Assembly (NCBI RefSeq): GCF_000217995.1
Contig: NC_015676.1
Location: forward strand, 1,471,708 to 1,535,707
Origin: Methanosalsum zhilinae DSM 4017
GTDB lineage: Archaea > Halobacteriota > Methanosarcinia > Methanosarcinales > Methanosarcinaceae
Direction: 5' to 3'
DNA: 64,000 nucleotides
Shown one piece after another: positions 1-64,000 of this stretch; position 1 is the first letter of the stretch; every line of letters begins with the position of its first letter. The translations under genes were made by a program, and so were the position numbers. The notes under the pieces are model-generated. The model worked only from the letters and a program-made list of their open reading frames with translations. It made no database searches and had not been told where the DNA came from.

Positions 1-74
1 AAATCCAGAAAAATATTTTGCATATAGTGGAGGTAATGGAAAAGCCGGGATAATTAAATGAATGTATCCACAGC

Positions 75-473
75 TTATTCATTTTCCAGTATATATATTA
101 ACATATCCTCATTGATCTTGGTCTCCCGTGAGAGTTTCTCAATAATCTGTGAGTCAGATTTTCCTTCATCCCGAAGAGCATTTATTTTCTCTTTTATTGT
201 AGGAGATACTGTGTAGTATTCATTTATGTCTTTTCGGTGACCCCATACATCCCCTTCAATCAGTCTGATCCCCTGCATTTCAAGAAACATTTCAATTGAT
301 TTGGATACGGTCCTTCTGTAAGATCCGGGTAACTGAATAACTTCAACATCAGGACATCTTTGCACAAGTGTAAAAATATCTTTATTGGATGGCCTGAATG
401 CAAGGTGTATAACTTTCTCTCCAGGATTGAGTTCCTGAATTTCATTTCTTGAACTAACCACTCTTATTTTCAT
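75..473 (-). CDS. DUF1699 family protein
   Basis: Product of 132 residues, starting MKIRVVSSR. The start was chosen at 473 because a GGGGGT ribosome site lies 6 bases upstream; an upstream in-frame start would add 11 residues with no such site. The N-terminal half looks like a small alpha/beta fold with KVIHLAFRPSN and VEVIQLPGSYRRT, and the C-terminal half is helical (SDSQIIEKLSRE). I recognise this as the DUF1699 family, small proteins of Methanosarcinales of unknown function; the sentence-like conserved blocks RTVSKSIEMFLEMQ and EGDVWGHRKD are typical by memory. No catalytic or metal site is evident. It lies downstream of hisD on the same strand, separated by about 100 bases, so co-transcription is possible but not shown. 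Confidence 0.8.
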   Translation of the reverse strand: MKIRVVSSRNEIQELNPGEKVIHLAFRPSNKDIFTLVQRCPDVEVIQLPGSYRRTVSKSIEMFLEMQGIRLIEGDVWGHRKDINEYYTVSPTIKEKINALRDEGKSDSQIIEKLSRETKINEDMLIYILENE

Positions 474-572
474 ATAATACCCCCATAGAGTCAACCCTGA
501 CTCCACTTATTAAAGTATTGTATGTGTCCACCTATTAAATAATTATCTATTGAAGAAATAAAAATAAAAAAA

Positions 573-1853
573 TCAGTGATCAAATCTTAATCTCACGGCA
601 TCAGCATGGGAATATAATCCTTCTTCTTCTGCAATTGAAATAATTGGATCACAGATATTTTCCAGCCCCTTTTTAGTGATCTTCTGGATTGTTAAATATT
701 TTATAAAATGATTGATATTAAGACCTGAGTAGATCTTTGCATATCCAGCAGTTGGAAGTACGTGATTGGTTCCAGATGCATAGTCTCCGGCAGATACAGG
801 TGCATAACTGCCAACAAAAATCGATCCTGCATTCTCAATGCCCTCCAGGACACTTTCAGGATCTGAAACCACAATTTCCAGATGCTCTGGTGCAAACCTG
901 TTGGAGAATTCAATGCATGACTGGACAGTATCAGTGATCAGAATCGCAGAATTCTCCAGTGATTTATCTATTATCTCATGTCTTTTTGCAGCAGCAGATT
1001 GCCTAATTACTTCATCTTTGACCTCTTTTGCAAGTATATCAGATGTTGTAATCAGAACAGAGACGGCTTGTGGATCATGTTCTGACTGTGCAACAATGTC
1101 TGAAGCTACCATTCTTGCATCTGCTGATTCATCTGCAATGATCAACACTTCACTGGGGCCTGCAGGAAAATCTATTTCCGCTTTATCCCTTACAAGCATT
1201 TTAGCTGTAGTAACATATACATTCCCAGGGCCAACGATCTTATCAACTTTTTTGATGGTCTCAGTACCATAAGCCATTGCTCCAATTGCTTGCACTCCAC
1301 CAACCCTGTATACATGATCGGCACCTGCGATCTTTGCAGCAGCAAGTGTCAGAGGGTTGATAGTGCCGTCAGCTCCTGGTGGAGTACACATGATCACATT
1401 TTTCACACCAGCGACTTTTGCAGGAATTATAGTCATCAGCGCAGTCGATGGATAGGAGGCTCTGCCACCGGGAACGTACGCACCAACATTTTCAAGAGGA
1501 CTAAATTTCTGCCCCAGCTCTACACCAGGTTCAATTTCAATAAACCACAATTTTTCAGGTAATTGTGCAAAATGGAATTTCCTTATGTTCTCTGCTGCTT
1601 TTTTGAGATTACGGATCAGTTTCTCATCGATCTTGTGAAAGGCGTTTTCTATCTCCTCGGGACTTATTTCGAACTGTTCAATCTCTGCACCATCGAACTT
1701 CTTTGTATAAAAATTAAGGGCAGAGTCACCCCTGTTTCTAATATCAGTCAGTATCGGTTCTACCTGGCTCTTAACTTCTGTCAGTTCACCGCCGCGATTA
1801 AGCAGGCTATCTATCTCCTCCTCACTGATATCCTGGAGTTTATTGTATAGCAT
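573..1853 (-). CDS. hisD: Histidinol dehydrogenase
   Basis: Zinc enzyme that oxidises L-histidinol to histidine with two NAD+, the last two steps of histidine synthesis in the cytosol. Full length (426 residues, usual about 430). Visible signatures: [13 protein letters not shown], a GPGNVYV block, FPAGPSEV, the zinc-site segment QSEHDPQA, the catalytic Glu-His pair in RFAPEHLEI, and the C-terminal YSGLNINHF and YSHADAVR blocks. The residues matching E. coli Gln259, His262, Asp360 and His419 (zinc) and Glu326/His327 (catalysis) are all present. The start at 1853 is preferred over 1862 because the AAGGA site is 9 bases away from it. The other his genes are not adjacent; hisS lies 45 kb away. 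Confidence 0.97.
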
Positions 1854-1912
1854 TGAGATCATTCCTTAAAAAATATATAGCGTTTAGTATTATCATTTAT
1901 TATATGATTATA

Positions 1913-4132
1913 TTATGTAAAGTCACTTATTGTTTTTTGTGAACTTTCAGGCTCCGGTACTGTATCTGAGTCTTTCTCTTTTATTTCACTTATATCAACA
2001 TCAATATCAAGCTGTTTGAGTATTTTCTGTGAAATTTTTGATCCAACTATCTTTGACAGTTTCAATGGGTCTGCTTTTTTCAGATCATCAATTGATCGGT
2101 ATCCATTTTCATAAATTTTACGTGCACGTACTCTTCCTATTCCTTTAAGTGCCACAATATTTACCAGTTCAGAATTTATCCCATAACTCAGTCTTTTCTC
2201 AAGTTCTTTTGATTTTTCAGAAGCTTCCGATACCTTAAGTAATCCTGAAAGCCTTGAAGTTGCATGCATAAGCCACACAGCGGTCTCCGAAAACATTCGT
2301 ATATCCCCTTCCCCAATACCATATTTTTTACATATATCATCGGCAGGTACCTCATTGATCCAGTCTAAGAGAAGAAGAGCAGTTTTCACTTCACCAAGGA
2401 ACCATTCATACTCAATCATTTTAAATGGACTGGGCATAGATATGAACTTATCCTTATTCTGGAGCACATACATGTTCACATTTTCATAGTCTGATGAACG
2501 CATATAAAGATTTTTCATATCAGGAGTGCTGCATATCAGGTGCATCATTGTAATATCCTCAAAATAATCAGCTTTTCTGATCCCATCCATAATCAGAGAG
2601 CCGGATAAGGGGTCAATATATAGCATTGATATCAGTTTTCCGGTAGCAGTAGATCTAAAAGCCGATTCCGGTAAGATATCATTTGAATCTGAAATGATCA
2701 TTTCATTATCAATCAGGAATCGAACACATTCCTCAATAACATCATGCAGATCAGAAGCCTCTTTCTGGTAAGCAAAAAATGTCATTTTCACAAAATCCAT
2801 CAGCCCTCTGTAAGTATATGCAAATCCATTTACAATCGTGGATAAAACATGAGTTCGTAGCGCATTTTCTGTGCCCAGCTTTGACCATATATCTTCAGGA
2901 TCAGCATTCACATAATTTTCCATAATATCCATAAATTCATCATAGGAACGTGCAATGAGCACAGATTCCCCATAGGGATCCAGATGGGGCCTTCCAGCTC
3001 TTCCGGCCATCTGCTTGTACTCAAGAACAGGTATGGGTTTCATCCCAAAGTTTGGATCATACCGCTTATAGCTTCTGATGATCACCCTTCTTGCAGGAAG
3101 ATTGAGTCCTGCTGCCAGTGTAGGTGTACTGGATATCATTTTTATCAGATTTTTTCGAAATCCTTCCTCCACCATTCTTCTGTGCTCAGAATTAAGACCT
3201 GCATGATGAAATGCAACACCCTGCCGGACACATCGGGAAAGGACATCTGCAATTTCAGTTTCACCGGCCTCACCTATTTCCTGTGACAGTGACTTCAGCT
3301 GAATAGTATCATGTTCATCAAGTATCTTTGAGACCCATTTACCGGCTTTTTTTGCAAACCCCATACAGTTCCTCCGGCTGCTTTCAAAGACAAGACATTG
3401 CCCTTTATCCTTTACAGTATCAATAACCAGATTTACTGCATCATCACGAGATTCGTCCTGAATGTCCTTTTTTATGTTTCCAATATGCAGGAGTCCATCC
3501 AATAGAATACCCTCATAGAGGTCTGTTGGTCTCCATTCGCTTACCACAAGCCTGGCGCCTAACCATCCAGCAATGTCTTCCGGGTTTCCGATAGTAGCAG
3601 ATAATGCAATAATCTGGGAGCCAGGATTTAGATGTATCAGTTTTGCCAGTGTGATTTCAAGCGTTGGGCCTCTGTTCACGGAGTTTAACAGATGCACTTC
3701 ATCTGCAACAACTGTATTGATCTCTTTCATCCAGGATGATTCATTCCTGAGCAGAGAATCTACCTTTTCAGAAGTTGCAATGATTATATCATTCTTACCA
3801 AGCCATTCTTCTCTGGAATCAAGATCTCCTGTAGCGATTCCCACCTTTATTCCCAGAGATTCAAATTCACGGAATCTGGAATACTTTTCTGATGCAAGTG
3901 CTTTCAGGGGAACTATATAGAGGCATTTTCCACCCATCCCTATGGACTTGAGCATGCAAAGCTCTGCAAGAAGTGTCTTTCCTGAAGCAGTTGGAATAGC
4001 TGCAACTATATTTTCTCCATCAAGCAAACCTTTATCAACAGCTTCTCTCTGAGGAGGATATAAATCAACAATTCCTGTATCAGTATAGTATTTTTTAACT
4101 TTTTCTGGAAGGTTTAGATTATTTATATTCAT
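1913..4132 (-). CDS. hel308: Hel308-type ATP-dependent DNA helicase
   Basis: Superfamily 2 helicase of 739 residues, the normal length for archaeal Hel308, which unwinds forked DNA at stalled replication forks. Visible in order: Q-motif region LYPPQRE near residue 25, Walker A AIPTASGKT at 45-53, DEVH box at 144-147, motif III SATIGNPED, motif VI QMAGRAGRP, a winged-helix and ratchet region, and a C-terminal helix-hairpin-helix stretch (LKGIGRVRARKIYENG). The very C-terminus ends in ISDFT, resembling a QxxxDF-like PCNA-interaction tail, which is an inference. It is transcribed as a separate unit about 50 bases upstream of hisD. No ribosome site is obvious, so the message may be leaderless. 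Confidence 0.95.
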   Translation of the reverse strand: MNINNLNLPEKVKKYYTDTGIVDLYPPQREAVDKGLLDGENIVAAIPTASGKTLLAELCMLKSIGMGGKCLYIVPLKALASEKYSRFREFESLGIKVGIATGDLDSREEWLGKNDIIIATSEKVDSLLRNESSWMKEINTVVADEVHLLNSVNRGPTLEITLAKLIHLNPGSQIIALSATIGNPEDIAGWLGARLVVSEWRPTDLYEGILLDGLLHIGNIKKDIQDESRDDAVNLVIDTVKDKGQCLVFESSRRNCMGFAKKAGKWVSKILDEHDTIQLKSLSQEIGEAGETEIADVLSRCVRQGVAFHHAGLNSEHRRMVEEGFRKNLIKMISSTPTLAAGLNLPARRVIIRSYKRYDPNFGMKPIPVLEYKQMAGRAGRPHLDPYGESVLIARSYDEFMDIMENYVNADPEDIWSKLGTENALRTHVLSTIVNGFAYTYRGLMDFVKMTFFAYQKEASDLHDVIEECVRFLIDNEMIISDSNDILPESAFRSTATGKLISMLYIDPLSGSLIMDGIRKADYFEDITMMHLICSTPDMKNLYMRSSDYENVNMYVLQNKDKFISMPSPFKMIEYEWFLGEVKTALLLLDWINEVPADDICKKYGIGEGDIRMFSETAVWLMHATSRLSGLLKVSEASEKSKELEKRLSYGINSELVNIVALKGIGRVRARKIYENGYRSIDDLKKADPLKLSKIVGSKISQKILKQLDIDVDISEIKEKDSDTVPEPESSQKTISDFT

Positions 4133-4339
4133 GTGATTGCTGCACTAAATTGATCCTAGCTGGTAAATAAATTACGATGATAGAATCTACCCATGAGCCA
4201 TATTCATTTATCTTTCTTAGCTGAAATATTTCTCACTTAAAGTGACAAAACACATTAGTTAAAACTATTTATAATCAGTAAACAATCTATAACTATTAGT
4301 CTATATAACATTAATAAAAATTAATCACAGGTATACCAC

Positions 4340-5242
4340 ATGGATAGCATAAATCTTCTACCTTCATGGCTTACATGGGATTTTGCAAATTTTTTCGTGA
4401 TCATCTTTATAATAGTGATTACAATTGTTGCTGCCAATCTGGTCAACCGCATGCTGCATGCGTATTTCAGAGTGGTCAGCAAGAAGATGGAAATTGATGA
4501 GACCGTCTATGCACTTGTAAGAAGAATAATCATTGCCATGATCTATCTGGGTGGTATTATTACCATTATAATGACCATACCCGTGCTGAGAAACATTTCA
4601 CTAGCTCTTTTTGCAGGTGCAGGGTTTGCAGGAATTGTTGTAGGTCTGGCTGCACAGAACACCCTGTCAAACATTATCGCAGGGATTGCGCTGGCAACGT
4701 TCAGACCATTCCGGGTGGGAGACCTTGTAACTATCAGAGATGAATACGGAAGAGTGGCAGACATCACACTGGGGTATACTGTAGTCACTACATGGGATAA
4801 CCGTCGTCTGTATATTCCAAACCACATTATAAGCGATGAAGCAATAATAAATTGGTCCATTGAAGATCCAACTGTGCTCTGGCCTGTTGATGTAGGAATT
4901 AGCTATGATTCAAATATTGACCTTGCCAGAAAATTGATGCTGGAAGAAGCACAGAAACATCCCAGGGTAATGACAGCTGATCAGCTAACTCTGATCAAGC
5001 AATCATTCAAAATGGGAGATGAAATGTCGGTTCTTGTTACTGAACTTGGAGATTTTGCGGTTAACCTCAGGCTTTTTGTCTGGATTGCAGACCGTTCAAA
5101 TGCTTATGGTACCGGATGTGAACTGAGAGAATCAATCAAAAAGAGATTTGATGCTGAAGGTGTAGAAATTCCATTCCCATACCGCACAGTGGTATATAAG
5201 AAAGATCTCCCGGCACCAAAGAAAGAAATCGAGGGGAAATGA
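4340..5242 (+). CDS. MscS family mechanosensitive channel (first copy)
   Basis: Membrane protein of 300 residues. Three hydrophobic segments lie at about 15-35, 55-80 and 85-110; the last carries the Gly/Ala-rich pore helix typical of MscS (GAGFAGIVVGLAAQNTLS) followed by TFRPFRVGD, which begins the cytosolic beta domain. Such channels open on membrane tension and release solutes during hypo-osmotic shock. It overlaps the next gene by 4 bases (ATGA), so the two are translationally coupled. Since the next gene makes a compatible solute precursor, the pair links osmolyte synthesis with osmolyte release (inference). A TATA-like stretch is near 4265 and an AGGTAT site near 4329. Confidence 0.93.
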   Translation: MDSINLLPSWLTWDFANFFVIIFIIVITIVAANLVNRMLHAYFRVVSKKMEIDETVYALVRRIIIAMIYLGGIITIIMTIPVLRNISLALFAGAGFAGIVVGLAAQNTLSNIIAGIALATFRPFRVGDLVTIRDEYGRVADITLGYTVVTTWDNRRLYIPNHIISDEAIINWSIEDPTVLWPVDVGISYDSNIDLARKLMLEEAQKHPRVMTADQLTLIKQSFKMGDEMSVLVTELGDFAVNLRLFVWIADRSNAYGTGCELRESIKKRFDAEGVEIPFPYRTVVYKKDLPAPKKEIEGK

Positions 5243-6081
5243 ACATGAAATATATTGTATTTACGGATATGGACGGAACACTGATAGATCATGATACTTA
5301 TTCCTACAAACCTGCAGAGGAGGCGCTTTCTTTACTGAAAAATAGGGAAATCCCTCTAATATTCTGTACAAGCAAAACAAGAGCTGAAATCGAGGTCTAT
5401 ACAAAAGAAATGGGATTGATTCATCCGTTTATATCAGAAAACGGGGGGGCTATATTTATCCCCCTGAATTACTTCAATGTAGATTACAAATATGACTACA
5501 TATCTAAAAATTACCATGTTATTGAACTTGGCACAAAGTACCAGACGCTAAGAAAGGTTCTTGAAGGGATAAGGTCTGAACTTGGTCTTAAAATTGTGGG
5601 TTTTGGGGATCTCACCCCCTCAGAAATAAGTGAAATTACAGGCCTTGATCTGGAATCTGCTAAACTGGCAGGTAAAAGGGAATACGATGAGGCTTTTACA
5701 ATTGAAAATGACGGTTATACGCAAGAAGAGCTACAGGAACTTATTGAGAAAATGATCTCAATAATAAAATCCAGTGGACTCAGCTATACAAAAGGTGGCA
5801 GATTCTGGCACCTGATGGGAGATAATGATAAGGGTAAAGCAGTGAAAATCCTCAGCCAGATATATGAGCAGGAATATGGACCATTGAAGACCATTGGGTT
5901 AGGGGACAGCCTTAATGATCTTTCAATGCTGCATGCTGTAGATATACCTGTACTTGTCCAGAAGCCTGGTGGAATACATGATCCTGAAATAAACGATCCG
6001 AGGATAAAATATTCAGAGGGAGTTGGTCCTGTGGGATGGAATCTATCGCTGAAGAAAATCCTATCAGATAGTAGTAAATAA
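5239..6081 (+). CDS. Mannosyl/glucosyl-3-phosphoglycerate phosphatase (HAD-IIB)
   Basis: Haloacid dehalogenase phosphatase of 280 residues of the MpgP/GpgP type, which removes phosphate from mannosyl- or glucosyl-3-phosphoglycerate to give the compatible solutes mannosylglycerate or glucosylglycerate. Seen: the nucleophile motif FTDMDGT with Asp10 and Asp12, motif II FCTSKTRAE, the family block ENGGAIFIP, the cap-side HLMGDNDKGKAV with the conserved Lys, and the metal motif GLGDSLNDLSML. From sequence I cannot decide between mannosyl and glucosyl substrate; methanogens such as Methanococcoides are known to make glucosylglycerate by GpgS/GpgP, so GpgP is the more likely role. No synthase gene for the preceding step is in the window. 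Start overlaps the mscS stop. Confidence 0.88.
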   Translation: MNMKYIVFTDMDGTLIDHDTYSYKPAEEALSLLKNREIPLIFCTSKTRAEIEVYTKEMGLIHPFISENGGAIFIPLNYFNVDYKYDYISKNYHVIELGTKYQTLRKVLEGIRSELGLKIVGFGDLTPSEISEITGLDLESAKLAGKREYDEAFTIENDGYTQEELQELIEKMISIIKSSGLSYTKGGRFWHLMGDNDKGKAVKILSQIYEQEYGPLKTIGLGDSLNDLSMLHAVDIPVLVQKPGGIHDPEINDPRIKYSEGVGPVGWNLSLKKILSDSSK

Positions 6082-6112
6082 GATTAAATGGAACTAATTA
6101 TGGGGTTATATA

Positions 6113-6637
6113 ATGATCAGATTGGAAAATATGTTACCAAAAGCGTTTTTGCTTGGCATTGTTGAAATGGTGAATATCGTAGGTCCTGAAAAAACACTTG
6201 AGTGGCTTGAAGATATTGCCAGAAGACTGGGAGACATTGAAGGCGGCGGAATCGAGGGTGCCAGAGAGGATGATATAAATTATATTCCAATTTCTCCCTG
6301 TACAACAGATCTTGTAGAGTTTATGGATATGTTTGGAGAACCTGAAGAATTTAAGAAAATTATTGAGTATTCAAATCATAAAAGAGATATCTCTGAGAGA
6401 GGATGGGAATATCCAGCTCTTACAAATATTCTTGGGGTTCTTCATCACTGGTATAGTTATCGCCGGGCTGAGATTAGCGGCATAAAACTCCTAAATGTAG
6501 GATCAAAATCCCCATTTACTGATGAATATGTCTACAACGAGAAGGCAATGGAAAAGGCTGGTATGACCAGAGAGGAAGTTGACAGGTATCTTGAAAAAGG
6601 ATACTATGTATACAAAATGGAAAACATCGATAATTAA
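6113..6637 (+). CDS. Conserved hypothetical protein, 174 residues
   Basis: I do not recognise this family. The protein is soluble, acidic and mostly helical at the N-terminus (residues 1-40, including FLLGIVEMVNIVGPEKTLEW), then has a Pro/Cys block ISPCTTDLVEF, a His/Tyr/Trp-rich middle (LHHWYSYRRAE) and a C-terminal helix MTREEVDRYLEKG. The N-terminal helix pattern faintly resembles V4R/heme-NO-binding-like small-molecule folds, but this is weak. It sits 31 bases after the phosphoglycerate-sugar phosphatase and 13 bases before the GH15-like gene, so it is very probably in the same operon and connected with sugar-solute metabolism (inference). Confidence 0.75.
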   Translation: MIRLENMLPKAFLLGIVEMVNIVGPEKTLEWLEDIARRLGDIEGGGIEGAREDDINYIPISPCTTDLVEFMDMFGEPEEFKKIIEYSNHKRDISERGWEYPALTNILGVLHHWYSYRRAEISGIKLLNVGSKSPFTDEYVYNEKAMEKAGMTREEVDRYLEKGYYVYKMENIDN

Positions 6638-6653
6638 GGAGGGGTCTTTTTTG
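6637..6653 (+). promoter_or_regulatory. Strong ribosome site fixing a TTG start
   Basis: AGGAGGGG at 6637-6644 overlaps the stop codon of the upstream gene and stands 6 bases before TTG at 6651. It decides the start of the GH15-like gene: a longer reading from 6579 has no ribosome site and would overlap the upstream gene by about 60 bases. Confidence 0.8.
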
Positions 6654-7874
6654 AATTTACCAAAAGCGCATAAACTCTACGAGGAAAGTGTAAAAATACT
6701 GAAACAAAACCAGCATCCAAACGGTGGATTTTATGCCAGCCCCCCTGGCACCAGATATCCATTCATATACCCAAGGGATCACTCAGTTGCCATACTTGGG
6801 GCAATTTCTGCCGGAATGCTGAAACAGGCTAAGCTGGGATTGGAGTTTATTTTGAATGCACAGAAGCCTGTAGGTGAATTTTCACAAAGATACGATATTG
6901 AAGGTAATGACGCCAGTTACAAAGAGCTTCAGATAGATGGAACAGGACTAGTACTCTATTCGCTTGGTAAATATTTCAAAAGCAGCGGAGGACCCTTCTT
7001 TGATGAGATGGCTGACAGGGACTTTATAGAGAAGCACTGGTCCACAGTAGAAAAGGCTGTAGATTTCATACTTGCAAACAAGAATGAAGAAGTTGATCTT
7101 GTCCATACAATAAACAGTATTCATGAATTCCCGGCATACGAGCATGGGTTTGAAATATATGCAAACTCTGCATGCTGCGCAGGTATTTTTGCGGCAGTTG
7201 AAATGGGAGAAGCTATTGGAAAAGATGTTTCTGGATGGCATGATGAAGCTGAGAAAATTAAAGATGCAATTCTCACAAGACTATACAGTCCACGAAGACG
7301 GTCATTTATAAAATGCATCCGGGTAAAGGATAAGAGCAGCAAGCCCATTGGATATGATTCGTTTGCATCAAATGTAATAGATGTTGATGTGGTCGAACAT
7401 GCTCCTGCCTATTTTGGTCTGATCGATGAAAATGATATAAAAAATATATCAACTGTAAAACGCATTCATGAAAACCTCTGGGACAAAGAGATTGGTGGTA
7501 TGAACCGCTATCCTGAGCTATGGAACAGAAATAATGGCGGGTATGGCCCATGGTGCCATTTTACATGCCAGATGGCAAGCCATTATGTGGATGTGGACAA
7601 TCATGACAGAGCTGAACTCTATCTCAGCTGGGTTGTGGACATTGCACACAACTATCACCTGCCGGAGCATGTCTCCACTATTGAAAGGTTTGAAATGTGG
7701 CTTGAGGATTACACAAATGCAAGTATCTTAAGGGACAGTAAACTGGAAATGATAAAACAGGCAAGAGAACATCCAAAGTGGAAAGATGGGCTTGCATACA
7801 TAACATTTCCACTTATATGGGCACACGCTGAGTACATAAGGGCATATAACAATTATTCAAGCAAATACCTGTAA
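6651..7874 (+). CDS. GH15-like (alpha/alpha)6 glycoside hydrolase
   Basis: Protein of 407 residues with the helical-toroid pattern of glucoamylase/trehalase-like glycosidases. Seen: NGGFYASPPGTRYPFIYPRDH near the N-terminus (the YPRDH block matches the GH15 WxRD substrate-binding region), EHGFEIYANSACCAG in mid-protein where GH15 enzymes carry their acid Glu, and NRNNGGYGPWCHF. The LLPEQ base motif found in the second GH15 gene of this window (36838) is not visible here, so the catalytic base or the substrate may differ. It follows a probable mannosyl/glucosylglycerate phosphatase; hydrolysis of the solute, or of a glucan, is a reasonable guess only. A strong hairpin follows at 7873-7920. Confidence 0.78.
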   Translation: MNLPKAHKLYEESVKILKQNQHPNGGFYASPPGTRYPFIYPRDHSVAILGAISAGMLKQAKLGLEFILNAQKPVGEFSQRYDIEGNDASYKELQIDGTGLVLYSLGKYFKSSGGPFFDEMADRDFIEKHWSTVEKAVDFILANKNEEVDLVHTINSIHEFPAYEHGFEIYANSACCAGIFAAVEMGEAIGKDVSGWHDEAEKIKDAILTRLYSPRRRSFIKCIRVKDKSSKPIGYDSFASNVIDVDVVEHAPAYFGLIDENDIKNISTVKRIHENLWDKEIGGMNRYPELWNRNNGGYGPWCHFTCQMASHYVDVDNHDRAELYLSWVVDIAHNYHLPEHVSTIERFEMWLEDYTNASILRDSKLEMIKQAREHPKWKDGLAYITFPLIWAHAEYIRAYNNYSSKYL

Positions 7875-7920
7875 AAAACAGGTCAAAATGCAGCCGTTTG
7901 CTGGCTACATTTTTGGCCTG
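7873..7920 (-). terminator. Hairpin terminator between convergent genes
   Basis: The arms 7879-7895 and 7903-7920 pair over about 17 base pairs, allowing two G-U pairs and one bulged A, around a 7-base loop. Read on the minus strand the stem is followed at once by six T residues, the classical form of an intrinsic terminator for trpB2. It may also limit read-through from the plus-strand GH15-like gene. Confidence 0.75.
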
Positions 7921-7948
7921 CATTGAAATTTCAGTCCATTTCATTATT

Positions 7949-9253
7949 TCAATCATCGCTGAGCTTTTTTGAGAAATACCTATCATAGGAGGACATATCA
8001 AAGTGTCCATGCCCACTCAGATTGAACAGAATTGTTTTCTCTTCCCCGGTCTTCCTGCACCTTACAGCTTCATCGATAGCAGCTTTTATTGCATGTGATG
8101 CTTCAGGAGCTGGTGCTATACCTTCAGTCCTTGCAAACATTATTGCTGCATCGAAAATCTCAATCTGATGATATGAAATCGCATCTATAAGCCCCTCATC
8201 CACAAGTTTGCTTACGATTGGGGAATCACCATGATATCTCAGTCCGCCTGCATGGATCGCAGGGGGTATGAACTCATGGCCAAGTGTATACATTTTAAGC
8301 AAAGGTGTGGTCTCAGCAGTATCCCCAAAGTCATACCTGAACTGTCCTTTTGTAAGGGTTGGGCATGCAGATGGTTCTGAAGCAACTACTTTTACATCAC
8401 TTTTTCCGTCCAGTTTATCTTTGATAAACGGAAAGCTGATACCAGCAAGATTGCTGCCGCCACCACAGCATCCAATAATGATGTCCGGATAGTCTTCAGC
8501 CATTTCCATCTGTTTTTGGGCTTCAAGACCAATAATTGTCTGATGGAGCATCACATGATTCAAGACACTACCAAGAGTATACTTAGTATTATCATTGATT
8601 GCTGCATCCTCTACAGCTTCACTTATAGCAATACCAAGACTTCCTGTGGTATCTGGGAATTCTTTCAGGATTTTTCTTCCAAAATTGGTTTCATTGCTTG
8701 GAGAGGGTACAACAGATCCGCCCCACAGGTTTATGAGTGATTTACGGTATGGTTTTTGTTCAAAACTTGACCTTACCATATACACCTTGCATTCAAGATC
8801 AAAGTAATTACATGCAAATGAAAGTGAGCTGCCCCACTGACCTGCTCCTGTTTCTGTAGTCAACCTTTCAGTTCCTTCTTTCATATTATAATATGCCTGG
8901 GCAATTGAAGTATTGGGTTTGTGACTACCAGGAGGACTTACGCCTTCATATTTATAATATATTTTTGCAGGCGTTTTGAGAATGTCTTCAAGTTTTTTTG
9001 CCCTGTAAAGCGGAGATGGTCTCCACATACGGTATATATCAAGTATTTCTTCAGGAATAGAAATATATCTATCACTGCTTAATTCCTGCTTAATTAGTTC
9101 TCCAGCAAAAATCGGCTCCAGCTCTTCGATTTTTATTGGTTCATTGGTTGCCGGGTTTAATGGAGGATCAAGAGGGTTAGGCAGATCTGGTAAAATGTTA
9201 TACCACTTCTGCGGCATTTCATTTTCATCAAGTATGATTTTTGTTGATTCCAT
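7949..9253 (-). CDS. trpB2: TrpB2-type tryptophan synthase beta chain
   Basis: PLP enzyme of 434 residues of the TrpB2 branch, longer than standard TrpB (about 400) because of an N-terminal extension. The PLP lysine lies in [11 protein letters not shown], the glycine-rich phosphate-binding loop is [11 protein letters not shown], and TGAGQWGSS is present. It condenses serine with indole to tryptophan. No trpA or other trp gene is near, which is typical: TrpB2 proteins are often orphan and work without TrpA, perhaps salvaging indole (established for the family). Transcribed alone, ending in a strong hairpin terminator. Confidence 0.93.
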
Positions 9254-9404
9254 ATTATAGCCTCATATTAAATTGATAGTACCTTATAGTACAGATATGC
9301 ACTATTTTCAATGTTATATATCGATTTTGATTCTGTATCGTTCTGGTCAGAGAAACTCAGATTTTATAAAAAAGGCCTCTGTCATTTGCTGCATTAATAT
9401 CGGA

Positions 9405-10733
9405 TCATATCTGATCTGCGATATTTGATGCGATCCTTGCAACATTAATCGAGTTCTTTCCAAGTATCCGTATCATGGCCTCCTTACCAACCCCTCCCTC
9501 ATCATAAATTATGTCCGGTACAGAACCATTAAACGATATTATAGCCTCGGATACGCCCCAATCCATAGTACTTACATTTTTCGGCTCCTGCTGTCTGTCA
9601 AACGTAGAAATGGAGAGATCCATATCTCTGCATATCTGAATTATTTCCTTTGAATATTTTATGTTCAGAGCTGCCCTTATATCAGGATCAAAATCCATTG
9701 CTGCAAGAACGATCCTTGCAACATGACTGCTCTTTCCAAAATCTATGTCACCCACAGTTACCTGAGTATTTTCAAGACGAACAATTCTTCCAGAAACAGC
9801 AGCTACATCTTCTGTGCTTTTTGCATCTGGTATTGCCATTGCCAAATTGGTTCCGACTTCAGGTATCAATCTGAAAAATGATCTGTGCCCTGTAACCAGA
9901 TGAACAGCTTTTTTAACATTCCTGAAAACATGATACCTTGAGGCACTATCAAGTATTCCACCGGATTGATTGACTGGAGCAACCCCTCTACCAACTGAAG
10001 AACTATTGATAATAGCTTGCTCAACAAAATTTTTCGAAAAGAATGACGCCTCTTCCAGTGAATAGTTTCTGGACAGACAAGCAGCAATTGCAGCTGAATA
10101 TGTGCACCCTGAACCGTGTGTTCCACCCTTGACCAGTTTTCCGGGTATCATGGTATAGTCATTGCTCGCACTGTCATAAATAAGATCAGAGCCTTTCAGG
10201 TGTCCACCGGTAATTATCACATAATTCACACCTTTTTTACCAATTACCCGGGCTGCTTTTTTCGCATCATTCATATTTGCTATGGAAATACCGGATATAA
10301 CCTCTGCCTCATGTACATTCGGAGTAATAACATCACATAATGGAACCAATTCATCTATAAGCGTTGAAAGTGCCTCCTGCCTCATAAGAGAACCGCCTGC
10401 CTCTGCAGACATTACAGGATCAATCACAAGTCCGAAATTATATCTCCGGACACAGTCTGCAACTTCACGGATAATATCTGAAGAAGGTAACATACCTGTT
10501 TTTGCCCACAGAGGGTTAAGGTCTTCACACACCGCACTTATCTGGTCTGAAACGACTTCAGGAGGAAGATCATAGCTGGTCAGTACCCCACGGGTATTCT
10601 GGGATGTAACCGAAGTAATAGCACAGGTACCATGAACTCCCAGCATTGAAAATGTTTTCAGATCAGCTGCAATGCCGGCACCTCCTCCAGAGTCTGATCC
10701 TGCAATAGTCATCACAACGGGCATTTTCTGCAT
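9405..10733 (-). CDS. thiD: Bifunctional ThiD-ThiN (HMP-P kinase / thiamine-phosphate synthase)
   Basis: Fusion of 442 residues. Residues 1-265 are ThiD, the kinase that phosphorylates hydroxymethylpyrimidine twice: [15 protein letters not shown] at the N-terminus, a [12 protein letters not shown] block and the [12 protein letters not shown] anion-hole motif. Residues about 275-442 form the archaeal ThiN domain, which replaces ThiE and joins HMP-PP with thiazole phosphate: VNQSGG...[35 protein letters not shown], and DWGVSEAI. Together with Thi4 at 14263 it supplies the thiazole and coupling steps of thiamine synthesis. The start at 10733 has a GAGGTGA site 9 bases upstream. I see no TPP riboswitch in the leader. 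Confidence 0.93.
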
Positions 10734-10929
10734 ATAAATTCACCTCTATCTACCATGAATTTCACTTATTGTTCTGAAAATATTTATAACCAATGAATAG
10801 ATTAATAAGAGAAACATCAATTCAAAAAAGCAAATAAATAAATTCATCTGGCTTTTCGATAGTTTTATATATTGTATTTGCAACATTCATGCATCAAAAA
10901 CAGCTATAATAAAAATTATATTCAATTAA

Positions 10930-11166
<237 letters not shown>

Positions 11167-11253
11167 GGATTTGCATAGAATTAAAAAAATATAAACGATT
11201 CATATGAATCAACAATGATCTAAATGTATTCAATAATTAAAAGGTGATGATTA

Positions 11254-11424
11254 ATGTCCAAAGGTACTCCTTCAATGGGTAAAAAGCAGAAAAGAAGTCA
11301 TGTGACATGCAGACGCTGCGGAAGTGTTTCTCTTAACATTCATACAAAACAGTGTACATCATGTGGTTTTGGTAAAAGTGCTCGCATGAGACAATATAGA
11401 TGGCAAAAAAAATGCAAGTACTAA
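11254..11424 (+). CDS. rpl37e: Large subunit ribosomal protein L37e
   Basis: Basic protein of 56 residues, short enough to be missed by length-filtered gene finding. It starts [16 protein letters not shown], then carries a zinc finger with CRRC (Cys19, Cys22) and CTSC (Cys34, Cys37), and ends in a basic [11 protein letters not shown] tail. The fold binds 23S rRNA in the large subunit. The ATG at 11254 has AAGGTGATGA just upstream. It lies between LSm and purF. Confidence 0.96.
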
Positions 11425-11453
11425 TTCACTAATTTCTTTTTTTGGAGATACAG

Positions 11454-12842
11454 ATGGAAGAGAAATGCGGTGTTGTAGGAGTAAGTGTTAGCCCTGACAA
11501 TGAATCCTCCCCAGACGTCGCACATCAGATGTACTACGCCCTCTACGCACTTCAGCACAGGGGTCAGGAATCAACCGGCATAGCTGTTTATGATGGAACT
11601 ACCATACATTCCATAAAGGGTATGGGTCTTGTTCCCGAGGTATATATCAAGGATGATCTTGATAACCTTTCAGGAAATGTGGGGATAGGACATGTCCGAT
11701 ATTCTACCACAGGTGATTCAAGGATTGAGAACTGCCAGCCTTTTGTAGTAAATTACAAAAATGGCTGCATTGCCCTGGCACATAATGGTAATCTGACTAA
11801 TGGACAGGAGTTGAGAGATGAGCTTGAATCGGAAGGCCATATTTTTGTTACAGAATCCGACACTGAGGTCATAGTTCATCTGCTGGTCAAAAAATTACTC
11901 ACATATGATACAATAGAATCTTTAAAGAAGGTAATGGAGAGGCTTGAAGGATCATATTCATTGACAGTAATGATCGATTCAATGCTCATTGCAATAAGAG
12001 ACCCATTTGGATTTAAGCCACTTTGCATTGGAGAAGTTGACGGAGGATATGTAGTTGCTTCAGAGAGTGTAGCAATAGACACACTCAATGGAAAACTGAT
12101 CCGTGATGTTGAACCTGGTGAGATCGTAGTTTTCAGAAATGGAGACATTGAAAGCTATAGGTCAACAGAACAAAAAAAGATCTCACACTGTGTTTTTGAA
12201 TATATATACTTCGCAAGACCTGATTCGATAATTGACGGCCAGCTTGTATACAGGGTTCGTGAGAAAATTGGCAGGGAACTGGCAAAAGAGCACCCGGTAG
12301 AAGCGGATATTGTATCTCCTGTGCCTGACTCAGGGATTACATCAGCTGTTGGTTATGCAGATACATCATCAATTAAGTACAGTGAAGGATTGATGAAAAA
12401 TCGATATATAGGAAGGACTTTCATTTTGCCTGGCCAGTCCATGAGAGAAACGGCTGTAAGACTTAAAATGAATACAATTTCACAGAATATATCCGGAAAG
12501 AAAATTATCCTTATTGATGATAGTATTGTACGGGGAACTACCTCAAAAAGGATCATCAATATGATTCGTGGCGCAGGTGCAAAAGAAGTGCATGCACGGA
12601 TAGGAAGTCCTCCGATAATTGCACCATGTTATATGGGAATCAATATGGCAACAAGAGAAGAGTTAGTTGCTTCAGACAGGAAAATATCTGAGATAGAAGA
12701 ATTGATAGATGCTGATTCTCTAGGATACCTCAGTATTGAAGGACTCATCAGAGCCATTGGAATAGACAAAAATAAGCTCTGTCTCGGGTGCCTCACAGGT
12801 GTTTATCCATTAAAGATCCATTCTGAAGAATGTGAATCCTGA
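11454..12842 (+). CDS. purF: Amidophosphoribosyltransferase
   Basis: First enzyme of purine synthesis, making phosphoribosylamine from PRPP and glutamine. The start at 11454 is preferred because TGGAGAT lies 5 bases before it and it gives MEEKCGVVG; the short propeptide MEEK would be removed to expose the catalytic N-terminal Cys. The class II glutaminase domain has HRGQESTG and GIGHVRYST, and the PRPP loop is IILIDDSIVRGTTS. The C-terminus has LCLGCLTGVYP, the CxxC expected of the B. subtilis type that holds a [4Fe-4S] cluster. 462 residues, normal length. No terminator is obvious. Confidence 0.96.
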   Translation: MEEKCGVVGVSVSPDNESSPDVAHQMYYALYALQHRGQESTGIAVYDGTTIHSIKGMGLVPEVYIKDDLDNLSGNVGIGHVRYSTTGDSRIENCQPFVVNYKNGCIALAHNGNLTNGQELRDELESEGHIFVTESDTEVIVHLLVKKLLTYDTIESLKKVMERLEGSYSLTVMIDSMLIAIRDPFGFKPLCIGEVDGGYVVASESVAIDTLNGKLIRDVEPGEIVVFRNGDIESYRSTEQKKISHCVFEYIYFARPDSIIDGQLVYRVREKIGRELAKEHPVEADIVSPVPDSGITSAVGYADTSSIKYSEGLMKNRYIGRTFILPGQSMRETAVRLKMNTISQNISGKKIILIDDSIVRGTTSKRIINMIRGAGAKEVHARIGSPPIIAPCYMGINMATREELVASDRKISEIEELIDADSLGYLSIEGLIRAIGIDKNKLCLGCLTGVYPLKIHSEECES

Positions 12843-13028
12843 AACCACGTCAACAAAAAAATTAACCGGCGAGTGGCAAAATAAATTCTCAGAAACAGTA
12901 ACAAAGTATTATTTTATATTAATGTTTTATTCTATCAATTTTCAGTACCTTTTTCTAAAATATCGATATGGATACTGGATGTAAGAAATAGGTCCATCGA
13001 TTGCTTCGATTAATTCAATTTTAAAATA
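12843..13028. other. Intergenic, no gene seen
   Basis: Between purF and tRNA-His the sequence is AT-rich. I see no open frame with a ribosome site and no convincing hairpin. A TATTTT run just past the 3' end of the minus-strand tRNA (13022-13028) may act as its terminator. Confidence 0.6.
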
Positions 13029-13100
<72 letters not shown>

Positions 13101-13523
13101 ATCAGCACATGGTAGATTCAAAGCAAGCTATAGATGTATCTCTATTAAATAAACTTTTCCTTCTTTATTCAAAGATATCAATAAATCAAAACAATTGAGA
13201 TTCGATAGTGGTAGCAGATTCAAAAGTCTGGAAATATGATTTTACAGTATTCATAGTTTACAGCAGGTATAAAGTTACAATGAATCGCCCTCATACCTGC
13301 TGCAACGATGATCCCTCTCCCCAATCCCGCTCTTGGATTATATGGTTCACATAAATGGTATTACCGCATATATGGGCAATGCATTTTGTGAACATATAAC
13401 TTATATTGTATACCTTAGATATATAATTTTTGATAGATAATCAATACTAATAAAGTATTAATATCTAAAATATAGTTTATTTGTATAATTAAAGATATAT
13501 ACTATCCATACTAATTAGTTGTC
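13101..13523. ncRNA. Structured intergenic stretch, possible small RNA or operator region
   Basis: This 423-base gap contains a locally GC-richer part (13285-13340) in AT-rich surroundings. A perfect 10-base inverted repeat CAGCAGGTAT / ATACCTGCTG lies at 13261-13270 and 13293-13302. A second pair, TATGGTTCACA at 13341-13351 and TGTGAACATA at 13387-13396 (one bulge), encloses an AAATG/CATTT pair. No start codon with a ribosome site opens a convincing protein. The last 120 bases before the downstream gene are very AT-rich and likely hold its promoter. RNA versus operator cannot be decided from sequence. Confidence 0.4.
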
Positions 13524-14123
13524 ATGACACAGCTGACACTCATCACTACACTATATGCACTTGAGCCTGTCCTTGTCTGTGTAACAAGGCTCTCCCCTTC
13601 CAAAATAATCATACTTACAGAAGATGGAGTGTCTAAAGAAAAGGTACAGGCTGAAAATACAATTGAAGCCACTTTTGGGAATGTAATAGAGATTGAAAAG
13701 AAAGTAACTTCACTGTATGATCCCATCACGGTAGCACAGGACGTTTCATCTTTGATCGAAAAAGAACATTCTATGAATAGGAAAATCACTATCAATGTAT
13801 CCGGAGGCAGAAAGCCACAGGCTTTTGGGGCACTCTTTGGAGCTTATGCAAGAAGTGATATGGTAAAAAGAATCGTTTACGTGACAGAAGAGGATCATCT
13901 CCTTATCGATTTCCCTATACTCAGTTTCAATATCTCATCGACAAAAAAACAAATCCTTGAACTTATTCAAAATGGCGTAAATTCAGTAACACTGATTGCC
14001 GAAGAACTGGACATTTCAAAAGGAATGACATACAACCATGTGCGTGAACTAAAGGCAATGGGGTATATCTACGAAGACAATGGTTTTTCAATAACAGATT
14101 CGGGTAAACTTGCAGCAATATGA
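13524..14123 (+). CDS. Csa3-like CARF domain / winged-helix regulator
   Basis: Protein of 199 residues with the two-part plan of Csa3: an N-terminal Rossmann-like CARF domain (1-130) with the ligand-loop motif NVSGGRKPQAFGALF at 91-105 and a strand pattern MTQLTLITTLYALEPVLVCV, and a C-terminal winged helix-turn-helix (about 138-199) with KKQILELIQNG and MTYNHVRELKAMGYI. CARF domains bind cyclic oligoadenylates or related nucleotides and Csa3 regulates cas genes or CRISPR transcription (family knowledge). No cas gene or CRISPR array lies in this window, so its target here is unknown. Orphan CARF-HTH proteins are also known outside CRISPR loci. Confidence 0.75.
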   Translation: MTQLTLITTLYALEPVLVCVTRLSPSKIIILTEDGVSKEKVQAENTIEATFGNVIEIEKKVTSLYDPITVAQDVSSLIEKEHSMNRKITINVSGGRKPQAFGALFGAYARSDMVKRIVYVTEEDHLLIDFPILSFNISSTKKQILELIQNGVNSVTLIAEELDISKGMTYNHVRELKAMGYIYEDNGFSITDSGKLAAI

Positions 14124-14262
14124 GCCCTCATGATTTGATATATTTGCAGATTTACACTCATGAATGACTCCAGAAAATACTCTCTGCCAATAGCCAGCAT
14201 ACAACTAAACTGATGAACATATCAGCAAAATGAAAAAGGGAAGCTCTGATAAAAGAGCTTCT

Positions 14263-15039
14263 TTAGTCAAGTTTTGATATGGCAAGTTCAGCTGCCTTTT
14301 CTCCGGACAGGAGCATACCTCCAAACACAGGCCCCATTCTGGGAGCACCTGCAGCTGCATTTGCGGCCATTCCTGAAACAATAAGTCCAGGATATATCTC
14401 TCTGGTAGTCTCCATCAGCAATTTCTCACCAACATCTGCCCACATTGGTTTTTCTCCAACGACCCCAAGTTCACCAAGCTGTGCACCTGGAACTTTTTGC
14501 TGTACAATATTACAAACACTGGCATCATGACCTGTCCCATCGATCACGACTTTGGATCGAATTGTCAGAGGATCAACATGCAGTTTTCCAATTCCAACAG
14601 CAGTCCAGTTAATGACAAGTCCACTAACACGATCATTTTCCCGGATCATGACATCCTCAACACTTACCAGGTTGAATATTTCAGCACCGGCTGATGTGGC
14701 GCCAGCTGCCAGTTTGGATACAGACTCAATAGAATTTGCCACATAATATCCATCCTCATATTCCTTATAGGTAATATTAAAATCATCCAGTATTCTGCGG
14801 GCCTCTTCCTGAACAACAATACGAGGAAACATCATACCTCCTCCCCACATTCCACCGCCTATTGAAAGCTTCTTCTCAAACAGCACGGTCTTATAGCCTG
14901 CTTCTGCAAGATATTTGGCTGCTACCAGATTTGCAGGGCCACCTCCTGCAAGAGCTACATCTACATCGGTATAATCAAGGAATACGTTCAAAAACTCATC
15001 CACAATAGCTCTTGTTATTACAACTTCATCAAGTTCCAT
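14263..15039 (-). CDS. thi4: Thi4-type thiazole synthase
   Basis: FAD/NAD-fold enzyme of 258 residues that builds the thiazole of thiamine from NAD and glycine. Seen: dinucleotide motif VALAGGGPANLVAA at 28-41, FEKKLSIGGGMWGGG at 54-68, the catalytic-region segment GTGHDASVC ending at Cys176, and the C-terminal GMAANAAAGAPRMGPVFGGM. In the studied methanogen enzymes a His at position 176 replaces the sulfur-donating Cys of yeast Thi4; here the residue at that number is Cys, which may mean a self-sacrificing Cys sulfur donor. The alignment at this loop is by eye. An AGAGGT site precedes the ATG. Confidence 0.93.
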   Translation of the reverse strand: MELDEVVITRAIVDEFLNVFLDYTDVDVALAGGGPANLVAAKYLAEAGYKTVLFEKKLSIGGGMWGGGMMFPRIVVQEEARRILDDFNITYKEYEDGYYVANSIESVSKLAAGATSAGAEIFNLVSVEDVMIRENDRVSGLVINWTAVGIGKLHVDPLTIRSKVVIDGTGHDASVCNIVQQKVPGAQLGELGVVGEKPMWADVGEKLLMETTREIYPGLIVSGMAANAAAGAPRMGPVFGGMLLSGEKAAELAISKLD

Positions 15040-15366
15040 TTTTAATTACCTCTTATATACTAACGCTCAAACATTTGATAGAGTCTACAGTTGATTATAT
15101 ATATCTGATTTAAATTTATTGAATGAGCCAATTTATGCCAGATATTCCAATTAACAATGTTGCATATTATATTATTCCCTTATGAATATCCAATTATGAG
15201 AGAATCAACATACGGCCAATAAGATTCCAGGATCAATACATTAAACAACAAGTAAAGATTAGATAATATATCTTTTTCCGTTAATATCATATATACCAAA
15301 AGAGATTATCGACATAAAAATTATTAAACCTATAAACTAAATGTATCAATTTATTCAGGTGAACAT
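15040..15366. promoter_or_regulatory. Divergent promoter region of thi4 and the homoaconitase genes
   Basis: This 327-base AT-rich gap separates two diverging genes. AAAATTATTAAACC near 15318-15332 looks like a BRE/TATA element for the plus-strand genes, about 35 bases before AGGTGA (15358) and ATG. GATTATATATATC near 15092-15104 could serve the minus-strand thi4. I see no strong hairpin or small gene. Confidence 0.5.
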
Positions 15367-16620
15367 ATGGGAAAAACTATTTCCGAAAAAATAATTGGAG
15401 AACATGCTGGAAAAGAAGTTTCAGCAGGAGATATTGTTGTTGCTAGAGTTGATGTGACCGCAGTTCAGGACGGCACAGGTCCACTGGCCGTCCAGCAATT
15501 GAGGAAAATAAAACTGGTGGAAGCAAAGAATCCAGACCGTACAATCTTGTTTATAGATCATGCGGCACCCAGTCCTAATAAAGATCTCTCAAATGCACAC
15601 AATATTCTAAGACAATTTGCAAAGGATACCGGGGTAATACTCTCAGAAGTAGGTGAAGGTGTATGTCATCAGAGACTTGTTGAATCATACGTAAAACCGG
15701 GAGATATACTCATTGGCGCAGACTCACATACATGTACCTCAGGAGCCCTCGGTGCATTCTCAACTGGAATGGGATCAACTGATGTAGCTATCGGGATAGC
15801 CCTGGGAAAAACCTGGCTCAGAGTTCCTGAGACCTTTAAGATAAACGTTACCGGAAAATTCCAGAAAGGCGTATACGCAAAAGACCTGATACTGCACATC
15901 ATCGGGATGATCGGTGCAGACGGTGCCACATACAAAGCCCTCGAATTTTCAGGAGAGACCATCAGGAACATGACAATGTCAGAAAGATTCACACTCACAA
16001 ACATGGCAGTGGAAGCAGGTGCAAAAACAGGCCTTGTTGAATCTGATGAAGTCACAAGGCGCTATCTGAAAGAAATGGGAAGAGAAGATGAATTCCGCCC
16101 CATAAAAGCAGATGAGGATGCAGTTTATGAAAGGATAATAGATATAGATGCATCTGCGATTGAGCCTGTAATTTCAGCCCCGCATACAGTTGATAATGTA
16201 AAAAGCATAAAAGATCTAACAGGAACCAAGGTTGATCAGGTATTTATTGGAACATGTACAAACGGAAGACTGGACGATCTTAAAATTGCTGCAAATGTCC
16301 TGAGGGGAAAGCAGAGACATCCTGACACAAGACTTATAGTTACTCCTGCTTCCAAACAAGTATACATACAGGCCCTGGAGAAAGGATACATCCAGACACT
16401 TGTTGAAGCTGGAGCTGCAGTAATGGCTCCAGGATGTGGACCCTGTGTGGGAGTGCATCAGGGAATCCTGGCCAATGATGAGGTATGTATCGCCACCCAG
16501 AACAGAAATTTCAAAGGTCGAATGGGTAATCCTGACAGCTACATTTACCTGTCATCCCCGGCAACAGCCGCAGCTGCTGCAATAGCAGGGGAGATCATTG
16601 ATCCAAGGGAGGTGCTGTAA
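15367..16620 (+). CDS. hacA: Homoaconitase / isopropylmalate isomerase large subunit
   Basis: [4Fe-4S] hydro-lyase large subunit, 417 residues. Cluster cysteines are seen in [23 protein letters not shown] and APGCGPCVG. The N-terminus [14 protein letters not shown] and the block [17 protein letters not shown] belong to the LeuC/HacA family. The small subunit encoded next has the LRT loop typical of homoaconitase, so this pair more likely converts homocitrate to homoisocitrate and longer homologues in coenzyme B synthesis than acting on isopropylmalate. The small-subunit gene begins directly after the stop codon with no gap, so the two are translated together. AGGTGA precedes the ATG. Confidence 0.88.
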
Positions 16621-17130
16621 ATGAAAGAGCCAATTAATGGTAAAGCATGGAAGTTTGGAGATGATATCAGTACCGATCTGATAGCACCTGGTAGATATTT
16701 CCATCTTAGAACCAATCTTCCTGAGCTTGCAAAACATGTACTGGAAGATGCAGATCCTGAGTTTCCGTCCAATGTCAATCCAGGAGATTTTGTTGTTGCA
16801 GGCAGAAATTTTGGTCTTGGATCAAGTCGAGAGCATGCCCCAACTATAATCAAACTTGCAGGAGTCAGCGCAGTTCTGGCAAAATCCTTTGCAAGAATCT
16901 TTTACAGAAATGCCATCAATGTAGGATTGCCTGTACTCATATGCGACACCGATAAAATAGATGAAGGTGACGAACTTGAAGTTGATCTTTCAGCCGGCAT
17001 TATCAAGGACATCACAAAGGGAATTGAAATCACATTCAATCCACTTCCTGATGTGATGATCAGAATACTTAATGATGGCGGACTGGCTGCACATATCGAA
17101 AAACACGGCGATTTCAAACTGGAAGATTAA
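16621..17130 (+). CDS. hacB: Homoaconitase small subunit
   Basis: Small swivelling subunit of 169 residues. It starts [21 protein letters not shown] and has the conserved [14 protein letters not shown] loop. The substrate-specificity loop after GRY reads FHLRTN; LRT in this loop (YLRT in the M. jannaschii enzyme) is linked to homoaconitase, whereas isopropylmalate isomerases carry YLVY-type residues. The two-residue insertion before LRT is slightly unusual. Its start abuts the stop of the large-subunit gene. A hairpin with T-run follows. Confidence 0.87.
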
Positions 17131-17165
17131 ATGGGAACAATACCCATTTAATCCATGATTTTTTA
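17129..17165 (+). terminator. Hairpin terminator after the homoaconitase genes
   Basis: AAATGGG at 17129-17135 pairs with CCCATTT at 17143-17149 around a 7-base loop, overlapping the stop codon, and a T-run follows at 17159-17164. The gap of about 9 bases between stem and T-run is longer than ideal. Confidence 0.55.
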
Positions 17166-17301
17166 TGCTTTTTCTGTTTATTAAAAAGGGATAACTGCAG
17201 AATTTTTCATGGGTCAGTCTTATGAAGATTGAATACTATACAGTGCAGTATTAAGATATTGATAAGTATTTTAAAATATATAAAACCGGGATGATTATAC
17301 G

Positions 17302-18414
17302 TTGCGATCAGTCCAGAAAATGAACAAGAAAAAAAACAGAGAACAATATCAGGATTACAGGGAATCTACTGCAGATGTCCTTATAATAGAACCTGCAGGA
17401 TATCCACTTACCAGTGTGCTGGAAGAGTATCCTGAAATAGAGAATCCCGAAGTTTTTGAATGCTATGCCCGTGAACAGTGGAATGGATACATAGCATGTA
17501 AGGATGATTTTCTTTTTGACCGCAGGATGTATCCGGATTTCGCCTACAGAATAGTAGACGTTGACCCGCCAGAATCAATAATAGGTCTAGAAACCACGAT
17601 AATTGTAACTGAGAATGAATGCATTCAGGAACCTTTTGAGTTTAAGAGCAGCATCACTTTTGAAAGTGTAGTTGGTCAGAATGTTGCTAGACAGAAATGC
17701 AAGTTGATCGAAAAATATCTGGAACAGCCTGAGTTCTTTGGAAAATGGGCACCTCGGAATGTACTATTCTTTGGGCCATCTGGTACTGGAAAAACAATGT
17801 TTGCAAAGGCGCTTGCAAATAAAGCAGATGTACCCATACTTCCTGTTAAAGCTACACAGCTTATAGGCGAATATGTAGGAGAAGGTGCACGCCAGATCCA
17901 TCAATTATATGAACATGCAGAGGAAATGGCTCCCTGTATAATCTTCATAGATGAACTTGATGCAATTGCCCTTGACAGAAGATATCAGGAATTAAGAGGC
18001 GATGTTGCCGAGATCGTTAACTCCCTCCTAACTGAGATGGACGGTATAATAGAACGTAGCGGTGTATGCACAATCGGGGCCACAAATCGTGCAGATACAT
18101 TGGATACAGCCATAAGAAGCCGGTTTGAGGAAGAAATTGAATTTGTACTGCCTGATGAAAAAGAGAGGCTGGAAATCATCAAAAAGAACATCGACACTTT
18201 CCCTCTTCCGGTCACTGACATCGACCTTAGCAGAATAGCAAAAACAACAGCTGGGTTTTCCGGTAGGGATATTGTTGAAAAATTACTCAAATCAGCTCTT
18301 CATCTGGCAATTATGGACGATAAGGAATATGTAACTCAGGAGTATTTTGAAAAAGCAATATCCACAATTATAAAAGATAATAAGTCAGGTTCTCTAAATC
18401 TTATATATACATAA
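17302..18414 (+). CDS. AAA family ATPase, single-domain CDC48-like
   Basis: Protein of 370 residues with an N-terminal region of about 115 residues of unknown fold and one AAA domain. Walker A is FGPSGTGKTMFAK, Walker B is CIIFIDELDAIA, sensor 1 is IGATNRAD, the Arg finger region is RSRFEEEIEF, and the C-terminal helical lid contains TAGFSGRDIVEKL. It resembles the uncharacterised AAA proteins of methanogens (MJ1494 type) rather than the proteasome regulator PAN, whose coiled coil and HbYX tail are absent. The start is a TTG with GGGATGAT upstream; ATG at 17320 is an alternative. Possible unfolding partner or target is unknown. Confidence 0.85.
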   Translation: MRSVQKMNKKKNREQYQDYRESTADVLIIEPAGYPLTSVLEEYPEIENPEVFECYAREQWNGYIACKDDFLFDRRMYPDFAYRIVDVDPPESIIGLETTIIVTENECIQEPFEFKSSITFESVVGQNVARQKCKLIEKYLEQPEFFGKWAPRNVLFFGPSGTGKTMFAKALANKADVPILPVKATQLIGEYVGEGARQIHQLYEHAEEMAPCIIFIDELDAIALDRRYQELRGDVAEIVNSLLTEMDGIIERSGVCTIGATNRADTLDTAIRSRFEEEIEFVLPDEKERLEIIKKNIDTFPLPVTDIDLSRIAKTTAGFSGRDIVEKLLKSALHLAIMDDKEYVTQEYFEKAISTIIKDNKSGSLNLIYT

Positions 18415-18457
18415 ACGATCATAATAAGCGGTGCCAAAAAACTTACTGGTGATTATA

Positions 18458-18724
18458 ATGAGTGAAATAAGTGATTCTGATAGATTTGAGTGTAAAGTTA
18501 TCAATGTTATAGATAATAAGAACTGGAAAGGTGTTGTTGTCGAACATCTGGAATCAAAGGGAAGAGTATATTTCGGGCGGCTCAAACCGGACTGCAGTGA
18601 TATAAACCAAGGTGATACACTCTACATTGGAGCAAAGCCAGTAAATTTTGAATTTGGAGATCGTACAATGGAAGTATCCCTTTATGATCGAAACAATAAC
18701 AGACTGGATTGGACATTTATTTGA
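18458..18724 (+). CDS. Small conserved hypothetical protein, 88 residues
   Basis: I do not recognise this family. The protein is acidic and predicted mostly beta (FECKVINVIDNKNWKGVVVEH, GRVYFGRLKP, GDTLYIGAKPVNFEF, RTMEVSLYD), which suggests a small barrel of OB or SH3 type. The ATG at 18458 is chosen because GGTGAT lies 4 bases upstream; the longer reading from 18431 has none. It lies about 40 bases after the AAA ATPase on the same strand and could be co-transcribed. Confidence 0.75.
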   Translation: MSEISDSDRFECKVINVIDNKNWKGVVVEHLESKGRVYFGRLKPDCSDINQGDTLYIGAKPVNFEFGDRTMEVSLYDRNNNRLDWTFI

Positions 18725-18759
18725 GATCCTGATCTACACTTGATTTACAGGCCTTATAT

Positions 18760-19674
18760 CTATTTGCTGTAGGGAACTTCAATTTCCATCAGATCCTCAG
18801 CAACAGTAACATTTTTAAAATGTTTTTTTGCATCATTGTATATCACAGATGGATCCTCAGTATATCTGGAGCTTATATGTGTCAGTATTAGTTTTTTTAC
18901 TTCTGCCTCTGCTGCCAGCTTGGCTGCCTCTCCTGCAGTAGTATGCATTGATTCTATCGCCCAATCAAGTTTCTCATCAGCCAGGGTTGCTTCATGTATC
19001 AGCAGATCTGCCCCTTTGCTTATCCTGCGAACATCGTCTGAAGGACGGGTATCCCCACTGTACACAATTGTCCTTCCGGACCTGGAAGGACCTATTACCT
19101 CATCTGGGGATATGACCTTTCCTTCAACTTCAACAGGAATGCCATTCTGAAGTTTAGAAAAAAGAGGTCCTACAGGAACACCCAGTTCAATTGCCCGGTC
19201 CCGGTTAAATTTTCCAGGCCTGCTGTCCTCAACCAGTGCATATCCTACACTGGGTACACTATGTTCTGTTTTTAAGATCTTTACAGAATATCCATCTCTT
19301 TTTATAATATCGCCGGGATGTACTTCAACAGCCCTTATTTCGAATTTTAGATTATAGTATCCAATATTTGACAGAATACAAGCAAATTCTTTCACCTTGG
19401 CAGGACCATAGATCACAAGAGGTTTAGTCCTTCCCTGAAAAGACATTGTCTGAATTAGTCCTGGAAGACCTAGTATGTGATCTGCATGAAAATGTGTGAT
19501 GAAGACAGATGTAAGAGACATCATTCCGGTTCTTGCTCTCATCATCTGCCTCTGGGTACCTTCCCCACAATCAAAAAAAATAAGTTCACCTTCTCTATTG
19601 ATCAGTATTGCTGATGGGTTTCGGTTACGTGTCGGCAATGCTCCACCGGTTCCAAGAAATATTACACGAAGCAT
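18760..19674 (-). CDS. rnz: Ribonuclease Z
   Basis: Metallo-beta-lactamase fold endonuclease of 304 residues that trims tRNA 3' ends. Zinc motif HFHADHILG, glycine-rich N-terminus LGTGGALPTRNRNPS, FDCGEGTQRQ, a later H in KTEHSVPSVGY, YSGDTRPS and the final LTHISSRY are all present. tRNA-His in this window lacks an encoded CCA and would need such trimming. The start at 19674 gives MLRVIFLGTGG; a longer reading from 19695 adds seven residues not expected in the family. No ribosome site is visible, so the transcript may be leaderless. Confidence 0.95.
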   Translation of the reverse strand: MLRVIFLGTGGALPTRNRNPSAILINREGELIFFDCGEGTQRQMMRARTGMMSLTSVFITHFHADHILGLPGLIQTMSFQGRTKPLVIYGPAKVKEFACILSNIGYYNLKFEIRAVEVHPGDIIKRDGYSVKILKTEHSVPSVGYALVEDSRPGKFNRDRAIELGVPVGPLFSKLQNGIPVEVEGKVISPDEVIGPSRSGRTIVYSGDTRPSDDVRRISKGADLLIHEATLADEKLDWAIESMHTTAGEAAKLAAEAEVKKLILTHISSRYTEDPSVIYNDAKKHFKNVTVAEDLMEIEVPYSK

Positions 19675-19877
19675 ATTAGTAGTAAATGTAAACAAACTTA
19701 TTTATCAATTATCTATCTTAAGCGTAGAATGATGAACAGTACATTATACCAGTATTCGAAAAGTTAATATAGAATCCTATAAGTAAGAATACGTCCACAA
19801 AATTATACATTCATGGAGAACTATTCCATTAAACAATCATTCTGTATAATTTAATCATAAAAGCATGAGGATAAACT

Positions 19878-20255
19878 ATGAAATGGCAAGGAAAATCTAG
19901 AAGGCGATTCACTGGTGCTAAAATCAAGAGCTCAAAAGGTAAGAGGAAGTACGAACTTGGAAGAGAATCTGCTGAAACCGTTGTAAGTAATACCAGACGC
20001 AAGATTGTATCTACACGGGGAGGCAACCGTAAGGTCAGATTACTGCAGTGTGATGTCGCAAATGTAACAAATCCTGCAGATGGAGTTACTCAGAAAGCAA
20101 ACATTGAAAATGTTGAGAAGAACTCTGCAAATGAGCACTATGTTCGAAGGAACATTATAACAAAAGGAGCTATCATAAAGACTGAAATCGGTCATGCAAA
20201 GGTTACAAGCAGACCAGGGCAGGACGGAATTGTAAACGCAGTTCTTCTTGAATAA
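19878..20255 (+). CDS. rps8e: Small subunit ribosomal protein S8e
   Basis: Basic protein of 125 residues with the S8e pattern: [30 protein letters not shown] at the start, [22 protein letters not shown] in the middle and [24 protein letters not shown] towards the end. It binds 16S rRNA in the archaeal and eukaryotic small subunit. A GAGGAT site precedes the ATG. A T-rich stretch (20267-20281) after the gene probably ends the transcript. Confidence 0.97.
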
Positions 20256-20296
20256 TTCTATACCTGATCTTTTTATTTTTTACGCATAAAACTAGG

Positions 20297-20797
20297 ATGC
20301 AGTACATGGATAATCAAACCAGACATATATTGGAAATCCTGGAACAGGATGCCAGAACAAGCCATGAGGATATTGCAGAACTTACAGGTATTTCTGTTGA
20401 TGCAGTAAAGCAAAAGATCGATCAGTTTGAAAAAACAGGCGTTATTCGTAAATACAAAACAATAATTGACTGGGATATTGCTGGAGAGGATTATGTATAT
20501 GCCATCATTGAACTGAAGGTCACCCTCCAGCGACGCCTGGGCTATCAGGCAATTGCAGAACGCCTCTATAAATTTGACGAAGTTCGATCAGTTAGACTTA
20601 TTTCGGGTGATCATGACATCTCTCTGACCGTACGTGGGAAATCAATGAAACAGGTAGCTTTTTTTGTAGCTGAAAAAATAGCTACACTTGAGAACGTCCA
20701 GAGCACATCAACACATTTTGTGCTTAAAACATACAAAGAGGACGGAGTAATACTGTACGAAACCGAGCAGCTCAAAAGATTACCGATATCACCTTAA
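20297..20797 (+). CDS. Lrp/AsnC family transcription regulator
   Basis: Protein of 166 residues. Residues 5-60 form the AsnC-type helix-turn-helix (TRHILEILEQDARTSHEDIAELTG, then VIRKYKTIIDW), and 75-150 form the RAM ligand-binding and oligomerisation domain (YAIIELKVT, EVRSVRLISGDHDISLTVRG). Such regulators usually sense amino acids and often control the neighbouring gene. It lies 24 bases upstream of an aminotransferase, so regulation of amino acid transamination is a fair guess. Ala and Gly at the expected ligand turn (LISGDHD) are kept. Confidence 0.9.
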   Translation: MQYMDNQTRHILEILEQDARTSHEDIAELTGISVDAVKQKIDQFEKTGVIRKYKTIIDWDIAGEDYVYAIIELKVTLQRRLGYQAIAERLYKFDEVRSVRLISGDHDISLTVRGKSMKQVAFFVAEKIATLENVQSTSTHFVLKTYKEDGVILYETEQLKRLPISP

Positions 20798-20821
20798 TTC
20801 TGCAGATCAGGAAGAAGCATA

Positions 20822-22000
20822 ATGAGACAAAAATGCAACCCTACTGATTTTCTTGCAAAAAGTTTGCAGAGTATCCCTCCTTCAGGTATCAGGCGTTTCT
20901 TTGATCTGGTTTCAGAAATTGACGAAGTTATATCACTTGGAGTGGGAGAGCCTGATTTTATTACTCCCTGGCATATAAGGGAAGCATGTATCCATTCAAT
21001 TGAACAGGGAGAAACCTCATACACTTCCAACTACGGATTAAAAGAACTCCGCGAAGAAGTATGTAAGATGTACATCCGCAAACATGGAGTACACTACGAC
21101 CCGGGAAATGAAGCATTAATAACCACTGGAGTTAGTGAAGCACTGGATATCGCAATCAGGACAATAGTCAATCCAGGAGATGAAGTTATAGTTGTCCAGC
21201 CTTCATATGTTGCCTACATTCCCTCAGTAATTTTTGCCGGTGGAACTCCAGTCCCTGTATCAACTGATGTAACAAACAATTTCAAGATCACACCTGAAAG
21301 TCTGGAAGCTGCTATCACAGACAAAACAAAGGCAGTAATCATAAACTATCCCAACAACCCTACCGGTGCAGTGATGAAGCGCAATGAGCTGGAGGAAATT
21401 GCAGATATAGTAGCCGAACATGATCTTTTTGTGATCTCGGATGAAATATATGAATGTCTGACATATAACGGAGACCATACCAGTTTTGCATCACTTGATG
21501 GTATGAAAGAGCGTACAATCCTACTCAACGGTTTTTCAAAAGCATATGCAATGACAGGTTTTAGAATTGCCTATGCGTTAGCCACACCGGAAATAATCAA
21601 ATCAATGATGCTCATACATCAGTATACAATGCTCTGTGCTCCAATATCATCACAGGTGGGAGCCATTGAAGCAATAAAAAACGGCGATACCCAGATGCAG
21701 AAAATGGTCAGGGAGTATGACAGAAGACGAAGGCTTATAGTGCGCGGCCTGAACAATATCGGGCTTGAGTGTTTTGAGCCGGAAGGCGCATTCTATGCAT
21801 TCCCCAGTGTAAAAAATTCAGGGCTTTCTTCAGAAGATTTTGCAGAGAGCCTTCTGAATGAGAAACAGGTTGCCACTGTCCCCGGCGATGTTTTTGGAAG
21901 CTGTGGGAATGGTTTTTTGAGGTGTTCTTATGCTGCTTCAAAAGAAGATATCAAAAGAGCCCTGGACAGGATGGAAGAGTTCATCACCAGTCTGAAATAA
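20822..22000 (+). CDS. Class I/II aminotransferase (aspartate aminotransferase-like)
   Basis: PLP enzyme of 392 residues, fold type I. The PLP lysine lies in LNGFSKAYAMTGFRIAYA, the pyridine-binding region is NYPNNPTGAVM with SDEIYE, and the phosphate/carboxylate-binding Arg region is NGFLRCSYA near the end. The closest types by pattern are the archaeal aspartate/aromatic aminotransferases encoded beside Lrp-type regulators. The substrate cannot be fixed from sequence. It is probably co-transcribed with the preceding Lrp gene and perhaps with the membrane protein that follows 16 bases later. Confidence 0.9.
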   Translation: MRQKCNPTDFLAKSLQSIPPSGIRRFFDLVSEIDEVISLGVGEPDFITPWHIREACIHSIEQGETSYTSNYGLKELREEVCKMYIRKHGVHYDPGNEALITTGVSEALDIAIRTIVNPGDEVIVVQPSYVAYIPSVIFAGGTPVPVSTDVTNNFKITPESLEAAITDKTKAVIINYPNNPTGAVMKRNELEEIADIVAEHDLFVISDEIYECLTYNGDHTSFASLDGMKERTILLNGFSKAYAMTGFRIAYALATPEIIKSMMLIHQYTMLCAPISSQVGAIEAIKNGDTQMQKMVREYDRRRRLIVRGLNNIGLECFEPEGAFYAFPSVKNSGLSSEDFAESLLNEKQVATVPGDVFGSCGNGFLRCSYAASKEDIKRALDRMEEFITSLK

Positions 22001-22016
22001 AAATGGAGGGAGTATT

Positions 22017-22376
22017 CTGATCAAAGAGATTAAAGGTGCCATTATTGCCGTTTTATGTACATTGCTATTGTATGCAGTCCCTGGAATTGACTTTATTGCA
22101 CCCCTGGCAGGGGGATTCATAGGAAGTTATTTTACAGCATCCAATACCTCAGAAGGACTTAGTGTAGGATTATGGATGACAGTTATTATGATCATACCCA
22201 GCATAGTACTGGCATTCCTTATAGGTACATTGTTTAGTGGAATGGCTTTCATCGGATTTCTGGGAGCATTTTCAGTGATATTCATTACATTGATACTGAT
22301 ATCACATATTGCAATCCTTGGAACCATAGGCACTGTTCTTGGAGGATGGTTCAACAGCAGGCAGAGCACCAATTAA
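22017..22376 (+). CDS. DUF5518-like small membrane protein with a non-standard start
   Basis: Membrane protein of about 119 residues with four hydrophobic segments (near 8-22, 27-40, 52-75 and 80-108) and Gly-rich turns such as APLAGGFIGSYF and GTIGTVLGGWFNS, the look of the DUF5518 family. The reading frame is open upstream of the first TTG at 22062, and a strong GGAGGGAG site sits at 22005-22012, but no ATG, GTG or TTG follows it. CTG at 22017 (7 bases from GGAGG) or ATT at 22014 is the most likely start, giving an N-terminus IKEIKGAIIAVL. The function is unknown. Confidence 0.7.
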   Translation: MIKEIKGAIIAVLCTLLLYAVPGIDFIAPLAGGFIGSYFTASNTSEGLSVGLWMTVIMIIPSIVLAFLIGTLFSGMAFIGFLGAFSVIFITLILISHIAILGTIGTVLGGWFNSRQSTN

Positions 22377-22479
22377 AGTCTTACAGAGAATCTGCTATTG
22401 GCACTATTCCACAAAATATAAATAGTTTCAAAAGGTAGTGTCTTCAACCAATCAAAAACATTATAGAAAGGTGATCTTA

Positions 22480-22662
22480 ATGCAGTCTTTTATTGTTGAA
22501 CATTATCTGTACAAGGAAGTTGATGTCTATGCTGGCGGACCGGATGTATTTCAGGGCAAAATCGAAGCATGTGCTGACGGAGTTCTCACTCTGAAAACCG
22601 GAGACATGTTAACTCATATCGCCATAGATAAAATAATCGCAATCTGGGAAAAGAAAGAATAA
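22480..22662 (+). CDS. Small conserved protein, MM0924-like
   Basis: Product of 60 residues, MQSFIVEHYL at the start and IDKIIAIWEKKE at the end, with a central VYAGGPDVFQGKIEACADGVLTLK that looks like a five-stranded small beta barrel of Sm-like form. I recall very similar short proteins in Methanosarcina (MM0924 family); the role is unknown. The ATG at 22480 has AAAGGTGAT just upstream, so the longer GTG reading from 22438 is not used. A hairpin terminator follows. Confidence 0.8.
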   Translation: MQSFIVEHYLYKEVDVYAGGPDVFQGKIEACADGVLTLKTGDMLTHIAIDKIIAIWEKKE

Positions 22663-22679
22663 CCCTTCCACTTAATTCA

Positions 22680-22711
22680 TCAGCCTCTGGTAGGCTGAAC
22701 ATATCTTTTTT
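22680..22711 (+). terminator. Hairpin terminator
   Basis: CAGCCT at 22681-22686 pairs with AGGCTG at 22692-22697 around CTGGT; a T-run (TCTTTTTT) follows at about 22704-22711. It lies 20 bases after the MM0924-like gene. Confidence 0.65.
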
Positions 22712-22759
22712 GTTCAGATATTAATCTTATCTGGTCGTTAATTATATATACCAAATAAC

Positions 22760-23458
22760 GTGATTTTTCATACAGTGTCGCCAATAATTCCTGAAAAAGA
22801 ACGATCCAGTAAACCGATGGATGATGCAAATATAATATATCATCCAGATATGATTCGTGCAAACGAGTGGATACTGACAGAATATCAGCCACCTGAGCGT
22901 GAATTTTGCATATTTGTTCCATGTTCAAAAAAGAAACCATACCACAAAAGTCCATCCCATACCATGTATGACAGGATCATATTTGAACTTTTAAGACCTG
23001 AGGATGTACATATAGTCACTTTTGGAACCTGCGGAGTAACTCCCAGAGAACTCGATACTGAATACCCTTTTATGAACTATGAGTTCATGATGGGACGATG
23101 CAACGTCGCAAAAATTAAAAGGGATTTTATAAAAATGGAAAGTGAAAGACTTGCAAGGTATCTTGAAAAAACACGTGACAACTATAAGCACAGGATAGCA
23201 TACTGTATCGGTGATTTCAGGACAGCAATGCAGAAAGCAACTGAAATGGTGGATATAAATGTAGAAATAGTACCGGCTGAAAATACACTTTCAGAAAATC
23301 TACAGCCAGAGAAAAGATTCATATATGGTAGTCTGAGCAGAAAACCATATCTTCAGGATCTATCTGACACTCTTAGCCGTATCATGGGAATTCCAAAAAG
23401 AAATGTTGGTATAGATGAGAATCTATCCGTCAATGATACTGACTGGTATCTTCTCTGA
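22760..23458 (+). CDS. ArcS core-domain protein (DUF5591), stand-alone
   Basis: Protein of up to 232 residues. It contains the exact signature of archaeosine synthase ArcS, PC-x3-KPY-x2-S-x2-H, at residues 54-67 (Pro54, Cys55, Lys59, Pro60, Tyr61, Ser64, His67). Archaeosine is the G15 modification of archaeal tRNA; ArcS transfers lysine to preQ0 in tRNA, after which a radical SAM partner (RaSEA) releases archaeosine. Full ArcS has additional TGT-like and PUA domains; here there is only the core, so it is either a split form or a paralogue with another role. The start is uncertain: GTG at 22760, GTG at 22775 or ATG at 22817 are possible, and a TATA-like TTATATATACC lies at 22742-22752. Confidence 0.82.
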   Translation: MIFHTVSPIIPEKERSSKPMDDANIIYHPDMIRANEWILTEYQPPEREFCIFVPCSKKKPYHKSPSHTMYDRIIFELLRPEDVHIVTFGTCGVTPRELDTEYPFMNYEFMMGRCNVAKIKRDFIKMESERLARYLEKTRDNYKHRIAYCIGDFRTAMQKATEMVDINVEIVPAENTLSENLQPEKRFIYGSLSRKPYLQDLSDTLSRIMGIPKRNVGIDENLSVNDTDWYLL

Positions 23459-23495
23459 CAATATCTGCACGTATTTCACAAATTATTCTAATATT

Positions 23496-24230
23496 TCAGC
23501 CTTCGGAATAAGGCGGTGTTGGAAGAACCGACATTCCGGAATCAGAAATATTCAATGCACGCAGTTCATTACTTGTTTTTGAACCCCTCATCTTCATTAC
23601 ATAGATAGATCTGTGGAATGCTTCTTTGGTTTTTACCCTGCCAAGCTGTATAACTGAATCTGCCCCGTACTCCACCATCTTATCAAGGTCAAACATGGTG
23701 CCAACTGAAATGACTGTTGTTGCATCGTGTTTTCTGAAAACACCAAAAACATCATCTATCAGGGTGCGAAGTTTATAATTTGATTCTATAGCCAGGAACA
23801 GAGCCTCAATCGAATCAACAAAAACTCTTTGAGGCTTGATCTCTTCAATCTTACTTTCAACAAGTTTTTTAAAGCTTTTGATAAGTTCAGAAGGTGCAAT
23901 CTCTACACTTTTCTGAAGACGTAGAGCAGGATCTGTTATGTCCACGAATACAATTTTTCCTTCATCCACCAGTTTTTCAAAATCCCAGCCAAATGAAGTC
24001 TTCATCTCCCTTACAATTGACCTGGATTCTTCAGATGTTATAATGCACATTACTTTTTCATCATTCTCTATTACCCCTTTATAAATGAACTGTGCCCCGA
24101 ATATTGTCTTACCTGTTCCAGAACCACCTGAAACCACATTAACAGTACCTTTGAAAAAGCCGCCATTTAACATCTCATCCAGTCCGGGAATTTTAGTCTC
24201 AATTCGTTCAGGAATCTCCTTTTCACCCAT
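23496..24230 (-). CDS. KaiC/RadA-like single-domain ATPase
   Basis: RecA-fold ATPase of 244 residues with one KaiC-type domain. Walker A GGSGTGKT lies at 35-42, preceded by the KaiC-like KIPGLDEMLNGGFFKGTVNVV; Walker B is QRVFVDSIEALF, and the C-terminal KMRGSKTSNELRALNISDSGM matches KaiC/Gvp-D family ends. Archaeal one-domain KaiC-like proteins are thought to act in signal transduction but few have known partners. The ATG has AGGTGA 7 bases upstream. It is transcribed away from the glycogen island that begins 165 bases further on. Confidence 0.88.
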   Translation of the reverse strand: MGEKEIPERIETKIPGLDEMLNGGFFKGTVNVVSGGSGTGKTIFGAQFIYKGVIENDEKVMCIITSEESRSIVREMKTSFGWDFEKLVDEGKIVFVDITDPALRLQKSVEIAPSELIKSFKKLVESKIEEIKPQRVFVDSIEALFLAIESNYKLRTLIDDVFGVFRKHDATTVISVGTMFDLDKMVEYGADSVIQLGRVKTKEAFHRSIYVMKMRGSKTSNELRALNISDSGMSVLPTPPYSEG

Positions 24231-24395
24231 TCATGCTCACCTGTTAACAAACTATTTACAATCAATATTATTGTACCATCATATTATATTATATTATTCC
24301 ATTTTCAGTTATCATCAAAATGGTCTCTACTTCAAAAAAATGAATATTTTTTAATACTTAACTGATATATATATTATTAAGATTGGAAGTGGGGA

Positions 24396-26198
24396 ATTAA
24401 TATCGAGCAAAAATGGATAATAATAGCTGGGGAAGAAGCTGGTCCAAAATCAAATAAGATGGGGGGCATATGGAATGTCATAGATGCTGAATCACACACC
24501 TTAGCATCCATGATAGATTCCAATGATCTGGAAGAAGATGAAAACCCCGGAATTCTTGTTGCAGGGCCGTATTATGGGCATAGTGGTGCTGACTGGAACA
24601 AAGGACTCAACCGGATAACTGATGTTAGTGGATTTGAAGAAATGGAACTGGGGGATGAGATAAAAGAAACGATTGAATCCTTACAGGAATACGGAATTGA
24701 TGTTATCACTGTTGAGAAAAGAATAAAAAATACAAAAATCGGATATTTACTATTTAAGACAGATAATTTCTGCAGGATCAATACGGTATATAAGGGAACT
24801 GAGATGTCTCTGGATAATAAGATAAAAGCGGAAGCTTTTGACCTGATTGGCCTGGACTCTCTAAAATATGAAAGTCTATCAAACGGACAGGAATATACCC
24901 ATTACCTCAACCTTTCCTATGCAATCTCTGAATTTGTAAGAATATTTGTAAATATCAAAGAAAAATACAGTAAGGAATATCATGATCAGGCCATTGCAGA
25001 GTTTGCAGCGTCTTTGATGCCCACAATGAACATATCACTTCATTGCCATGAGTTTGGACTCTTTTATGCAATTGCTCGGCTGAAAAAAATAGGCATTGCG
25101 GTCAATACAGTTGCAACCTTACATGCAACCCTTCCAGGAAGAGGGGCAGGTTACAGATCCATCCAGAAAATAAGGGATAATGACACAACATGGATTGAAG
25201 GAATTCCTGAAAACACAGCTACCCTGGAATCACTTTCAAAATATGCTGATGTGGTCACAGCCGTTGGTGACTCAACCAGAAAAGAAATCAAGCTATTCTA
25301 CGGAATAACTTCAATAGTTGTAAGAAACGGCATCTATCTTGATGAAAAAGACATAAAGTGGAACGATAAGATCAGACTTCAGGAGAATATCCAAAACTTC
25401 CTTTCAGAAACGATCTACAAATATATGGACGGAAAACAGATACCCTACAAGAAGATCATACCCATTTTTTCCATTTCCAGAATTGAAATCGAGAATAAAG
25501 GCTATCCTGACCTGCTGGACTCACTGGTACTGCTAGATCGAATAATCAAGATCGGAGTTCGAACCGGCAGGATTGATGAAGATATCAGGATAGTTTGCTT
25601 CGTTGTATGTGCGCATGGCCCAAAATACAATCTTCCAGAAGGATTTCCGATAAATATGCAAAAGGAGATTCTGGCAGGTGAGGAGAACAGACTCCAGAAG
25701 ATGATTGAAGAACGCGGATTACAATGTTCAAGCCTCCCTGGTGGGACAAGGCATGTATCAGCTATCCTGTATCCCCAATGGCTATCTGAAAATGATGGAG
25801 GACTTAATATGAACACATCCAATTTCATGACTGGATGTATAGCAGGCATCTTTCCGTCCAGATATGAACCCTTTCTCCTTACAGGCCTTGAAGCAGGTAA
25901 AGAATATACACCAAGCATTGTAAGTAAAATATGCGGGTTCAGTGACGCATTGAACACTATCGAAAGCCTGGTGCCGGGGATTGGAGGAGTGATTGTTGTT
26001 GACAACATTGATCTCTCATACAATGAAACGATAATAGATTATGCACTTGCAATAAACTATCTGGTCACCACCTACATGGAAGATAAGGTCAAGTACAAAC
26101 TTCTCTGCCAGGAAGCTAACCTGCTTGCAAAAAAAATGAACTGGGAAGGTCCAGTCAAAGAATACTATGAACTGCTCATGGGAACTAAGATCAAATGA
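24396..26198 (+). CDS. Glycogen synthase, GT3 family
   Basis: Glycosyltransferase of about 600 residues related to fungal and animal glycogen synthase. The GT3 active-site pair E-x7-E is Glu491 and Glu499 in SRYEPFLLTGLEAG; an earlier ISRIEIENKGYPDLL matches the yeast ARYE-x-KN-KG region. The first ATG (24459) would cut away IIIAGEEAGPKSNK, the conserved N-terminal strand and loop before MGGIWNVIDAE. The frame is open back to 24381 and contains no ATG, GTG or TTG there; ATT at 24396 stands 6 bases from GGAAG, with ATC at 24402 as an alternative. It makes alpha-1,4-glucan from a sugar nucleotide and begins the polyglucose island. Confidence 0.85.
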   Translation: MNIEQKWIIIAGEEAGPKSNKMGGIWNVIDAESHTLASMIDSNDLEEDENPGILVAGPYYGHSGADWNKGLNRITDVSGFEEMELGDEIKETIESLQEYGIDVITVEKRIKNTKIGYLLFKTDNFCRINTVYKGTEMSLDNKIKAEAFDLIGLDSLKYESLSNGQEYTHYLNLSYAISEFVRIFVNIKEKYSKEYHDQAIAEFAASLMPTMNISLHCHEFGLFYAIARLKKIGIAVNTVATLHATLPGRGAGYRSIQKIRDNDTTWIEGIPENTATLESLSKYADVVTAVGDSTRKEIKLFYGITSIVVRNGIYLDEKDIKWNDKIRLQENIQNFLSETIYKYMDGKQIPYKKIIPIFSISRIEIENKGYPDLLDSLVLLDRIIKIGVRTGRIDEDIRIVCFVVCAHGPKYNLPEGFPINMQKEILAGEENRLQKMIEERGLQCSSLPGGTRHVSAILYPQWLSENDGGLNMNTSNFMTGCIAGIFPSRYEPFLLTGLEAGKEYTPSIVSKICGFSDALNTIESLVPGIGGVIVVDNIDLSYNETIIDYALAINYLVTTYMEDKVKYKLLCQEANLLAKKMNWEGPVKEYYELLMGTKIK

Positions 26199-26260
26199 AG
26201 CCAGTTGATAAATACCGGTAATAAACTTAACATAAATTCATAATAATTAAGGAGTCGGGA

Positions 26261-27235
26261 ATGTCTGAGATTAGAAAACACTATTTTCTGGATAAGTATT
26301 GTTTAATAGCAGCTGAAAGACATAAAAGGCCATCTGATTTTAAGCTAACTGAAAAGCATGCTTCCAGCTCAAACTGTGTCTTTTGCCCGGGAAATGAGAA
26401 AAAAACACCACCACCAACAGCAGTCTACTACGATGGTGAGGTTTTCAGTTCTGATATTGAAAAAAGTGATAAAGGGTGGGACATTCGCTGTTTTCCAAAC
26501 CTTTATCCTGCCCTGTCGTCTGAAAAACCCAGGAATGCTATACTATCCAGCCATCCTTGGAAAGGCTATGAAGGATACGGATATCATGAAGTTATAGTGG
26601 AAACCCCATCCCATACCAGAACAATAAACGATTATTCAGATGAAGAGATCACAATGCTCATGCATGCGTATCGAGACCGGATAAAGTATTACCAGAGCCA
26701 GAGTGATATTGAATATGTATCTCTTTTCAAGAACTGGGGAGATAAAGCAGGCGCTTCAATTGAGCATTCACACTCCCAATTAATAGCTCTGCCTCTGGTC
26801 CCTCCGATCATCTCAGAAGAGTTAAGGGTCATAGATTCTCTTGAAGAATGCCCTTACTGCAATATTGTTACCAATGAGCAGAGATCAAAGCGTATTGTCT
26901 ATGAGAACAGTCAATTTGCAGCTATTGCACCTTATTATTCTATCGTTCCCTATGAAATATGGATACTTCCCAAAAACCACATCAACCATATATCAGAGGC
27001 AGACAATAGTTTTCTGGTTGGTCTTGGCGATGCTATTAGATATATAATAATTCGCTATGAACAGATACTGGACTTACCTTCCTACAACTATATGTTTTAT
27101 GAAAGTCCTAAACTTTGTTACCACTTCAACGTAAGAATACAACCAGTACTTGCAACACCAGGTGGATTTGAAAAGAATACAGAGATATATATCAACTCAA
27201 TGCCACCGGAATTAGCTGCATCTCACCTTAAATAA
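26261..27235 (+). CDS. GalT-like HIT-superfamily nucleotidyltransferase
   Basis: Protein of 324 residues of the galactose-1-phosphate uridylyltransferase family. The nucleophile motif is EHSHSQ at 168-173; two Cys pairs (NCVFCPGN near 40 and CPYCNIV near 200) suit zinc sites; a C-terminal HFNVRIQPVLATPGG matches the second HIT half. GalT relatives act on hexose-1-phosphates, and some are ADP- or UDP-glucose phosphorylases. In a glycogen island the likely job is moving a nucleotide onto or off glucose-1-phosphate, supplying or recovering the donor for the synthases on either side (inference). GGAGTCGGGA precedes the ATG. Confidence 0.85.
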   Translation: MSEIRKHYFLDKYCLIAAERHKRPSDFKLTEKHASSSNCVFCPGNEKKTPPPTAVYYDGEVFSSDIEKSDKGWDIRCFPNLYPALSSEKPRNAILSSHPWKGYEGYGYHEVIVETPSHTRTINDYSDEEITMLMHAYRDRIKYYQSQSDIEYVSLFKNWGDKAGASIEHSHSQLIALPLVPPIISEELRVIDSLEECPYCNIVTNEQRSKRIVYENSQFAAIAPYYSIVPYEIWILPKNHINHISEADNSFLVGLGDAIRYIIIRYEQILDLPSYNYMFYESPKLCYHFNVRIQPVLATPGGFEKNTEIYINSMPPELAASHLK

Positions 27236-27250
27236 TATATAAATACGCAA

Positions 27251-28474
27251 ATGAAAAATGTGAATTTAATTTATGATCAATATGGGGGTTTTGAAATTAA
27301 AAGAACAAAGCTTAAAGTTGGAATGTTTTCATGGGAAAGCCTTTACTCAGTAAAGGTTGGAGGTATAGCCCCACATGTCTCAGAGCTTTCAGAAACACTT
27401 GCAAAAAAGGGCCATGAGGTGCATTTGTTTACCAGAAGTGGGGGTCTGCCAGATTATGAGCAGATAAATGGGGTACATTATCACAGGATATCACATGATC
27501 AGTCAGGAAACATCGTGCACCAGATGGATAAAATGTGTGATGCAATGTATTACCGCTATAGGGAGGTTATCAGAGAATATGGGGATCTGGACATACTCCA
27601 TGGACATGACTGGCATCCGGTAAATGTTCTGTGCAGAATAAAGGCAGAAGACGGCACTCCATTTATACTGACATATCATAGTACAGAATGGGGTCGTAAT
27701 GGGAACAAGCATGGTGACTGGTGGGAAGCTACTGAGATTTCTCACAGAGAATGGCTTGGAGGATATGAAGCTGCAGAGGTGATCATTACTTCAAATATAC
27801 TTAAAAGTGAGGTTCAGTATCTTTATCAGATCCCGGATTACAAGATTTCAATAATACCTAATGGAATATATGCAGGAAAGATGAGAAAGAAACTGGATCC
27901 GGGAATGATCAAAAGAAGATATGGAATTTCACCCCTTGCTCCTGTGATTCTGTTCATAGGACGTATGAGCTACCAGAAAGGGCCTGACCTGATGGTGCAG
28001 GCAATTCCCAATGTACTTGCTCACAGGCCAGATGCCCAGTTTGTATTCATTGGTGAAGGAGAAATGAGACCCTATTGTCAGCAGATTGCCTGGGATTCAG
28101 GTGTAGCCCATGCCACCCATTTTCTGGGGTATGCCCCGGATGAGGAAGCTATAGACTGGAACAATGCATGTGACATTGTATGTGTTCCCAGCAGAAATGA
28201 ACCGTTTGGTATTGTAGTACTGGAAGCATGGGATGCGGGTAAAACTGTAGTAGCTACAGATGCAGTTAAGCTCATAGATTGTTTCATAAACGGCATCACC
28301 GTATACCAGAATCCAGATTCAATTGCCTGGGGTATAAACTATGTACTTGATGGAATGGGGCTAAGGAAGCTTGGGGAAGAAGGCCAGCATCTTGTTGAGA
28401 CAAAATATAACTGGGACTCTGTATCTTATTCCACGGTCAATGTCTACATAAAGGCTTCATCTGAAAATATCTAA
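27251..28474 (+). CDS. GT4 family glycosyltransferase (glycogen synthase-like)
   Basis: Protein of 407 residues with two Rossmann domains. The N-terminal acceptor domain has WESLYSVKVGGIAPHVSELSE and LHGHDWH; the donor domain has IPNGIY, LFIGRMSYQKGPDLM and the E-x7-E motif with Glu317 and Glu325 in RNEPFGIVVLEAWDAG. This is the pattern of archaeal GT4 glycogen synthases and related alpha-glucan transferases. It starts 16 bases after the GalT-like gene. Having both GT3 and GT4 synthase-like genes in one island suggests different donors or a priming versus elongation split, which is not proven. Confidence 0.88.
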   Translation: MKNVNLIYDQYGGFEIKRTKLKVGMFSWESLYSVKVGGIAPHVSELSETLAKKGHEVHLFTRSGGLPDYEQINGVHYHRISHDQSGNIVHQMDKMCDAMYYRYREVIREYGDLDILHGHDWHPVNVLCRIKAEDGTPFILTYHSTEWGRNGNKHGDWWEATEISHREWLGGYEAAEVIITSNILKSEVQYLYQIPDYKISIIPNGIYAGKMRKKLDPGMIKRRYGISPLAPVILFIGRMSYQKGPDLMVQAIPNVLAHRPDAQFVFIGEGEMRPYCQQIAWDSGVAHATHFLGYAPDEEAIDWNNACDIVCVPSRNEPFGIVVLEAWDAGKTVVATDAVKLIDCFINGITVYQNPDSIAWGINYVLDGMGLRKLGEEGQHLVETKYNWDSVSYSTVNVYIKASSENI

Positions 28475-28507
28475 TCCAGCTGGAAAATAATCTTATTGGA
28501 AAATATT

Positions 28508-30508
28508 ATGTTTGAGTCAGTTTTTCCATCAAATGAATTTAAAGATTACAGGAGCGGATTGCGTAAAGAGTGGATCGTTACCAATGGGCTTGGAGGATAT
28601 GCATCATCCACCATAACAGGTGCAAATTCCAGAACATATCACGGCCTTTTGGTAGCTGCCATGAATCCACCTGTTGACAGGATACTGTTACTTTCGTCCG
28701 TGGATGAAATAATAGAGATCAATGGCGAACTGTACCATCTTGCGGTACATAAATATCCAGATACGGTATATCCTGAAGGATACAGATACCTCAACTCTGT
28801 CTCCTTTAATCCTTTCCCTGTGTATACATATAATCTGGGAAATGCCCGGATAAGTAAACACATCTTTATGGTTCATGGTCAGAATACAACGATCATTGAA
28901 TACCAGATAGATGGGGTTTGTGACAATGACAGTATTTCAATGAAATTACTACCACTTATCAATACAAGAAATTTTCATCATACTGCACGGTCAAATGATA
29001 ACATATTCAAGCAGACGGCTGGCTCATTCAGAACTGAAATAACCAATGGTAATGTTTCATTTCAATTAAGTTCAAATGCCGGCTATTTTCCTGCAGGAAA
29101 CTGGTACTATGATTTTGAGTATGAACACGAACTGGAACGTGGAAACTTTTATACAGAAGACAATTATAATCCTGGATATTTTGAAAAAAGTTCTTTGACC
29201 AATGGAAGCCACATATTTCTCGTTGCATCTACTGAACATATACCTGACATAAATTCTGAAGACATTGAAATTCTCTACAGAAAAGAAATTGAAAGACTTA
29301 TAGATATAGAAAGAAAATGCAGCTATAAAGATAACATTATATCAAAACTCTATCCTGCAGCAGATTCATTCATTGTTCAGCGAAAATCAACCGGATCAAA
29401 TACCGTTATTGCTGGATATCACTGGTTTTCTGACTGGGGACGGGATTCAATGATATCACTACCGGGCCTTACACTGGTTACCGGACGATTTGAAGAAGCT
29501 TCCAGCATACTAACCACATTTTCAAAGTACTGCAGAAGGGGACTTATACCAAATCGCTTCCCTGATCACAGTAAAGACATGCCTGCATACAATACAGTTG
29601 ATGCTCCTTTGTGGTTTATACATGCAGCCGGACGTTATTTTGAATATACCGGTGATGGAAATCTAATTGAGGATATCTGGAGTACCATAAAGGAAATCCT
29701 ATATTATTATACTCATGGAACTGATAACGGCATAATAATGGACTCAGATGGCCTTATAAGACATAATGACCAGCTTACATGGATGGATGCAAAAATTGGA
29801 GTAAATGCAGTAACTCCAAGAGCCGGTAAAGCATGCGAGATCAATGCACTCTGGTATAATGCTCTGAATACAGCTTTATTTATATCAGATAACCTGCAGC
29901 TTGATATTGAATTCAATGCTGATGATCTCCATATGATCAGAGAAAATTTCAGTAAAATGTTCTGGAATACGCATGAAAAATGTCTTTTTGACTTTATAGA
30001 TGACAGAAAAGAAACTAGTATTATAAAGGACCCTTCAATACGTCCAAATCAACTTTTTGCAGTATCACTGCCATATACAATGCTAACCCACAAACAGAAC
30101 TGCCAGATTGTCAAAAAGGTCGAACAGGAATTGCTCACCCCTGTTGGGATCAGGACTCTCTCACCTGGAGATTCAGGATACACCGGAATATATTCAGGGA
30201 ATATCTGGACACGGGATGCAGCATACCATAATGGAACTGTCTGGCCCTGGCTTATGGGGGCATACATATCAGCCTATACCAGGGTCAACAACTATTCAGA
30301 CCAAAGCATCGCATACTCAGAGCAGTTACTGCAAGGACTTGATGGTCATTTATATCAGGCAGGTGTTGGCACCATATCTGAGATATTTGATGGTGATCCA
30401 CCACATGACCCTAAAGGATGTATATCCCAGGCATGGAGTGTTGCAGAAATAATGCGGGCATACATTGAAGATATTGTAAACCAGGGAAAAGTTAAGGTCA
30501 TGTATTAA
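28508..30508 (+). CDS. Glycogen debranching enzyme (amylo-alpha-1,6-glucosidase)
   Basis: Protein of 666 residues. The N-terminal beta domain (to about 270) begins KEWIVTNGLGGYASSTITG with NSRTYHGLLVA, and the C-terminal (alpha/alpha)6 domain has DWGRDSMISLPGL (Trp310-Asp313), GLIPNRFPD, YNTVDAPLWF and WTRDAAYHNGTVWPWL. It removes alpha-1,6-linked glucose at branch points. A TTG at 28496 extends the frame by four residues, but ATG at 28508 gives the usual N-terminus. It follows the GT4 gene by about 33 bases. Confidence 0.92.
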   Translation: MFESVFPSNEFKDYRSGLRKEWIVTNGLGGYASSTITGANSRTYHGLLVAAMNPPVDRILLLSSVDEIIEINGELYHLAVHKYPDTVYPEGYRYLNSVSFNPFPVYTYNLGNARISKHIFMVHGQNTTIIEYQIDGVCDNDSISMKLLPLINTRNFHHTARSNDNIFKQTAGSFRTEITNGNVSFQLSSNAGYFPAGNWYYDFEYEHELERGNFYTEDNYNPGYFEKSSLTNGSHIFLVASTEHIPDINSEDIEILYRKEIERLIDIERKCSYKDNIISKLYPAADSFIVQRKSTGSNTVIAGYHWFSDWGRDSMISLPGLTLVTGRFEEASSILTTFSKYCRRGLIPNRFPDHSKDMPAYNTVDAPLWFIHAAGRYFEYTGDGNLIEDIWSTIKEILYYYTHGTDNGIIMDSDGLIRHNDQLTWMDAKIGVNAVTPRAGKACEINALWYNALNTALFISDNLQLDIEFNADDLHMIRENFSKMFWNTHEKCLFDFIDDRKETSIIKDPSIRPNQLFAVSLPYTMLTHKQNCQIVKKVEQELLTPVGIRTLSPGDSGYTGIYSGNIWTRDAAYHNGTVWPWLMGAYISAYTRVNNYSDQSIAYSEQLLQGLDGHLYQAGVGTISEIFDGDPPHDPKGCISQAWSVAEIMRAYIEDIVNQGKVKVMY

Positions 30509-30595
30509 TGAATTGTTTGAAGTATCTTTTTATATTTATAATATAATATTATCAAAGATAAGTAACAACAGTTGATTAAAGTGGAGGGTATTGAG

Positions 30596-30811
30596 ATGGA
30601 AAATGATTATTGTATTGATATTGGGCTTGCAGCTGGTGCTGTATACAGTGAGCTTGAAAATGGGGACCGAAATTTGACCCAGCTTCGCAAACATATAATT
30701 GATAATGGATATGATGCGAATACTTTTCTTATGGCCCTTGGATGGCTTGCAAGAGAAGATAAGGTCTGCATAATAAAACAGAACAATAAATGGTCCATCT
30801 GTCTTAAATAA
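30596..30811 (+). CDS. Small winged-helix protein, DUF2582-like
   Basis: Protein of 71 residues forming one winged helix-turn-helix: IGLAAGAVYSELENG, then NLTQLRKHIIDNG as recognition-type helices, and a beta wing KVCIIKQNNKWSICLK. Such domains occur widely as small DNA-binding or protein-binding modules. The ATG at 30596 is chosen over TTG at 30572 because GGAGGG lies 8 bases upstream. A TATA-rich stretch (30528-30546) suggests its own promoter within the glycogen island. Confidence 0.8.
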   Translation: MENDYCIDIGLAAGAVYSELENGDRNLTQLRKHIIDNGYDANTFLMALGWLAREDKVCIIKQNNKWSICLK

Positions 30812-30848
30812 GTATATAATGAAGTAATGATCATAAATTACATTTGAT

Positions 30849-31910
30849 ATGAGAAGATTCGTAAAAAAAACTTCCTATAAAGCAGGTTTTCCACCAGGTA
30901 CACTTGTCCATATTGGAGAAAAGAAAACAGAAACAGTCAGAATTTCGTATCTGGATTATGATTATTCAAACATACACGAGAATGTAGTCGATTCTATTGA
31001 AGAGTGTTTTCCTTTAAAGGACACACATACAGTAAGCTGGATCAATATCGATGGTATTCATAGGGTGGACATAATTGAAAAGATCGGGAAACAATTTGAT
31101 ATTCATCCACTGGTACTGGAAGATATACTCCATACCAATCAACGGCCAAAGATCGAAGATTTTGGCAACTATATGTATATTGTTCTCAAAATGATTTATT
31201 CCAATGAGAATAATGAAATCAATTCAGAGCAGATAAGCCTGATAATGGGAGAAAATTTCGTCATATCATTTCAGGAAATCGAAGGTGATACTTTTGAACC
31301 AGTTCGAAAGCGCATCAGGAGTGAAAAAAGCCGTATACGCAAAATGGGACCAGATTATCTTACCTATGCTCTGATAGATTCTATAGTTGACAATTATTTT
31401 ATTATTCTTGAAAAAATAGAGGACAAATTAGATTTAATTGAAGATGAAGTTGTTTCAAGCCCTACACCAGACGTGCTCAGAAACATTCATAGTCTCAAAT
31501 GGGAAATGACATATCTTCGTAAATCAGTATGGCCTCTCAGGGAAGTAATCAACAGTATGACCCGAACGGAATCAAACCTGATACAGGAATCTACCAGAAT
31601 ATATCTTAGAGACCTTTATGATCATACCATTCAGGTTATTGATACAGTAGAAACATTCAGAGATATACTATCCGGAATGCTTGATGTTTATCTATCCAGT
31701 ATAAATAACAAAATGAGTGAGGTCATGAAGTTCCTTACGATCATTGCAACCATCTTTATACCTCTGACATTCATAGCCGGTGTTTATGGAATGAACTTTG
31801 AATATATGCCTGAACTTGAATGGAAATGGGGCTACCATCTAATACTATCATTAATGTTTCTAACCGTACTTACCATGGTCGTGTATTTCAAGAAGAAAAA
31901 ATGGTTTTGA
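30849..31910 (+). CDS. corA: CorA-type magnesium/cobalt transporter
   Basis: Protein of 353 residues. A long soluble N-terminal domain (1-285) with WINIDGIHRVDIIEKIGKQF and a stalk helix is followed by two membrane segments near 292-314 and 326-347; the first ends in the signature YGMNF and the periplasmic-side loop is EYMPELEWKWGY. CorA pentamers carry divalent cations down the potential. Normal length. It sits inside the glycogen island after the small winged-helix gene. Confidence 0.95.
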   Translation: MRRFVKKTSYKAGFPPGTLVHIGEKKTETVRISYLDYDYSNIHENVVDSIEECFPLKDTHTVSWINIDGIHRVDIIEKIGKQFDIHPLVLEDILHTNQRPKIEDFGNYMYIVLKMIYSNENNEINSEQISLIMGENFVISFQEIEGDTFEPVRKRIRSEKSRIRKMGPDYLTYALIDSIVDNYFIILEKIEDKLDLIEDEVVSSPTPDVLRNIHSLKWEMTYLRKSVWPLREVINSMTRTESNLIQESTRIYLRDLYDHTIQVIDTVETFRDILSGMLDVYLSSINNKMSEVMKFLTIIATIFIPLTFIAGVYGMNFEYMPELEWKWGYHLILSLMFLTVLTMVVYFKKKKWF

Positions 31911-31957
31911 AGCATTATAAATTAACTTCTTTCGTTTGAGGATTACAGGGATTAATT

Positions 31958-32665
31958 ATGTTCGGATCGTACAACATTCCGTTTAAGATCGAAACTGAAA
32001 ATATCAGCCTGCGGGTTGAAAAACTGGACAGCATTTATCTATACAGAAGAGATGCAAATAATGAGAAAGTAGATAAGAATCTCATGGACGTGGAAGGCAG
32101 TCTGCTTATCAATCCAATTGAACCCCTGAACAGACCAAAAAAAATCACTTCATATCTTCTGATCGAATTCGAAAGGCCTGTTATACTAAGTCCGGGTTCC
32201 TCAAATACTGCATATATCCGATTTCCGGTTGAAATCGGAGTATTCATTTCCGGCAAAGGTAAGTACGAGATACTTGATATCATTTCACTTTCAAAAAAGA
32301 AGTTCACTCTTTACGGAGATCCAAGTGATGGAGTGATCTGCAAGTACTGGAAAAGTGAGGTCTTTTCTACAGTGCCGGAATTAAACAGTCTATATGAGGG
32401 GGTCATAGAGATGAATATAATTAATGAAACTCAGAAATGGTCTGAGATCACCAGAACTGTTCTAAATGCCTATGGTATGAAAATATATTATACCTCTGAC
32501 ATGGTATCAATGAAAATCAATATGAGGGTTACAGGCCAAAGAACTGCTTTGACCGAATTTGTCAATTCGCCCATTAAAGAAAGTATGAAGAAGTCACTTG
32601 AACTTTATACTCTTGGAATCGTTCGTGTAAGCGGTGGGAACTATCTGATGGAGAAGGGACTTTGA
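31958..32665 (+). CDS. DUF432 family protein
   Basis: Soluble protein of 235 residues, predicted largely beta. I recognise the DUF432 look: FGSYNIPFKIETENISLRVEK at the start, LLIEFERPVILSPGS, and FPVEIGVFISG. The family has no known function, but its genes are often next to MscS channels, as here: the stop overlaps the TTG start of the next gene by 4 bases, so the two are translationally coupled and may act together (inference). GGGAT precedes the ATG. Confidence 0.85.
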   Translation: MFGSYNIPFKIETENISLRVEKLDSIYLYRRDANNEKVDKNLMDVEGSLLINPIEPLNRPKKITSYLLIEFERPVILSPGSSNTAYIRFPVEIGVFISGKGKYEILDIISLSKKKFTLYGDPSDGVICKYWKSEVFSTVPELNSLYEGVIEMNIINETQKWSEITRTVLNAYGMKIYYTSDMVSMKINMRVTGQRTALTEFVNSPIKESMKKSLELYTLGIVRVSGGNYLMEKGL

Positions 32666-33549
32666 TATCATCAATAATGTCACATTTACCCGAAAGTGGC
32701 CTATTAATTATCAAATTCTTCACATCCATTTTTGCACTGATACTCATAATCATAGCCAGTAAAGCTATTACGATTTACCTGAGAAGGCTTCTAAAAGAGA
32801 GAGTAGAAAAAGGTTCTCTGGATGTTCTGCTTAAATTTACATATTATACTCTGATAGGAATTGCTTTTTTCCTGTTTGTACTTCCAACACTTGGTGTTCT
32901 TCCCTCCAGTCTTCTGGTTGCTGGGGGAATATTTGGATTTGTGATAGGATTTGCCAGTCAGAGTATTGTTGGTAATCTTATTTCAGGAATATTTCTTATC
33001 ATTGAAAGGCCAATAGAGATAGGAAACCAGGTGAACATTGAACAAAATTCCGGCATTGTGACCGATATAAATCTCATCTCCACCATTATCAGGACATATG
33101 ACGGACTCTATATCAGAATACCGAATGAAAAGGTTTTCACAAATACAATTACCAATTTTGTAGCAAATGTAGCCCGGCGTTTTGAGTATGTGGTTGGAAT
33201 ACGTTACAGTGATGATGCTGACAGAGCTATAAAGATCATAAACGATGTAGTTGAAGAGAATCCTTTTGTTCTAAAGAATCCAAAGCCAATGGCCTTTGTA
33301 GATAACCTGGGAGATAATTCAGTAAATATATTTGTAAGAATGTGGGCTCCTGCTACTGACTGGTTTGATGCAAAGACTACTCTGCTCTGGAAAATCAAAG
33401 TAGCTCTTCAAAATGATGGAATAGAAATAGCATTTCCACAGAGGACTTTATGGTTTCAGAACGAACTAAGGACAGGTGCCATAAAAAAAATGGGAAATAA
33501 TGAGGGATTTAATGATACAGAAAATCTGTTTGATCAGGAAAAAATATGA
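32662..33549 (+). CDS. MscS family mechanosensitive channel (second copy)
   Basis: Membrane protein of 295 residues. Hydrophobic segments lie at about 15-38, 55-75 and 80-110; the pore helix and following region read GGIFGFVIGFASQSIVGNLISG and IIERPIEIGNQV. It differs clearly from the first MscS (4340), so they are old paralogues. It starts with TTG overlapping the DUF432 stop (TTGA), with GGAGAAGGG upstream. Its place in the glycogen island suggests a link between osmotic state and polyglucose turnover (inference). Confidence 0.92.
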   Translation: MISSIMSHLPESGLLIIKFFTSIFALILIIIASKAITIYLRRLLKERVEKGSLDVLLKFTYYTLIGIAFFLFVLPTLGVLPSSLLVAGGIFGFVIGFASQSIVGNLISGIFLIIERPIEIGNQVNIEQNSGIVTDINLISTIIRTYDGLYIRIPNEKVFTNTITNFVANVARRFEYVVGIRYSDDADRAIKIINDVVEENPFVLKNPKPMAFVDNLGDNSVNIFVRMWAPATDWFDAKTTLLWKIKVALQNDGIEIAFPQRTLWFQNELRTGAIKKMGNNEGFNDTENLFDQEKI

Positions 33550-33622
33550 AATATCGATCAGAGTAAGAGATTTATTTGCAGGACCAATATACTAAAATAT
33601 CTCTTTAAAGCATTTAAGTAGT

Positions 33623-34759
33623 ATGAAAGGAGTTTGTGTATGTTGGGAAGTGCATTTGCCCTATGACATAAAATGGTACTGGGCAAATGAGGGGTATCAA
33701 AAACCTTCAATGGAAAAGTATTTTAATCTGATCAAAACTTTTTCCAATTTTGATCGTTTTGCAGATGAGGTAATCTCAAGCAATGAAATTCTAAAAGAAT
33801 CCATTGCAGATGGAGGAAAATATTCATTCAATATATCCGGAACATTTATTGAACAATGTAAATGGAATATGGAAGTTATCTCTTCCTTTCACGGACTATT
33901 GAACAGTGGAAATGTTGAGTTGCTGGCTTCTCCCTATTACCAGTCAGTATGTTCTCTATTTGAGAACCATTCAGACTTTATAGAGCAGGTGAAAAAGCAC
34001 TCATCTACCATAAACGACATCTTTGATGAAAAAGTTCAGACACTTGTAAATACCCAGCTCCTGATGTCTGATGAGATTGCCAGATCTGCGTATCAAATGG
34101 GATTCAGGTGCATGATATCTGAAGGATCTCACAATATAGTCAGGAAAAATGATCCTGTATATGTATATAAAAATCATTTACCTGTAATTCTCAGACATAT
34201 CAACCTGAGTGAGGATATAGAGAGACGTTTTTCTGAAAAAAAATGGACAGGATATCCATTGATAGCAGATAAATTTGCAGCCTGGGTCAATAGTATGGAA
34301 GGGGATGTCCTTACACTATATATCAACTACGATTCACTCTCAAGTCACAGAAAAGACAGTGAACTGATCCATGATTTTATTAGAGACCTGCCAAAGAGTC
34401 TTGCCAGTCACGATATCCAAATGATCACACCTTCAGAAGCTGTAAAACTCTACAGTGCAAGGCCTCTTGAAACACTCAAACGTGAATCCACTGCCAGATA
34501 CGGCATTAACAGCCTTATAGGAAACCATGTGCAGCACATATACATGCATGAGCTTACAGGTGCAGGAAAGGAACTTGAAAATATAAAAGATAGATCATAT
34601 CATTCATCTCTGCAGCATATCTATCGCTGTCTCCAGCAAAGCAGTATTATGCATGATATGAATGCTGTAAATTATCCACTGGCATATGAAAGAGCGGTTA
34701 ACAATCTTTCAATTCTATCAGACCTAAAGCGTGCATTGATCTCAGGAGACAAACAATGA
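33623..34759 (+). CDS. GH57-like protein lacking catalytic residues
   Basis: Protein of 378 residues that aligns along its length with the active GH57 protein encoded next. All GH57 landmark motifs are recognisable but altered: region 1 HQPHR is HLPYD at 11-15; the nucleophile block RNTELL is VNTQLL with Gln145 in place of Glu; the acid/base block MDYETFGEH is INYDSLSSH with Asn235 in place of Asp. Yet the frame is intact and the fold-forming residues are kept (KWYW, the YPL-ADK block, GYP). It is therefore probably an inactive partner, glucan-binding or regulatory, rather than a pseudogene. Its stop overlaps the next start by 4 bases (ATGA), fitting a two-subunit complex. Confidence 0.85.
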   Translation: MKGVCVCWEVHLPYDIKWYWANEGYQKPSMEKYFNLIKTFSNFDRFADEVISSNEILKESIADGGKYSFNISGTFIEQCKWNMEVISSFHGLLNSGNVELLASPYYQSVCSLFENHSDFIEQVKKHSSTINDIFDEKVQTLVNTQLLMSDEIARSAYQMGFRCMISEGSHNIVRKNDPVYVYKNHLPVILRHINLSEDIERRFSEKKWTGYPLIADKFAAWVNSMEGDVLTLYINYDSLSSHRKDSELIHDFIRDLPKSLASHDIQMITPSEAVKLYSARPLETLKRESTARYGINSLIGNHVQHIYMHELTGAGKELENIKDRSYHSSLQHIYRCLQQSSIMHDMNAVNYPLAYERAVNNLSILSDLKRALISGDKQ

Positions 34760-36018
34760 GATCTATATGCCTATATTTTGAAATTCATCAGCCACACCGC
34801 CTAAAGTGGTTCTGGCCGGATCAAATATCTACAGGTTTTGAAAGATATTTTGATACATCAGTTAACAGAGAGATATTTGAAAAGGTTGCCAATAAATGTT
34901 ATATCCCTGCCAACCGGCTCCTGCTGGATCTTATAGATGAGCATGGTAAAGATTTCAGATTCAGTGTATCTATTACCGGAACCCTGCTGGACCAGTGTAC
35001 TATGTGGGGAGAAGAGGTCATTGATACTTTCAGACAAATGGCAGAATCTGGTTGCGTTGAGTTTCTTGACGAGACAAACTATCATTCGATTGCAGGCCTG
35101 TTCGACGATCGTTCAGAATTTACAGAACAGGTGATAGAGCACAGAAAAAAGGTTTCGGATCTTCTTAAAGTGCAGCCTGATGTATTCAGAAATACCGAAC
35201 TTCTATACAACAACAGTATTGCAAAGACTGCATCAGATCTTGGATACAGGGCTATACTTGCAGAAGGTGCAGACCATGTACTGGATCCATCAATGGGTCA
35301 TATCCATCCATTTGAAAACCGGAATATTATTGAAAACAGTCGATATTCACCAAATTATGTATACCAGGCCAGAGATTCAAACATCAGGGTTTTGTTAAGA
35401 AATTATCCATTGAGTGATGACATAGGATATCGATTTTCTTCTCGATCATGGAATGAATATCCATTGACTGCCGATAAATGGGCAACCTGGGCATCTCATG
35501 CCAGAGGAGACACGTTGAACATATTCATGGATTATGAAACATTCGGAGAACATCAATGGGCAGATACCGGTATATTTGAATTTCTGAAAAGCTACCCAAA
35601 TGAAGTAATAAAAAGGAACCTGGAGTTCAATACACCCTCTGAAACTATAGATAAATACCAGACCACAGGGATTGTTGATATAGATGACTTTTCCACAATC
35701 TCCTGGGCTGATATGGAAAGAGATACAAGTGCATGGATAGGTAATGATATGCAAAGGAGATGCTTTGAGGAAGCTAAGCTTCTGGAGCCTTATGTCAAAA
35801 GAACAGGGGATTATGAACTGATCAGGATCTGGAAACATTTTCTGACCTCAGACCATTATTATTACATGTCTACCAAATGGCTGGGTGATGCGGACGTACA
35901 TTCATATTTCAGCATACACACATCACCCTACGATGCAGCTGTTAATTTCATGGCAGCTTTCATGGATTTTAAAGCAAAGGTATTTTACAGGCTTAAAAAA
36001 GATAATAAAATTCAATAA
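34756..36018 (+). CDS. GH57 family alpha-amylase
   Basis: Glycoside hydrolase of 420 residues with an intact GH57 active site: region 1 FEIHQPHR at 8-15, nucleophile Glu148 in FRNTELLY, acid/base Asp259 in FMDYETFGEH, and the aromatic block SWADMERDTSAW. It cleaves or rearranges alpha-1,4-glucans inside the cell; no signal peptide is present. The gene is coupled to the preceding inactive paralogue and precedes a V4R-domain gene by about 10-20 bases. Amylase versus 4-alpha-glucanotransferase cannot be settled from the motifs. Confidence 0.9.
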   Translation: MRSICLYFEIHQPHRLKWFWPDQISTGFERYFDTSVNREIFEKVANKCYIPANRLLLDLIDEHGKDFRFSVSITGTLLDQCTMWGEEVIDTFRQMAESGCVEFLDETNYHSIAGLFDDRSEFTEQVIEHRKKVSDLLKVQPDVFRNTELLYNNSIAKTASDLGYRAILAEGADHVLDPSMGHIHPFENRNIIENSRYSPNYVYQARDSNIRVLLRNYPLSDDIGYRFSSRSWNEYPLTADKWATWASHARGDTLNIFMDYETFGEHQWADTGIFEFLKSYPNEVIKRNLEFNTPSETIDKYQTTGIVDIDDFSTISWADMERDTSAWIGNDMQRRCFEEAKLLEPYVKRTGDYELIRIWKHFLTSDHYYYMSTKWLGDADVHSYFSIHTSPYDAAVNFMAAFMDFKAKVFYRLKKDNKIQ

Positions 36019-36036
36019 ATAGGGAGATTGATCAGT

Positions 36037-36831
36037 TTGGCCCAGAACATGTGCATGTTTTATACGCCTGGAGAGGATAATTGTCTTGCATGGGTAAAGA
36101 TACATTATGACAAAAATAATGCAACCAGCTCAATGATATCCAAAATACTGGAATCTGAAGCTGTTTCAGTTATTTTTGCCACTGTTGACAATTTTGAATA
36201 TCCTGACATCGGTAAATTTTATGTGTTTATTGAGATCAGGAAAGAAGAACTAAAGAATCTGATCAGCAGCATTGAATCTCAAGAATATATAATGGATGTA
36301 GAATATGACATTTCAAATAACAGATTGATACATTCAATCGATTTTCCATTTACAATACTTGGTGGAAGGGCAATCGTTACAAGAGCACTGACATTTGTGG
36401 ATATCATAAAAATAATCAGAGAAAATGTACATGAATCTGAAGGTATACTTGTGCACAGTGGTCTCAAAGGCGGAAGACATGCTGCAAGACATGTGAGCCG
36501 ATATATGGAGGTTAATATCAACAATTTTGCAGATATACTCAAAGAGCTATTTCAGGCTGCAGGCTGGGGTCTGCTCAATATAGAATATGACCATGAAACA
36601 CATGAAGGAACAATAACTGTTCGTGATTCATTCATATCAGACGTATACCAGAAATCAGAAGAACATGTCTGTGCCTACATGTCAGGGTTCTTTTCAGGAT
36701 ATTTATCCGAATCGCTTGGAGAAGACATATATGCAAAAGAAATTAAGTGTCAGAGTAGCGGTCATCCGGAATGTGAACATCAGATAAGGGCTGCAACTCT
36801 TCTCGATCAGCAGATATCAATCAACAGGTGA
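36037..36831 (+). CDS. V4R-domain protein with ACT-like N-terminus
   Basis: Soluble protein of 264 residues. Residues 1-90 have an alpha/beta pattern suggestive of an ACT-like domain (CLAWVKIHYDKNNATSSMISKIL, GKFYVFIEIR). From about 120 on it follows the V4R (4-vinyl reductase) small-molecule-binding fold, ending in the typical Cys-rich block YAKEIKCQSSGHPECEHQI. V4R domains bind ligands or metals and often act as sensors. Among glycan enzymes it may sense a metabolite and control the neighbouring amylase (inference). TTG at 36037 is chosen since GGGAGAT lies at 36022-36028; TTG at 36028 would be too close. It precedes the glucoamylase gene by 6 bases. Confidence 0.78.
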   Translation: MAQNMCMFYTPGEDNCLAWVKIHYDKNNATSSMISKILESEAVSVIFATVDNFEYPDIGKFYVFIEIRKEELKNLISSIESQEYIMDVEYDISNNRLIHSIDFPFTILGGRAIVTRALTFVDIIKIIRENVHESEGILVHSGLKGGRHAARHVSRYMEVNINNFADILKELFQAAGWGLLNIEYDHETHEGTITVRDSFISDVYQKSEEHVCAYMSGFFSGYLSESLGEDIYAKEIKCQSSGHPECEHQIRAATLLDQQISINR

Positions 36832-36837
36832 ATACCG

Positions 36838-38820
36838 GTGATAAGGAATACCAATGCCATACTTGGAAACTCTGAGCTGATGGTAACTCTGGGTAAAAGG
36901 GGGGAGATTTTAGGATTTTTTTATCCAAGACGTGATTATGCACAGCATGTCGAAGAGTCAATGATGTGTATTTATTCAGATGAATTTACAGAAAGTACAG
37001 ATAGCGACAGTAATTCAGATCGACTGCTGTGGATGAATTCTTCCCGGTGGGAATACGTACAGAAATATACTTCAGATTCATATAATGTAGCTACGAGATT
37101 AAAACATGATAATGGTCTGGAAGTGTCAATACTTGACAGTGTGCATCCTCTAATGCCCGCACTTACAAGAAAATTCAGGATAAGTTCCAAACACGATTTT
37201 GATGGAAAGCTGTTCTATTATTCCAGCCTTAATGCAGGAGATATGTCAAAGCAGAATACATGCTATTGTGACAATGAAGAATATATTGTAGTGCAGTACT
37301 GGCAGGATTATCATCTGGGCCTTACATCCCTGCCTGAATTCCAGAGCTGGCAGGTCAGTAAGATATTTGGAAGCAGCTGGTGGGCAAATCCAAAATATGA
37401 CATGGAGGACGGAGCACTTCAGAACAACAGAGAGGATATCGGAAAACCTGGGTTTGCTCTTGGATGGGATATGCATATTAAAAAGCATGAACCTTTTGAA
37501 GTGACTATCTTTATGGGTGCATCCAACAATAAATCAAGCCTTTACAGAAAAATGAGAGAAATCAGGTCACAGTCTATTGAGAGAATTAGCGAACAGGTGC
37601 AGGAGAACTGCGTTAAATGGCTTTCCAGAAAAAAACCATTGGATATTTTTGAAAAAGATGACCTGGATTTGAATATAAGCCTCCTTGAAATCTACAATCG
37701 ATCCCTTCTAACACTTAAATTACTCAATGAGCCTTCCCATGGATCATTTATCGCATCACCTGAGTTTGATCCAGCTTTTGAGATGTGTGGAGGATATGGA
37801 TTTTGCTGGAACCGGGATGCTGCAGAGATTGCAAGTGCGCTGTTGAATTCCGGATATCCTGAATATACAGGAAAATTCTTCAGGTGGTGTGTAAAAACCC
37901 AGCTTCCTGATGGATCCTGGTTCCAGAGATACTGGACTGACGGCAGACATGGTCCTTCCTGGAGCAATTTCAATTCTACAACTCAGATCGATGAAACGGG
38001 TTCCACTCTGCATGCAATTGGTAAATATTATGAAACTCTTGAGGGGATTGATAGAATTGATTTCATTGAGCAGATGTGGGTTACGGTACTGAGGGGAGCG
38101 GAGTACCTTATAAAAAGAACCCGGAATGGGCTTCATGACGCATGCATGGACCTTTGGGAAACTCATGTAGGAACTTTTACCTATACAAATGCGTCTATTT
38201 TTGCAGGTCTTATTCAGGCTGCCCGTATTGCAGATGACTACGATCAGAAAGAGCTTGCAGGCAGGTGGAAAGAACATGCTTACAACCTGAAAGAGCAGAT
38301 TCTGAATGATCTGTGGACGGATGAGGGTTATTTTGCCAGAGGAATTATGCATGACAGATTAGACTACACTGTCGATGCAAGCATCCTTGGTACAGTTACC
38401 CCATTTGACCTCCTATCACCACATGACCCTGAAGAGAGGAACAAAATCTACTCACTGATCAATACAATTGAAAATCGTCTAAAGATAGAAGTAAATGATC
38501 ATTATGGCATCAAAAGGTATGAAGATGACCAGTACATTAACGGAAATCCGTGGATAGTAACTACACTGTGGCTATCCAAAACCATGCTTATGCTTTCACA
38601 TGCGCTTCAAAAAGAAGGAGATTTTGATCAGAGCAGGCAGTTCCGGAGCAGAGCCATCAGTCTAATACAATGGTCGGTTAAAGGAACAACAGATACCGGC
38701 CTTCTGCCGGAACAGGTAGATAAGGATCACGGAAATCCTGCCTGGGCAATACCGCTTGGATGGAGTTGTGCTCTTATGGTTGATAATATCATTTTACTTG
38801 ATGAGATCTACAGAAATTGA
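36838..38820 (+). CDS. GH15 family glucoamylase
   Basis: Protein of 660 residues with an N-terminal beta-sandwich (to about 270) and a C-terminal (alpha/alpha)6 barrel. Visible motifs: CWNRDAAE near 323, QIDETG near 383, the acid Glu441 in MDLWETH and the base Glu625 in LLPEQ, all expected of GH15. It releases glucose from non-reducing ends of alpha-glucans. No signal peptide is seen, so it acts on internal polyglucose. It starts with GTG six bases after the V4R gene and closes the island. Confidence 0.93.
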   Translation: MIRNTNAILGNSELMVTLGKRGEILGFFYPRRDYAQHVEESMMCIYSDEFTESTDSDSNSDRLLWMNSSRWEYVQKYTSDSYNVATRLKHDNGLEVSILDSVHPLMPALTRKFRISSKHDFDGKLFYYSSLNAGDMSKQNTCYCDNEEYIVVQYWQDYHLGLTSLPEFQSWQVSKIFGSSWWANPKYDMEDGALQNNREDIGKPGFALGWDMHIKKHEPFEVTIFMGASNNKSSLYRKMREIRSQSIERISEQVQENCVKWLSRKKPLDIFEKDDLDLNISLLEIYNRSLLTLKLLNEPSHGSFIASPEFDPAFEMCGGYGFCWNRDAAEIASALLNSGYPEYTGKFFRWCVKTQLPDGSWFQRYWTDGRHGPSWSNFNSTTQIDETGSTLHAIGKYYETLEGIDRIDFIEQMWVTVLRGAEYLIKRTRNGLHDACMDLWETHVGTFTYTNASIFAGLIQAARIADDYDQKELAGRWKEHAYNLKEQILNDLWTDEGYFARGIMHDRLDYTVDASILGTVTPFDLLSPHDPEERNKIYSLINTIENRLKIEVNDHYGIKRYEDDQYINGNPWIVTTLWLSKTMLMLSHALQKEGDFDQSRQFRSRAISLIQWSVKGTTDTGLLPEQVDKDHGNPAWAIPLGWSCALMVDNIILLDEIYRN

Positions 38821-38931
38821 TTAAAGAGCAGAACTTGGTTAAAGTTTATCGGAATTTATATACTGTATCTGATATATATAGCATGTTATCCATAATAATC
38901 ATGGAATCAATTAACCGGGGGGTGAAACAGT

Positions 38932-39042
38932 ATGGAAAAATGTGGTATATGCAAGGGGGATGTTGAGAGACAGCCGCATGTCACTAAAGATGGAAAGTGT
39001 GATCTCTGTGGTGAAAAATTAACCCTTGAGAAGAAAAAATAA
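38932..39042 (+). CDS. Tiny zinc-ribbon protein, 36 residues
   Basis: A complete short frame, MEKCGICKGDVE at the start and KCDLCGEKLTLEKKK at the end, with two CxxC pairs (Cys4/Cys7 and Cys23/Cys26) spaced for one zinc. GGGGGGTGA lies just before the ATG, strong evidence for translation. A TATA-like ATCTGATATATATAGC stands at 38866-38883. I do not know its function; such mini zinc proteins are common in Methanosarcina and are easily missed. Confidence 0.75.
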   Translation: MEKCGICKGDVERQPHVTKDGKCDLCGEKLTLEKKK

Positions 39043-39090
39043 AGTTTTGATGAGTCTTTCACAATCTTGAAACAACGGTCAGGAAGGTAT

Positions 39091-39717
39091 TCACTCACTG
39101 ACCGGCTGTTTCAATTTTTTTATCATTTTTTTACATAGCTTCAGGTCATCTACCGTATTTACGTTAAGTGATAGATGAGGATATTCCAGTATCAGGTTGA
39201 ACTCTTCCTGTTCCTCCCTGATATGATTCCCATCCAGTACATTGATCCCGGCAGGAACTATAAAACTACCATCTTTATTAAAAACCGTATCCGGACGAGT
39301 GCCTGTTTGCCTGCAGACTGAAATCGGTACAGAGACTGACATTGCCGGTTTATCGGAACCTTCGTAGTAACCTACGATCTGGTCTATAATCTCAGGCGTA
39401 ATTACAGGCAGATCAGACATAACTATCATAACAGGCCCTCTTATTCTGGCAGATTCAACGGCCTGGATCATATCCTTTACATAATTTCCGCCTTCTGTCT
39501 GGATGACCCGGACATTTCCTTTATATTTTTTCTCTACAACTATTCCGGTTTTTGGTGTTGCGGGAGAAACTGCAACGTAAATATTTTTAATTTTTTCAGA
39601 TTCAAGCAGTGCGTCAACAACATAACTTACAAGAGGTTTTCCCAAAAGCTCAACACATGGTTTCTCTCCCATACCAAGCCTGCTGCCAAGCCCACCTGCC
39701 ATTACAATAGCATCCAT
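39091..39717 (-). CDS. cobY: Adenosylcobinamide-phosphate guanylyltransferase CobY
   Basis: GTP-dependent nucleotidyltransferase of 208 residues, the archaeal replacement of CobU, activating adenosylcobinamide phosphate for attachment of the lower ligand. Nucleotide-binding motif GGLGSRLG at 8-15 with Lys19, metal-binding region MSDLPVITPE, and the CobY block VSVPISVCRQTGTRPDTVF. The start overlaps the end of cobS by 16 bases and has GGAGGT upstream, so it is translationally coupled at the end of the corrinoid operon. Confidence 0.93.
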   Translation of the reverse strand: MDAIVMAGGLGSRLGMGEKPCVELLGKPLVSYVVDALLESEKIKNIYVAVSPATPKTGIVVEKKYKGNVRVIQTEGGNYVKDMIQAVESARIRGPVMIVMSDLPVITPEIIDQIVGYYEGSDKPAMSVSVPISVCRQTGTRPDTVFNKDGSFIVPAGINVLDGNHIREEQEEFNLILEYPHLSLNVNTVDDLKLCKKMIKKLKQPVSE

Positions 39718-40532
39718 TCAGAACCTCCAGAAATCATTTTTATCATCAGTGTTAAAATAACCAGTGAAACTATCCTACCAATTTCATTTGCAGCACCGAT
39801 ACCATCACCATTGAGTCCTCCAAAATGCCGGTTACTCACATTAAGCAAAACCAGGGCAGAGACTATTGAAGCAATAAATGCAATAAGACCGGTAATTCCA
39901 AAACCCAGCAGCCAGAAAGAAATAATGCATACCAAAGCACCGAAGATGAGTCCGGCTGAGTATCTGGGAAATGTTGTACTCTCTATAGTGATAGCACCCA
40001 TTCCATCATGAACAGGTTTTCCAAATGCTGCTATTGTCAGCATTGCCTGTTTTGCACCAATCTCGGAAACCACCATTGAAGCAAAGATAATCATTGCAGC
40101 CTCACTTGAACTGCTGCTTATGAAGGCAGTTTCTGATTTGATCGACAATATGGATGCATACAACGAAATAATTGCTATCGTGCAGAAAGCTGCCCCTCCT
40201 ATGCCAAGAGAAACATCCTTCATTGCACTTATTTTCTTTTCCACACTACCATGGGCAGTAAGTCCATCCCCCATATCGGCAAGGCCATCAAGATGATTGA
40301 ATCCGGTGAAATAATAGATAACTGCAATTATAAGAAATGATCCAATCATAGAAGGGAACAGCAGCTCAAATATAAATGCAAATAACCCGATGATCAGACC
40401 CAGAACAAAGCCAACAAATGTATACAGATAGATCCTTTGATTGAATTCATTGAAGCCCTCTTCTGTAATATATACAGGAATCGTTGAAAGAAATCCAAAA
40501 CTTGATTTTACAGCAAGCAAAAATGAACCCAT
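39702..40532 (-). CDS. cobS: Adenosylcobinamide-GDP ribazoletransferase (cobalamin synthase)
   Basis: Integral membrane enzyme of 276 residues that joins adenosylcobinamide-GDP with alpha-ribazole (phosphate). About seven membrane segments; the family motif FTGFNHLDGLADMGDGLTAHGS with its Asp-rich metal site is clear, and RHFGGLNGDGIGAANEIGR lies near the C-terminus. GGTGA precedes the start. It is flanked by cobZ upstream and cobY downstream on the same strand. Confidence 0.94.
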   Translation of the reverse strand: MGSFLLAVKSSFGFLSTIPVYITEEGFNEFNQRIYLYTFVGFVLGLIIGLFAFIFELLFPSMIGSFLIIAVIYYFTGFNHLDGLADMGDGLTAHGSVEKKISAMKDVSLGIGGAAFCTIAIISLYASILSIKSETAFISSSSSEAAMIIFASMVVSEIGAKQAMLTIAAFGKPVHDGMGAITIESTTFPRYSAGLIFGALVCIISFWLLGFGITGLIAFIASIVSALVLLNVSNRHFGGLNGDGIGAANEIGRIVSLVILTLMIKMISGGSEWMLL

Positions 40533-40585
40533 TTTTTCACCAAAGAATCATCAGCTATTGAATATAAGCATTTATTCTTACAGTA

Positions 40586-41125
40586 TTACTGAATATCTAT
40601 CTCAGCCATAGCCCTGGTATACATATTAGCCGAAACTCCTCCAATAAGACCTGCAAGTACGTCGTCCATAAAGGGACCCATCTGAGCCAGAATTCCAGGC
40701 TTTGCCTTATCAAAACGAACAAACTCGAACATTCCTTTATCACCACTGATGTATTTTGAGATACTCATACCAATTACTTCGTCTGCAACAATAAATGTAA
40801 GATCCTTCTCAAAAGATTCCTTGCTAATGCCTGGTAAGTTACCTGTTATTCCCTGCCTTTCCAGAAGAATTCCTGAATAGATCAGAAGTGAAAGGTTTGG
40901 ATCTGAAATCGCTATCTTCAGTTCCCGTATAAACATTTCCTCTGCCTTCTCCCGGGTTTCGATACCAGGATGGGGTACATATAGTTCCATAGCAGCATCA
41001 ACAAGCATTTCAAGGGTTATACCCTCATATTCAAGCACTTTAAGGATGTCATTGTCTGGTTCATTTTCAAGTGTTTCCGGCTGATCTCCTTTCAAGTCAC
41101 GGGATTCCATATCTGATAGTTTCAT
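40586..41125 (-). CDS. cobZ: Alpha-ribazole phosphatase CobZ
   Basis: Protein of 179 residues of the YutG/PgpA-like family, shown in Methanosarcina mazei to remove phosphate from alpha-ribazole phosphate or its cobalamin form, replacing bacterial CobC. Family features: ITLEMLVDAAMELYVPHPG, EMFIRELKIAISDPNL, IVADEVIGMSISKYI and MGPFMDDVLAGLIGG. The assignment as CobZ rather than lipid phosphatase rests on its place between cbiB and cobS. GAGTGATC precedes the ATG. Confidence 0.88.
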   Translation of the reverse strand: MKLSDMESRDLKGDQPETLENEPDNDILKVLEYEGITLEMLVDAAMELYVPHPGIETREKAEEMFIRELKIAISDPNLSLLIYSGILLERQGITGNLPGISKESFEKDLTFIVADEVIGMSISKYISGDKGMFEFVRFDKAKPGILAQMGPFMDDVLAGLIGGVSANMYTRAMAEIDIQ

Positions 41126-41162
41126 AATTGATCACTCATTAATCTGATTTTACTGACAATAA

Positions 41163-42155
41163 TCAGGTCCATACATAGTTGATCACTGCCGCAAGTGCAG
41201 CAACTGAAAGTATTGAAGCAATAAATATTATCTGTGAAGTTCTCTGAATATCGTCGGGTTGTGGTACTGAGTATTCATCTCCAAGTACATAGTTATTTGG
41301 TTTTTCCAGTCTGACCCTGATAGCTCCAGCAGTTGCTGCCATAGGATACCCGGAGTTTGGGGAAGGCGTATTCTGAGCCTGAGTAGAGGCCAGTTTTAGA
41401 GATGATGCAACATCTGCCTTTCCGGAAGAAAATACTGAGATCACTGCAGAAGCTCCTGCTATAAATAAAATTGACAGGCGTGCAGGTATCCAATTGAGGA
41501 TATCATCAAATTTTGCTGAAAAGAACCCCAGTTCCAGATACGTTTCATTCCTGTAGCCTATCATGGAATCAAGTGTATTTACTGCTTTATATGCATAGGC
41601 TCCAATGAGCCCGAAAGGTCCAAGGAGCATATAATAGAACAATGGTGTAAGAATTCCATCAACATAGTTTTCAGACACAGATTCGATAACTGCAGATGAT
41701 GCCTGTTCCTTGCTAAGTGATGATGGATCCCGGCTGACAAATATAGGAAGTTTGTCCCTTGCCTGCTGTAGTCTGTCATTCATTAAATCATACGAAATTT
41801 CCTTTGCCGGAGATAACAGGCTCTGTACTGCAAATGTGGATTTGAGGAAATAAGCTGCAATCAATAGCCTGACTGCCTCGGGTATGGGTTCAAATGTAGC
41901 TACCAGCAGTACAGTCAGCCCTATCAGAGATGCAAAAACAATAGTTGCAAGACCCATGAATACCCCATAGCCCTTTCTGTGAGAAGATGGTGCATGATCC
42001 CTGAAAACCTGTATGAACTTTCCAATCCACACAACAGGATGAACAGCAGCTGGCGGTTCACCTATTAGTATATCAAAGGCAAGGGCCAGTAAAAGTACAT
42101 ATATCAAAAATCCAGAATCAATGCTGAAAAAAATCTGGAATATAGTATCCATCAT
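41163..42155 (-). CDS. cbiB: Adenosylcobinamide-phosphate synthase CbiB
   Basis: Membrane protein of 330 residues that attaches the aminopropanol (phosphate) linker to adenosylcobyric acid. Motifs: LLALAFDILIGEPPAAVHPVVWIG at the N-terminus, VSRDPSSLSKEQASSAVIESVSEN and NTPSPNSGYPMAATAGAI. Several membrane segments. It starts inside the end of the upstream decarboxylase gene (4-base overlap), which makes the linker, so the two steps are coupled. Confidence 0.95.
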   Translation of the reverse strand: MMDTIFQIFFSIDSGFLIYVLLLALAFDILIGEPPAAVHPVVWIGKFIQVFRDHAPSSHRKGYGVFMGLATIVFASLIGLTVLLVATFEPIPEAVRLLIAAYFLKSTFAVQSLLSPAKEISYDLMNDRLQQARDKLPIFVSRDPSSLSKEQASSAVIESVSENYVDGILTPLFYYMLLGPFGLIGAYAYKAVNTLDSMIGYRNETYLELGFFSAKFDDILNWIPARLSILFIAGASAVISVFSSGKADVASSLKLASTQAQNTPSPNSGYPMAATAGAIRVRLEKPNNYVLGDEYSVPQPDDIQRTSQIIFIASILSVAALAAVINYVWT

Positions 42156-43642
42156 AGAAGCGGCTCCATTACCCGTCTCCAGGCAGATCTAAGATTTTCT
42201 TCATTATCTCCTTCATTCATGAAAATATCCAGAATCTTCTGTGCCACCTCTTTATCATGAATAATATGGCAATCCTGGCAGCTCCAGATTTTACCACCAC
42301 TTGAGCGGTCCACCATCTTTCCACCCGTTCGTTCATCTTCACATGGGTAGAACGGACAGAAGCAGAAAATACAATCCTGATCTTCAAAGTGACATGGATA
42401 GTATTCACAGGTGGTTCGTCCAAGAGAACCTCCTTCTGCAATGGTTTCTATTGTGTGTTTCAGTTCCTCTCGTGCCTGTTCCCTGCCCCAACCTGTAAGA
42501 ACATCACCAATTGCCTGAATAAGTTTTTCGTTTTCTTCACGAGGCCTTACAGCAATACGAATATAGGAATTTCCAAGTTCTCTAAAAGATGAACAGTCCC
42601 TGATCAGTATTCCCCGTGATGCAAGTCTGCGAGAGAGTTCAGATGAGTCCATCAGGAAGTCTTCAATATCTACAAGTATGTAATTAACACTGCTGTCCAG
42701 TGGCTTAAAACCGCGTACGTTTGAAAGGCGCTCTATCAGATAGTTCCTTTCCTCTTCGATCAACTGTCTGGATCTTATGAAATAAGAATTGTTATAGCCT
42801 GAGTCCATATTCAATAGTTCTGTAGCTACCGTGTCAGGTACTGATCCAAGATTCCATGAAAGCCTTGAATTATTCAAACCTTCAGCCATCCTTTGTGTGG
42901 CAACTCCAAACCCCATCCTGATCCCGGGAATTGCAAATGATTTTGTAAGTGAGCGAAGAACAAAGACATAATCATTCTCTATAGCAACGTTCACCATACT
43001 CTGCCGGGGATCAGATAGTTCACTGAAGGCTTCATCAATAAAAAGAAGTGTCTTTTTCTGTTCACATCTTTCTGCAAGCTTTTCCAACTTATTGCGGGAT
43101 ATAAGTTTACCTGTTGGATTATTCGGATTACACACAAAGATAATACGTGCGTCTTCAAGTATTTCATCACTGATGCTGAAGATATCATCCTGGTGTGTAT
43201 TAATTATCTCTGCCCCGAATATCCTGCACTGGATCTCGTATTCACTGAAAGTAGGTTCCGGAATGATCACTCTGTCACCATGGTAAAGCACGGACTCTGC
43301 AACCAGACGTATTATTTCCGATGAACCGTTGCCAGGAACAATATTTTCATATGTAGTATCACTTTCTATCAGGAAACGGGATGCAGCCTTCCTGAATTCC
43401 AGATAGCGATTATCAGGATAATGATGTATTTTTTCGAGAGCTTGTTTTAACATTTCGTCCATATTAAATTCATTACCACAGTATTCAAATGGCGTACCCA
43501 GAGGATTTAAACTGGCACTAAAATCAAGTATCTCCGATTCACCAATTCCGTGTTTCTGTGCATTTTTCCTGACAAGACCACCATGTACAGCAGGTGAAAG
43601 ATTCAGGACGGATTTTTTCAGTGGTAAATTATCTTCTGACAC
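42152..43642 (-). CDS. cobD: Threonine-phosphate decarboxylase with Cys-rich C-terminal domain
   Basis: Fusion of 496 residues. Residues 1-380 are a PLP aminotransferase-fold decarboxylase: SASLNPLG, PGNGSSEII, VCNPNNPTGKLI, the lysine in RSLTKSFAIPGIRMGFG. The last 100 residues hold eight cysteines (TTCEYYPC, DCIFCFCPFYPC, SCQDC), a metal-binding module. The homologous M. mazei MM2060 protein is reported to be both L-threonine kinase and decarboxylase, so this enzyme may make aminopropanol phosphate from threonine by itself. It starts with GTG after AGGCGAT and is first in the corrinoid operon. Confidence 0.92.
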   Translation of the reverse strand: MSEDNLPLKKSVLNLSPAVHGGLVRKNAQKHGIGESEILDFSASLNPLGTPFEYCGNEFNMDEMLKQALEKIHHYPDNRYLEFRKAASRFLIESDTTYENIVPGNGSSEIIRLVAESVLYHGDRVIIPEPTFSEYEIQCRIFGAEIINTHQDDIFSISDEILEDARIIFVCNPNNPTGKLISRNKLEKLAERCEQKKTLLFIDEAFSELSDPRQSMVNVAIENDYVFVLRSLTKSFAIPGIRMGFGVATQRMAEGLNNSRLSWNLGSVPDTVATELLNMDSGYNNSYFIRSRQLIEEERNYLIERLSNVRGFKPLDSSVNYILVDIEDFLMDSSELSRRLASRGILIRDCSSFRELGNSYIRIAVRPREENEKLIQAIGDVLTGWGREQAREELKHTIETIAEGGSLGRTTCEYYPCHFEDQDCIFCFCPFYPCEDERTGGKMVDRSSGGKIWSCQDCHIIHDKEVAQKILDIFMNEGDNEENLRSAWRRVMEPLL

Positions 43643-43815
43643 AATTATCGCCTACATATATATGAAACAAATGAACTCTCAAGATCTGTTAAATAGTAGA
43701 ATATAATAAATACAAACAGATTGTCCGGGATCAATATTAAGATATGAATAATTACTCTCTGAATCAGATATTTTATATTTGTTTTTAGACAATCTGACTT
43801 ATTGTATGAAAGTAA

Positions 43816-44430
43816 TTAACATCTACGAGATACCATTATTTGTTCACATCTATCTAAATCATACACTGTATTTAAGTTGAACGCCAATCCCATCTCATGC
43901 AGTACAAGATTACAGTCCTCCTGTTCCTGATCTATATCTTTTCCAAGCATAATATTGATGCCTGCAGGAGATATCAGTTTACCATTCCTGTTGAACACGG
44001 TTTCGGGTCTGGATTCACTGTTTCTGAATATTGAAATGGGAACATGAACCGACATTGAAGGCTTGCCACATTTTTGATATTCTGAGATTATGAAATCAAT
44101 GACCTCAGGAGTTATCATTACAATATCATACATTATGATAAGTACAGGTCCGCTAATACCAGCCTCCTTTACTGCATGTATCATATCAGCTACATAATTC
44201 ATTCCGGGTGTGATTATCACGTCAACGTCTTGAGAGTATCGGCTCAACACTGTTTCCCGTGTCTTTAATGAGAAGGGAGAGAGGGCTACATAGATATTAT
44301 CCACATTCTCAGATCCTGCAAGTGAATCTATTACATGGCCTATGATGGGTTTATCCAGAAGTATAAGATTTGGCTTGTCTTCTATACCAAGATCTCCACC
44401 TCTGCCTCCAACCATTACAATAGCATCCAT
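43816..44430 (-). CDS. CobY-like nucleotidyltransferase paralogue with changed signature
   Basis: Protein of 204 residues clearly derived from a CobY duplication: the order of blocks matches the CobY at 39091 along its length. The nucleotide loop is GGRGGDLG (8-15) instead of GGLGSRLG, so Arg13 is Asp, while Lys19 is kept; the metal region reads MYDIVMITPE instead of MSDLPVITPE. The start at 44430 matches the CobY N-terminus MDAIVM; an in-frame ATG 12 bases further upstream is possible. Loss of the Arg points to a different nucleotide, a different reaction or an inactive protein. It is separated from the corrinoid operon by 170 bases. Confidence 0.78.
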   Translation of the reverse strand: MDAIVMVGGRGGDLGIEDKPNLILLDKPIIGHVIDSLAGSENVDNIYVALSPFSLKTRETVLSRYSQDVDVIITPGMNYVADMIHAVKEAGISGPVLIIMYDIVMITPEVIDFIISEYQKCGKPSMSVHVPISIFRNSESRPETVFNRNGKLISPAGINIMLGKDIDQEQEDCNLVLHEMGLAFNLNTVYDLDRCEQIMVSRRC

Positions 44431-44821
44431 TATCCGATACATCTCCTGAATTTGTATAGTGTGCAAATATTCATATTATCCGTATAACCTGATAGTACAG
44501 GTAGTTTAATATTCAGCATATTACAGATCAAATCCCTATATTAAACTTAGTGTAAATAGTACTCTTTTGCAAAGCGTGAATATTGTTTTATTTATATACA
44601 ACTATAGTAAATTATGGACTATACTTTGACAGTACATCTATTATATATTTAAATATACAATTACACTTTCATGCCTATTTGCTTTAATGTACAGAAGGTA
44701 TATTAATTTATTCAGAATAAACAATATCTGCTCAAGTAAACTTTACCAGAAAAATAAAGAACATGTATTATAATCCAGATAAGCAGAATACATGGTTGAT
44801 TGAATAAGAATAGGTGAAAAT
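44431..44821. other. Intergenic, AT-rich divergent promoter region
   Basis: About 390 bases without a convincing gene. TTATATATTTAAATA at 44641-44655 is the best TATA-like element. No strong inverted repeat or RNA fold was noticed. An AGGTG site at 44813-44817 serves the following GTG start. Confidence 0.5.
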
Positions 44822-45136
44822 GTGAAAATTGAAATCCATCTCTCAGATAAAGCATATGATATCCTGAAAAGATACATGGACATTGAAAATTTTGGAGACC
44901 TTGACCAAACAATTGAACATCTGATATTAAAAGCATCCGAAGACATTACAGATGAAATGAAGCAATACAGAGATATATTCTATCAGGTGAGCAATGATGG
45001 AGATATCTGGACAGTCCAGTATTACCGGTACATAGAAGAAGATTATGAGAGATTATCAACTGTCCACAGGTATGTCAACCGTCCGGATGATGAAGAGATC
45101 AAAGAAGATATTGAGAGGACATTCTTAGATAGATGA
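44822..45136 (+). CDS. Hypothetical protein, 104 residues
   Basis: Acidic protein of unrecognised family. The N-terminus [24 protein letters not shown] has a strand-helix pattern like a ribbon-helix-helix or antitoxin-type dimerisation unit; the rest has a tyrosine-rich helix and strand ([17 protein letters not shown]). GTG start with AGGTG 5 bases upstream. No toxin-like gene is adjacent; hisS follows after 187 bases. Confidence 0.65.
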
Positions 45137-45323
45137 CAGATATGAATCAAAACAGAAAATGTGCGTTCAATTTGCATCTAAGGATATTATCAGAAAGTTA
45201 TGTAGCAGAAAAGTTTCACACAGAACCAAAAACATAAAACTTTTAACTCCCATCCTAAATCTAACCTATCTATCAAACCAGTTATCATTAAATCAATATA
45301 ATAATTGTCAGGATACGAGTACG

Positions 45324-46559
45324 ATGAAAATCACAAAACCAAGAGGCACCCGGGATTTTCTTCCAGAGGATATGGAAAACAGGCGTTATGTGGAAAACAT
45401 AATCCGAGATGTGGTAACTAAATGGGGATATAGCGAGATTATGACCCCTACTTTTGAACATCTGGACCTTTTTACACTCAAGTCAGGAGATGCAATCGTT
45501 GGAGAGATCTACAATTTTACAGACAAGGGTAACAGGGAAATGGCACTTCGACCCGAGCTCACTGCACCTGTAATGAGAATGTATGTTAATGAAATGCAGG
45601 CAACCCCTAAGCCTCTAAAGCTATTTTATTTTGAGAACTGTTTCAGATATGAGAGACCTCAGAAAGGAAGGTACAGAGAATTCTGGCAGTTCGGGGTAGA
45701 GTTGATTGGAAGTAGACAGGCGGATGCAGATGCAGAGGTTATTGCACTTGCAATGTCGATACTGAATGCTCTGGATATTGATGGAAAATTGAATGTAGGT
45801 CATCTGGGAATTATCAGATATATATTAAAAGAACTTGACATTGAACAGCAGTCCCAGATCATGAGATATGTAGACAAAAAGGATGACATGGGACTTGATG
45901 ATTACCTTGATAACATCAATGCACCGGCAGACCTGAGACGTAACCTGTTCGAATTGATAGGAATCAGTGGCGAGGATGCAATTATAAAGGCAAAGGAGAT
46001 AACCGGCAGTATACCAGAACTTGAAGCATTCAGGAAAATTATTGAACTGCTTGATGCCTATGAAATTAAATATACCATCGACTTCGGGATTGCCAGAGGT
46101 CTGGATTATTATACAGGCATGGTATTTGAGATATATGCAAAGGACCTCGGAGCTCAAAACCAAATATGCGGAGGAGGATCCTACCAGTTGATACAGCTCT
46201 TTGGTGGCGGTGATGTCCCGTCAACTGGATTTGGTATTGGATTTGACCGAATAATGGAAGTTTGCAGGAAAAAAACGGAAAAACCTGCCAGTGTGATGGT
46301 GATATGTACAGAAAAAACCCGCCTGGAAGCTATTGAAACTACTATGGAATTAAGAAAGATCATGCCTGCACATATTGATCTGATGAAACGCAATTTCAAA
46401 GCACAGCTTTCCCATGCAAATAATATCGGAACAGATTTTACATTAATAATCGGAGAGAGGGAATTACAGGCAGGAAAGGTCACCCTTAAAGATATGAAAA
46501 GCGGAAACCAGGAAACCCTGACACTGAAAGAAGCTATTGCAAAGCTGAATGAATATTAG
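45324..46559 (+). CDS. hisS: Histidyl-tRNA synthetase
   Basis: Class II synthetase of 411 residues. Motif 1 region [17 protein letters not shown], motif 2 [21 protein letters not shown], the histidine A motif [15 protein letters not shown], and motif 3 [14 protein letters not shown]; the C-terminal anticodon domain contains [20 protein letters not shown]. The ATG at 45324 gives the normal N-terminus; a long upstream extension in frame is not conserved-looking. It recognises tRNA-His, whose gene in this window lacks an encoded G-1. Confidence 0.96.
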
Positions 46560-46580
46560 AGCAGATAACACAGCTCAAGT

Positions 46581-47060
46581 ATGAATCAGAGACGAATAAT
46601 CATAGATGAAAGTGCAGCAGATGCACTTCCAATGAGGATAACAGTAGCTGCTATAGTAATCGCAATTATCATGGTTCTTCTTGCCAGTGGTGTTTCAAAT
46701 ATGCTAACAGCTGTAAATGAGAGGAAGGCAGTTAATGAAGCTGAAAAAATTGCAATGCATGCAGAGCAGATATCTCTTAGAGGAGAAGGAAGCAGAATAG
46801 TACTGGACATCGATGTGCCCACAGGATACCGCATTGTACTTGGAGCACTGGCTCATGATAAAGACAACTGGCCTGTTAATGCAAATTCATATCATATACA
46901 GACAGGAAGAAGAAATATAATTAAGGAAACAGGGGCATCTTTTTCAGACGAATTCATGGCCGGTCCTGCGATCATCCCGGAAGGGTCACACCAGATTATT
47001 ATTGAGAGTATCAGAGACCCTTCATATAACAGACTCTTTATAGCTGCATATATTACCTGA
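46581..47060 (+). CDS. Pilin-like secreted protein 1
   Basis: Protein of 159 residues with a short polar N-terminus (to about residue 18), one hydrophobic helix (MRITVAAIVIAIIMVLLASGVSNML) and a beta-rich outer domain with VLDIDVPTGYRIVLG and EGSHQIIIESI. This is the layout of archaeal type IV pilin-like or archaellin-like subunits, where a prepilin peptidase cuts before the helix; the exact cut site is not clear. It is the first of four such genes packed within 2.8 kb. Function is unknown. Confidence 0.72.
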   Translation: MNQRRIIIDESAADALPMRITVAAIVIAIIMVLLASGVSNMLTAVNERKAVNEAEKIAMHAEQISLRGEGSRIVLDIDVPTGYRIVLGALAHDKDNWPVNANSYHIQTGRRNIIKETGASFSDEFMAGPAIIPEGSHQIIIESIRDPSYNRLFIAAYIT

Positions 47061-47073
47061 GACCGGTGAATGC

Positions 47074-47682
47074 ATGTCCTGGATATATCCACTTCTTTAT
47101 GAGGAAGACGCATGGTCCGAATTTGTGCTCTCAAAGGTCGGGCTTATGATAGCATGTGCGATAGTGATAGCTGCGATATCACATCTGACCTACGGTTTCT
47201 GGTCACTGAACCAGGAAAATGAACTGGACGCCATTGCACTGGAACTAAAACACACAATTGAAAGAACATCTTCTATAAAAGAAGGCGAGAACTCAGGATA
47301 TTCATTCCATCTTCATGACCTTGTGTATGAATCTTCAATTGACCCAAACACGATTAAAGCATACATAGGCCATAATTATATCAGGCTCGAGATTGAGAGA
47401 AATGACCGCACAATAAGTACTGTAAAGCCGCTTGTTTTCAATGTGATCACTCTTAATCAAAGCGAACTTCAGAAAAGCCTGGATAGTGAGTTTGCCAGCA
47501 CTGGTCGTATTGATAGGCCTTTGAATGAAAATCCTGAAGATGTGCTGGATTTTATTGCACAATTAGCCCAGCAGGAGACACATTTAAATACAAGTAAAAA
47601 AATTTACATTGTAAAAGAATTTACATATATTCAGTACGATTCTGAGGTTTTCAGGCTTGAACATATGCTTCTTTATCAATGA
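47074..47682 (+). CDS. Pilin-like secreted protein 2
   Basis: Protein of 202 residues. A short N-terminus (1-20) precedes one hydrophobic helix (VGLMIACAIVIAAISHLTYGFW) and an extracellular-type domain with alternating strands (YSFHLHDLVYESSIDPN, YIRLEIERNDRTISTVKPLVF). GGTGAATGC precedes the ATG. It overlaps or abuts gene 3 of the cluster. No enzyme motif is seen. Confidence 0.7.
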   Translation: MSWIYPLLYEEDAWSEFVLSKVGLMIACAIVIAAISHLTYGFWSLNQENELDAIALELKHTIERTSSIKEGENSGYSFHLHDLVYESSIDPNTIKAYIGHNYIRLEIERNDRTISTVKPLVFNVITLNQSELQKSLDSEFASTGRIDRPLNENPEDVLDFIAQLAQQETHLNTSKKIYIVKEFTYIQYDSEVFRLEHMLLYQ

Positions 47683-48151
47683 TGAAAAGGGATTACTTGA
47701 ACCGCAGAATGACATAATGGCCACCGCAATGCTTGTCGTTGGATTTGTAGTATTTGCAGCTATTATGTCAGAAGCGTATATAGTGTATGATCACAATTCA
47801 CATGCACTGGAAAATTATGAAGATGCATCCCGTATTGCAGAATCACTTGCTTCCAGTGATCTGCTCTATGATAATGAAAATGGTGTGATCAGTGCAGATG
47901 CTCTTGATCATCTGTGCAATCCAGAAAAAGGGAAGTATTCAAAACAAATATTATTTTCCAGTTTGTCTGCCGGTTTTACCTATACTGTAGAGGTATATAC
48001 GCAATGCAATGAACACAGATGGATACTCAAAGAGTCTGAAAATATGAAGTATTTCAGTAATGAAGTCATTGCAGCTTCTGTTCCTGTTGTAATAGAGATC
48101 AATCCTGTAGAGTCTGTACCTGGAGTACTGTGCGTCAGAATATGGAATTGA
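47657..48151 (+). CDS. Pilin-like secreted protein 3
   Basis: Protein of up to 164 residues. The conserved part begins near KGLLEPQNDIMATAMLVVGFVVFAAIMSEAY, a hydrophobic helix after a short acidic leader, followed by YEDASRIAESLASSDLL. The start is uncertain: TTG at 47657 overlaps the previous gene by 26 bases, and the next in-frame ATG (47717) lies inside the hydrophobic helix leader. AAAAGGGAT at 47686-47694 is not followed by an in-frame standard start. Likely translated by coupling with gene 2. Confidence 0.65.
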   Translation: MNICFFINDEKGLLEPQNDIMATAMLVVGFVVFAAIMSEAYIVYDHNSHALENYEDASRIAESLASSDLLYDNENGVISADALDHLCNPEKGKYSKQILFSSLSAGFTYTVEVYTQCNEHRWILKESENMKYFSNEVIAASVPVVIEINPVESVPGVLCVRIWN

Positions 48152-48155
48152 TACA

Positions 48156-49331
48156 ATGAGAAAAACGAAGCACGACATATGCTCTCACCTGCTATGCAGA
48201 ATGATAAAAAATAATGCTACAACAATTTTCAGCTTGTTTCGGGACAGAAAAGGTATTTCTACCACGTTAGATGCATTGCTGTTTCTGGTAATGGTTTCAA
48301 TTTCCGCTGCACTTCTTATGCCGGTTGCAATGACTGATTCTCAGTACAGGGCAGCAGAACACACTTCAATCGAAGATATGAGCAAACATCTGCTCAGATC
48401 CCTGATAAGCAGTACAGTAGATGATTTTGAATATTATCATTACATTGATTCTACAGGTATGCATCATGAGGATCTCGGGGATCATGATGAGTTAGATATG
48501 CTTTTCAAAAAAAGGTACATTCACCTGAAGCCTGCGGATATTCTGGCAGAAGCTGTAATATTCCAGCTGAAGGTTAAAGGCCATGAAGATGAAGATCCTA
48601 TATATGTACGGGCAGGTGGGGAAGATCACCTGATCAGGACTGAGAAAGTAATCGATTCTTATCTTCATTCCCGGCTGGGAAGAAGTTATAACTACCGTCT
48701 TGAAGTTAACTGGTACCCTGTTACAGGTACAGATATATCAAGCAGTTTCACAATTGGAAACATGAATCCACCAGATGCCATAGTCCAAAAATCCAGGATA
48801 GCACTTCCATATGACTTCTCAGTTTCCTACAATACAATAGCATCGCCTCTCAATGACTCGATCCTTGAAAATACAATGAATCGCACTTATGATGAACAAA
48901 AAGAAATCCTTTACCATGCTTTCATTGAAGGCATTAAAGCAGGTTCTATGGAAATTGCACGAAAAATTTCCGGTATTAAATATCCTGCCCCGGATAATGA
49001 ACGAAAAATGAACAGTATCTTCATAAAACATGTTTCATCTCCTTACCACCTGGACTACAATAGGAATATTGAGGAAAACAATACGCCTGCAATCCCACAT
49101 AAAGAATATCCATTTAATATAGCTCAAAATAAAGAATTTGAAGACCTGCTCTGCGATATAATCTCATCCACAGCTATTCATAACAGCAGGAAAGACATAA
49201 ATTCAACCATTGAGACTATTCTAGAAGCTGAGGATATTGAATCTGCAAAATTGACCAGAGACCGGCAAATGGAAAATATATTTCATATCTTTAATCAGGG
49301 TGGTGCAGAAGTTATTCTAATGCTCTGGTAG
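48156..49331 (+). CDS. Pilin-like secreted protein 4 (large)
   Basis: Protein of 391 residues, the largest of the cluster. DRKGISTTLDALLFLVMVSISAALLMPV near residues 30-57 looks like a class III (prepilin-type) signal, with cleavage expected after the Lys-Gly. The outer domain is mixed, with several Asp/Glu-rich helices and NxS/NxT sites suited to N-glycosylation (NDS, NRT, NST). It starts 4 bases after gene 3. Similar four- to five-gene sets of pilin-like proteins are known in haloarchaea next to secretion ATPases; no such ATPase is near here. Confidence 0.7.
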   Translation: MRKTKHDICSHLLCRMIKNNATTIFSLFRDRKGISTTLDALLFLVMVSISAALLMPVAMTDSQYRAAEHTSIEDMSKHLLRSLISSTVDDFEYYHYIDSTGMHHEDLGDHDELDMLFKKRYIHLKPADILAEAVIFQLKVKGHEDEDPIYVRAGGEDHLIRTEKVIDSYLHSRLGRSYNYRLEVNWYPVTGTDISSSFTIGNMNPPDAIVQKSRIALPYDFSVSYNTIASPLNDSILENTMNRTYDEQKEILYHAFIEGIKAGSMEIARKISGIKYPAPDNERKMNSIFIKHVSSPYHLDYNRNIEENNTPAIPHKEYPFNIAQNKEFEDLLCDIISSTAIHNSRKDINSTIETILEAEDIESAKLTRDRQMENIFHIFNQGGAEVILMLW

Positions 49332-49627
49332 CTGATAGAAAATCTGATCCATAAGATATATATTCAATAATTGCTTTACTAAAAACACTTCGCCAACAAT
49401 AGACTTAACCAGAAAAACATCAGGTTGCTCTCCCAAAAGTTCATATCAACCTGAGAAATGCTGCTGTAGATAAATATTACAGCCAGTAGATATATAAGAA
49501 ATATCAGAGTGTTATAGAAACATTCAAACAGAATTAAAGTAGAATACTCTTATAGAGATAATATCTGCATCAGACAAATGAAAATATATCAGGAAAACAT
49601 ATCATAATTATCAGGAGGATATAATTT
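49332..49627. ncRNA. Two consecutive hairpins downstream of the pilin-like operon
   Basis: CAGGTTG at 49421-49427 can pair with CAACCTG at 49447-49453, and GCTGTA at 49463-49468 with TACAGC at 49478-49483. No T-run follows, so simple termination is not supported. The remaining sequence leads to the S15 gene with AGGAGGAT before its ATG. A small RNA, a 3' untranslated structure or an operator are all possible. Confidence 0.35.
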
Positions 49628-50086
49628 ATGGCAAAAATGCATACCAGGAAAAAGGGCAAATCAATGGCAACCCGTCCATACCGAACCGAAGCACCAGCCT
49701 GGTCACTTACAGATAAAGATGAGATTACAAAGATAATAATGGACCTGTGGAATCAGGGATATTCAACATCCAAAATAGGTATGATACTGAGAGATAAATA
49801 CGGAGTTCCGGATTCAAAACTTGTTACTGATAAGAAGATCACACAGGTGCTTGAAGAAAATGGTGCCGACTTCCCGCTCCCAGAAGACCTGCAGAACCTC
49901 ATTGTGAAGGCTATACGAATGAGAAAACATCTTGCAATAAATAATCATGATGTCCACAACAAGCGTTCCCTGCAGAACACCGAATCAAAGATCAGAAGGC
50001 TTGTTAAATACTATAAGTCTACAAAAGTGCTGCCAAAGGACTGGAAGTACAAACCATCTACTGCAGAAATGCTGATAACAAGATAA
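49628..50086 (+). CDS. rps15: Small subunit ribosomal protein S15
   Basis: Protein of 152 residues with the archaeal/eukaryotic N-terminal extension ([12 protein letters not shown] and a block [28 protein letters not shown]) followed by the S15 core ([33 protein letters not shown]). It binds 16S rRNA. GGAGGATA precedes the ATG and a hairpin terminator follows. Confidence 0.97.
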
Positions 50087-50105
50087 GACCTCAATTTTTT
50101 ACCAG

Positions 50106-50132
50106 GCGCCCAACATGGCGCTGCCTTTTTTT
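50106..50132 (+). terminator. Hairpin terminator after rps15
   Basis: GCGCC at 50106-50110 pairs with GGCGC at 50117-50121 around CAACAT; after TGCC a run of seven T follows at 50126-50132. This GC-rich stem in AT-rich surroundings with a T-run is a clear intrinsic-type terminator. Confidence 0.7.
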
Positions 50133-50282
50133 ACATGAGCATTTTTATAGTATTCTATTCTAATAATTCAGGATACGAATTTTCCTTTCCGGTCACATCT
50201 GCGCAACTTTATTAAATAATCTTCACCTTATCTGATCAGCAGATAAATCAAAAATAAATCATAGTGGTATTGAGTGGTGTAA

Positions 50283-51629
50283 TTGAACTCTGATGAAAGG
50301 ATAGAAAAACTTATAGAACTTGCAACAGAAGCCGCAGAATTGATAAAACAGTACAGTTTCGTACGCATAATAACGCATAACGATGCAGATGGGATTACAT
50401 CAGGTGCCATCATATTGCAGTCACTTCGAAGACTGGATATCCCATTTCATGCATCAATTGTAAGCAGACTCGATGAAACGGTTGTAAAGGATGTAAACGA
50501 AAGCACAGAAAAAAAAGATCTTGTTATATTCTGTGACATGGGATCTGGTCAGCCTGAATTAGTCTCTAATGTCAGCGCTGATGTCATAATTATAGACCAC
50601 CACCAGCCAGTAGAGGAAACAACTGCCAGGGTTATGGTCAATCCCCACCTTGCAGGCATTGAGGGTGCTTATTATCTCTGCGCATCAGGAACAACCTATA
50701 TGGTAAGCAGGGAGATAAGCAGAGACAATGTGGATCTAGCAGGACTTGCTATTGCCGGTGCCATTGGAGATAAACAGATTTTTGAGTCTGCGAACAGATT
50801 CATACTTGAAGAAGCTATCCAGGAAGGGGTAGTCTCAATAAAAAAAGGATTGAAGGTCGGAAGCGGGGATATTGCAGATGTACTGGAGTATAGCCCTGAG
50901 CCTTATTTAGATATTACAGGAGACCGCACTAAAATAGAAGAGTTTCTCGATATCCTGAACATCCGGGGCGAAATACACGATCTCAGTAGTGAGGATATGA
51001 AAAAACTTACATCTACCATAGCTCTAAAACTTGCAAAAAAAGCAAGTTCTGATGCAATTGAATCTGTCATAGGCGATGTATATTTCCTTAATAATGAAAT
51101 TATAACCAATATTTATGATCTTGTAGAAATAGCTAATACCTGCGGAAAAGTTAAGATGGGAGGACTCGCACTCTCGCTTTGTATGCGCGATAAAACTGTG
51201 GTAGAGGAAGCAAGATCACTTACCAGAGAAAATCACAGAAAAATAATCTCTGATATGAAAAGCTGCGAAGATATGATAAAGGCAAGAAAGAACATCAGAT
51301 ATCTTAAAGCAAATGAACTGGAATCCATAGGTACTATTGCAGGCATCGTAGTAAGATATATTCATACAGATCTTCCATTTATAGCTCTTAATGAAACTGA
51401 TGACATTGTCAAGGTCTCTGGGAGAGCAACACGCCCTCTCATTAAAAAAGGCGTGGATCTGGCTGCTGCATTTCGTGACGCTGCAGGTTCAGTTGGAGGA
51501 AACGGAGGAGGACATAATATTGCATCCGGTGCCACCATCCCAGTTGGCAAAGAGGAAGAATTCCTGGACAGAGTAGATCAAATTATAGAAAAGCAGATAA
51601 AAGCCAGTGTTGAAGGGAACCTAAAATGA
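50283..51629 (+). CDS. RecJ-like DHH phosphoesterase (archaeal GAN-type)
   Basis: Protein of 448 residues of the DHH/DHHA1 superfamily. Metal motifs HNDADG near residue 37, an FCDMGSG block, IIDHHQP near 97, and the C-terminal DHHA1 motif GGNGGGHNIASGA. Archaeal RecJ-like proteins are single-strand exonucleases or GINS-associated partners in replication and repair. It starts with TTG after a GTGGTG stretch, and its stop overlaps pcc1 by 4 bases, so both are in one operon. Confidence 0.9.
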   Translation: MNSDERIEKLIELATEAAELIKQYSFVRIITHNDADGITSGAIILQSLRRLDIPFHASIVSRLDETVVKDVNESTEKKDLVIFCDMGSGQPELVSNVSADVIIIDHHQPVEETTARVMVNPHLAGIEGAYYLCASGTTYMVSREISRDNVDLAGLAIAGAIGDKQIFESANRFILEEAIQEGVVSIKKGLKVGSGDIADVLEYSPEPYLDITGDRTKIEEFLDILNIRGEIHDLSSEDMKKLTSTIALKLAKKASSDAIESVIGDVYFLNNEIITNIYDLVEIANTCGKVKMGGLALSLCMRDKTVVEEARSLTRENHRKIISDMKSCEDMIKARKNIRYLKANELESIGTIAGIVVRYIHTDLPFIALNETDDIVKVSGRATRPLIKKGVDLAAAFRDAAGSVGGNGGGHNIASGATIPVGKEEEFLDRVDQIIEKQIKASVEGNLK

Positions 51630-51862
51630 AAATGTATTGCACTATAGAGTTCAGGGAGGTGGAAAATCCAGAGATTGCAGAAATTGTCGCAAAATCTCTA
51701 TCCCCTGACAATCTCCGTAATATTGAAACTAATATAGATACGGACAATATTAGTATCAGGATATCAACTGAAAAAATCACATCACTGATTGCTACAGTGG
51801 ATGACTACCTCATGAATGCAAAGATAGCTGAAGATATACTAAGGGATATAAAAAATAAGTAA
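51626..51862 (+). CDS. pcc1: KEOPS complex subunit Pcc1
   Basis: Protein of 78 residues with the Pcc1 pattern: a beta-alpha start MKMYCTIEFREVENPEIAEIVAKSLSPDN, then NISIRISTEKITSLIATVDDYLMN. Pcc1 is the dimerising subunit of KEOPS, which makes t6A37 on ANN-decoding tRNAs. Translationally coupled to the RecJ-like gene. Confidence 0.9.
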   Translation: MKMYCTIEFREVENPEIAEIVAKSLSPDNLRNIETNIDTDNISIRISTEKITSLIATVDDYLMNAKIAEDILRDIKNK

Positions 51863-51894
51863 ATCAACAAGGATAATATACTTTATTATTTTAA

Positions 51895-52776
51895 TTAACC
51901 CTGTTCCTTCTTCCTACCAGATGCCGGTTCAATGTGCACCACCACATCTGTAACATCTTCAAAACTATCGATCAGTATTTTCTCCACATTATCAGCTACC
52001 CTGTGTGCTTCATCAGTTCGCATATCAGGGGAAACAGTAACATGAAGATCTATATGCACATCTCCGGAAGTTCCACGTGTCCTGATATTATGACAATCAA
52101 CAACGCCATCCACCAGTCCTACCAGGCACGCTATGGACCTGTTATCCATTCTAGAGGCATCACATAGTGGTTGGGAGCTCTGCCGTACAATTGAAATAGC
52201 TGCATGAAAGATAACAATCGCTATTATCAATGCTATCAGTGGATCTACTATCGGATATCCGGCCCTTATTGCCACAAGGCCCATTATGACAGCCAGAGTG
52301 GAATATACATCACTTTTTGTATGCATTGAATCTGCAATAAGAATATCACTGCCAAGTTTCTCACCTTCCCTTTTTTCATAAATTGAGATAATTATACTTA
52401 TGAGCATGGCCGCTACCATAATAATAAAGCTCATTGTGGTAACTGTAGGAATATCTCCGGTTACAAATCTTTCATAAGATCTGTGAAGCAATTCGAAACT
52501 TATGAAGACAAGCATCATTGCAATACCAATCGAAGCAAGACTTTCATATTTTTTGTGACCGTATGGATGATCTCTGTCCGGTGGACGAGATGCTATTTTA
52601 ATTCCGATCAGTCCCACAATATTTGAGATTCCATCAGATAATGAGTGATATCCATCCGCCTGGATACTGAGAGTGTCTGTAAAAGAACCGTATACTATTT
52701 TTGCTATTGCAACTAATAAATTCAGCACAAGAATAACCAGAAGTATCCTGCGAATTTTATCAAATCGATCCTTCAA
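51895..52776 (-). CDS. Cation diffusion facilitator (CDF) transporter
   Basis: Membrane protein of 293 residues with six membrane segments and a C-terminal cytosolic domain of about 85 residues. Metal-site Asp/His motifs are QADGYHSLSDG in segment 2 and ADSMHTKSDVYST in segment 5; the C-terminal domain carries DVHIDLHVTVSPDM and DVVVHIEP. Exports Zn2+, Mn2+, Fe2+ or similar by proton exchange; selectivity not decidable. TTG start with GAGAGGT upstream; the start overlaps the 41-residue small frame at 52760-52885. Confidence 0.92.
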   Translation of the reverse strand: MKDRFDKIRRILLVILVLNLLVAIAKIVYGSFTDTLSIQADGYHSLSDGISNIVGLIGIKIASRPPDRDHPYGHKKYESLASIGIAMMLVFISFELLHRSYERFVTGDIPTVTTMSFIIMVAAMLISIIISIYEKREGEKLGSDILIADSMHTKSDVYSTLAVIMGLVAIRAGYPIVDPLIALIIAIVIFHAAISIVRQSSQPLCDASRMDNRSIACLVGLVDGVVDCHNIRTRGTSGDVHIDLHVTVSPDMRTDEAHRVADNVEKILIDSFEDVTDVVVHIEPASGRKKEQG

Positions 52777-52885
52777 TCAAATACCTCTCTGCTATTCTTA
52801 ATGCCTCATCCTGATTCCAGATATAGGGATTTGTGACCAGTTCGCTCATTTTCAGTAAATCAACTCTATGGTAGGATATATGCAT
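52760..52885 (-). CDS. Possible 41-residue small protein upstream of the CDF gene
   Basis: The minus strand from 52885 reads a short open frame starting MHISYHRVDLLKMSELVTNP and ending IAERYLIEGSI, with amino acid composition like a real helical protein. AAAGGA lies 2 bases before the ATG, close for a ribosome site; an internal ATG at 52849 is an alternative start. Its last 17 bases overlap the start of the CDF gene, which would couple translation of a TTG-started gene. No homologue is known to me. Confidence 0.5.
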   Translation of the reverse strand: MHISYHRVDLLKMSELVTNPYIWNQDEALRIAERYLIEGSI

Positions 52886-53148
52886 TTTCCTTTACATCCC
52901 ACTTATTCAGAAACGTAAATATAAGATATTATCATTAAAAGCAGTAATCAAATAACTGCTGTATACTGAAAATACAAATTATATGGATACTGTAGATAAC
53001 CGATAAAAGTATATCAACAAAATATTAAAAGGATGCCATGTTAATGAAAGCATCTATTCAATTTACAGTGTTCAGCTTACAGAGAAAAATCATAAATATT
53101 CAGTATCTTGACGGGTATTATATTAATTAATCAGCGAGGAAAAAATAT
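52886..53148. other. Intergenic region upstream of serS
   Basis: AT-rich stretch with several TATA-like runs. A 30-codon frame from ATG 53038 to 53130 after AAAAGGATG exists, but its composition is not persuasive. GCGAGGAA precedes the serS start. No hairpin stands out. Confidence 0.4.
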
Positions 53149-54654
53149 ATGGATCTGGAGTTCGACCTTAGCGCATCATTTAGAACAAGTGCCGATGCTT
53201 CTGCAGCCAGGGATACGCTTGAGAGTCTTTTCAACGATGCAGAAAACCTGCTTTCAAAAGGAGCACCTGAAGGGCAGGGTGCAAGAATTGCACATTGGAA
53301 TGTGGAAGAAGACAGGATTAACCTCCAGATCTTATCCGGAAGGTATGTAAGAGCTCACGATGCTGTGTTAAGGCTTAGAAAAAAAATAGCTCCTGAACTT
53401 GGAAAGAAATTCCATGTAGGAATAAGAGGTATTGAAGTTCACTCATTCACCATAAAGATCCCATCAGAAGCCGATCTTAAAGAGATAAAAATTCCTTTTG
53501 TGACCAATATGGAATATAAAGACGGATCAATCCTGCTGACCCTTGATGTAACAGAATCTGAAATTGAGAAGAGAATACCGGACAGAATACTTACCCTAAT
53601 TGAAGACAAAATCGCAGCACTTACCTATGGAGGAAAAGCAGAGCACTGGAATTTGCTCTGGCAGAGTGAAGAAAAGAAACAGCCATTCAAACTGGATCCT
53701 ACACAGGAAATGATGAAAAGAGGCTGGATAAAAAGAGGTGCAAGCAGGGGTCAGTGGATCCACGGACCCCAGTCAACCAGACTGTTTCGGGCATTTGAAA
53801 AGATTGTTGTTGAGGAGTTGCTAGAACCTTTGGGATACAGGGAAATGATGTTCCCAAAACTGATTCCATGGGAAGTCTGGAAAAAATCAGGACATGCAAA
53901 AGGAGTATATCCTGAAATATATTACGTGTGTCCTCCAAAGACCAGAGATCCTGAATACTGGGAAGAGATCAGTGATTACTATAAAGTAACCCACGAAGTT
54001 CCAGTTTCCCGTATCAAGGAAAAGATAGGGGATCCCATAGGAGGAATGTGCTACGCCCAGTGTCCTCCTTTCTGGGTATTTCTGCAGGGTGAAACCATAG
54101 CAAACGATCAGTTCCCAATAAAGGTATTTGATCGCTCAGGAACATCACACAGGTATGAAAGCGGAGGCATTCACGGAATGGAAAGGGTAGATGAGTTCCA
54201 CAGGATCGAAATACTATGGACCGGAACACCTGAGCAGGTTACAAAAGCTTCAAATCAGCTTCAGGAAAAATACAAGCATATTTTCAATAACATACTTGAC
54301 CTTGAGTGGAGGATGGCATGGGTAACTCCCTGGTTCATGGCACAGGAGGGGTTAGCAGGTGTTTCCCAGCAAAATGACGTTGGAACAATCGACTATGAAG
54401 CACCTCTGCCATATCGCGGGAAAGACGGAGAATGGCTTGAATTCCAGAACGTCAGTGTCAATGGAAACAAATATCCGTCAGGATTTAATGTAAAATGCCA
54501 GTCCGGAGAGGAACTCTGGTCAGGATGTTCTGGTGTGGGACTTGAGAGATGGGCTTCAGTGTTCCTGGCACAGAAGGGACTTGACCCTGAGGGATGGCCT
54601 GAGGAGTTTAGAAAAATAGTTGGAGAGATTCCAGAAGGCTTCAGCTTTTTATAA
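53149..54654 (+). CDS. serS: Seryl-tRNA synthetase, methanogen (rare) type
   Basis: Class II synthetase of 501 residues of the atypical SerRS found only in methanogenic archaea. In place of the long N-terminal coiled coil of normal SerRS it has an alpha-beta tRNA-binding domain (1-160). Catalytic core: [14 protein letters not shown] with a zinc Cys, [25 protein letters not shown] (motif 2), and the C-terminal [22 protein letters not shown] (motif 3 with the second zinc Cys). The expected Cys-Glu-Cys zinc site is therefore present. Normal length. Confidence 0.96.
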
Positions 54655-54796
54655 CATAACTGCATATAGGAAACCCAAATGAATACATGACCGATTTATT
54701 TATATACAGATATGTTGACTATAGTCGAGCATGTTTGAGATATTAATAAAATTATCGGATTCAAAGTCAGAAGCTTATTGATATTGGAGGAATAAC

Positions 54797-55387
54797 TTGG
54801 CAAGAAAAGTACAAAGAAAACTTGATAAATGGAAATCAAAGCAGTGGTACACACTGGAAACACCTGATTTCATGGGAAGAACCACTATCGGACAGACACC
54901 AGCTGATGATCCCCGCAAGCTGGTAGGCAGGGTAATTGAAACAACTGTTGGGGAACTTACAAACGATTTCTCAAAACATAACATAAAGCTGAAACTAAGA
55001 ATTGATGATGTTGTGGGAGATGTTGCACAGGTTAAGTTCATGGGCCATGAGATTACAACCGATTATTTGCGTTCCATTGTGAAAAGACAGACATCCAGAA
55101 TTGATTCTAACCTGACTGTTACTACAAAAGACGGAATAAAGGTCAGAGTCAAGCCTATATGCTTCACTGTTAAAAGGGCACGCTCAAGCCAGATAAGAGG
55201 AATCAGAGCAGTTATGGAAGATGTTGTCAGACAGCGTGCAACAGAAGTTGGATTTGAACAGTTTGTTGAGGAACTGGTCGGTGGAAAACTTTCTGCAAGT
55301 ATATATCGAAACGTTAAGACAATATACCCGATCAGAAGAGTTGAAATTCGAAAGACTGAAGTTCAGGCAGCACCTGTAGCTGCATGA
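54797..55387 (+). CDS. rps3ae: Small subunit ribosomal protein S3Ae (eS1)
   Basis: Protein of 196 residues: [27 protein letters not shown] at the start, [31 protein letters not shown], and [23 protein letters not shown]. It binds near the mRNA exit site of the small subunit. Start is TTG at 54797 with GGAGG at 54786-54790 fixing it. Confidence 0.96.
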
Positions 55388-55466
55388 ACATCATATCTTC
55401 TTATTTTCATGATAATGACAATGTCAGATTAATATTACATAGGCCTGCTATCAGACTATGGAAATC

Positions 55467-55688
55467 TCATTCATTTTTTTTATCTTTTTCTGATCGATAG
55501 TCTTCTTTTATTTTTTTTATCATCTCTTCATTGGCTTCTACAACAAGCGACCCTATATAGCCACAGTTCTTACAATGATATACCATTCCCATATAGCCAC
55601 CGGCCTCATAATAGAGGTCAGAATTCCCGCATACAGGACAGACTTTGATCATCTTCTCGTCAGGTTCTATACTAAAATCCTCTTCCAT
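55467..55688 (-). CDS. Small zinc-ribbon protein
   Basis: Protein of 73 residues. One zinc ribbon with CPVCGNSDLYYEAGGYMGMVYHCKNCGY, i.e. CPVC and CKNC pairs, followed by a charged helix rich in Lys and Glu. Common as small archaeal proteins of unknown function. ATG at 55688 is used; the TTG two codons upstream gives no benefit. Confidence 0.8.
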   Translation of the reverse strand: MEEDFSIEPDEKMIKVCPVCGNSDLYYEAGGYMGMVYHCKNCGYIGSLVVEANEEMIKKIKEDYRSEKDKKNE

Positions 55689-55815
55689 AAACAAATAAAG
55701 GGCAACAATTGTTCATAAGTATTGCTTTCGGCTTATCAATCAATTAACAAATCTATCTATCTATCTACCTATATGCCGATCTAGTCTACATCATCATCCA
55801 TAATCTCTGATGTTT

Positions 55816-56814
55816 TTACAAACTCATGGGGTAAGGATTAAAAAATGTCTGTTCCAAAAGATAGCTGATATTATACTTTAATGCAATTGACCTTAAATGT
55901 GCCCTCATTGACAATAAATCTACATTTCCTTCAAAATAATTTATAATAAAGCTACATAGCTGTATTCTTTCGGTTTTGCAAAGGTGTTCCTGAATAATTG
56001 CAGAGATATCCAGAATTACCATATCCCGGGATGAGTGTACAAAGCCTGATGAGAGAATTTCAAGAAAACAGACATGATATTTTTTTATCAAGATAGGTAA
56101 TTTGTGATTACAGGAATCTCCCACCATCTGCTTCACAGTAGAGTCCAGCTGCCTGAACATATTCCTGTCAAATGATTTTAAAAAAATTTCATTCTGTCTA
56201 TGAAATCTGATTAGTGGAAACACTGTATTTGAGCTGTGCATAGCATCTATTGCATTCCTGAAGCTGGCTAATGTAAATACCCGGCTCAGAAAATAGTCCC
56301 TATGTTCAGGATTTTCCATATTTATTTCATTTATCATCGGATGATATGGGAACATCCTGATAACGTGCTGTGAAAATATCCCGGTGCCGTTTCTGGAGAA
56401 TTCCACATCCATCGATTCTGGGATATATAGCTTGACATCATTGATTCCACAGGATGGGGACTTTGACTTCAATATAAATCCATCAACTTCATCACATGAA
56501 TTTAAAAAAGATAAAGAGAACCGGTTAATTACCTCACTCAGATCACCACTCCCGTGAGGCTGTATAAATTGTATTTGATCTTCATCTGAAACGAGCAATA
56601 CAGGCTGGCGGGGTACACCAAGCCCTATTGAACATTCAGGACAGACAGGTATAAATTCAGCGTCTTTTGCCAGTTTTCTTACCCAGCTACTTTCAACAGT
56701 ACGGCCATCATACCTGCAATTATCGAATTCAATACACCTGCTGATAACTATCTTTGGTACCGCATGATCACCGGATAAAAATTGATCTGTTCCTGGGGCA
56801 CAGCTATCATTCAT
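55816..56814 (-). CDS. DUF523-DUF1722 protein
   Basis: Protein of 332 residues. The N-terminal DUF523 part has ISRCIEFDNCRYDG and PVCPECSIGLGVPRQP, with conserved cysteines (about Cys27, Cys33 and a CPEC pair) and later LKSKSPSCG; the C-terminal DUF1722 part is helical (YHVCFLEILS, NYFEGNVDLLSMRAHL). The family may thiolate or bind metal, with no proven function. The start 56814 is chosen because DUF523 begins soon after; it overlaps the thioredoxin stop by 8 bases, suggesting a coupled pair. Confidence 0.83.
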   Translation of the reverse strand: MNDSCAPGTDQFLSGDHAVPKIVISRCIEFDNCRYDGRTVESSWVRKLAKDAEFIPVCPECSIGLGVPRQPVLLVSDEDQIQFIQPHGSGDLSEVINRFSLSFLNSCDEVDGFILKSKSPSCGINDVKLYIPESMDVEFSRNGTGIFSQHVIRMFPYHPMINEINMENPEHRDYFLSRVFTLASFRNAIDAMHSSNTVFPLIRFHRQNEIFLKSFDRNMFRQLDSTVKQMVGDSCNHKLPILIKKYHVCFLEILSSGFVHSSRDMVILDISAIIQEHLCKTERIQLCSFIINYFEGNVDLLSMRAHLRSIALKYNISYLLEQTFFNPYPMSL

Positions 56815-57205
56815 AGGGAGAAATCTCACTAAAGACCACAGTTCTTTTAGAGGAACATTCCTTACCATACTTTATAAAGGATTCAATGGACTCTTCCAGA
56901 TGTTGAGGATCTACGACCCCTACTTCTTCTTTGATAGGGTTTCCCTGACAGAAGAATTTGAAAGTCGGTGTTGCCAGGATCTCATATCTTGAAGCAGTCC
57001 ACTGATTTGAAACAATATCAATCCGGATAAATTTACAGGATTTACTGTATTTTTGTGCATATTTTCTGAAATGAGGATATATTAAACTGCAGTGGGGACA
57101 CTCTGGCTGGTAGAAAAAAACAACTACAGGCATATCTTCCTTTTCGACAATCTGCTCCCATGTTGAATCATCTACCTCAATAACGTCATTGTTAGTATTG
57201 GTCAT
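56807..57205 (-). CDS. Thioredoxin-like protein with CPHC active site
   Basis: Protein of 132 residues with the thioredoxin fold. The redox motif is QPECPHCSLIYP (CPHC, as in DsbA rather than CGPC), and the cis-Pro region is ILATPTFKFFCQGN. There is no signal peptide, so it acts in the cytosol. The ATG at 57205 has AGGTG 6 bases upstream. Coupled to the DUF523 gene; a role in sulfur or redox chemistry of that protein is possible. Confidence 0.87.
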   Translation of the reverse strand: MTNTNNDVIEVDDSTWEQIVEKEDMPVVVFFYQPECPHCSLIYPHFRKYAQKYSKSCKFIRIDIVSNQWTASRYEILATPTFKFFCQGNPIKEEVGVVDPQHLEESIESFIKYGKECSSKRTVVFSEISPYE

Positions 57206-57314
57206 AACAGACACCTGATTAAATAATATATACTTACGAATATATAAACTAGAAGTCAAAATTATAGAAAATTTGTATTTGATCTTCCAGAAGATCGTAA
57301 ATCTCAGCTTTTAC

Positions 57315-58160
57315 TTAATCATTCAGTATTCTAAGATAAGGCATTATATTTGCATATAGCCATGTAACAGAAACAGAAACCATAGCAATCCAGAGAGTAG
57401 AAAGCATTACCAATCCATCAGCTCCAATAAGCAGCGCTGCCATTACAAAGGTTTTTAATCCAATAAGGCGAACAATTTGAATCCTTTTAGATGATAGGAA
57501 AGCTTTGCCCTTATCATCCATACTTTTGACAGGCTTTGAAATAAGAATGGCAGGAATGTATAGTACGGTTATTGTGAACAATATATAGAAAACCTCTAAA
57601 AATATTTCCATGCTTTCACTATTTTTTATCCCAATAAGGACAACAGATATGATTATTGAAATTATTGCAAAGTACAGGTGCCTTCTGCCAGCCGGTGGGA
57701 GCCTGCTGTCCAGAATATAAAATGCAGACATTACCGGCCCAAATATCCAGCTGTGATCCAGAATAATCCATACTCCAACAATAAACACGACCAATGAATC
57801 GATCATTGTCACCTCGTTTCCTGATGTCCGGCTTAAAATTCGGAAAATAAGAAGAAGCCATAGTATCAGCAGCAGATTCGGAACTGCGTTCAGATATATA
57901 TATCCTGCAACCAGAAAAGCAGCAAGTATGGCAGTATAATCATTATCAGGGTCCATTTCGCGTGTCAGTGCCCAGGAAAGGAACACTGCTATAGCTGCTG
58001 CAGTTCCATCCACTAAACTGTAGTTGACAGGTATTCCTGACAGAAATCTGGTAATTGATATGAGAAGAAGTACAGCAGCTGAAAGAACTAGTATTAATAG
58101 ATTCGGAAAATAGCCGGTATCTATGGATCTTATCAGAGAACTTATTCTGGAAATATTCAT
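57315..58160 (-). CDS. Polytopic membrane protein, unknown family
   Basis: Protein of 281 residues with about eight hydrophobic segments and very short loops; an Asp-rich loop REMDPDNDYTA follows segment 3. I recognise no family or catalytic motif. It is flanked by the thioredoxin gene downstream and gltX downstream on the same strand, each separated by more than 100 bases, so it may be transcribed alone. Confidence 0.75.
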   Translation of the reverse strand: MNISRISSLIRSIDTGYFPNLLILVLSAAVLLLISITRFLSGIPVNYSLVDGTAAAIAVFLSWALTREMDPDNDYTAILAAFLVAGYIYLNAVPNLLLILWLLLIFRILSRTSGNEVTMIDSLVVFIVGVWIILDHSWIFGPVMSAFYILDSRLPPAGRRHLYFAIISIIISVVLIGIKNSESMEIFLEVFYILFTITVLYIPAILISKPVKSMDDKGKAFLSSKRIQIVRLIGLKTFVMAALLIGADGLVMLSTLWIAMVSVSVTWLYANIMPYLRILND

Positions 58161-58285
58161 GTGAAACCCTGGTACTGAATATTTTAGAAACCTGTATAAA
58201 GAAATGTACTGATGGATAGAACAGGCCTTTGATCAGGTCAGTTCCTTATTCTCATCCTGGAAAAATTCCATAAATAAGATAAGAA

Positions 58286-58315
58286 AAGGGAGAAAAGCCT
58301 GTAGCTTTTGCCCTT
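58286..58315 (-). terminator. Hairpin terminator after gltX
   Basis: AAGGG with AAAAGC (58286-58298) pairs with GCTTTT and CCCTT (58304-58315) with a small internal loop; on the minus strand the stem is followed by TTTTC. It starts two bases after the gltX stop. Confidence 0.6.
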
Positions 58316-58316
58316 T

Positions 58317-60032
58317 TTACCTGTGCGTGAAGTATGCCACCACGTCAGGACTTACAGAATCGATCCTACAAAACCCAAATCTTTCAAACTGGACGGTATT
58401 ATTCAATTCATTGACAATTCCATCTTCACCTATACCAAAAAACTCTCCATCCGGTGAAAGTACCCGGACAGAAATGCCATTTTCAGGGACCCAGTGAACA
58501 ATCCGCATTTTTTCCTTTTTTATGTCTTCAACCGAATCACCCAAGTACTGTGCTCTGAATGGATCCAGTGACTCTATTTCAATATTATAGAGATCTTTCA
58601 GGCGAATCTTGTCCCCTACCTTCATATTTTCAGTGTCTTTCTGGCATATCAGAAGATGAGGATCTGCCCTTACATCTATCTCACGAATACCCCGATCCTC
58701 CGTGGGATGCAGTGGAGGTCTTGCATTAAAGGAAGGTGCACCAGATATCATGACCTTTACCGGATCCCATACAAAGAAATATCTGTTCGAAACCGGATCT
58801 ATGATTTTCCTGTTCTCTGAATATAGTGAATCCAGGCTTACACTGATATCAGTTTCTCCTACACCCATATCTATCATGAACTTTCTTATAGCATCTGCCT
58901 TTATTCCACGCCTTCTAAATGCCCTTATTGTCGGAAGTCGTGGATCATCCCATCCTGAATATTTACCTTCTTCTATCGCTTTTCTGATATCACTTGTACT
59001 GAGTTTACCAAGCTCATGTATCTTTATCCGTCCCCAGTGTGTTGTCCGGGGATATTCCCACCCAAGATAGTCATATATATATTTCTGACGTTTTTCACTA
59101 TCCATCAGGTCTTTACCCCGGATTATATGAGTCATTCCCAGTTCGTGGTCCTCTATTGCACCTTCAAAGTCAAGCAAAGGCCATACCACGTACCGGTCTG
59201 CAATTTCAGGACGGGGATGGGGAGTTTTGACTATCCTGAAGGCACCAAAATCACGCAGGGCAGGATCTGGATGCTGAATATCGGTCTTTATACGAAGCAC
59301 TGCCTGCTTTTCATCATATTTACCTGCAAGCATATTGTCCCAGTATTCCATATTCTGCTCCACCAAATGGTCTCGATGAGGACAGGGCTGTTTTGAGTCC
59401 TTGTACCCTTTGAACTCACCGCCTTCACAGAAGCATACATAGGCTCTATTCAGCTCTATCAATTTCTCTGCATACCTGTAATAGGTATCCAGATGGTCTG
59501 ATGCCTTCACAACCATGTCCGGTTCAGCACCAAGCCACCTACAGTCATCAACATACCAGTCATAAGCCTCCATCATAGGTCTTTTTATCTGTGGATCGGT
59601 ATCATCAAAGCGTACTATGAAGGTGCCATTATACTTCTTTACATACTCTGAATTAACCACTATTCCACGGGTGCTGCCAAGTGTAGGTGGGCCATTGGGA
59701 TTGGGAGCAAAGCGCATCACGACCTTTTCACCCTCCTTCACATCAAGTGGCTTGAGACCTTTTACAGGCTCTTTTTTCGTGCATAGCTCCTCAATCAGTT
59801 CCGGAGCTATTTCTTCAAGCCTCTGGTTCCATTCGTCAGGGTCTCCCCTTGAGATCTCATCAATTACATTCTTTATCTGTGCAGACACTTCCTTTGCAAA
59901 TGGTCTCAGATGGGGGCATTCACCCATAACCTTGCCCATTACAGCCCCCATTTGCGGTGCTTTTCCGTACTTTACAGCATTCTGAAGTGCATATTTTTCT
60001 ATAGTCTTTATTTCCTGATCACTGACTGTCAT
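58317..60032 (-). CDS. gltX: Glutamyl-tRNA synthetase
   Basis: Class I synthetase of 571 residues, archaeal/eukaryotic GlxRS type. A helical N-terminal extension (1-95) is followed by the Rossmann core. The first signature, normally GPLHIGH, reads NPNGPPTLGSTRG here, so both histidines of HIGH are missing; I recall the same change in Methanosarcina GluRS. The second signature region is HELGKLSTSDIRK. Other core features are RFDDTDP, YVCFCEG with CPHRDH (zinc-like) and EDHELGMTHIIRGKDL. ATG at 60032 is chosen because GGTGA lies 5 bases before; 60044 is an alternative. A structured leader lies at 60057-60140. Confidence 0.93.
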   Translation of the reverse strand: MTVSDQEIKTIEKYALQNAVKYGKAPQMGAVMGKVMGECPHLRPFAKEVSAQIKNVIDEISRGDPDEWNQRLEEIAPELIEELCTKKEPVKGLKPLDVKEGEKVVMRFAPNPNGPPTLGSTRGIVVNSEYVKKYNGTFIVRFDDTDPQIKRPMMEAYDWYVDDCRWLGAEPDMVVKASDHLDTYYRYAEKLIELNRAYVCFCEGGEFKGYKDSKQPCPHRDHLVEQNMEYWDNMLAGKYDEKQAVLRIKTDIQHPDPALRDFGAFRIVKTPHPRPEIADRYVVWPLLDFEGAIEDHELGMTHIIRGKDLMDSEKRQKYIYDYLGWEYPRTTHWGRIKIHELGKLSTSDIRKAIEEGKYSGWDDPRLPTIRAFRRRGIKADAIRKFMIDMGVGETDISVSLDSLYSENRKIIDPVSNRYFFVWDPVKVMISGAPSFNARPPLHPTEDRGIREIDVRADPHLLICQKDTENMKVGDKIRLKDLYNIEIESLDPFRAQYLGDSVEDIKKEKMRIVHWVPENGISVRVLSPDGEFFGIGEDGIVNELNNTVQFERFGFCRIDSVSPDVVAYFTHR

Positions 60033-60056
60033 AGAATTCACCATGAATAAAAAGAA

Positions 60057-60140
60057 ATATCAGGCCAGCTGGACAAATATTCTGATCGAGCTTTCTATAC
60101 AGGTTGTTCTCAACCTGTACTGTTGTATTCGTCCTGATAT
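60057..60140 (-). promoter_or_regulatory. Two-tier stem-loop in the gltX leader
   Basis: An inner perfect 9-base hairpin (TACAGGTTG at 60098-60106 with CAACCTGTA at 60111-60119, loop TTCT) sits inside an outer 8-base inverted repeat (ATATCAGG at 60057-60064 with CCTGATAT at 60133-60140). It lies between the wHTH gene and gltX. It could end the upstream transcript, form a regulatory leader of gltX or be a small RNA. Confidence 0.45.
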
Positions 60141-60179
60141 AAGGTCATATTGTGCAGATGGTTATGGAGAGAACTGTTA

Positions 60180-60479
60180 TCATTTAAGTTTTCCTATATC
60201 CCGTATCTGCTTTATCCTTGAGAGCATCTGGTCGATATTGCTTTCAAAATCCTGGAAGAATTCTTCAACTCTTTCCCCGGCAACTGCTCCATGGACTGAA
60301 GGTTTTATAAGACCCTGCTGCTCAAGTACCCTGAGGGAGTATCTTACCTTATGGGTCGCCATATCAGTTTCTTCTGCCAGTTTGAGGATCCCGATAGGTC
60401 CATCCTCAACAACCTTATTGAGAACTACCAGATGCCTTATACAAAGATCCATTTCCCTGTTAACCTGATCAAATAACAT
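60180..60479 (-). CDS. Winged-helix transcription regulator
   Basis: Protein of 99 residues: a winged helix (IRHLVVLNKVVEDGPIGILKLAEETDMATHKVRYSLRVLEQQGLIKPS) followed by a C-terminal helix (FQDFESNIDQMLSRIKQIRDIG) likely for dimerisation. Its ATG overlaps the stop of the FAH gene (TAATG), so the two are translationally coupled. It probably represses its own operon, although the effector is unknown. Confidence 0.82.
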   Translation of the reverse strand: MLFDQVNREMDLCIRHLVVLNKVVEDGPIGILKLAEETDMATHKVRYSLRVLEQQGLIKPSVHGAVAGERVEEFFQDFESNIDQMLSRIKQIRDIGKLK

Positions 60480-61213
60480 TATACTACCTCATTCACCAAC
60501 TTGCCTATTCCCTCTATTTCAACCTCAACGCTATCACCCACTTTGAGCTCACCAACTCCAGGTGGAGTTCCTGTGGCGATCACATCACCTATTTCCAGTG
60601 TCATTATCTGTGACACGAATTCTATCAAAAAAGGAATTCCCGAGATCAGGTTTGAAGTACTTGAATCCTGGCACAGGTTCCTGTTTACACGGGTACTGAT
60701 CTTTGCATCGGAGGGATCAAAGTCATCTGCAGGCGCTATGAAGGGACCAATTGGTGCAAATGTATCAAAGCTCTTGGCACGTGTCCATTGACCATCACGC
60801 TTCTGAAGATCACGTGCAGTTATATCATTAAAGCAGGTATACCCTGCGATCACATCATCTGCCTTTTCAGCTACTATATTTTTACACCTTTTCCCTATAA
60901 CCACTGCAAGTTCTCCTTCAAAGTCCACCTGTTTGCTTATAGGGGGATAGACGATCTTCTGCAGGTGGCCTATGATAGAAGATGCGGGCTTCATAAAGAT
61001 CACCGGCTCGGAAGGTATTTCCATATCCAGTTCTTTTGCATGGTCTGCATAGTTTAGGCCCACACAGATGATCTTGGAAGGTTTTGTTGGAGGCAGTATT
61101 TCAAGTTCTTTAAGGTCAAAACTCCTTCCTTCAAAATCACCCATAGCATATACCTCGCTGCCATCCACATTGCCATAGAATGTATCTGTCTCAAATCTGA
61201 ACTGACCAAGCAT
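60479..61213 (-). CDS. Fumarylacetoacetate hydrolase family protein
   Basis: Protein of 244 residues of the FAH superfamily. Metal ligands lie in KQVDFEGELAVVIGK (two Glu); YTCFNDITARDLQ and GTPPGVGELKVGD are typical of the small bacterial/archaeal FAH proteins (oxaloacetate decarboxylase or acylpyruvase type). The substrate is unknown. ATG at 61213 is preferred over GTG at 61222. It forms an operon with the winged-helix gene. Confidence 0.9.
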   Translation of the reverse strand: MLGQFRFETDTFYGNVDGSEVYAMGDFEGRSFDLKELEILPPTKPSKIICVGLNYADHAKELDMEIPSEPVIFMKPASSIIGHLQKIVYPPISKQVDFEGELAVVIGKRCKNIVAEKADDVIAGYTCFNDITARDLQKRDGQWTRAKSFDTFAPIGPFIAPADDFDPSDAKISTRVNRNLCQDSSTSNLISGIPFLIEFVSQIMTLEIGDVIATGTPPGVGELKVGDSVEVEIEGIGKLVNEVV

Positions 61214-61512
61214 ATTGAACACACTTAAATTTTGATTTATGATAATTATTTCAGGTTCTTACAAACCGCAATGATCTTTAGCTCAAAAAGTATTAAAACA
61301 TATTATATCTATATTGCATTTATTGCAACAAAAAGTTCGCCCTATATTCTATCAGGATAATTTATTGCAAAAGAATCATTTTCATCCAGTATAATATCAT
61401 CTACAGAATATTCAGATTACTACCATTAATTAAGCACTGATGATTTGTGATCTGATATGGGAGCTATAGAATTATAAATATTATCATTATACATTTATAT
61501 CTGGTTCATTTA

Positions 61513-61974
61513 TCATTTTTTTCCAGTATTTGAAGGAACCACAAGAACTTTTACTTTCGAATGACGAATCACATTCTCAGACACGCTTCCGATAAGAAAA
61601 CGATCGATCCCGGTCCTTCCAAGAGTCCCCATAACTATAAGATCCATATTATTTCCATGTGCATAGGCAGTTATCTGCTCTGGAGGATGTCCTTCAAGTA
61701 TTACTCCGGTAGCCTCTACACCTTCCATTTTAGCTTTATCCATCACATATTCAATGGCCTTGTTGGCAACCTGTCTTATGGTATCATACGGAGCTTCCCA
61801 TTCTTCCATATGGGATTTCATGTAAGATGTCAGGGAATGGGATGGAACCACCATTACAGCATAGACCTTTGCACCGCTAGCTTTTGCTATCTCTATCCCC
61901 AGGTCCACAGCATTCTGAACATTCTTTGAACCATCTGTTGCTATCAGTATTTTTTCGTATAATCTTTCGTCCAA
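61513..61974 (-). CDS. Universal stress protein UspA family
   Basis: Protein of 153 residues. ILIATDGSKNVQNAVDLG at the start and the ATP-binding motif GTLGRTGIDRFLIGSVSE (the G-x2-G-x9-G-S/T form) near the C-terminus show an ATP-binding Usp. It starts with TTG with GGAGGAG 8 bases upstream. Transcribed alone. Role in stress or energy sensing is family knowledge. Confidence 0.93.
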   Translation of the reverse strand: MDERLYEKILIATDGSKNVQNAVDLGIEIAKASGAKVYAVMVVPSHSLTSYMKSHMEEWEAPYDTIRQVANKAIEYVMDKAKMEGVEATGVILEGHPPEQITAYAHGNNMDLIVMGTLGRTGIDRFLIGSVSENVIRHSKVKVLVVPSNTGKK

Positions 61975-62361
61975 TCAGCACTCCTCCAGAAGTCTTCATG
62001 AAAATAATTTTAAAGGTAAAATGTACCTGTAGATCTGATATGACGGTGTGAATATGACTCTTTATCTCTTTTTTCAAATCTATACTATTAATATATCATG
62101 ATTTGCATATATATTTGCCTGCTAGTATCATAAGATAATATCATAAATTAATAATGACACATGCAGGACAGGGGAGTTCTGATAGACAATACCTTTATTC
62201 AATGAACACAAAAGCTGAAAATATGTCTGCGTGTGGACAAAAATACGTGCCTAAAACGCCTTTTTGTGCACAAAACCTATATATACACATATAATCATAA
62301 ATATCGGTGACAGTTTTTTAAACTCCCCTATCCGCACTCAAACAACAATAGGAGATAAATT
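61975..62361. promoter_or_regulatory. Divergent regulatory region with palindromic operator
   Basis: Between uspA and the DUF5371 gene. A perfect 14-base palindrome TTTTGTGCACAAAA lies at 62262-62275 directly before a TATA-like CTATATATACAC (62277-62288), the place for a repressor or activator site over the BRE. A related half site GGACAAAAA lies at 62235-62243. A 9-base inverted repeat AGGGGAGTT / AACTCCCCT spans 62170-62178 and 62321-62329, enclosing the promoter. GGAGAT at 62351-62356 is the ribosome site. Confidence 0.5.
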
Positions 62362-62574
62362 TTGAAGAAAATAGTACATGCACAAACAGTATTGCCCAAG
62401 GAAGATCTAATTGCCCTGAAGCAAAAATGCGGAGAATCGTCAACCACCGATGCCCTCAGCATTGCAGTGTACCATTATCTGGAGTGCGAGTATACAGATA
62501 TCGGGGAAAAGATGTGGACTAAAAAGATCGAAGAAATTGTCCAGAAAAAAAAGAAGGATAAAGAAAACGATTAA
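62362..62574 (+). CDS. DUF5371-like small protein
   Basis: Protein of 70 residues starting KKIVHAQTVLPKEDLIALKQKCGESSTTDALSIAVYHYLECE, with a strand then two helices like a ribbon-helix-helix unit, and a Lys-rich tail. I recognise it as DUF5371, known from methanogens. TTG start with GGAGAT upstream fixes it. It precedes a type IV pilin gene by 54 bases and may regulate or accompany it. Confidence 0.75.
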   Translation: MKKIVHAQTVLPKEDLIALKQKCGESSTTDALSIAVYHYLECEYTDIGEKMWTKKIEEIVQKKKKDKEND

Positions 62575-62628
62575 CATTAAACCACAAAGCCACAATAAGA
62601 GAGAATGTCAAATTAGGAGGGAACATAA

Positions 62629-63123
62629 ATGGATAGACTTAAAAATATAATGAACAGGGACGATGCAGTCTCACCGGTCATCGGCGTCATCCTGATGGTA
62701 GCCATCACCGTCATCCTGGCAGCTGTAATTGCAGCATTCGTCTTCGGAATAGGCGGAGATATCGGACAGGCACCACAGGCAAGTATTAGTGCTAGTGCAA
62801 CGACTGTGGGCGACAATAATGTAATGCAACTAAACCACCGTGGTGGAGATGAAGTCAGTATGTCTGAAACAAATACACGTATTGTACTGACATTACCAAA
62901 TGGTACAGAAACCAATATTGTTGAAAGAGATTTTCAGGGAATTTTTTCAGCTGGTAGTACTTTATACATTTTCAATGAAACTGGTGATTATAAAATCGGA
63001 ATCTATGAAAATGTGACAGACGCTACTACCAGTAATATTGCAACTTCTGGTGAAACGTTAGGTCTTAGAATTGTAGACGTTCAAAGTCAGCAATTAATCT
63101 TCAACCGCAATATAAGATTCTAA
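62629..63123 (+). CDS. Type IV pilin (archaeal)
   Basis: Protein of 164 residues with the archaeal pilin N-terminus: [33 protein letters not shown], a short leader, then the hydrophobic helix and a beta domain with NxS/NxT sites (NGT, NET, NVT). The archaeal prepilin peptidase likely cuts before the Val-Ser-Pro-Val segment. It would form surface pili or a structural appendage. AGGAGGGA precedes the ATG and a hairpin with a long T-run follows. Confidence 0.9.
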
Positions 63124-63126
63124 AAC

Positions 63127-63167
63127 TAACAGCACAATGGTGTTGTTACCTTTTTCTTCTTTTTTTG
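63127..63167 (+). terminator. Hairpin terminator after the pilin gene
   Basis: TAACAGCAC at 63127-63135 pairs with GTGTTGTTA at 63140-63148 (one G-U) around AATG; a T-rich run (TTTTTCTTCTTTTTTT) follows at 63151-63167. A strong intrinsic-type terminator. Confidence 0.75.
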
Positions 63168-63169
63168 TT

Positions 63170-63470
63170 CCGTGTACACTCAAAGAGCCGGTGTGCCGTA
63201 CGTACTGTTTTTCGCTTGTGCCATGAATTCAATGGAAGTCATGTTGTAGGACATAGTTTAGTAAGAAAATTCACTAACCACCTCTATTTAAGCCACGACA
63301 ATTGTTTCTATTGAACCGTGGGTAAAGAGATATTTTGTATGTCATCGGTTAAATAGGTCTTGCTGAACATAAATTCAGAACTATATTTAGTAAATAGCAA
63401 GCCGAACACTCGGTAACCTTCGAGCGTACGATTTGACCTCAAAGGTACTTTGAGTTAATATTTTTTTTTA
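63170..63470 (+). ncRNA. Candidate structured RNA ending in a hairpin plus T-run
   Basis: No protein gene is supported in these 300 bases. Inverted pairs follow each other: AACCG/CGGTT (63314-63318, 63346-63350), CTTGCT/AGCAAG (63359-63364, 63396-63401) enclosing a CTAT/ATAG-type hairpin, CTCG/CGAG (63409-63412, 63421-63424), and finally CTCAAAG/CTTTGAG (63438-63444, 63448-63454, loop GTA) followed by a T-rich stretch with nine T at 63461-63469. The last is an intrinsic terminator form, 20 bases before the next start codon. Either a free small RNA or an attenuated leader. Confidence 0.4.
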
Positions 63471-63489
63471 AAACAAACACGGTGAGTTA

Positions 63490-63687
63490 GTGAGTGAAAC
63501 ACGCAAATACATCCCTTACGTAGAACGATCTGCGGAGGAATCTGAAAAATTTCCCAGGAAATGTGATGAAAAACTACCAATGCACCAACGCTGTTTCTAC
63601 TACGATTCATTCTATGGTCGCTGTATTAGACGCAGAGTTCGAGTCAATACCAACCATCTTGGTTGTAGTAGTTTTCGCGGAAAATAA
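63490..63687 (+). CDS. Small cysteine-containing protein, 65 residues
   Basis: I do not recognise this family. It has four Cys (at about 25, 35, 44 and 59), an aromatic block HQRCFYYDSFYGRCIRRR and a basic C-terminus, which may bind zinc or an iron-sulfur cluster or nucleic acid. It starts with GTG; GGTGA at 63481-63485 is 4 bases upstream. It lies in a gene-poor tail right after a terminator-like hairpin. Confidence 0.6.
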   Translation: MSETRKYIPYVERSAEESEKFPRKCDEKLPMHQRCFYYDSFYGRCIRRRVRVNTNHLGCSSFRGK

Positions 63688-64000
63688 TTCTTCCAGTAGT
63701 ATCTGTGTTTTATAGATCTCTGTAAGATGTTTTCTTGTTTCCTGGCCGTATAGTTGTTGAACAAATGTGCTTCGCACATGGAACAGATGTTCAACTAAAT
63801 GTAAACTTTAAGTGGAGTACAGCGTTCACTAGTTATCATATATCAAATGTTCTTTTCAGGTAGAAGGCAGGCCACGTTTGTTACAATGTATTTCATTTTC
63901 ACCAACTAATAATTCTCTTGTTACAAGAATGAATCTTTTTTAGAAAAAATAACAATAAGGGATGATTTCTGTGTGAATAAAATTTAGTTTTAGATGGAGG
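63688..64000. other. Gene-poor tail with hairpins
   Basis: No supported gene. A nested hairpin lies at 63756-63795: outer GTTGAAC/GTTCAAC and inner ATGTGC/GCACAT with a TTC loop. CTTGTTACAAG at 63917-63927 with a T-run after it (63935-63941) looks like a weak terminator. Could hold a small RNA or the remains of a mobile element; the window ends before this can be judged. Confidence 0.4.

Follow-up and report, generated by a model that had tools for sequence, protein, structure and literature searches.

The gene pair and its surroundings

The window, a stretch of 64,000 nucleotides from Methanosalsum zhilinae DSM 4017, carries two GH57 genes in tandem, referred to here as A (upstream) and B (downstream). 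They are the only GH57 genes in the 2,138,444-base single-contig genome (Table 1). The two proteins are 30% identical in a pairwise alignment, and a profile-profile comparison aligned them end to end (E 2.8e-79). A scored 195.6 bits with the GH57 profile PF03065, against a cut-off of 21.2; NCBIfam holds no model for A or B. The start of B lies within the end of A, and in most orthologues a purine-rich ribosome site of the GGAG type is present inside A, just 5' of the B start. The first-pass annotation had described a GH57 tandem with a four-base overlap, in which the second protein keeps Glu148 and Asp259, and the reading frames, PF03065 and the alignments all agree with this description. Scans for promoters and terminators gave nothing clearly above shuffled sequence; the consensus is bacterial and the host archaeal.

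The genes around the pair belong largely to glycogen metabolism. Between the GT3 and GT4 genes lies a galactose-1-phosphate uridylyltransferase-like protein (26261-27235), which may supply nucleotide sugars for glycogen synthesis. Genes for a CorA transporter, a DUF432 protein and an MscS channel (30849-33549) also lie amid the glycogen genes; the DUF432 and MscS genes have a four-base overlap of their own, and the same CorA/DUF432/MscS order is found beside A in another genus (L103). The V4R protein is perhaps a small-molecule sensor.

Table 1. Features of the glycogen locus, positions counted from the first base of the window
Feature	Position	Strand	Evidence
GT3-type glycogen synthase	24459..26198	+	PF05693 E 2.2e-12
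GT4 glycosyltransferase, candidate glycogen synthase	27251..28474	+	PF00534, PF08323
GH133 archaeal-type glycogen debranching enzyme	28496..30508	+	PF06202, PF12439, TIGR01561 above cut-off
A, putative GH57 pseudoenzyme, 378 aa	33623..34759	+	PF03065 E 1.5e-57, alignments, AlphaFold2 model
ATGA overlap, B start within A end	34756..34759	+	sequence, kept in relatives
B, GH57 alpha-amylase group, 420 aa, putative nucleophile Glu148 and acid/base Asp259	34756..36018	+	PF03065 E 2.3e-80
V4R-domain protein, directly 3' of B	36028..36831	+	PF02830 E 3.8e-14
GH15 glucoamylase-type enzyme	36838..38820	+	PF00723 E 1.9e-26; TIGR01577 683 bits, under its cut-off

Distribution and linkage of the pair

Relatives were gathered by genome search, as a search for related loci alone returned only Methanosalsum. 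The family sample comprised 81 genomes, 63 of them with GH57, and yielded 61 pairs (60 fetched orthologues and the window). Of the 63 genomes with GH57, 61 carry A and B as neighbours; the remaining two (G012, G037) break off at a contig end, at the point where A should start. Among these 63 genomes, none was found in which one gene is present and the other truly missing. The pair is thus inherited as one unit in the family. The ATGA overlap is present in 60 of the 61 pairs including the window (59/60 excluding it), the one exception being a two-base gap. Tandem pairs also occur in two more families of the order, f2 (G081, G125) and f4 (G083, G087, G091, G095, G099, G103). In family f3, and in the genomes sampled from beyond the order, the GH57 alpha-amylases are single. 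Such recurrence, together with the overlap, places the pairing far beyond chance.

The neighbourhood is conserved as well. In all 11 A/B neighbourhoods examined, GH15 lies 3' of the pair, and the order A, B, (V4R), GH15, often followed by GH133, is retained. The V4R gene is found between B and GH15 in L101, L103, L104, L105 and L107-L110, and is absent from L100, L102 and L106. A debranching enzyme is present in 63/63 family genomes with GH57 and absent in 16 of the 18 without it; the loss of GH57 goes hand in hand with that of the glycogen genes. In the genus g8, near-complete genomes (G022, G040, G055, G062), one of them a single contig, have neither the pair nor the debranching enzyme. Here, the whole glycogen pathway is gone, and congeneric relatives retain it.

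Catalytic residues in the two proteins and their orthologues

Gln145 of A aligns with Glu148 of B, and Asn235 of A with Asp259 of B, in pairwise, orthologue and profile alignments, with no gap near either catalytic column. A also has HLPYD where B has HQPHR. These replacements had been proposed from the letters of the window, and the alignments bear them out. Catalytic competence in GH57 calls for a Glu nucleophile in CSR-3 and an Asp proton donor in CSR-4, the very places at which A has Gln145 and Asn235. According to a 2018 study, the GH57 alpha-amylase group is marked by Glu and Asp at these sites, by Glu or Gln at position 1 and Arg or Glu at position 12, and by a CSR-5 that ends in two tyrosines (PMC6037648). 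B shows all of these, with Glu9-x-His-Gln-Pro, Arg145-Asn-Thr-Glu148, Met-Asp259-Tyr and DHYYY. In the nomenclature of the same study, the fingerprint of B reads EIHQP, RNTELL, FMDYETFGEH and a CSR-5 ending in tyrosines (DHYYY), while A has EVHLP, VNTQLL and YINYDSLSSH, and no double tyrosine in CSR-5. By its residues, B is therefore placed in the alpha-amylase group, with a putative alpha-1,4-glucan hydrolase activity, and A is probably catalytically inactive.

Across the orthologues, B does not vary at these positions: Glu and Asp are present in 62/62 family members with data and in 8/8 from f2 and f4 (70/70 in total). A varies considerably. Its nucleophile column in the family (n=61) holds Glu in 58 and Gln in 3, all three from Methanosalsum, and its acid/base column (n=61) holds Asn in 27, Lys in 25, Asp in 7, Ser in 1 and Arg in 1. 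Parsimony on the tree needs two changes at the former and seven at the latter. The Arg of HQPxR is gone from A in every family member with data. It had been argued that the isosteric exchanges of Glu to Gln and Asp to Asn point to a selected non-catalytic protein, but this argument is not supported, as the Gln is confined to three Methanosalsum sequences and the Asp column drifts among N, K, D, S and R. The Gln/Asn pair, peculiar to the genus, is therefore not what is conserved in A, and the state seen in the window is a late, genus-level step. In Methanosalsum natronophilum (L059:1815-2930), A has Gln at the nucleophile and Asp at the acid/base position; it also lacks His11, a residue conserved elsewhere, and no other A protein of the family has so long a terminal branch in the tree.

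The other families retain more of the active site. A of f4 keeps HQPFR, Glu and Asp, while that of f2 has HHPYH, with Asp replacing Glu and the acid/base Asp present; both acids are also retained by A of the genus g14. By its residues, A of f4 could still be active. Nonetheless, Glu261 is replaced by Ala in it, and Trp268 and the CSR-5 tyrosines are missing, so that a large part of the pocket had gone before the change to Gln and Asn. All A proteins lack the segments that carry Asp319, Glu321, Asp323 and Val381-Phe385 of B. Overall, A has lost Arg15, Glu261, Trp268, the Asp319-Asp323 stretch and CSR-5 from the pocket. Of the residues that are invariant family-wide, about half remain in A, and His11, Pro13, Asn143, Asp198, Trp208 and Tyr236 are still conserved. 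The probable non-catalytic state of A rests more on this wider loss of the pocket, much of which is already seen in the earliest-branching A proteins, including some that retain the two acids.

Fold, selection and origin of A

AlphaFold2 models of single chains were built on 26 orthologues. The model of A has a pLDDT of 88.7 and a pTM of 0.90, and that of B 79.3 and 0.85. In fold comparison, the A model matched GH57 crystal structures over its full length (Z 32.3, rmsd 3.2, 334 residues), and the B model did so with Z 27.8 and rmsd 3.3 over 339 residues. PDB sequence searches with A, B and their profiles gave no GH57 relative; these were found by fold comparison alone. A is therefore predicted to fold as a full GH57 protein, with a seven-stranded barrel and a helical bundle. 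This predicted fold, along with the open frames in relatives, upholds the earlier statement that the frame and structural motifs of A are intact.

A is also under clear purifying selection. Against the nearest species, the window's A has a dN/dS of 0.11 and its B one of 0.13; the medians over 115 close pairs are 0.09 and 0.07, respectively. Dozens of A columns are at least 95% conserved, including the new Gln338-Gln339 and Arg292-Tyr293-Gly294; these residues are also among the 18 columns fixed differently in A and B. The strongest conserved block in A, 187-221, is ancestral and is conserved in B too. In B, the active-site regions are far less variable than other columns (entropy 0.28 vs 0.88, p 2e-5), while in A the difference is not significant (1.16 vs 1.41, p 0.12). 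Conservation in A is no longer centred on the former active site. The rate of evolution of A is about 1.9 times that of B, and their distances correlate within the family (r 0.88), though correlated rates within one genome are a weak sign of contact between the two proteins.

In a tree of 70 sequences, the A and B proteins each form a single clade, with support of 100/100 and 100/98, respectively. A groups with B among the archaeal alpha-amylases, but their placement as sisters is weakly supported (86/50) and the stem of A is long. A tandem duplication of an ancestral GH57 gene within the order would thus be the simplest origin, though not a proven one.

A as a proposed partner of B

It is proposed that A is a non-catalytic, co-translated subunit of an active B, within an operon for glycogen synthesis and turnover. 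We give this reading a probability of about 0.62. The conserved pairing and the selection acting on a seemingly dead copy, held ahead of the live gene, suggest that A works as the partner of B. The first-pass annotation had likewise proposed a selected, non-catalytic partner. The selected and non-decaying nature of A and its linkage to B stand, given the open frames, a dN/dS of about 0.11, the conserved linkage and overlap and the predicted intact fold. Its non-catalytic nature is probable from the residues, and the argument from isosteric changes is not supported.

In the proposed course of events, an ancestral GH57 gene would have been duplicated in tandem within the order, with B remaining the enzyme. 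The pocket of A would have been lost in steps: the Glu261, Trp268 and CSR-5 positions first, the Arg and Gln of HQPxR next, and then the acid/base Asp in most lineages, with the nucleophile Glu lost as well in Methanosalsum. The fold and the linkage to B would have been retained throughout. The overlap may couple the synthesis of the two proteins and keep it in one place, which would favour assembly of an A-B heteromer. In such a complex, A would either keep B in shape or position some of the branched glucan for B to cut the chains or transfer them. Some observations count against a subunit role. The Glu retained by 58/61 A proteins of the family would not be required of a pure scaffold, the GH57 alpha-amylases outside the order function without A, and A of f4 could still be an active enzyme.

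A could also be a stand-alone lectin, derived from a dead GH57 protein, which binds or senses glucan in the same pathway without being attached to B. The shared operon fits this, as do the six residues still conserved in A (His11 to Tyr236, listed above). The fold matches include entries whose titles name Aquifex aeolicus amylopullulanase crystallised with maltopentaose and cyclodextrins as the mutants E256Q and D352N, in which the nucleophile and the acid are dead. These crystals show that the exchanges of Glu to Gln and Asp to Asn are compatible with glucan binding in an otherwise whole GH57 pocket; the pocket of A, unlike that of the mutants, is not whole. Moreover, conservation in the former active-site regions of A does not significantly exceed that of its other columns (p 0.12), unlike in B, so that a purely glucan-binding role is not specifically supported. 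The strict co-inheritance and the overlap suggest a fixed partnership instead, and we consider a free lectin unlikely.

Still less probable is that A remains an enzyme, its conserved Glu and altered partner residues running another reaction in most of the family. The Glu in 58/61 family orthologues and both acids in f4 and g14 would agree with this. Against it are the acid/base column, which is N or K in 52/61, the Gln of Methanosalsum, and the loss of Glu261, Trp268, Arg15 and CSR-5. Lastly, that A is a decaying duplicate kept merely by its position ahead of B, as its roughly twofold faster evolution and drifting catalytic columns might hint, is highly improbable in view of the open frames throughout, a dN/dS of about 0.1 and the dozens of columns at least 95% conserved; for the family as a whole, decay is refuted by the dN/dS and intact frames.

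Comparison with known systems and a possible branching activity

GH57 alpha-amylase-like proteins that lack catalytic residues are a described, heterogeneous group of 60 archaeal and 66 bacterial members, some of which have complete machinery (PMC6037648). In the available part of that study, no tandem pairing with an intact paralogue, overlap, order of residue loss or role is described for them. A literature search on GH57 pseudoenzymes, with incomplete coverage, returned nothing, and within the same limits no description was found of an obligate, overlapping pairing of a dead and a live GH57 protein, with graded pocket loss, in Methanosarcinales. The pairs of this one archaeal order offer a natural series in which a duplicated enzyme loses its active site stepwise while still tied to its live twin.

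The plant isoamylases ISA1 and ISA2 of family GH13 provide a parallel. Here, selection has preserved a non-catalytic paralogue that binds its active counterpart and influences the structure of the polymer (PMC12510319). In the proposed reading, B would be the catalytic alpha-glucan hydrolase and A its retained, probably non-catalytic paralogue, with the activity of B and the inactivity of A being judged from residues. The homology of A and B and the retention of both are evident from the alignments, tree, dN/dS and conservation. The plant proteins differ in being GH13, branch-cutting and eukaryotic, and ISA2 binding is proven, whereas that of A to B is a proposal. By analogy, the best reading is that A works with B as ISA2 does with ISA1.

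The pair is also a concrete candidate for the branching or shaping of glycogen in archaea that have no classical branching enzyme. No GH13 protein was found in 20 pair-bearing genomes, several of them complete (a subset of 41 family genomes), nor any other full GH57 protein. These 20 thus have no GH13 branching enzyme, and they do have a debranching enzyme; in the window genome, a single weak GH13 match (69 bits) lies at another locus. A review has asked if the missing branching enzymes of archaea might be their GH57 amylases (PMC11046441). From this gene content, the formation of alpha-1,6 branches is a possible function of the pair. It is a tentative extension, to which we give little weight, that Methanosarcinales use the heteromer as their missing glycogen branching enzyme, with B cutting and transferring chains and a dead A holding the acceptor; both genes would then be required for branching. 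The GH57 glycogen branching enzymes (3p0b, 3n8t, 5wu7) share the fold of A and B (Z 23 to 29). However, they are about 100 residues longer, and B carries in CSR-5 the two tyrosines that mark the alpha-amylase group. The idea is directly testable in Methanosarcina acetivorans, which has GH57, belongs to a genus with the pair and is served by genetic tools.

In Sulfolobus acidocaldarius, AmyA (saci_1200), annotated as an amylase, lies in the glycogen operon, and the amyA mutant fails to accumulate glycogen (PMC8158581). This protein and the amylase of Methanocaldococcus jannaschii are related to B, but are single and have no A partner. Several single forms, unlike B, have at the C-terminus an additional domain, about 100 residues long, that partly matches DUF5752 (PF19027). 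It was seen in the single archaeal GH57 alpha-amylases L081-L084, L087 and L089-L099, and none is present in the window genome. The idea that A stands in for this domain was weakened by families f3 and f17, which lack both A and the domain.
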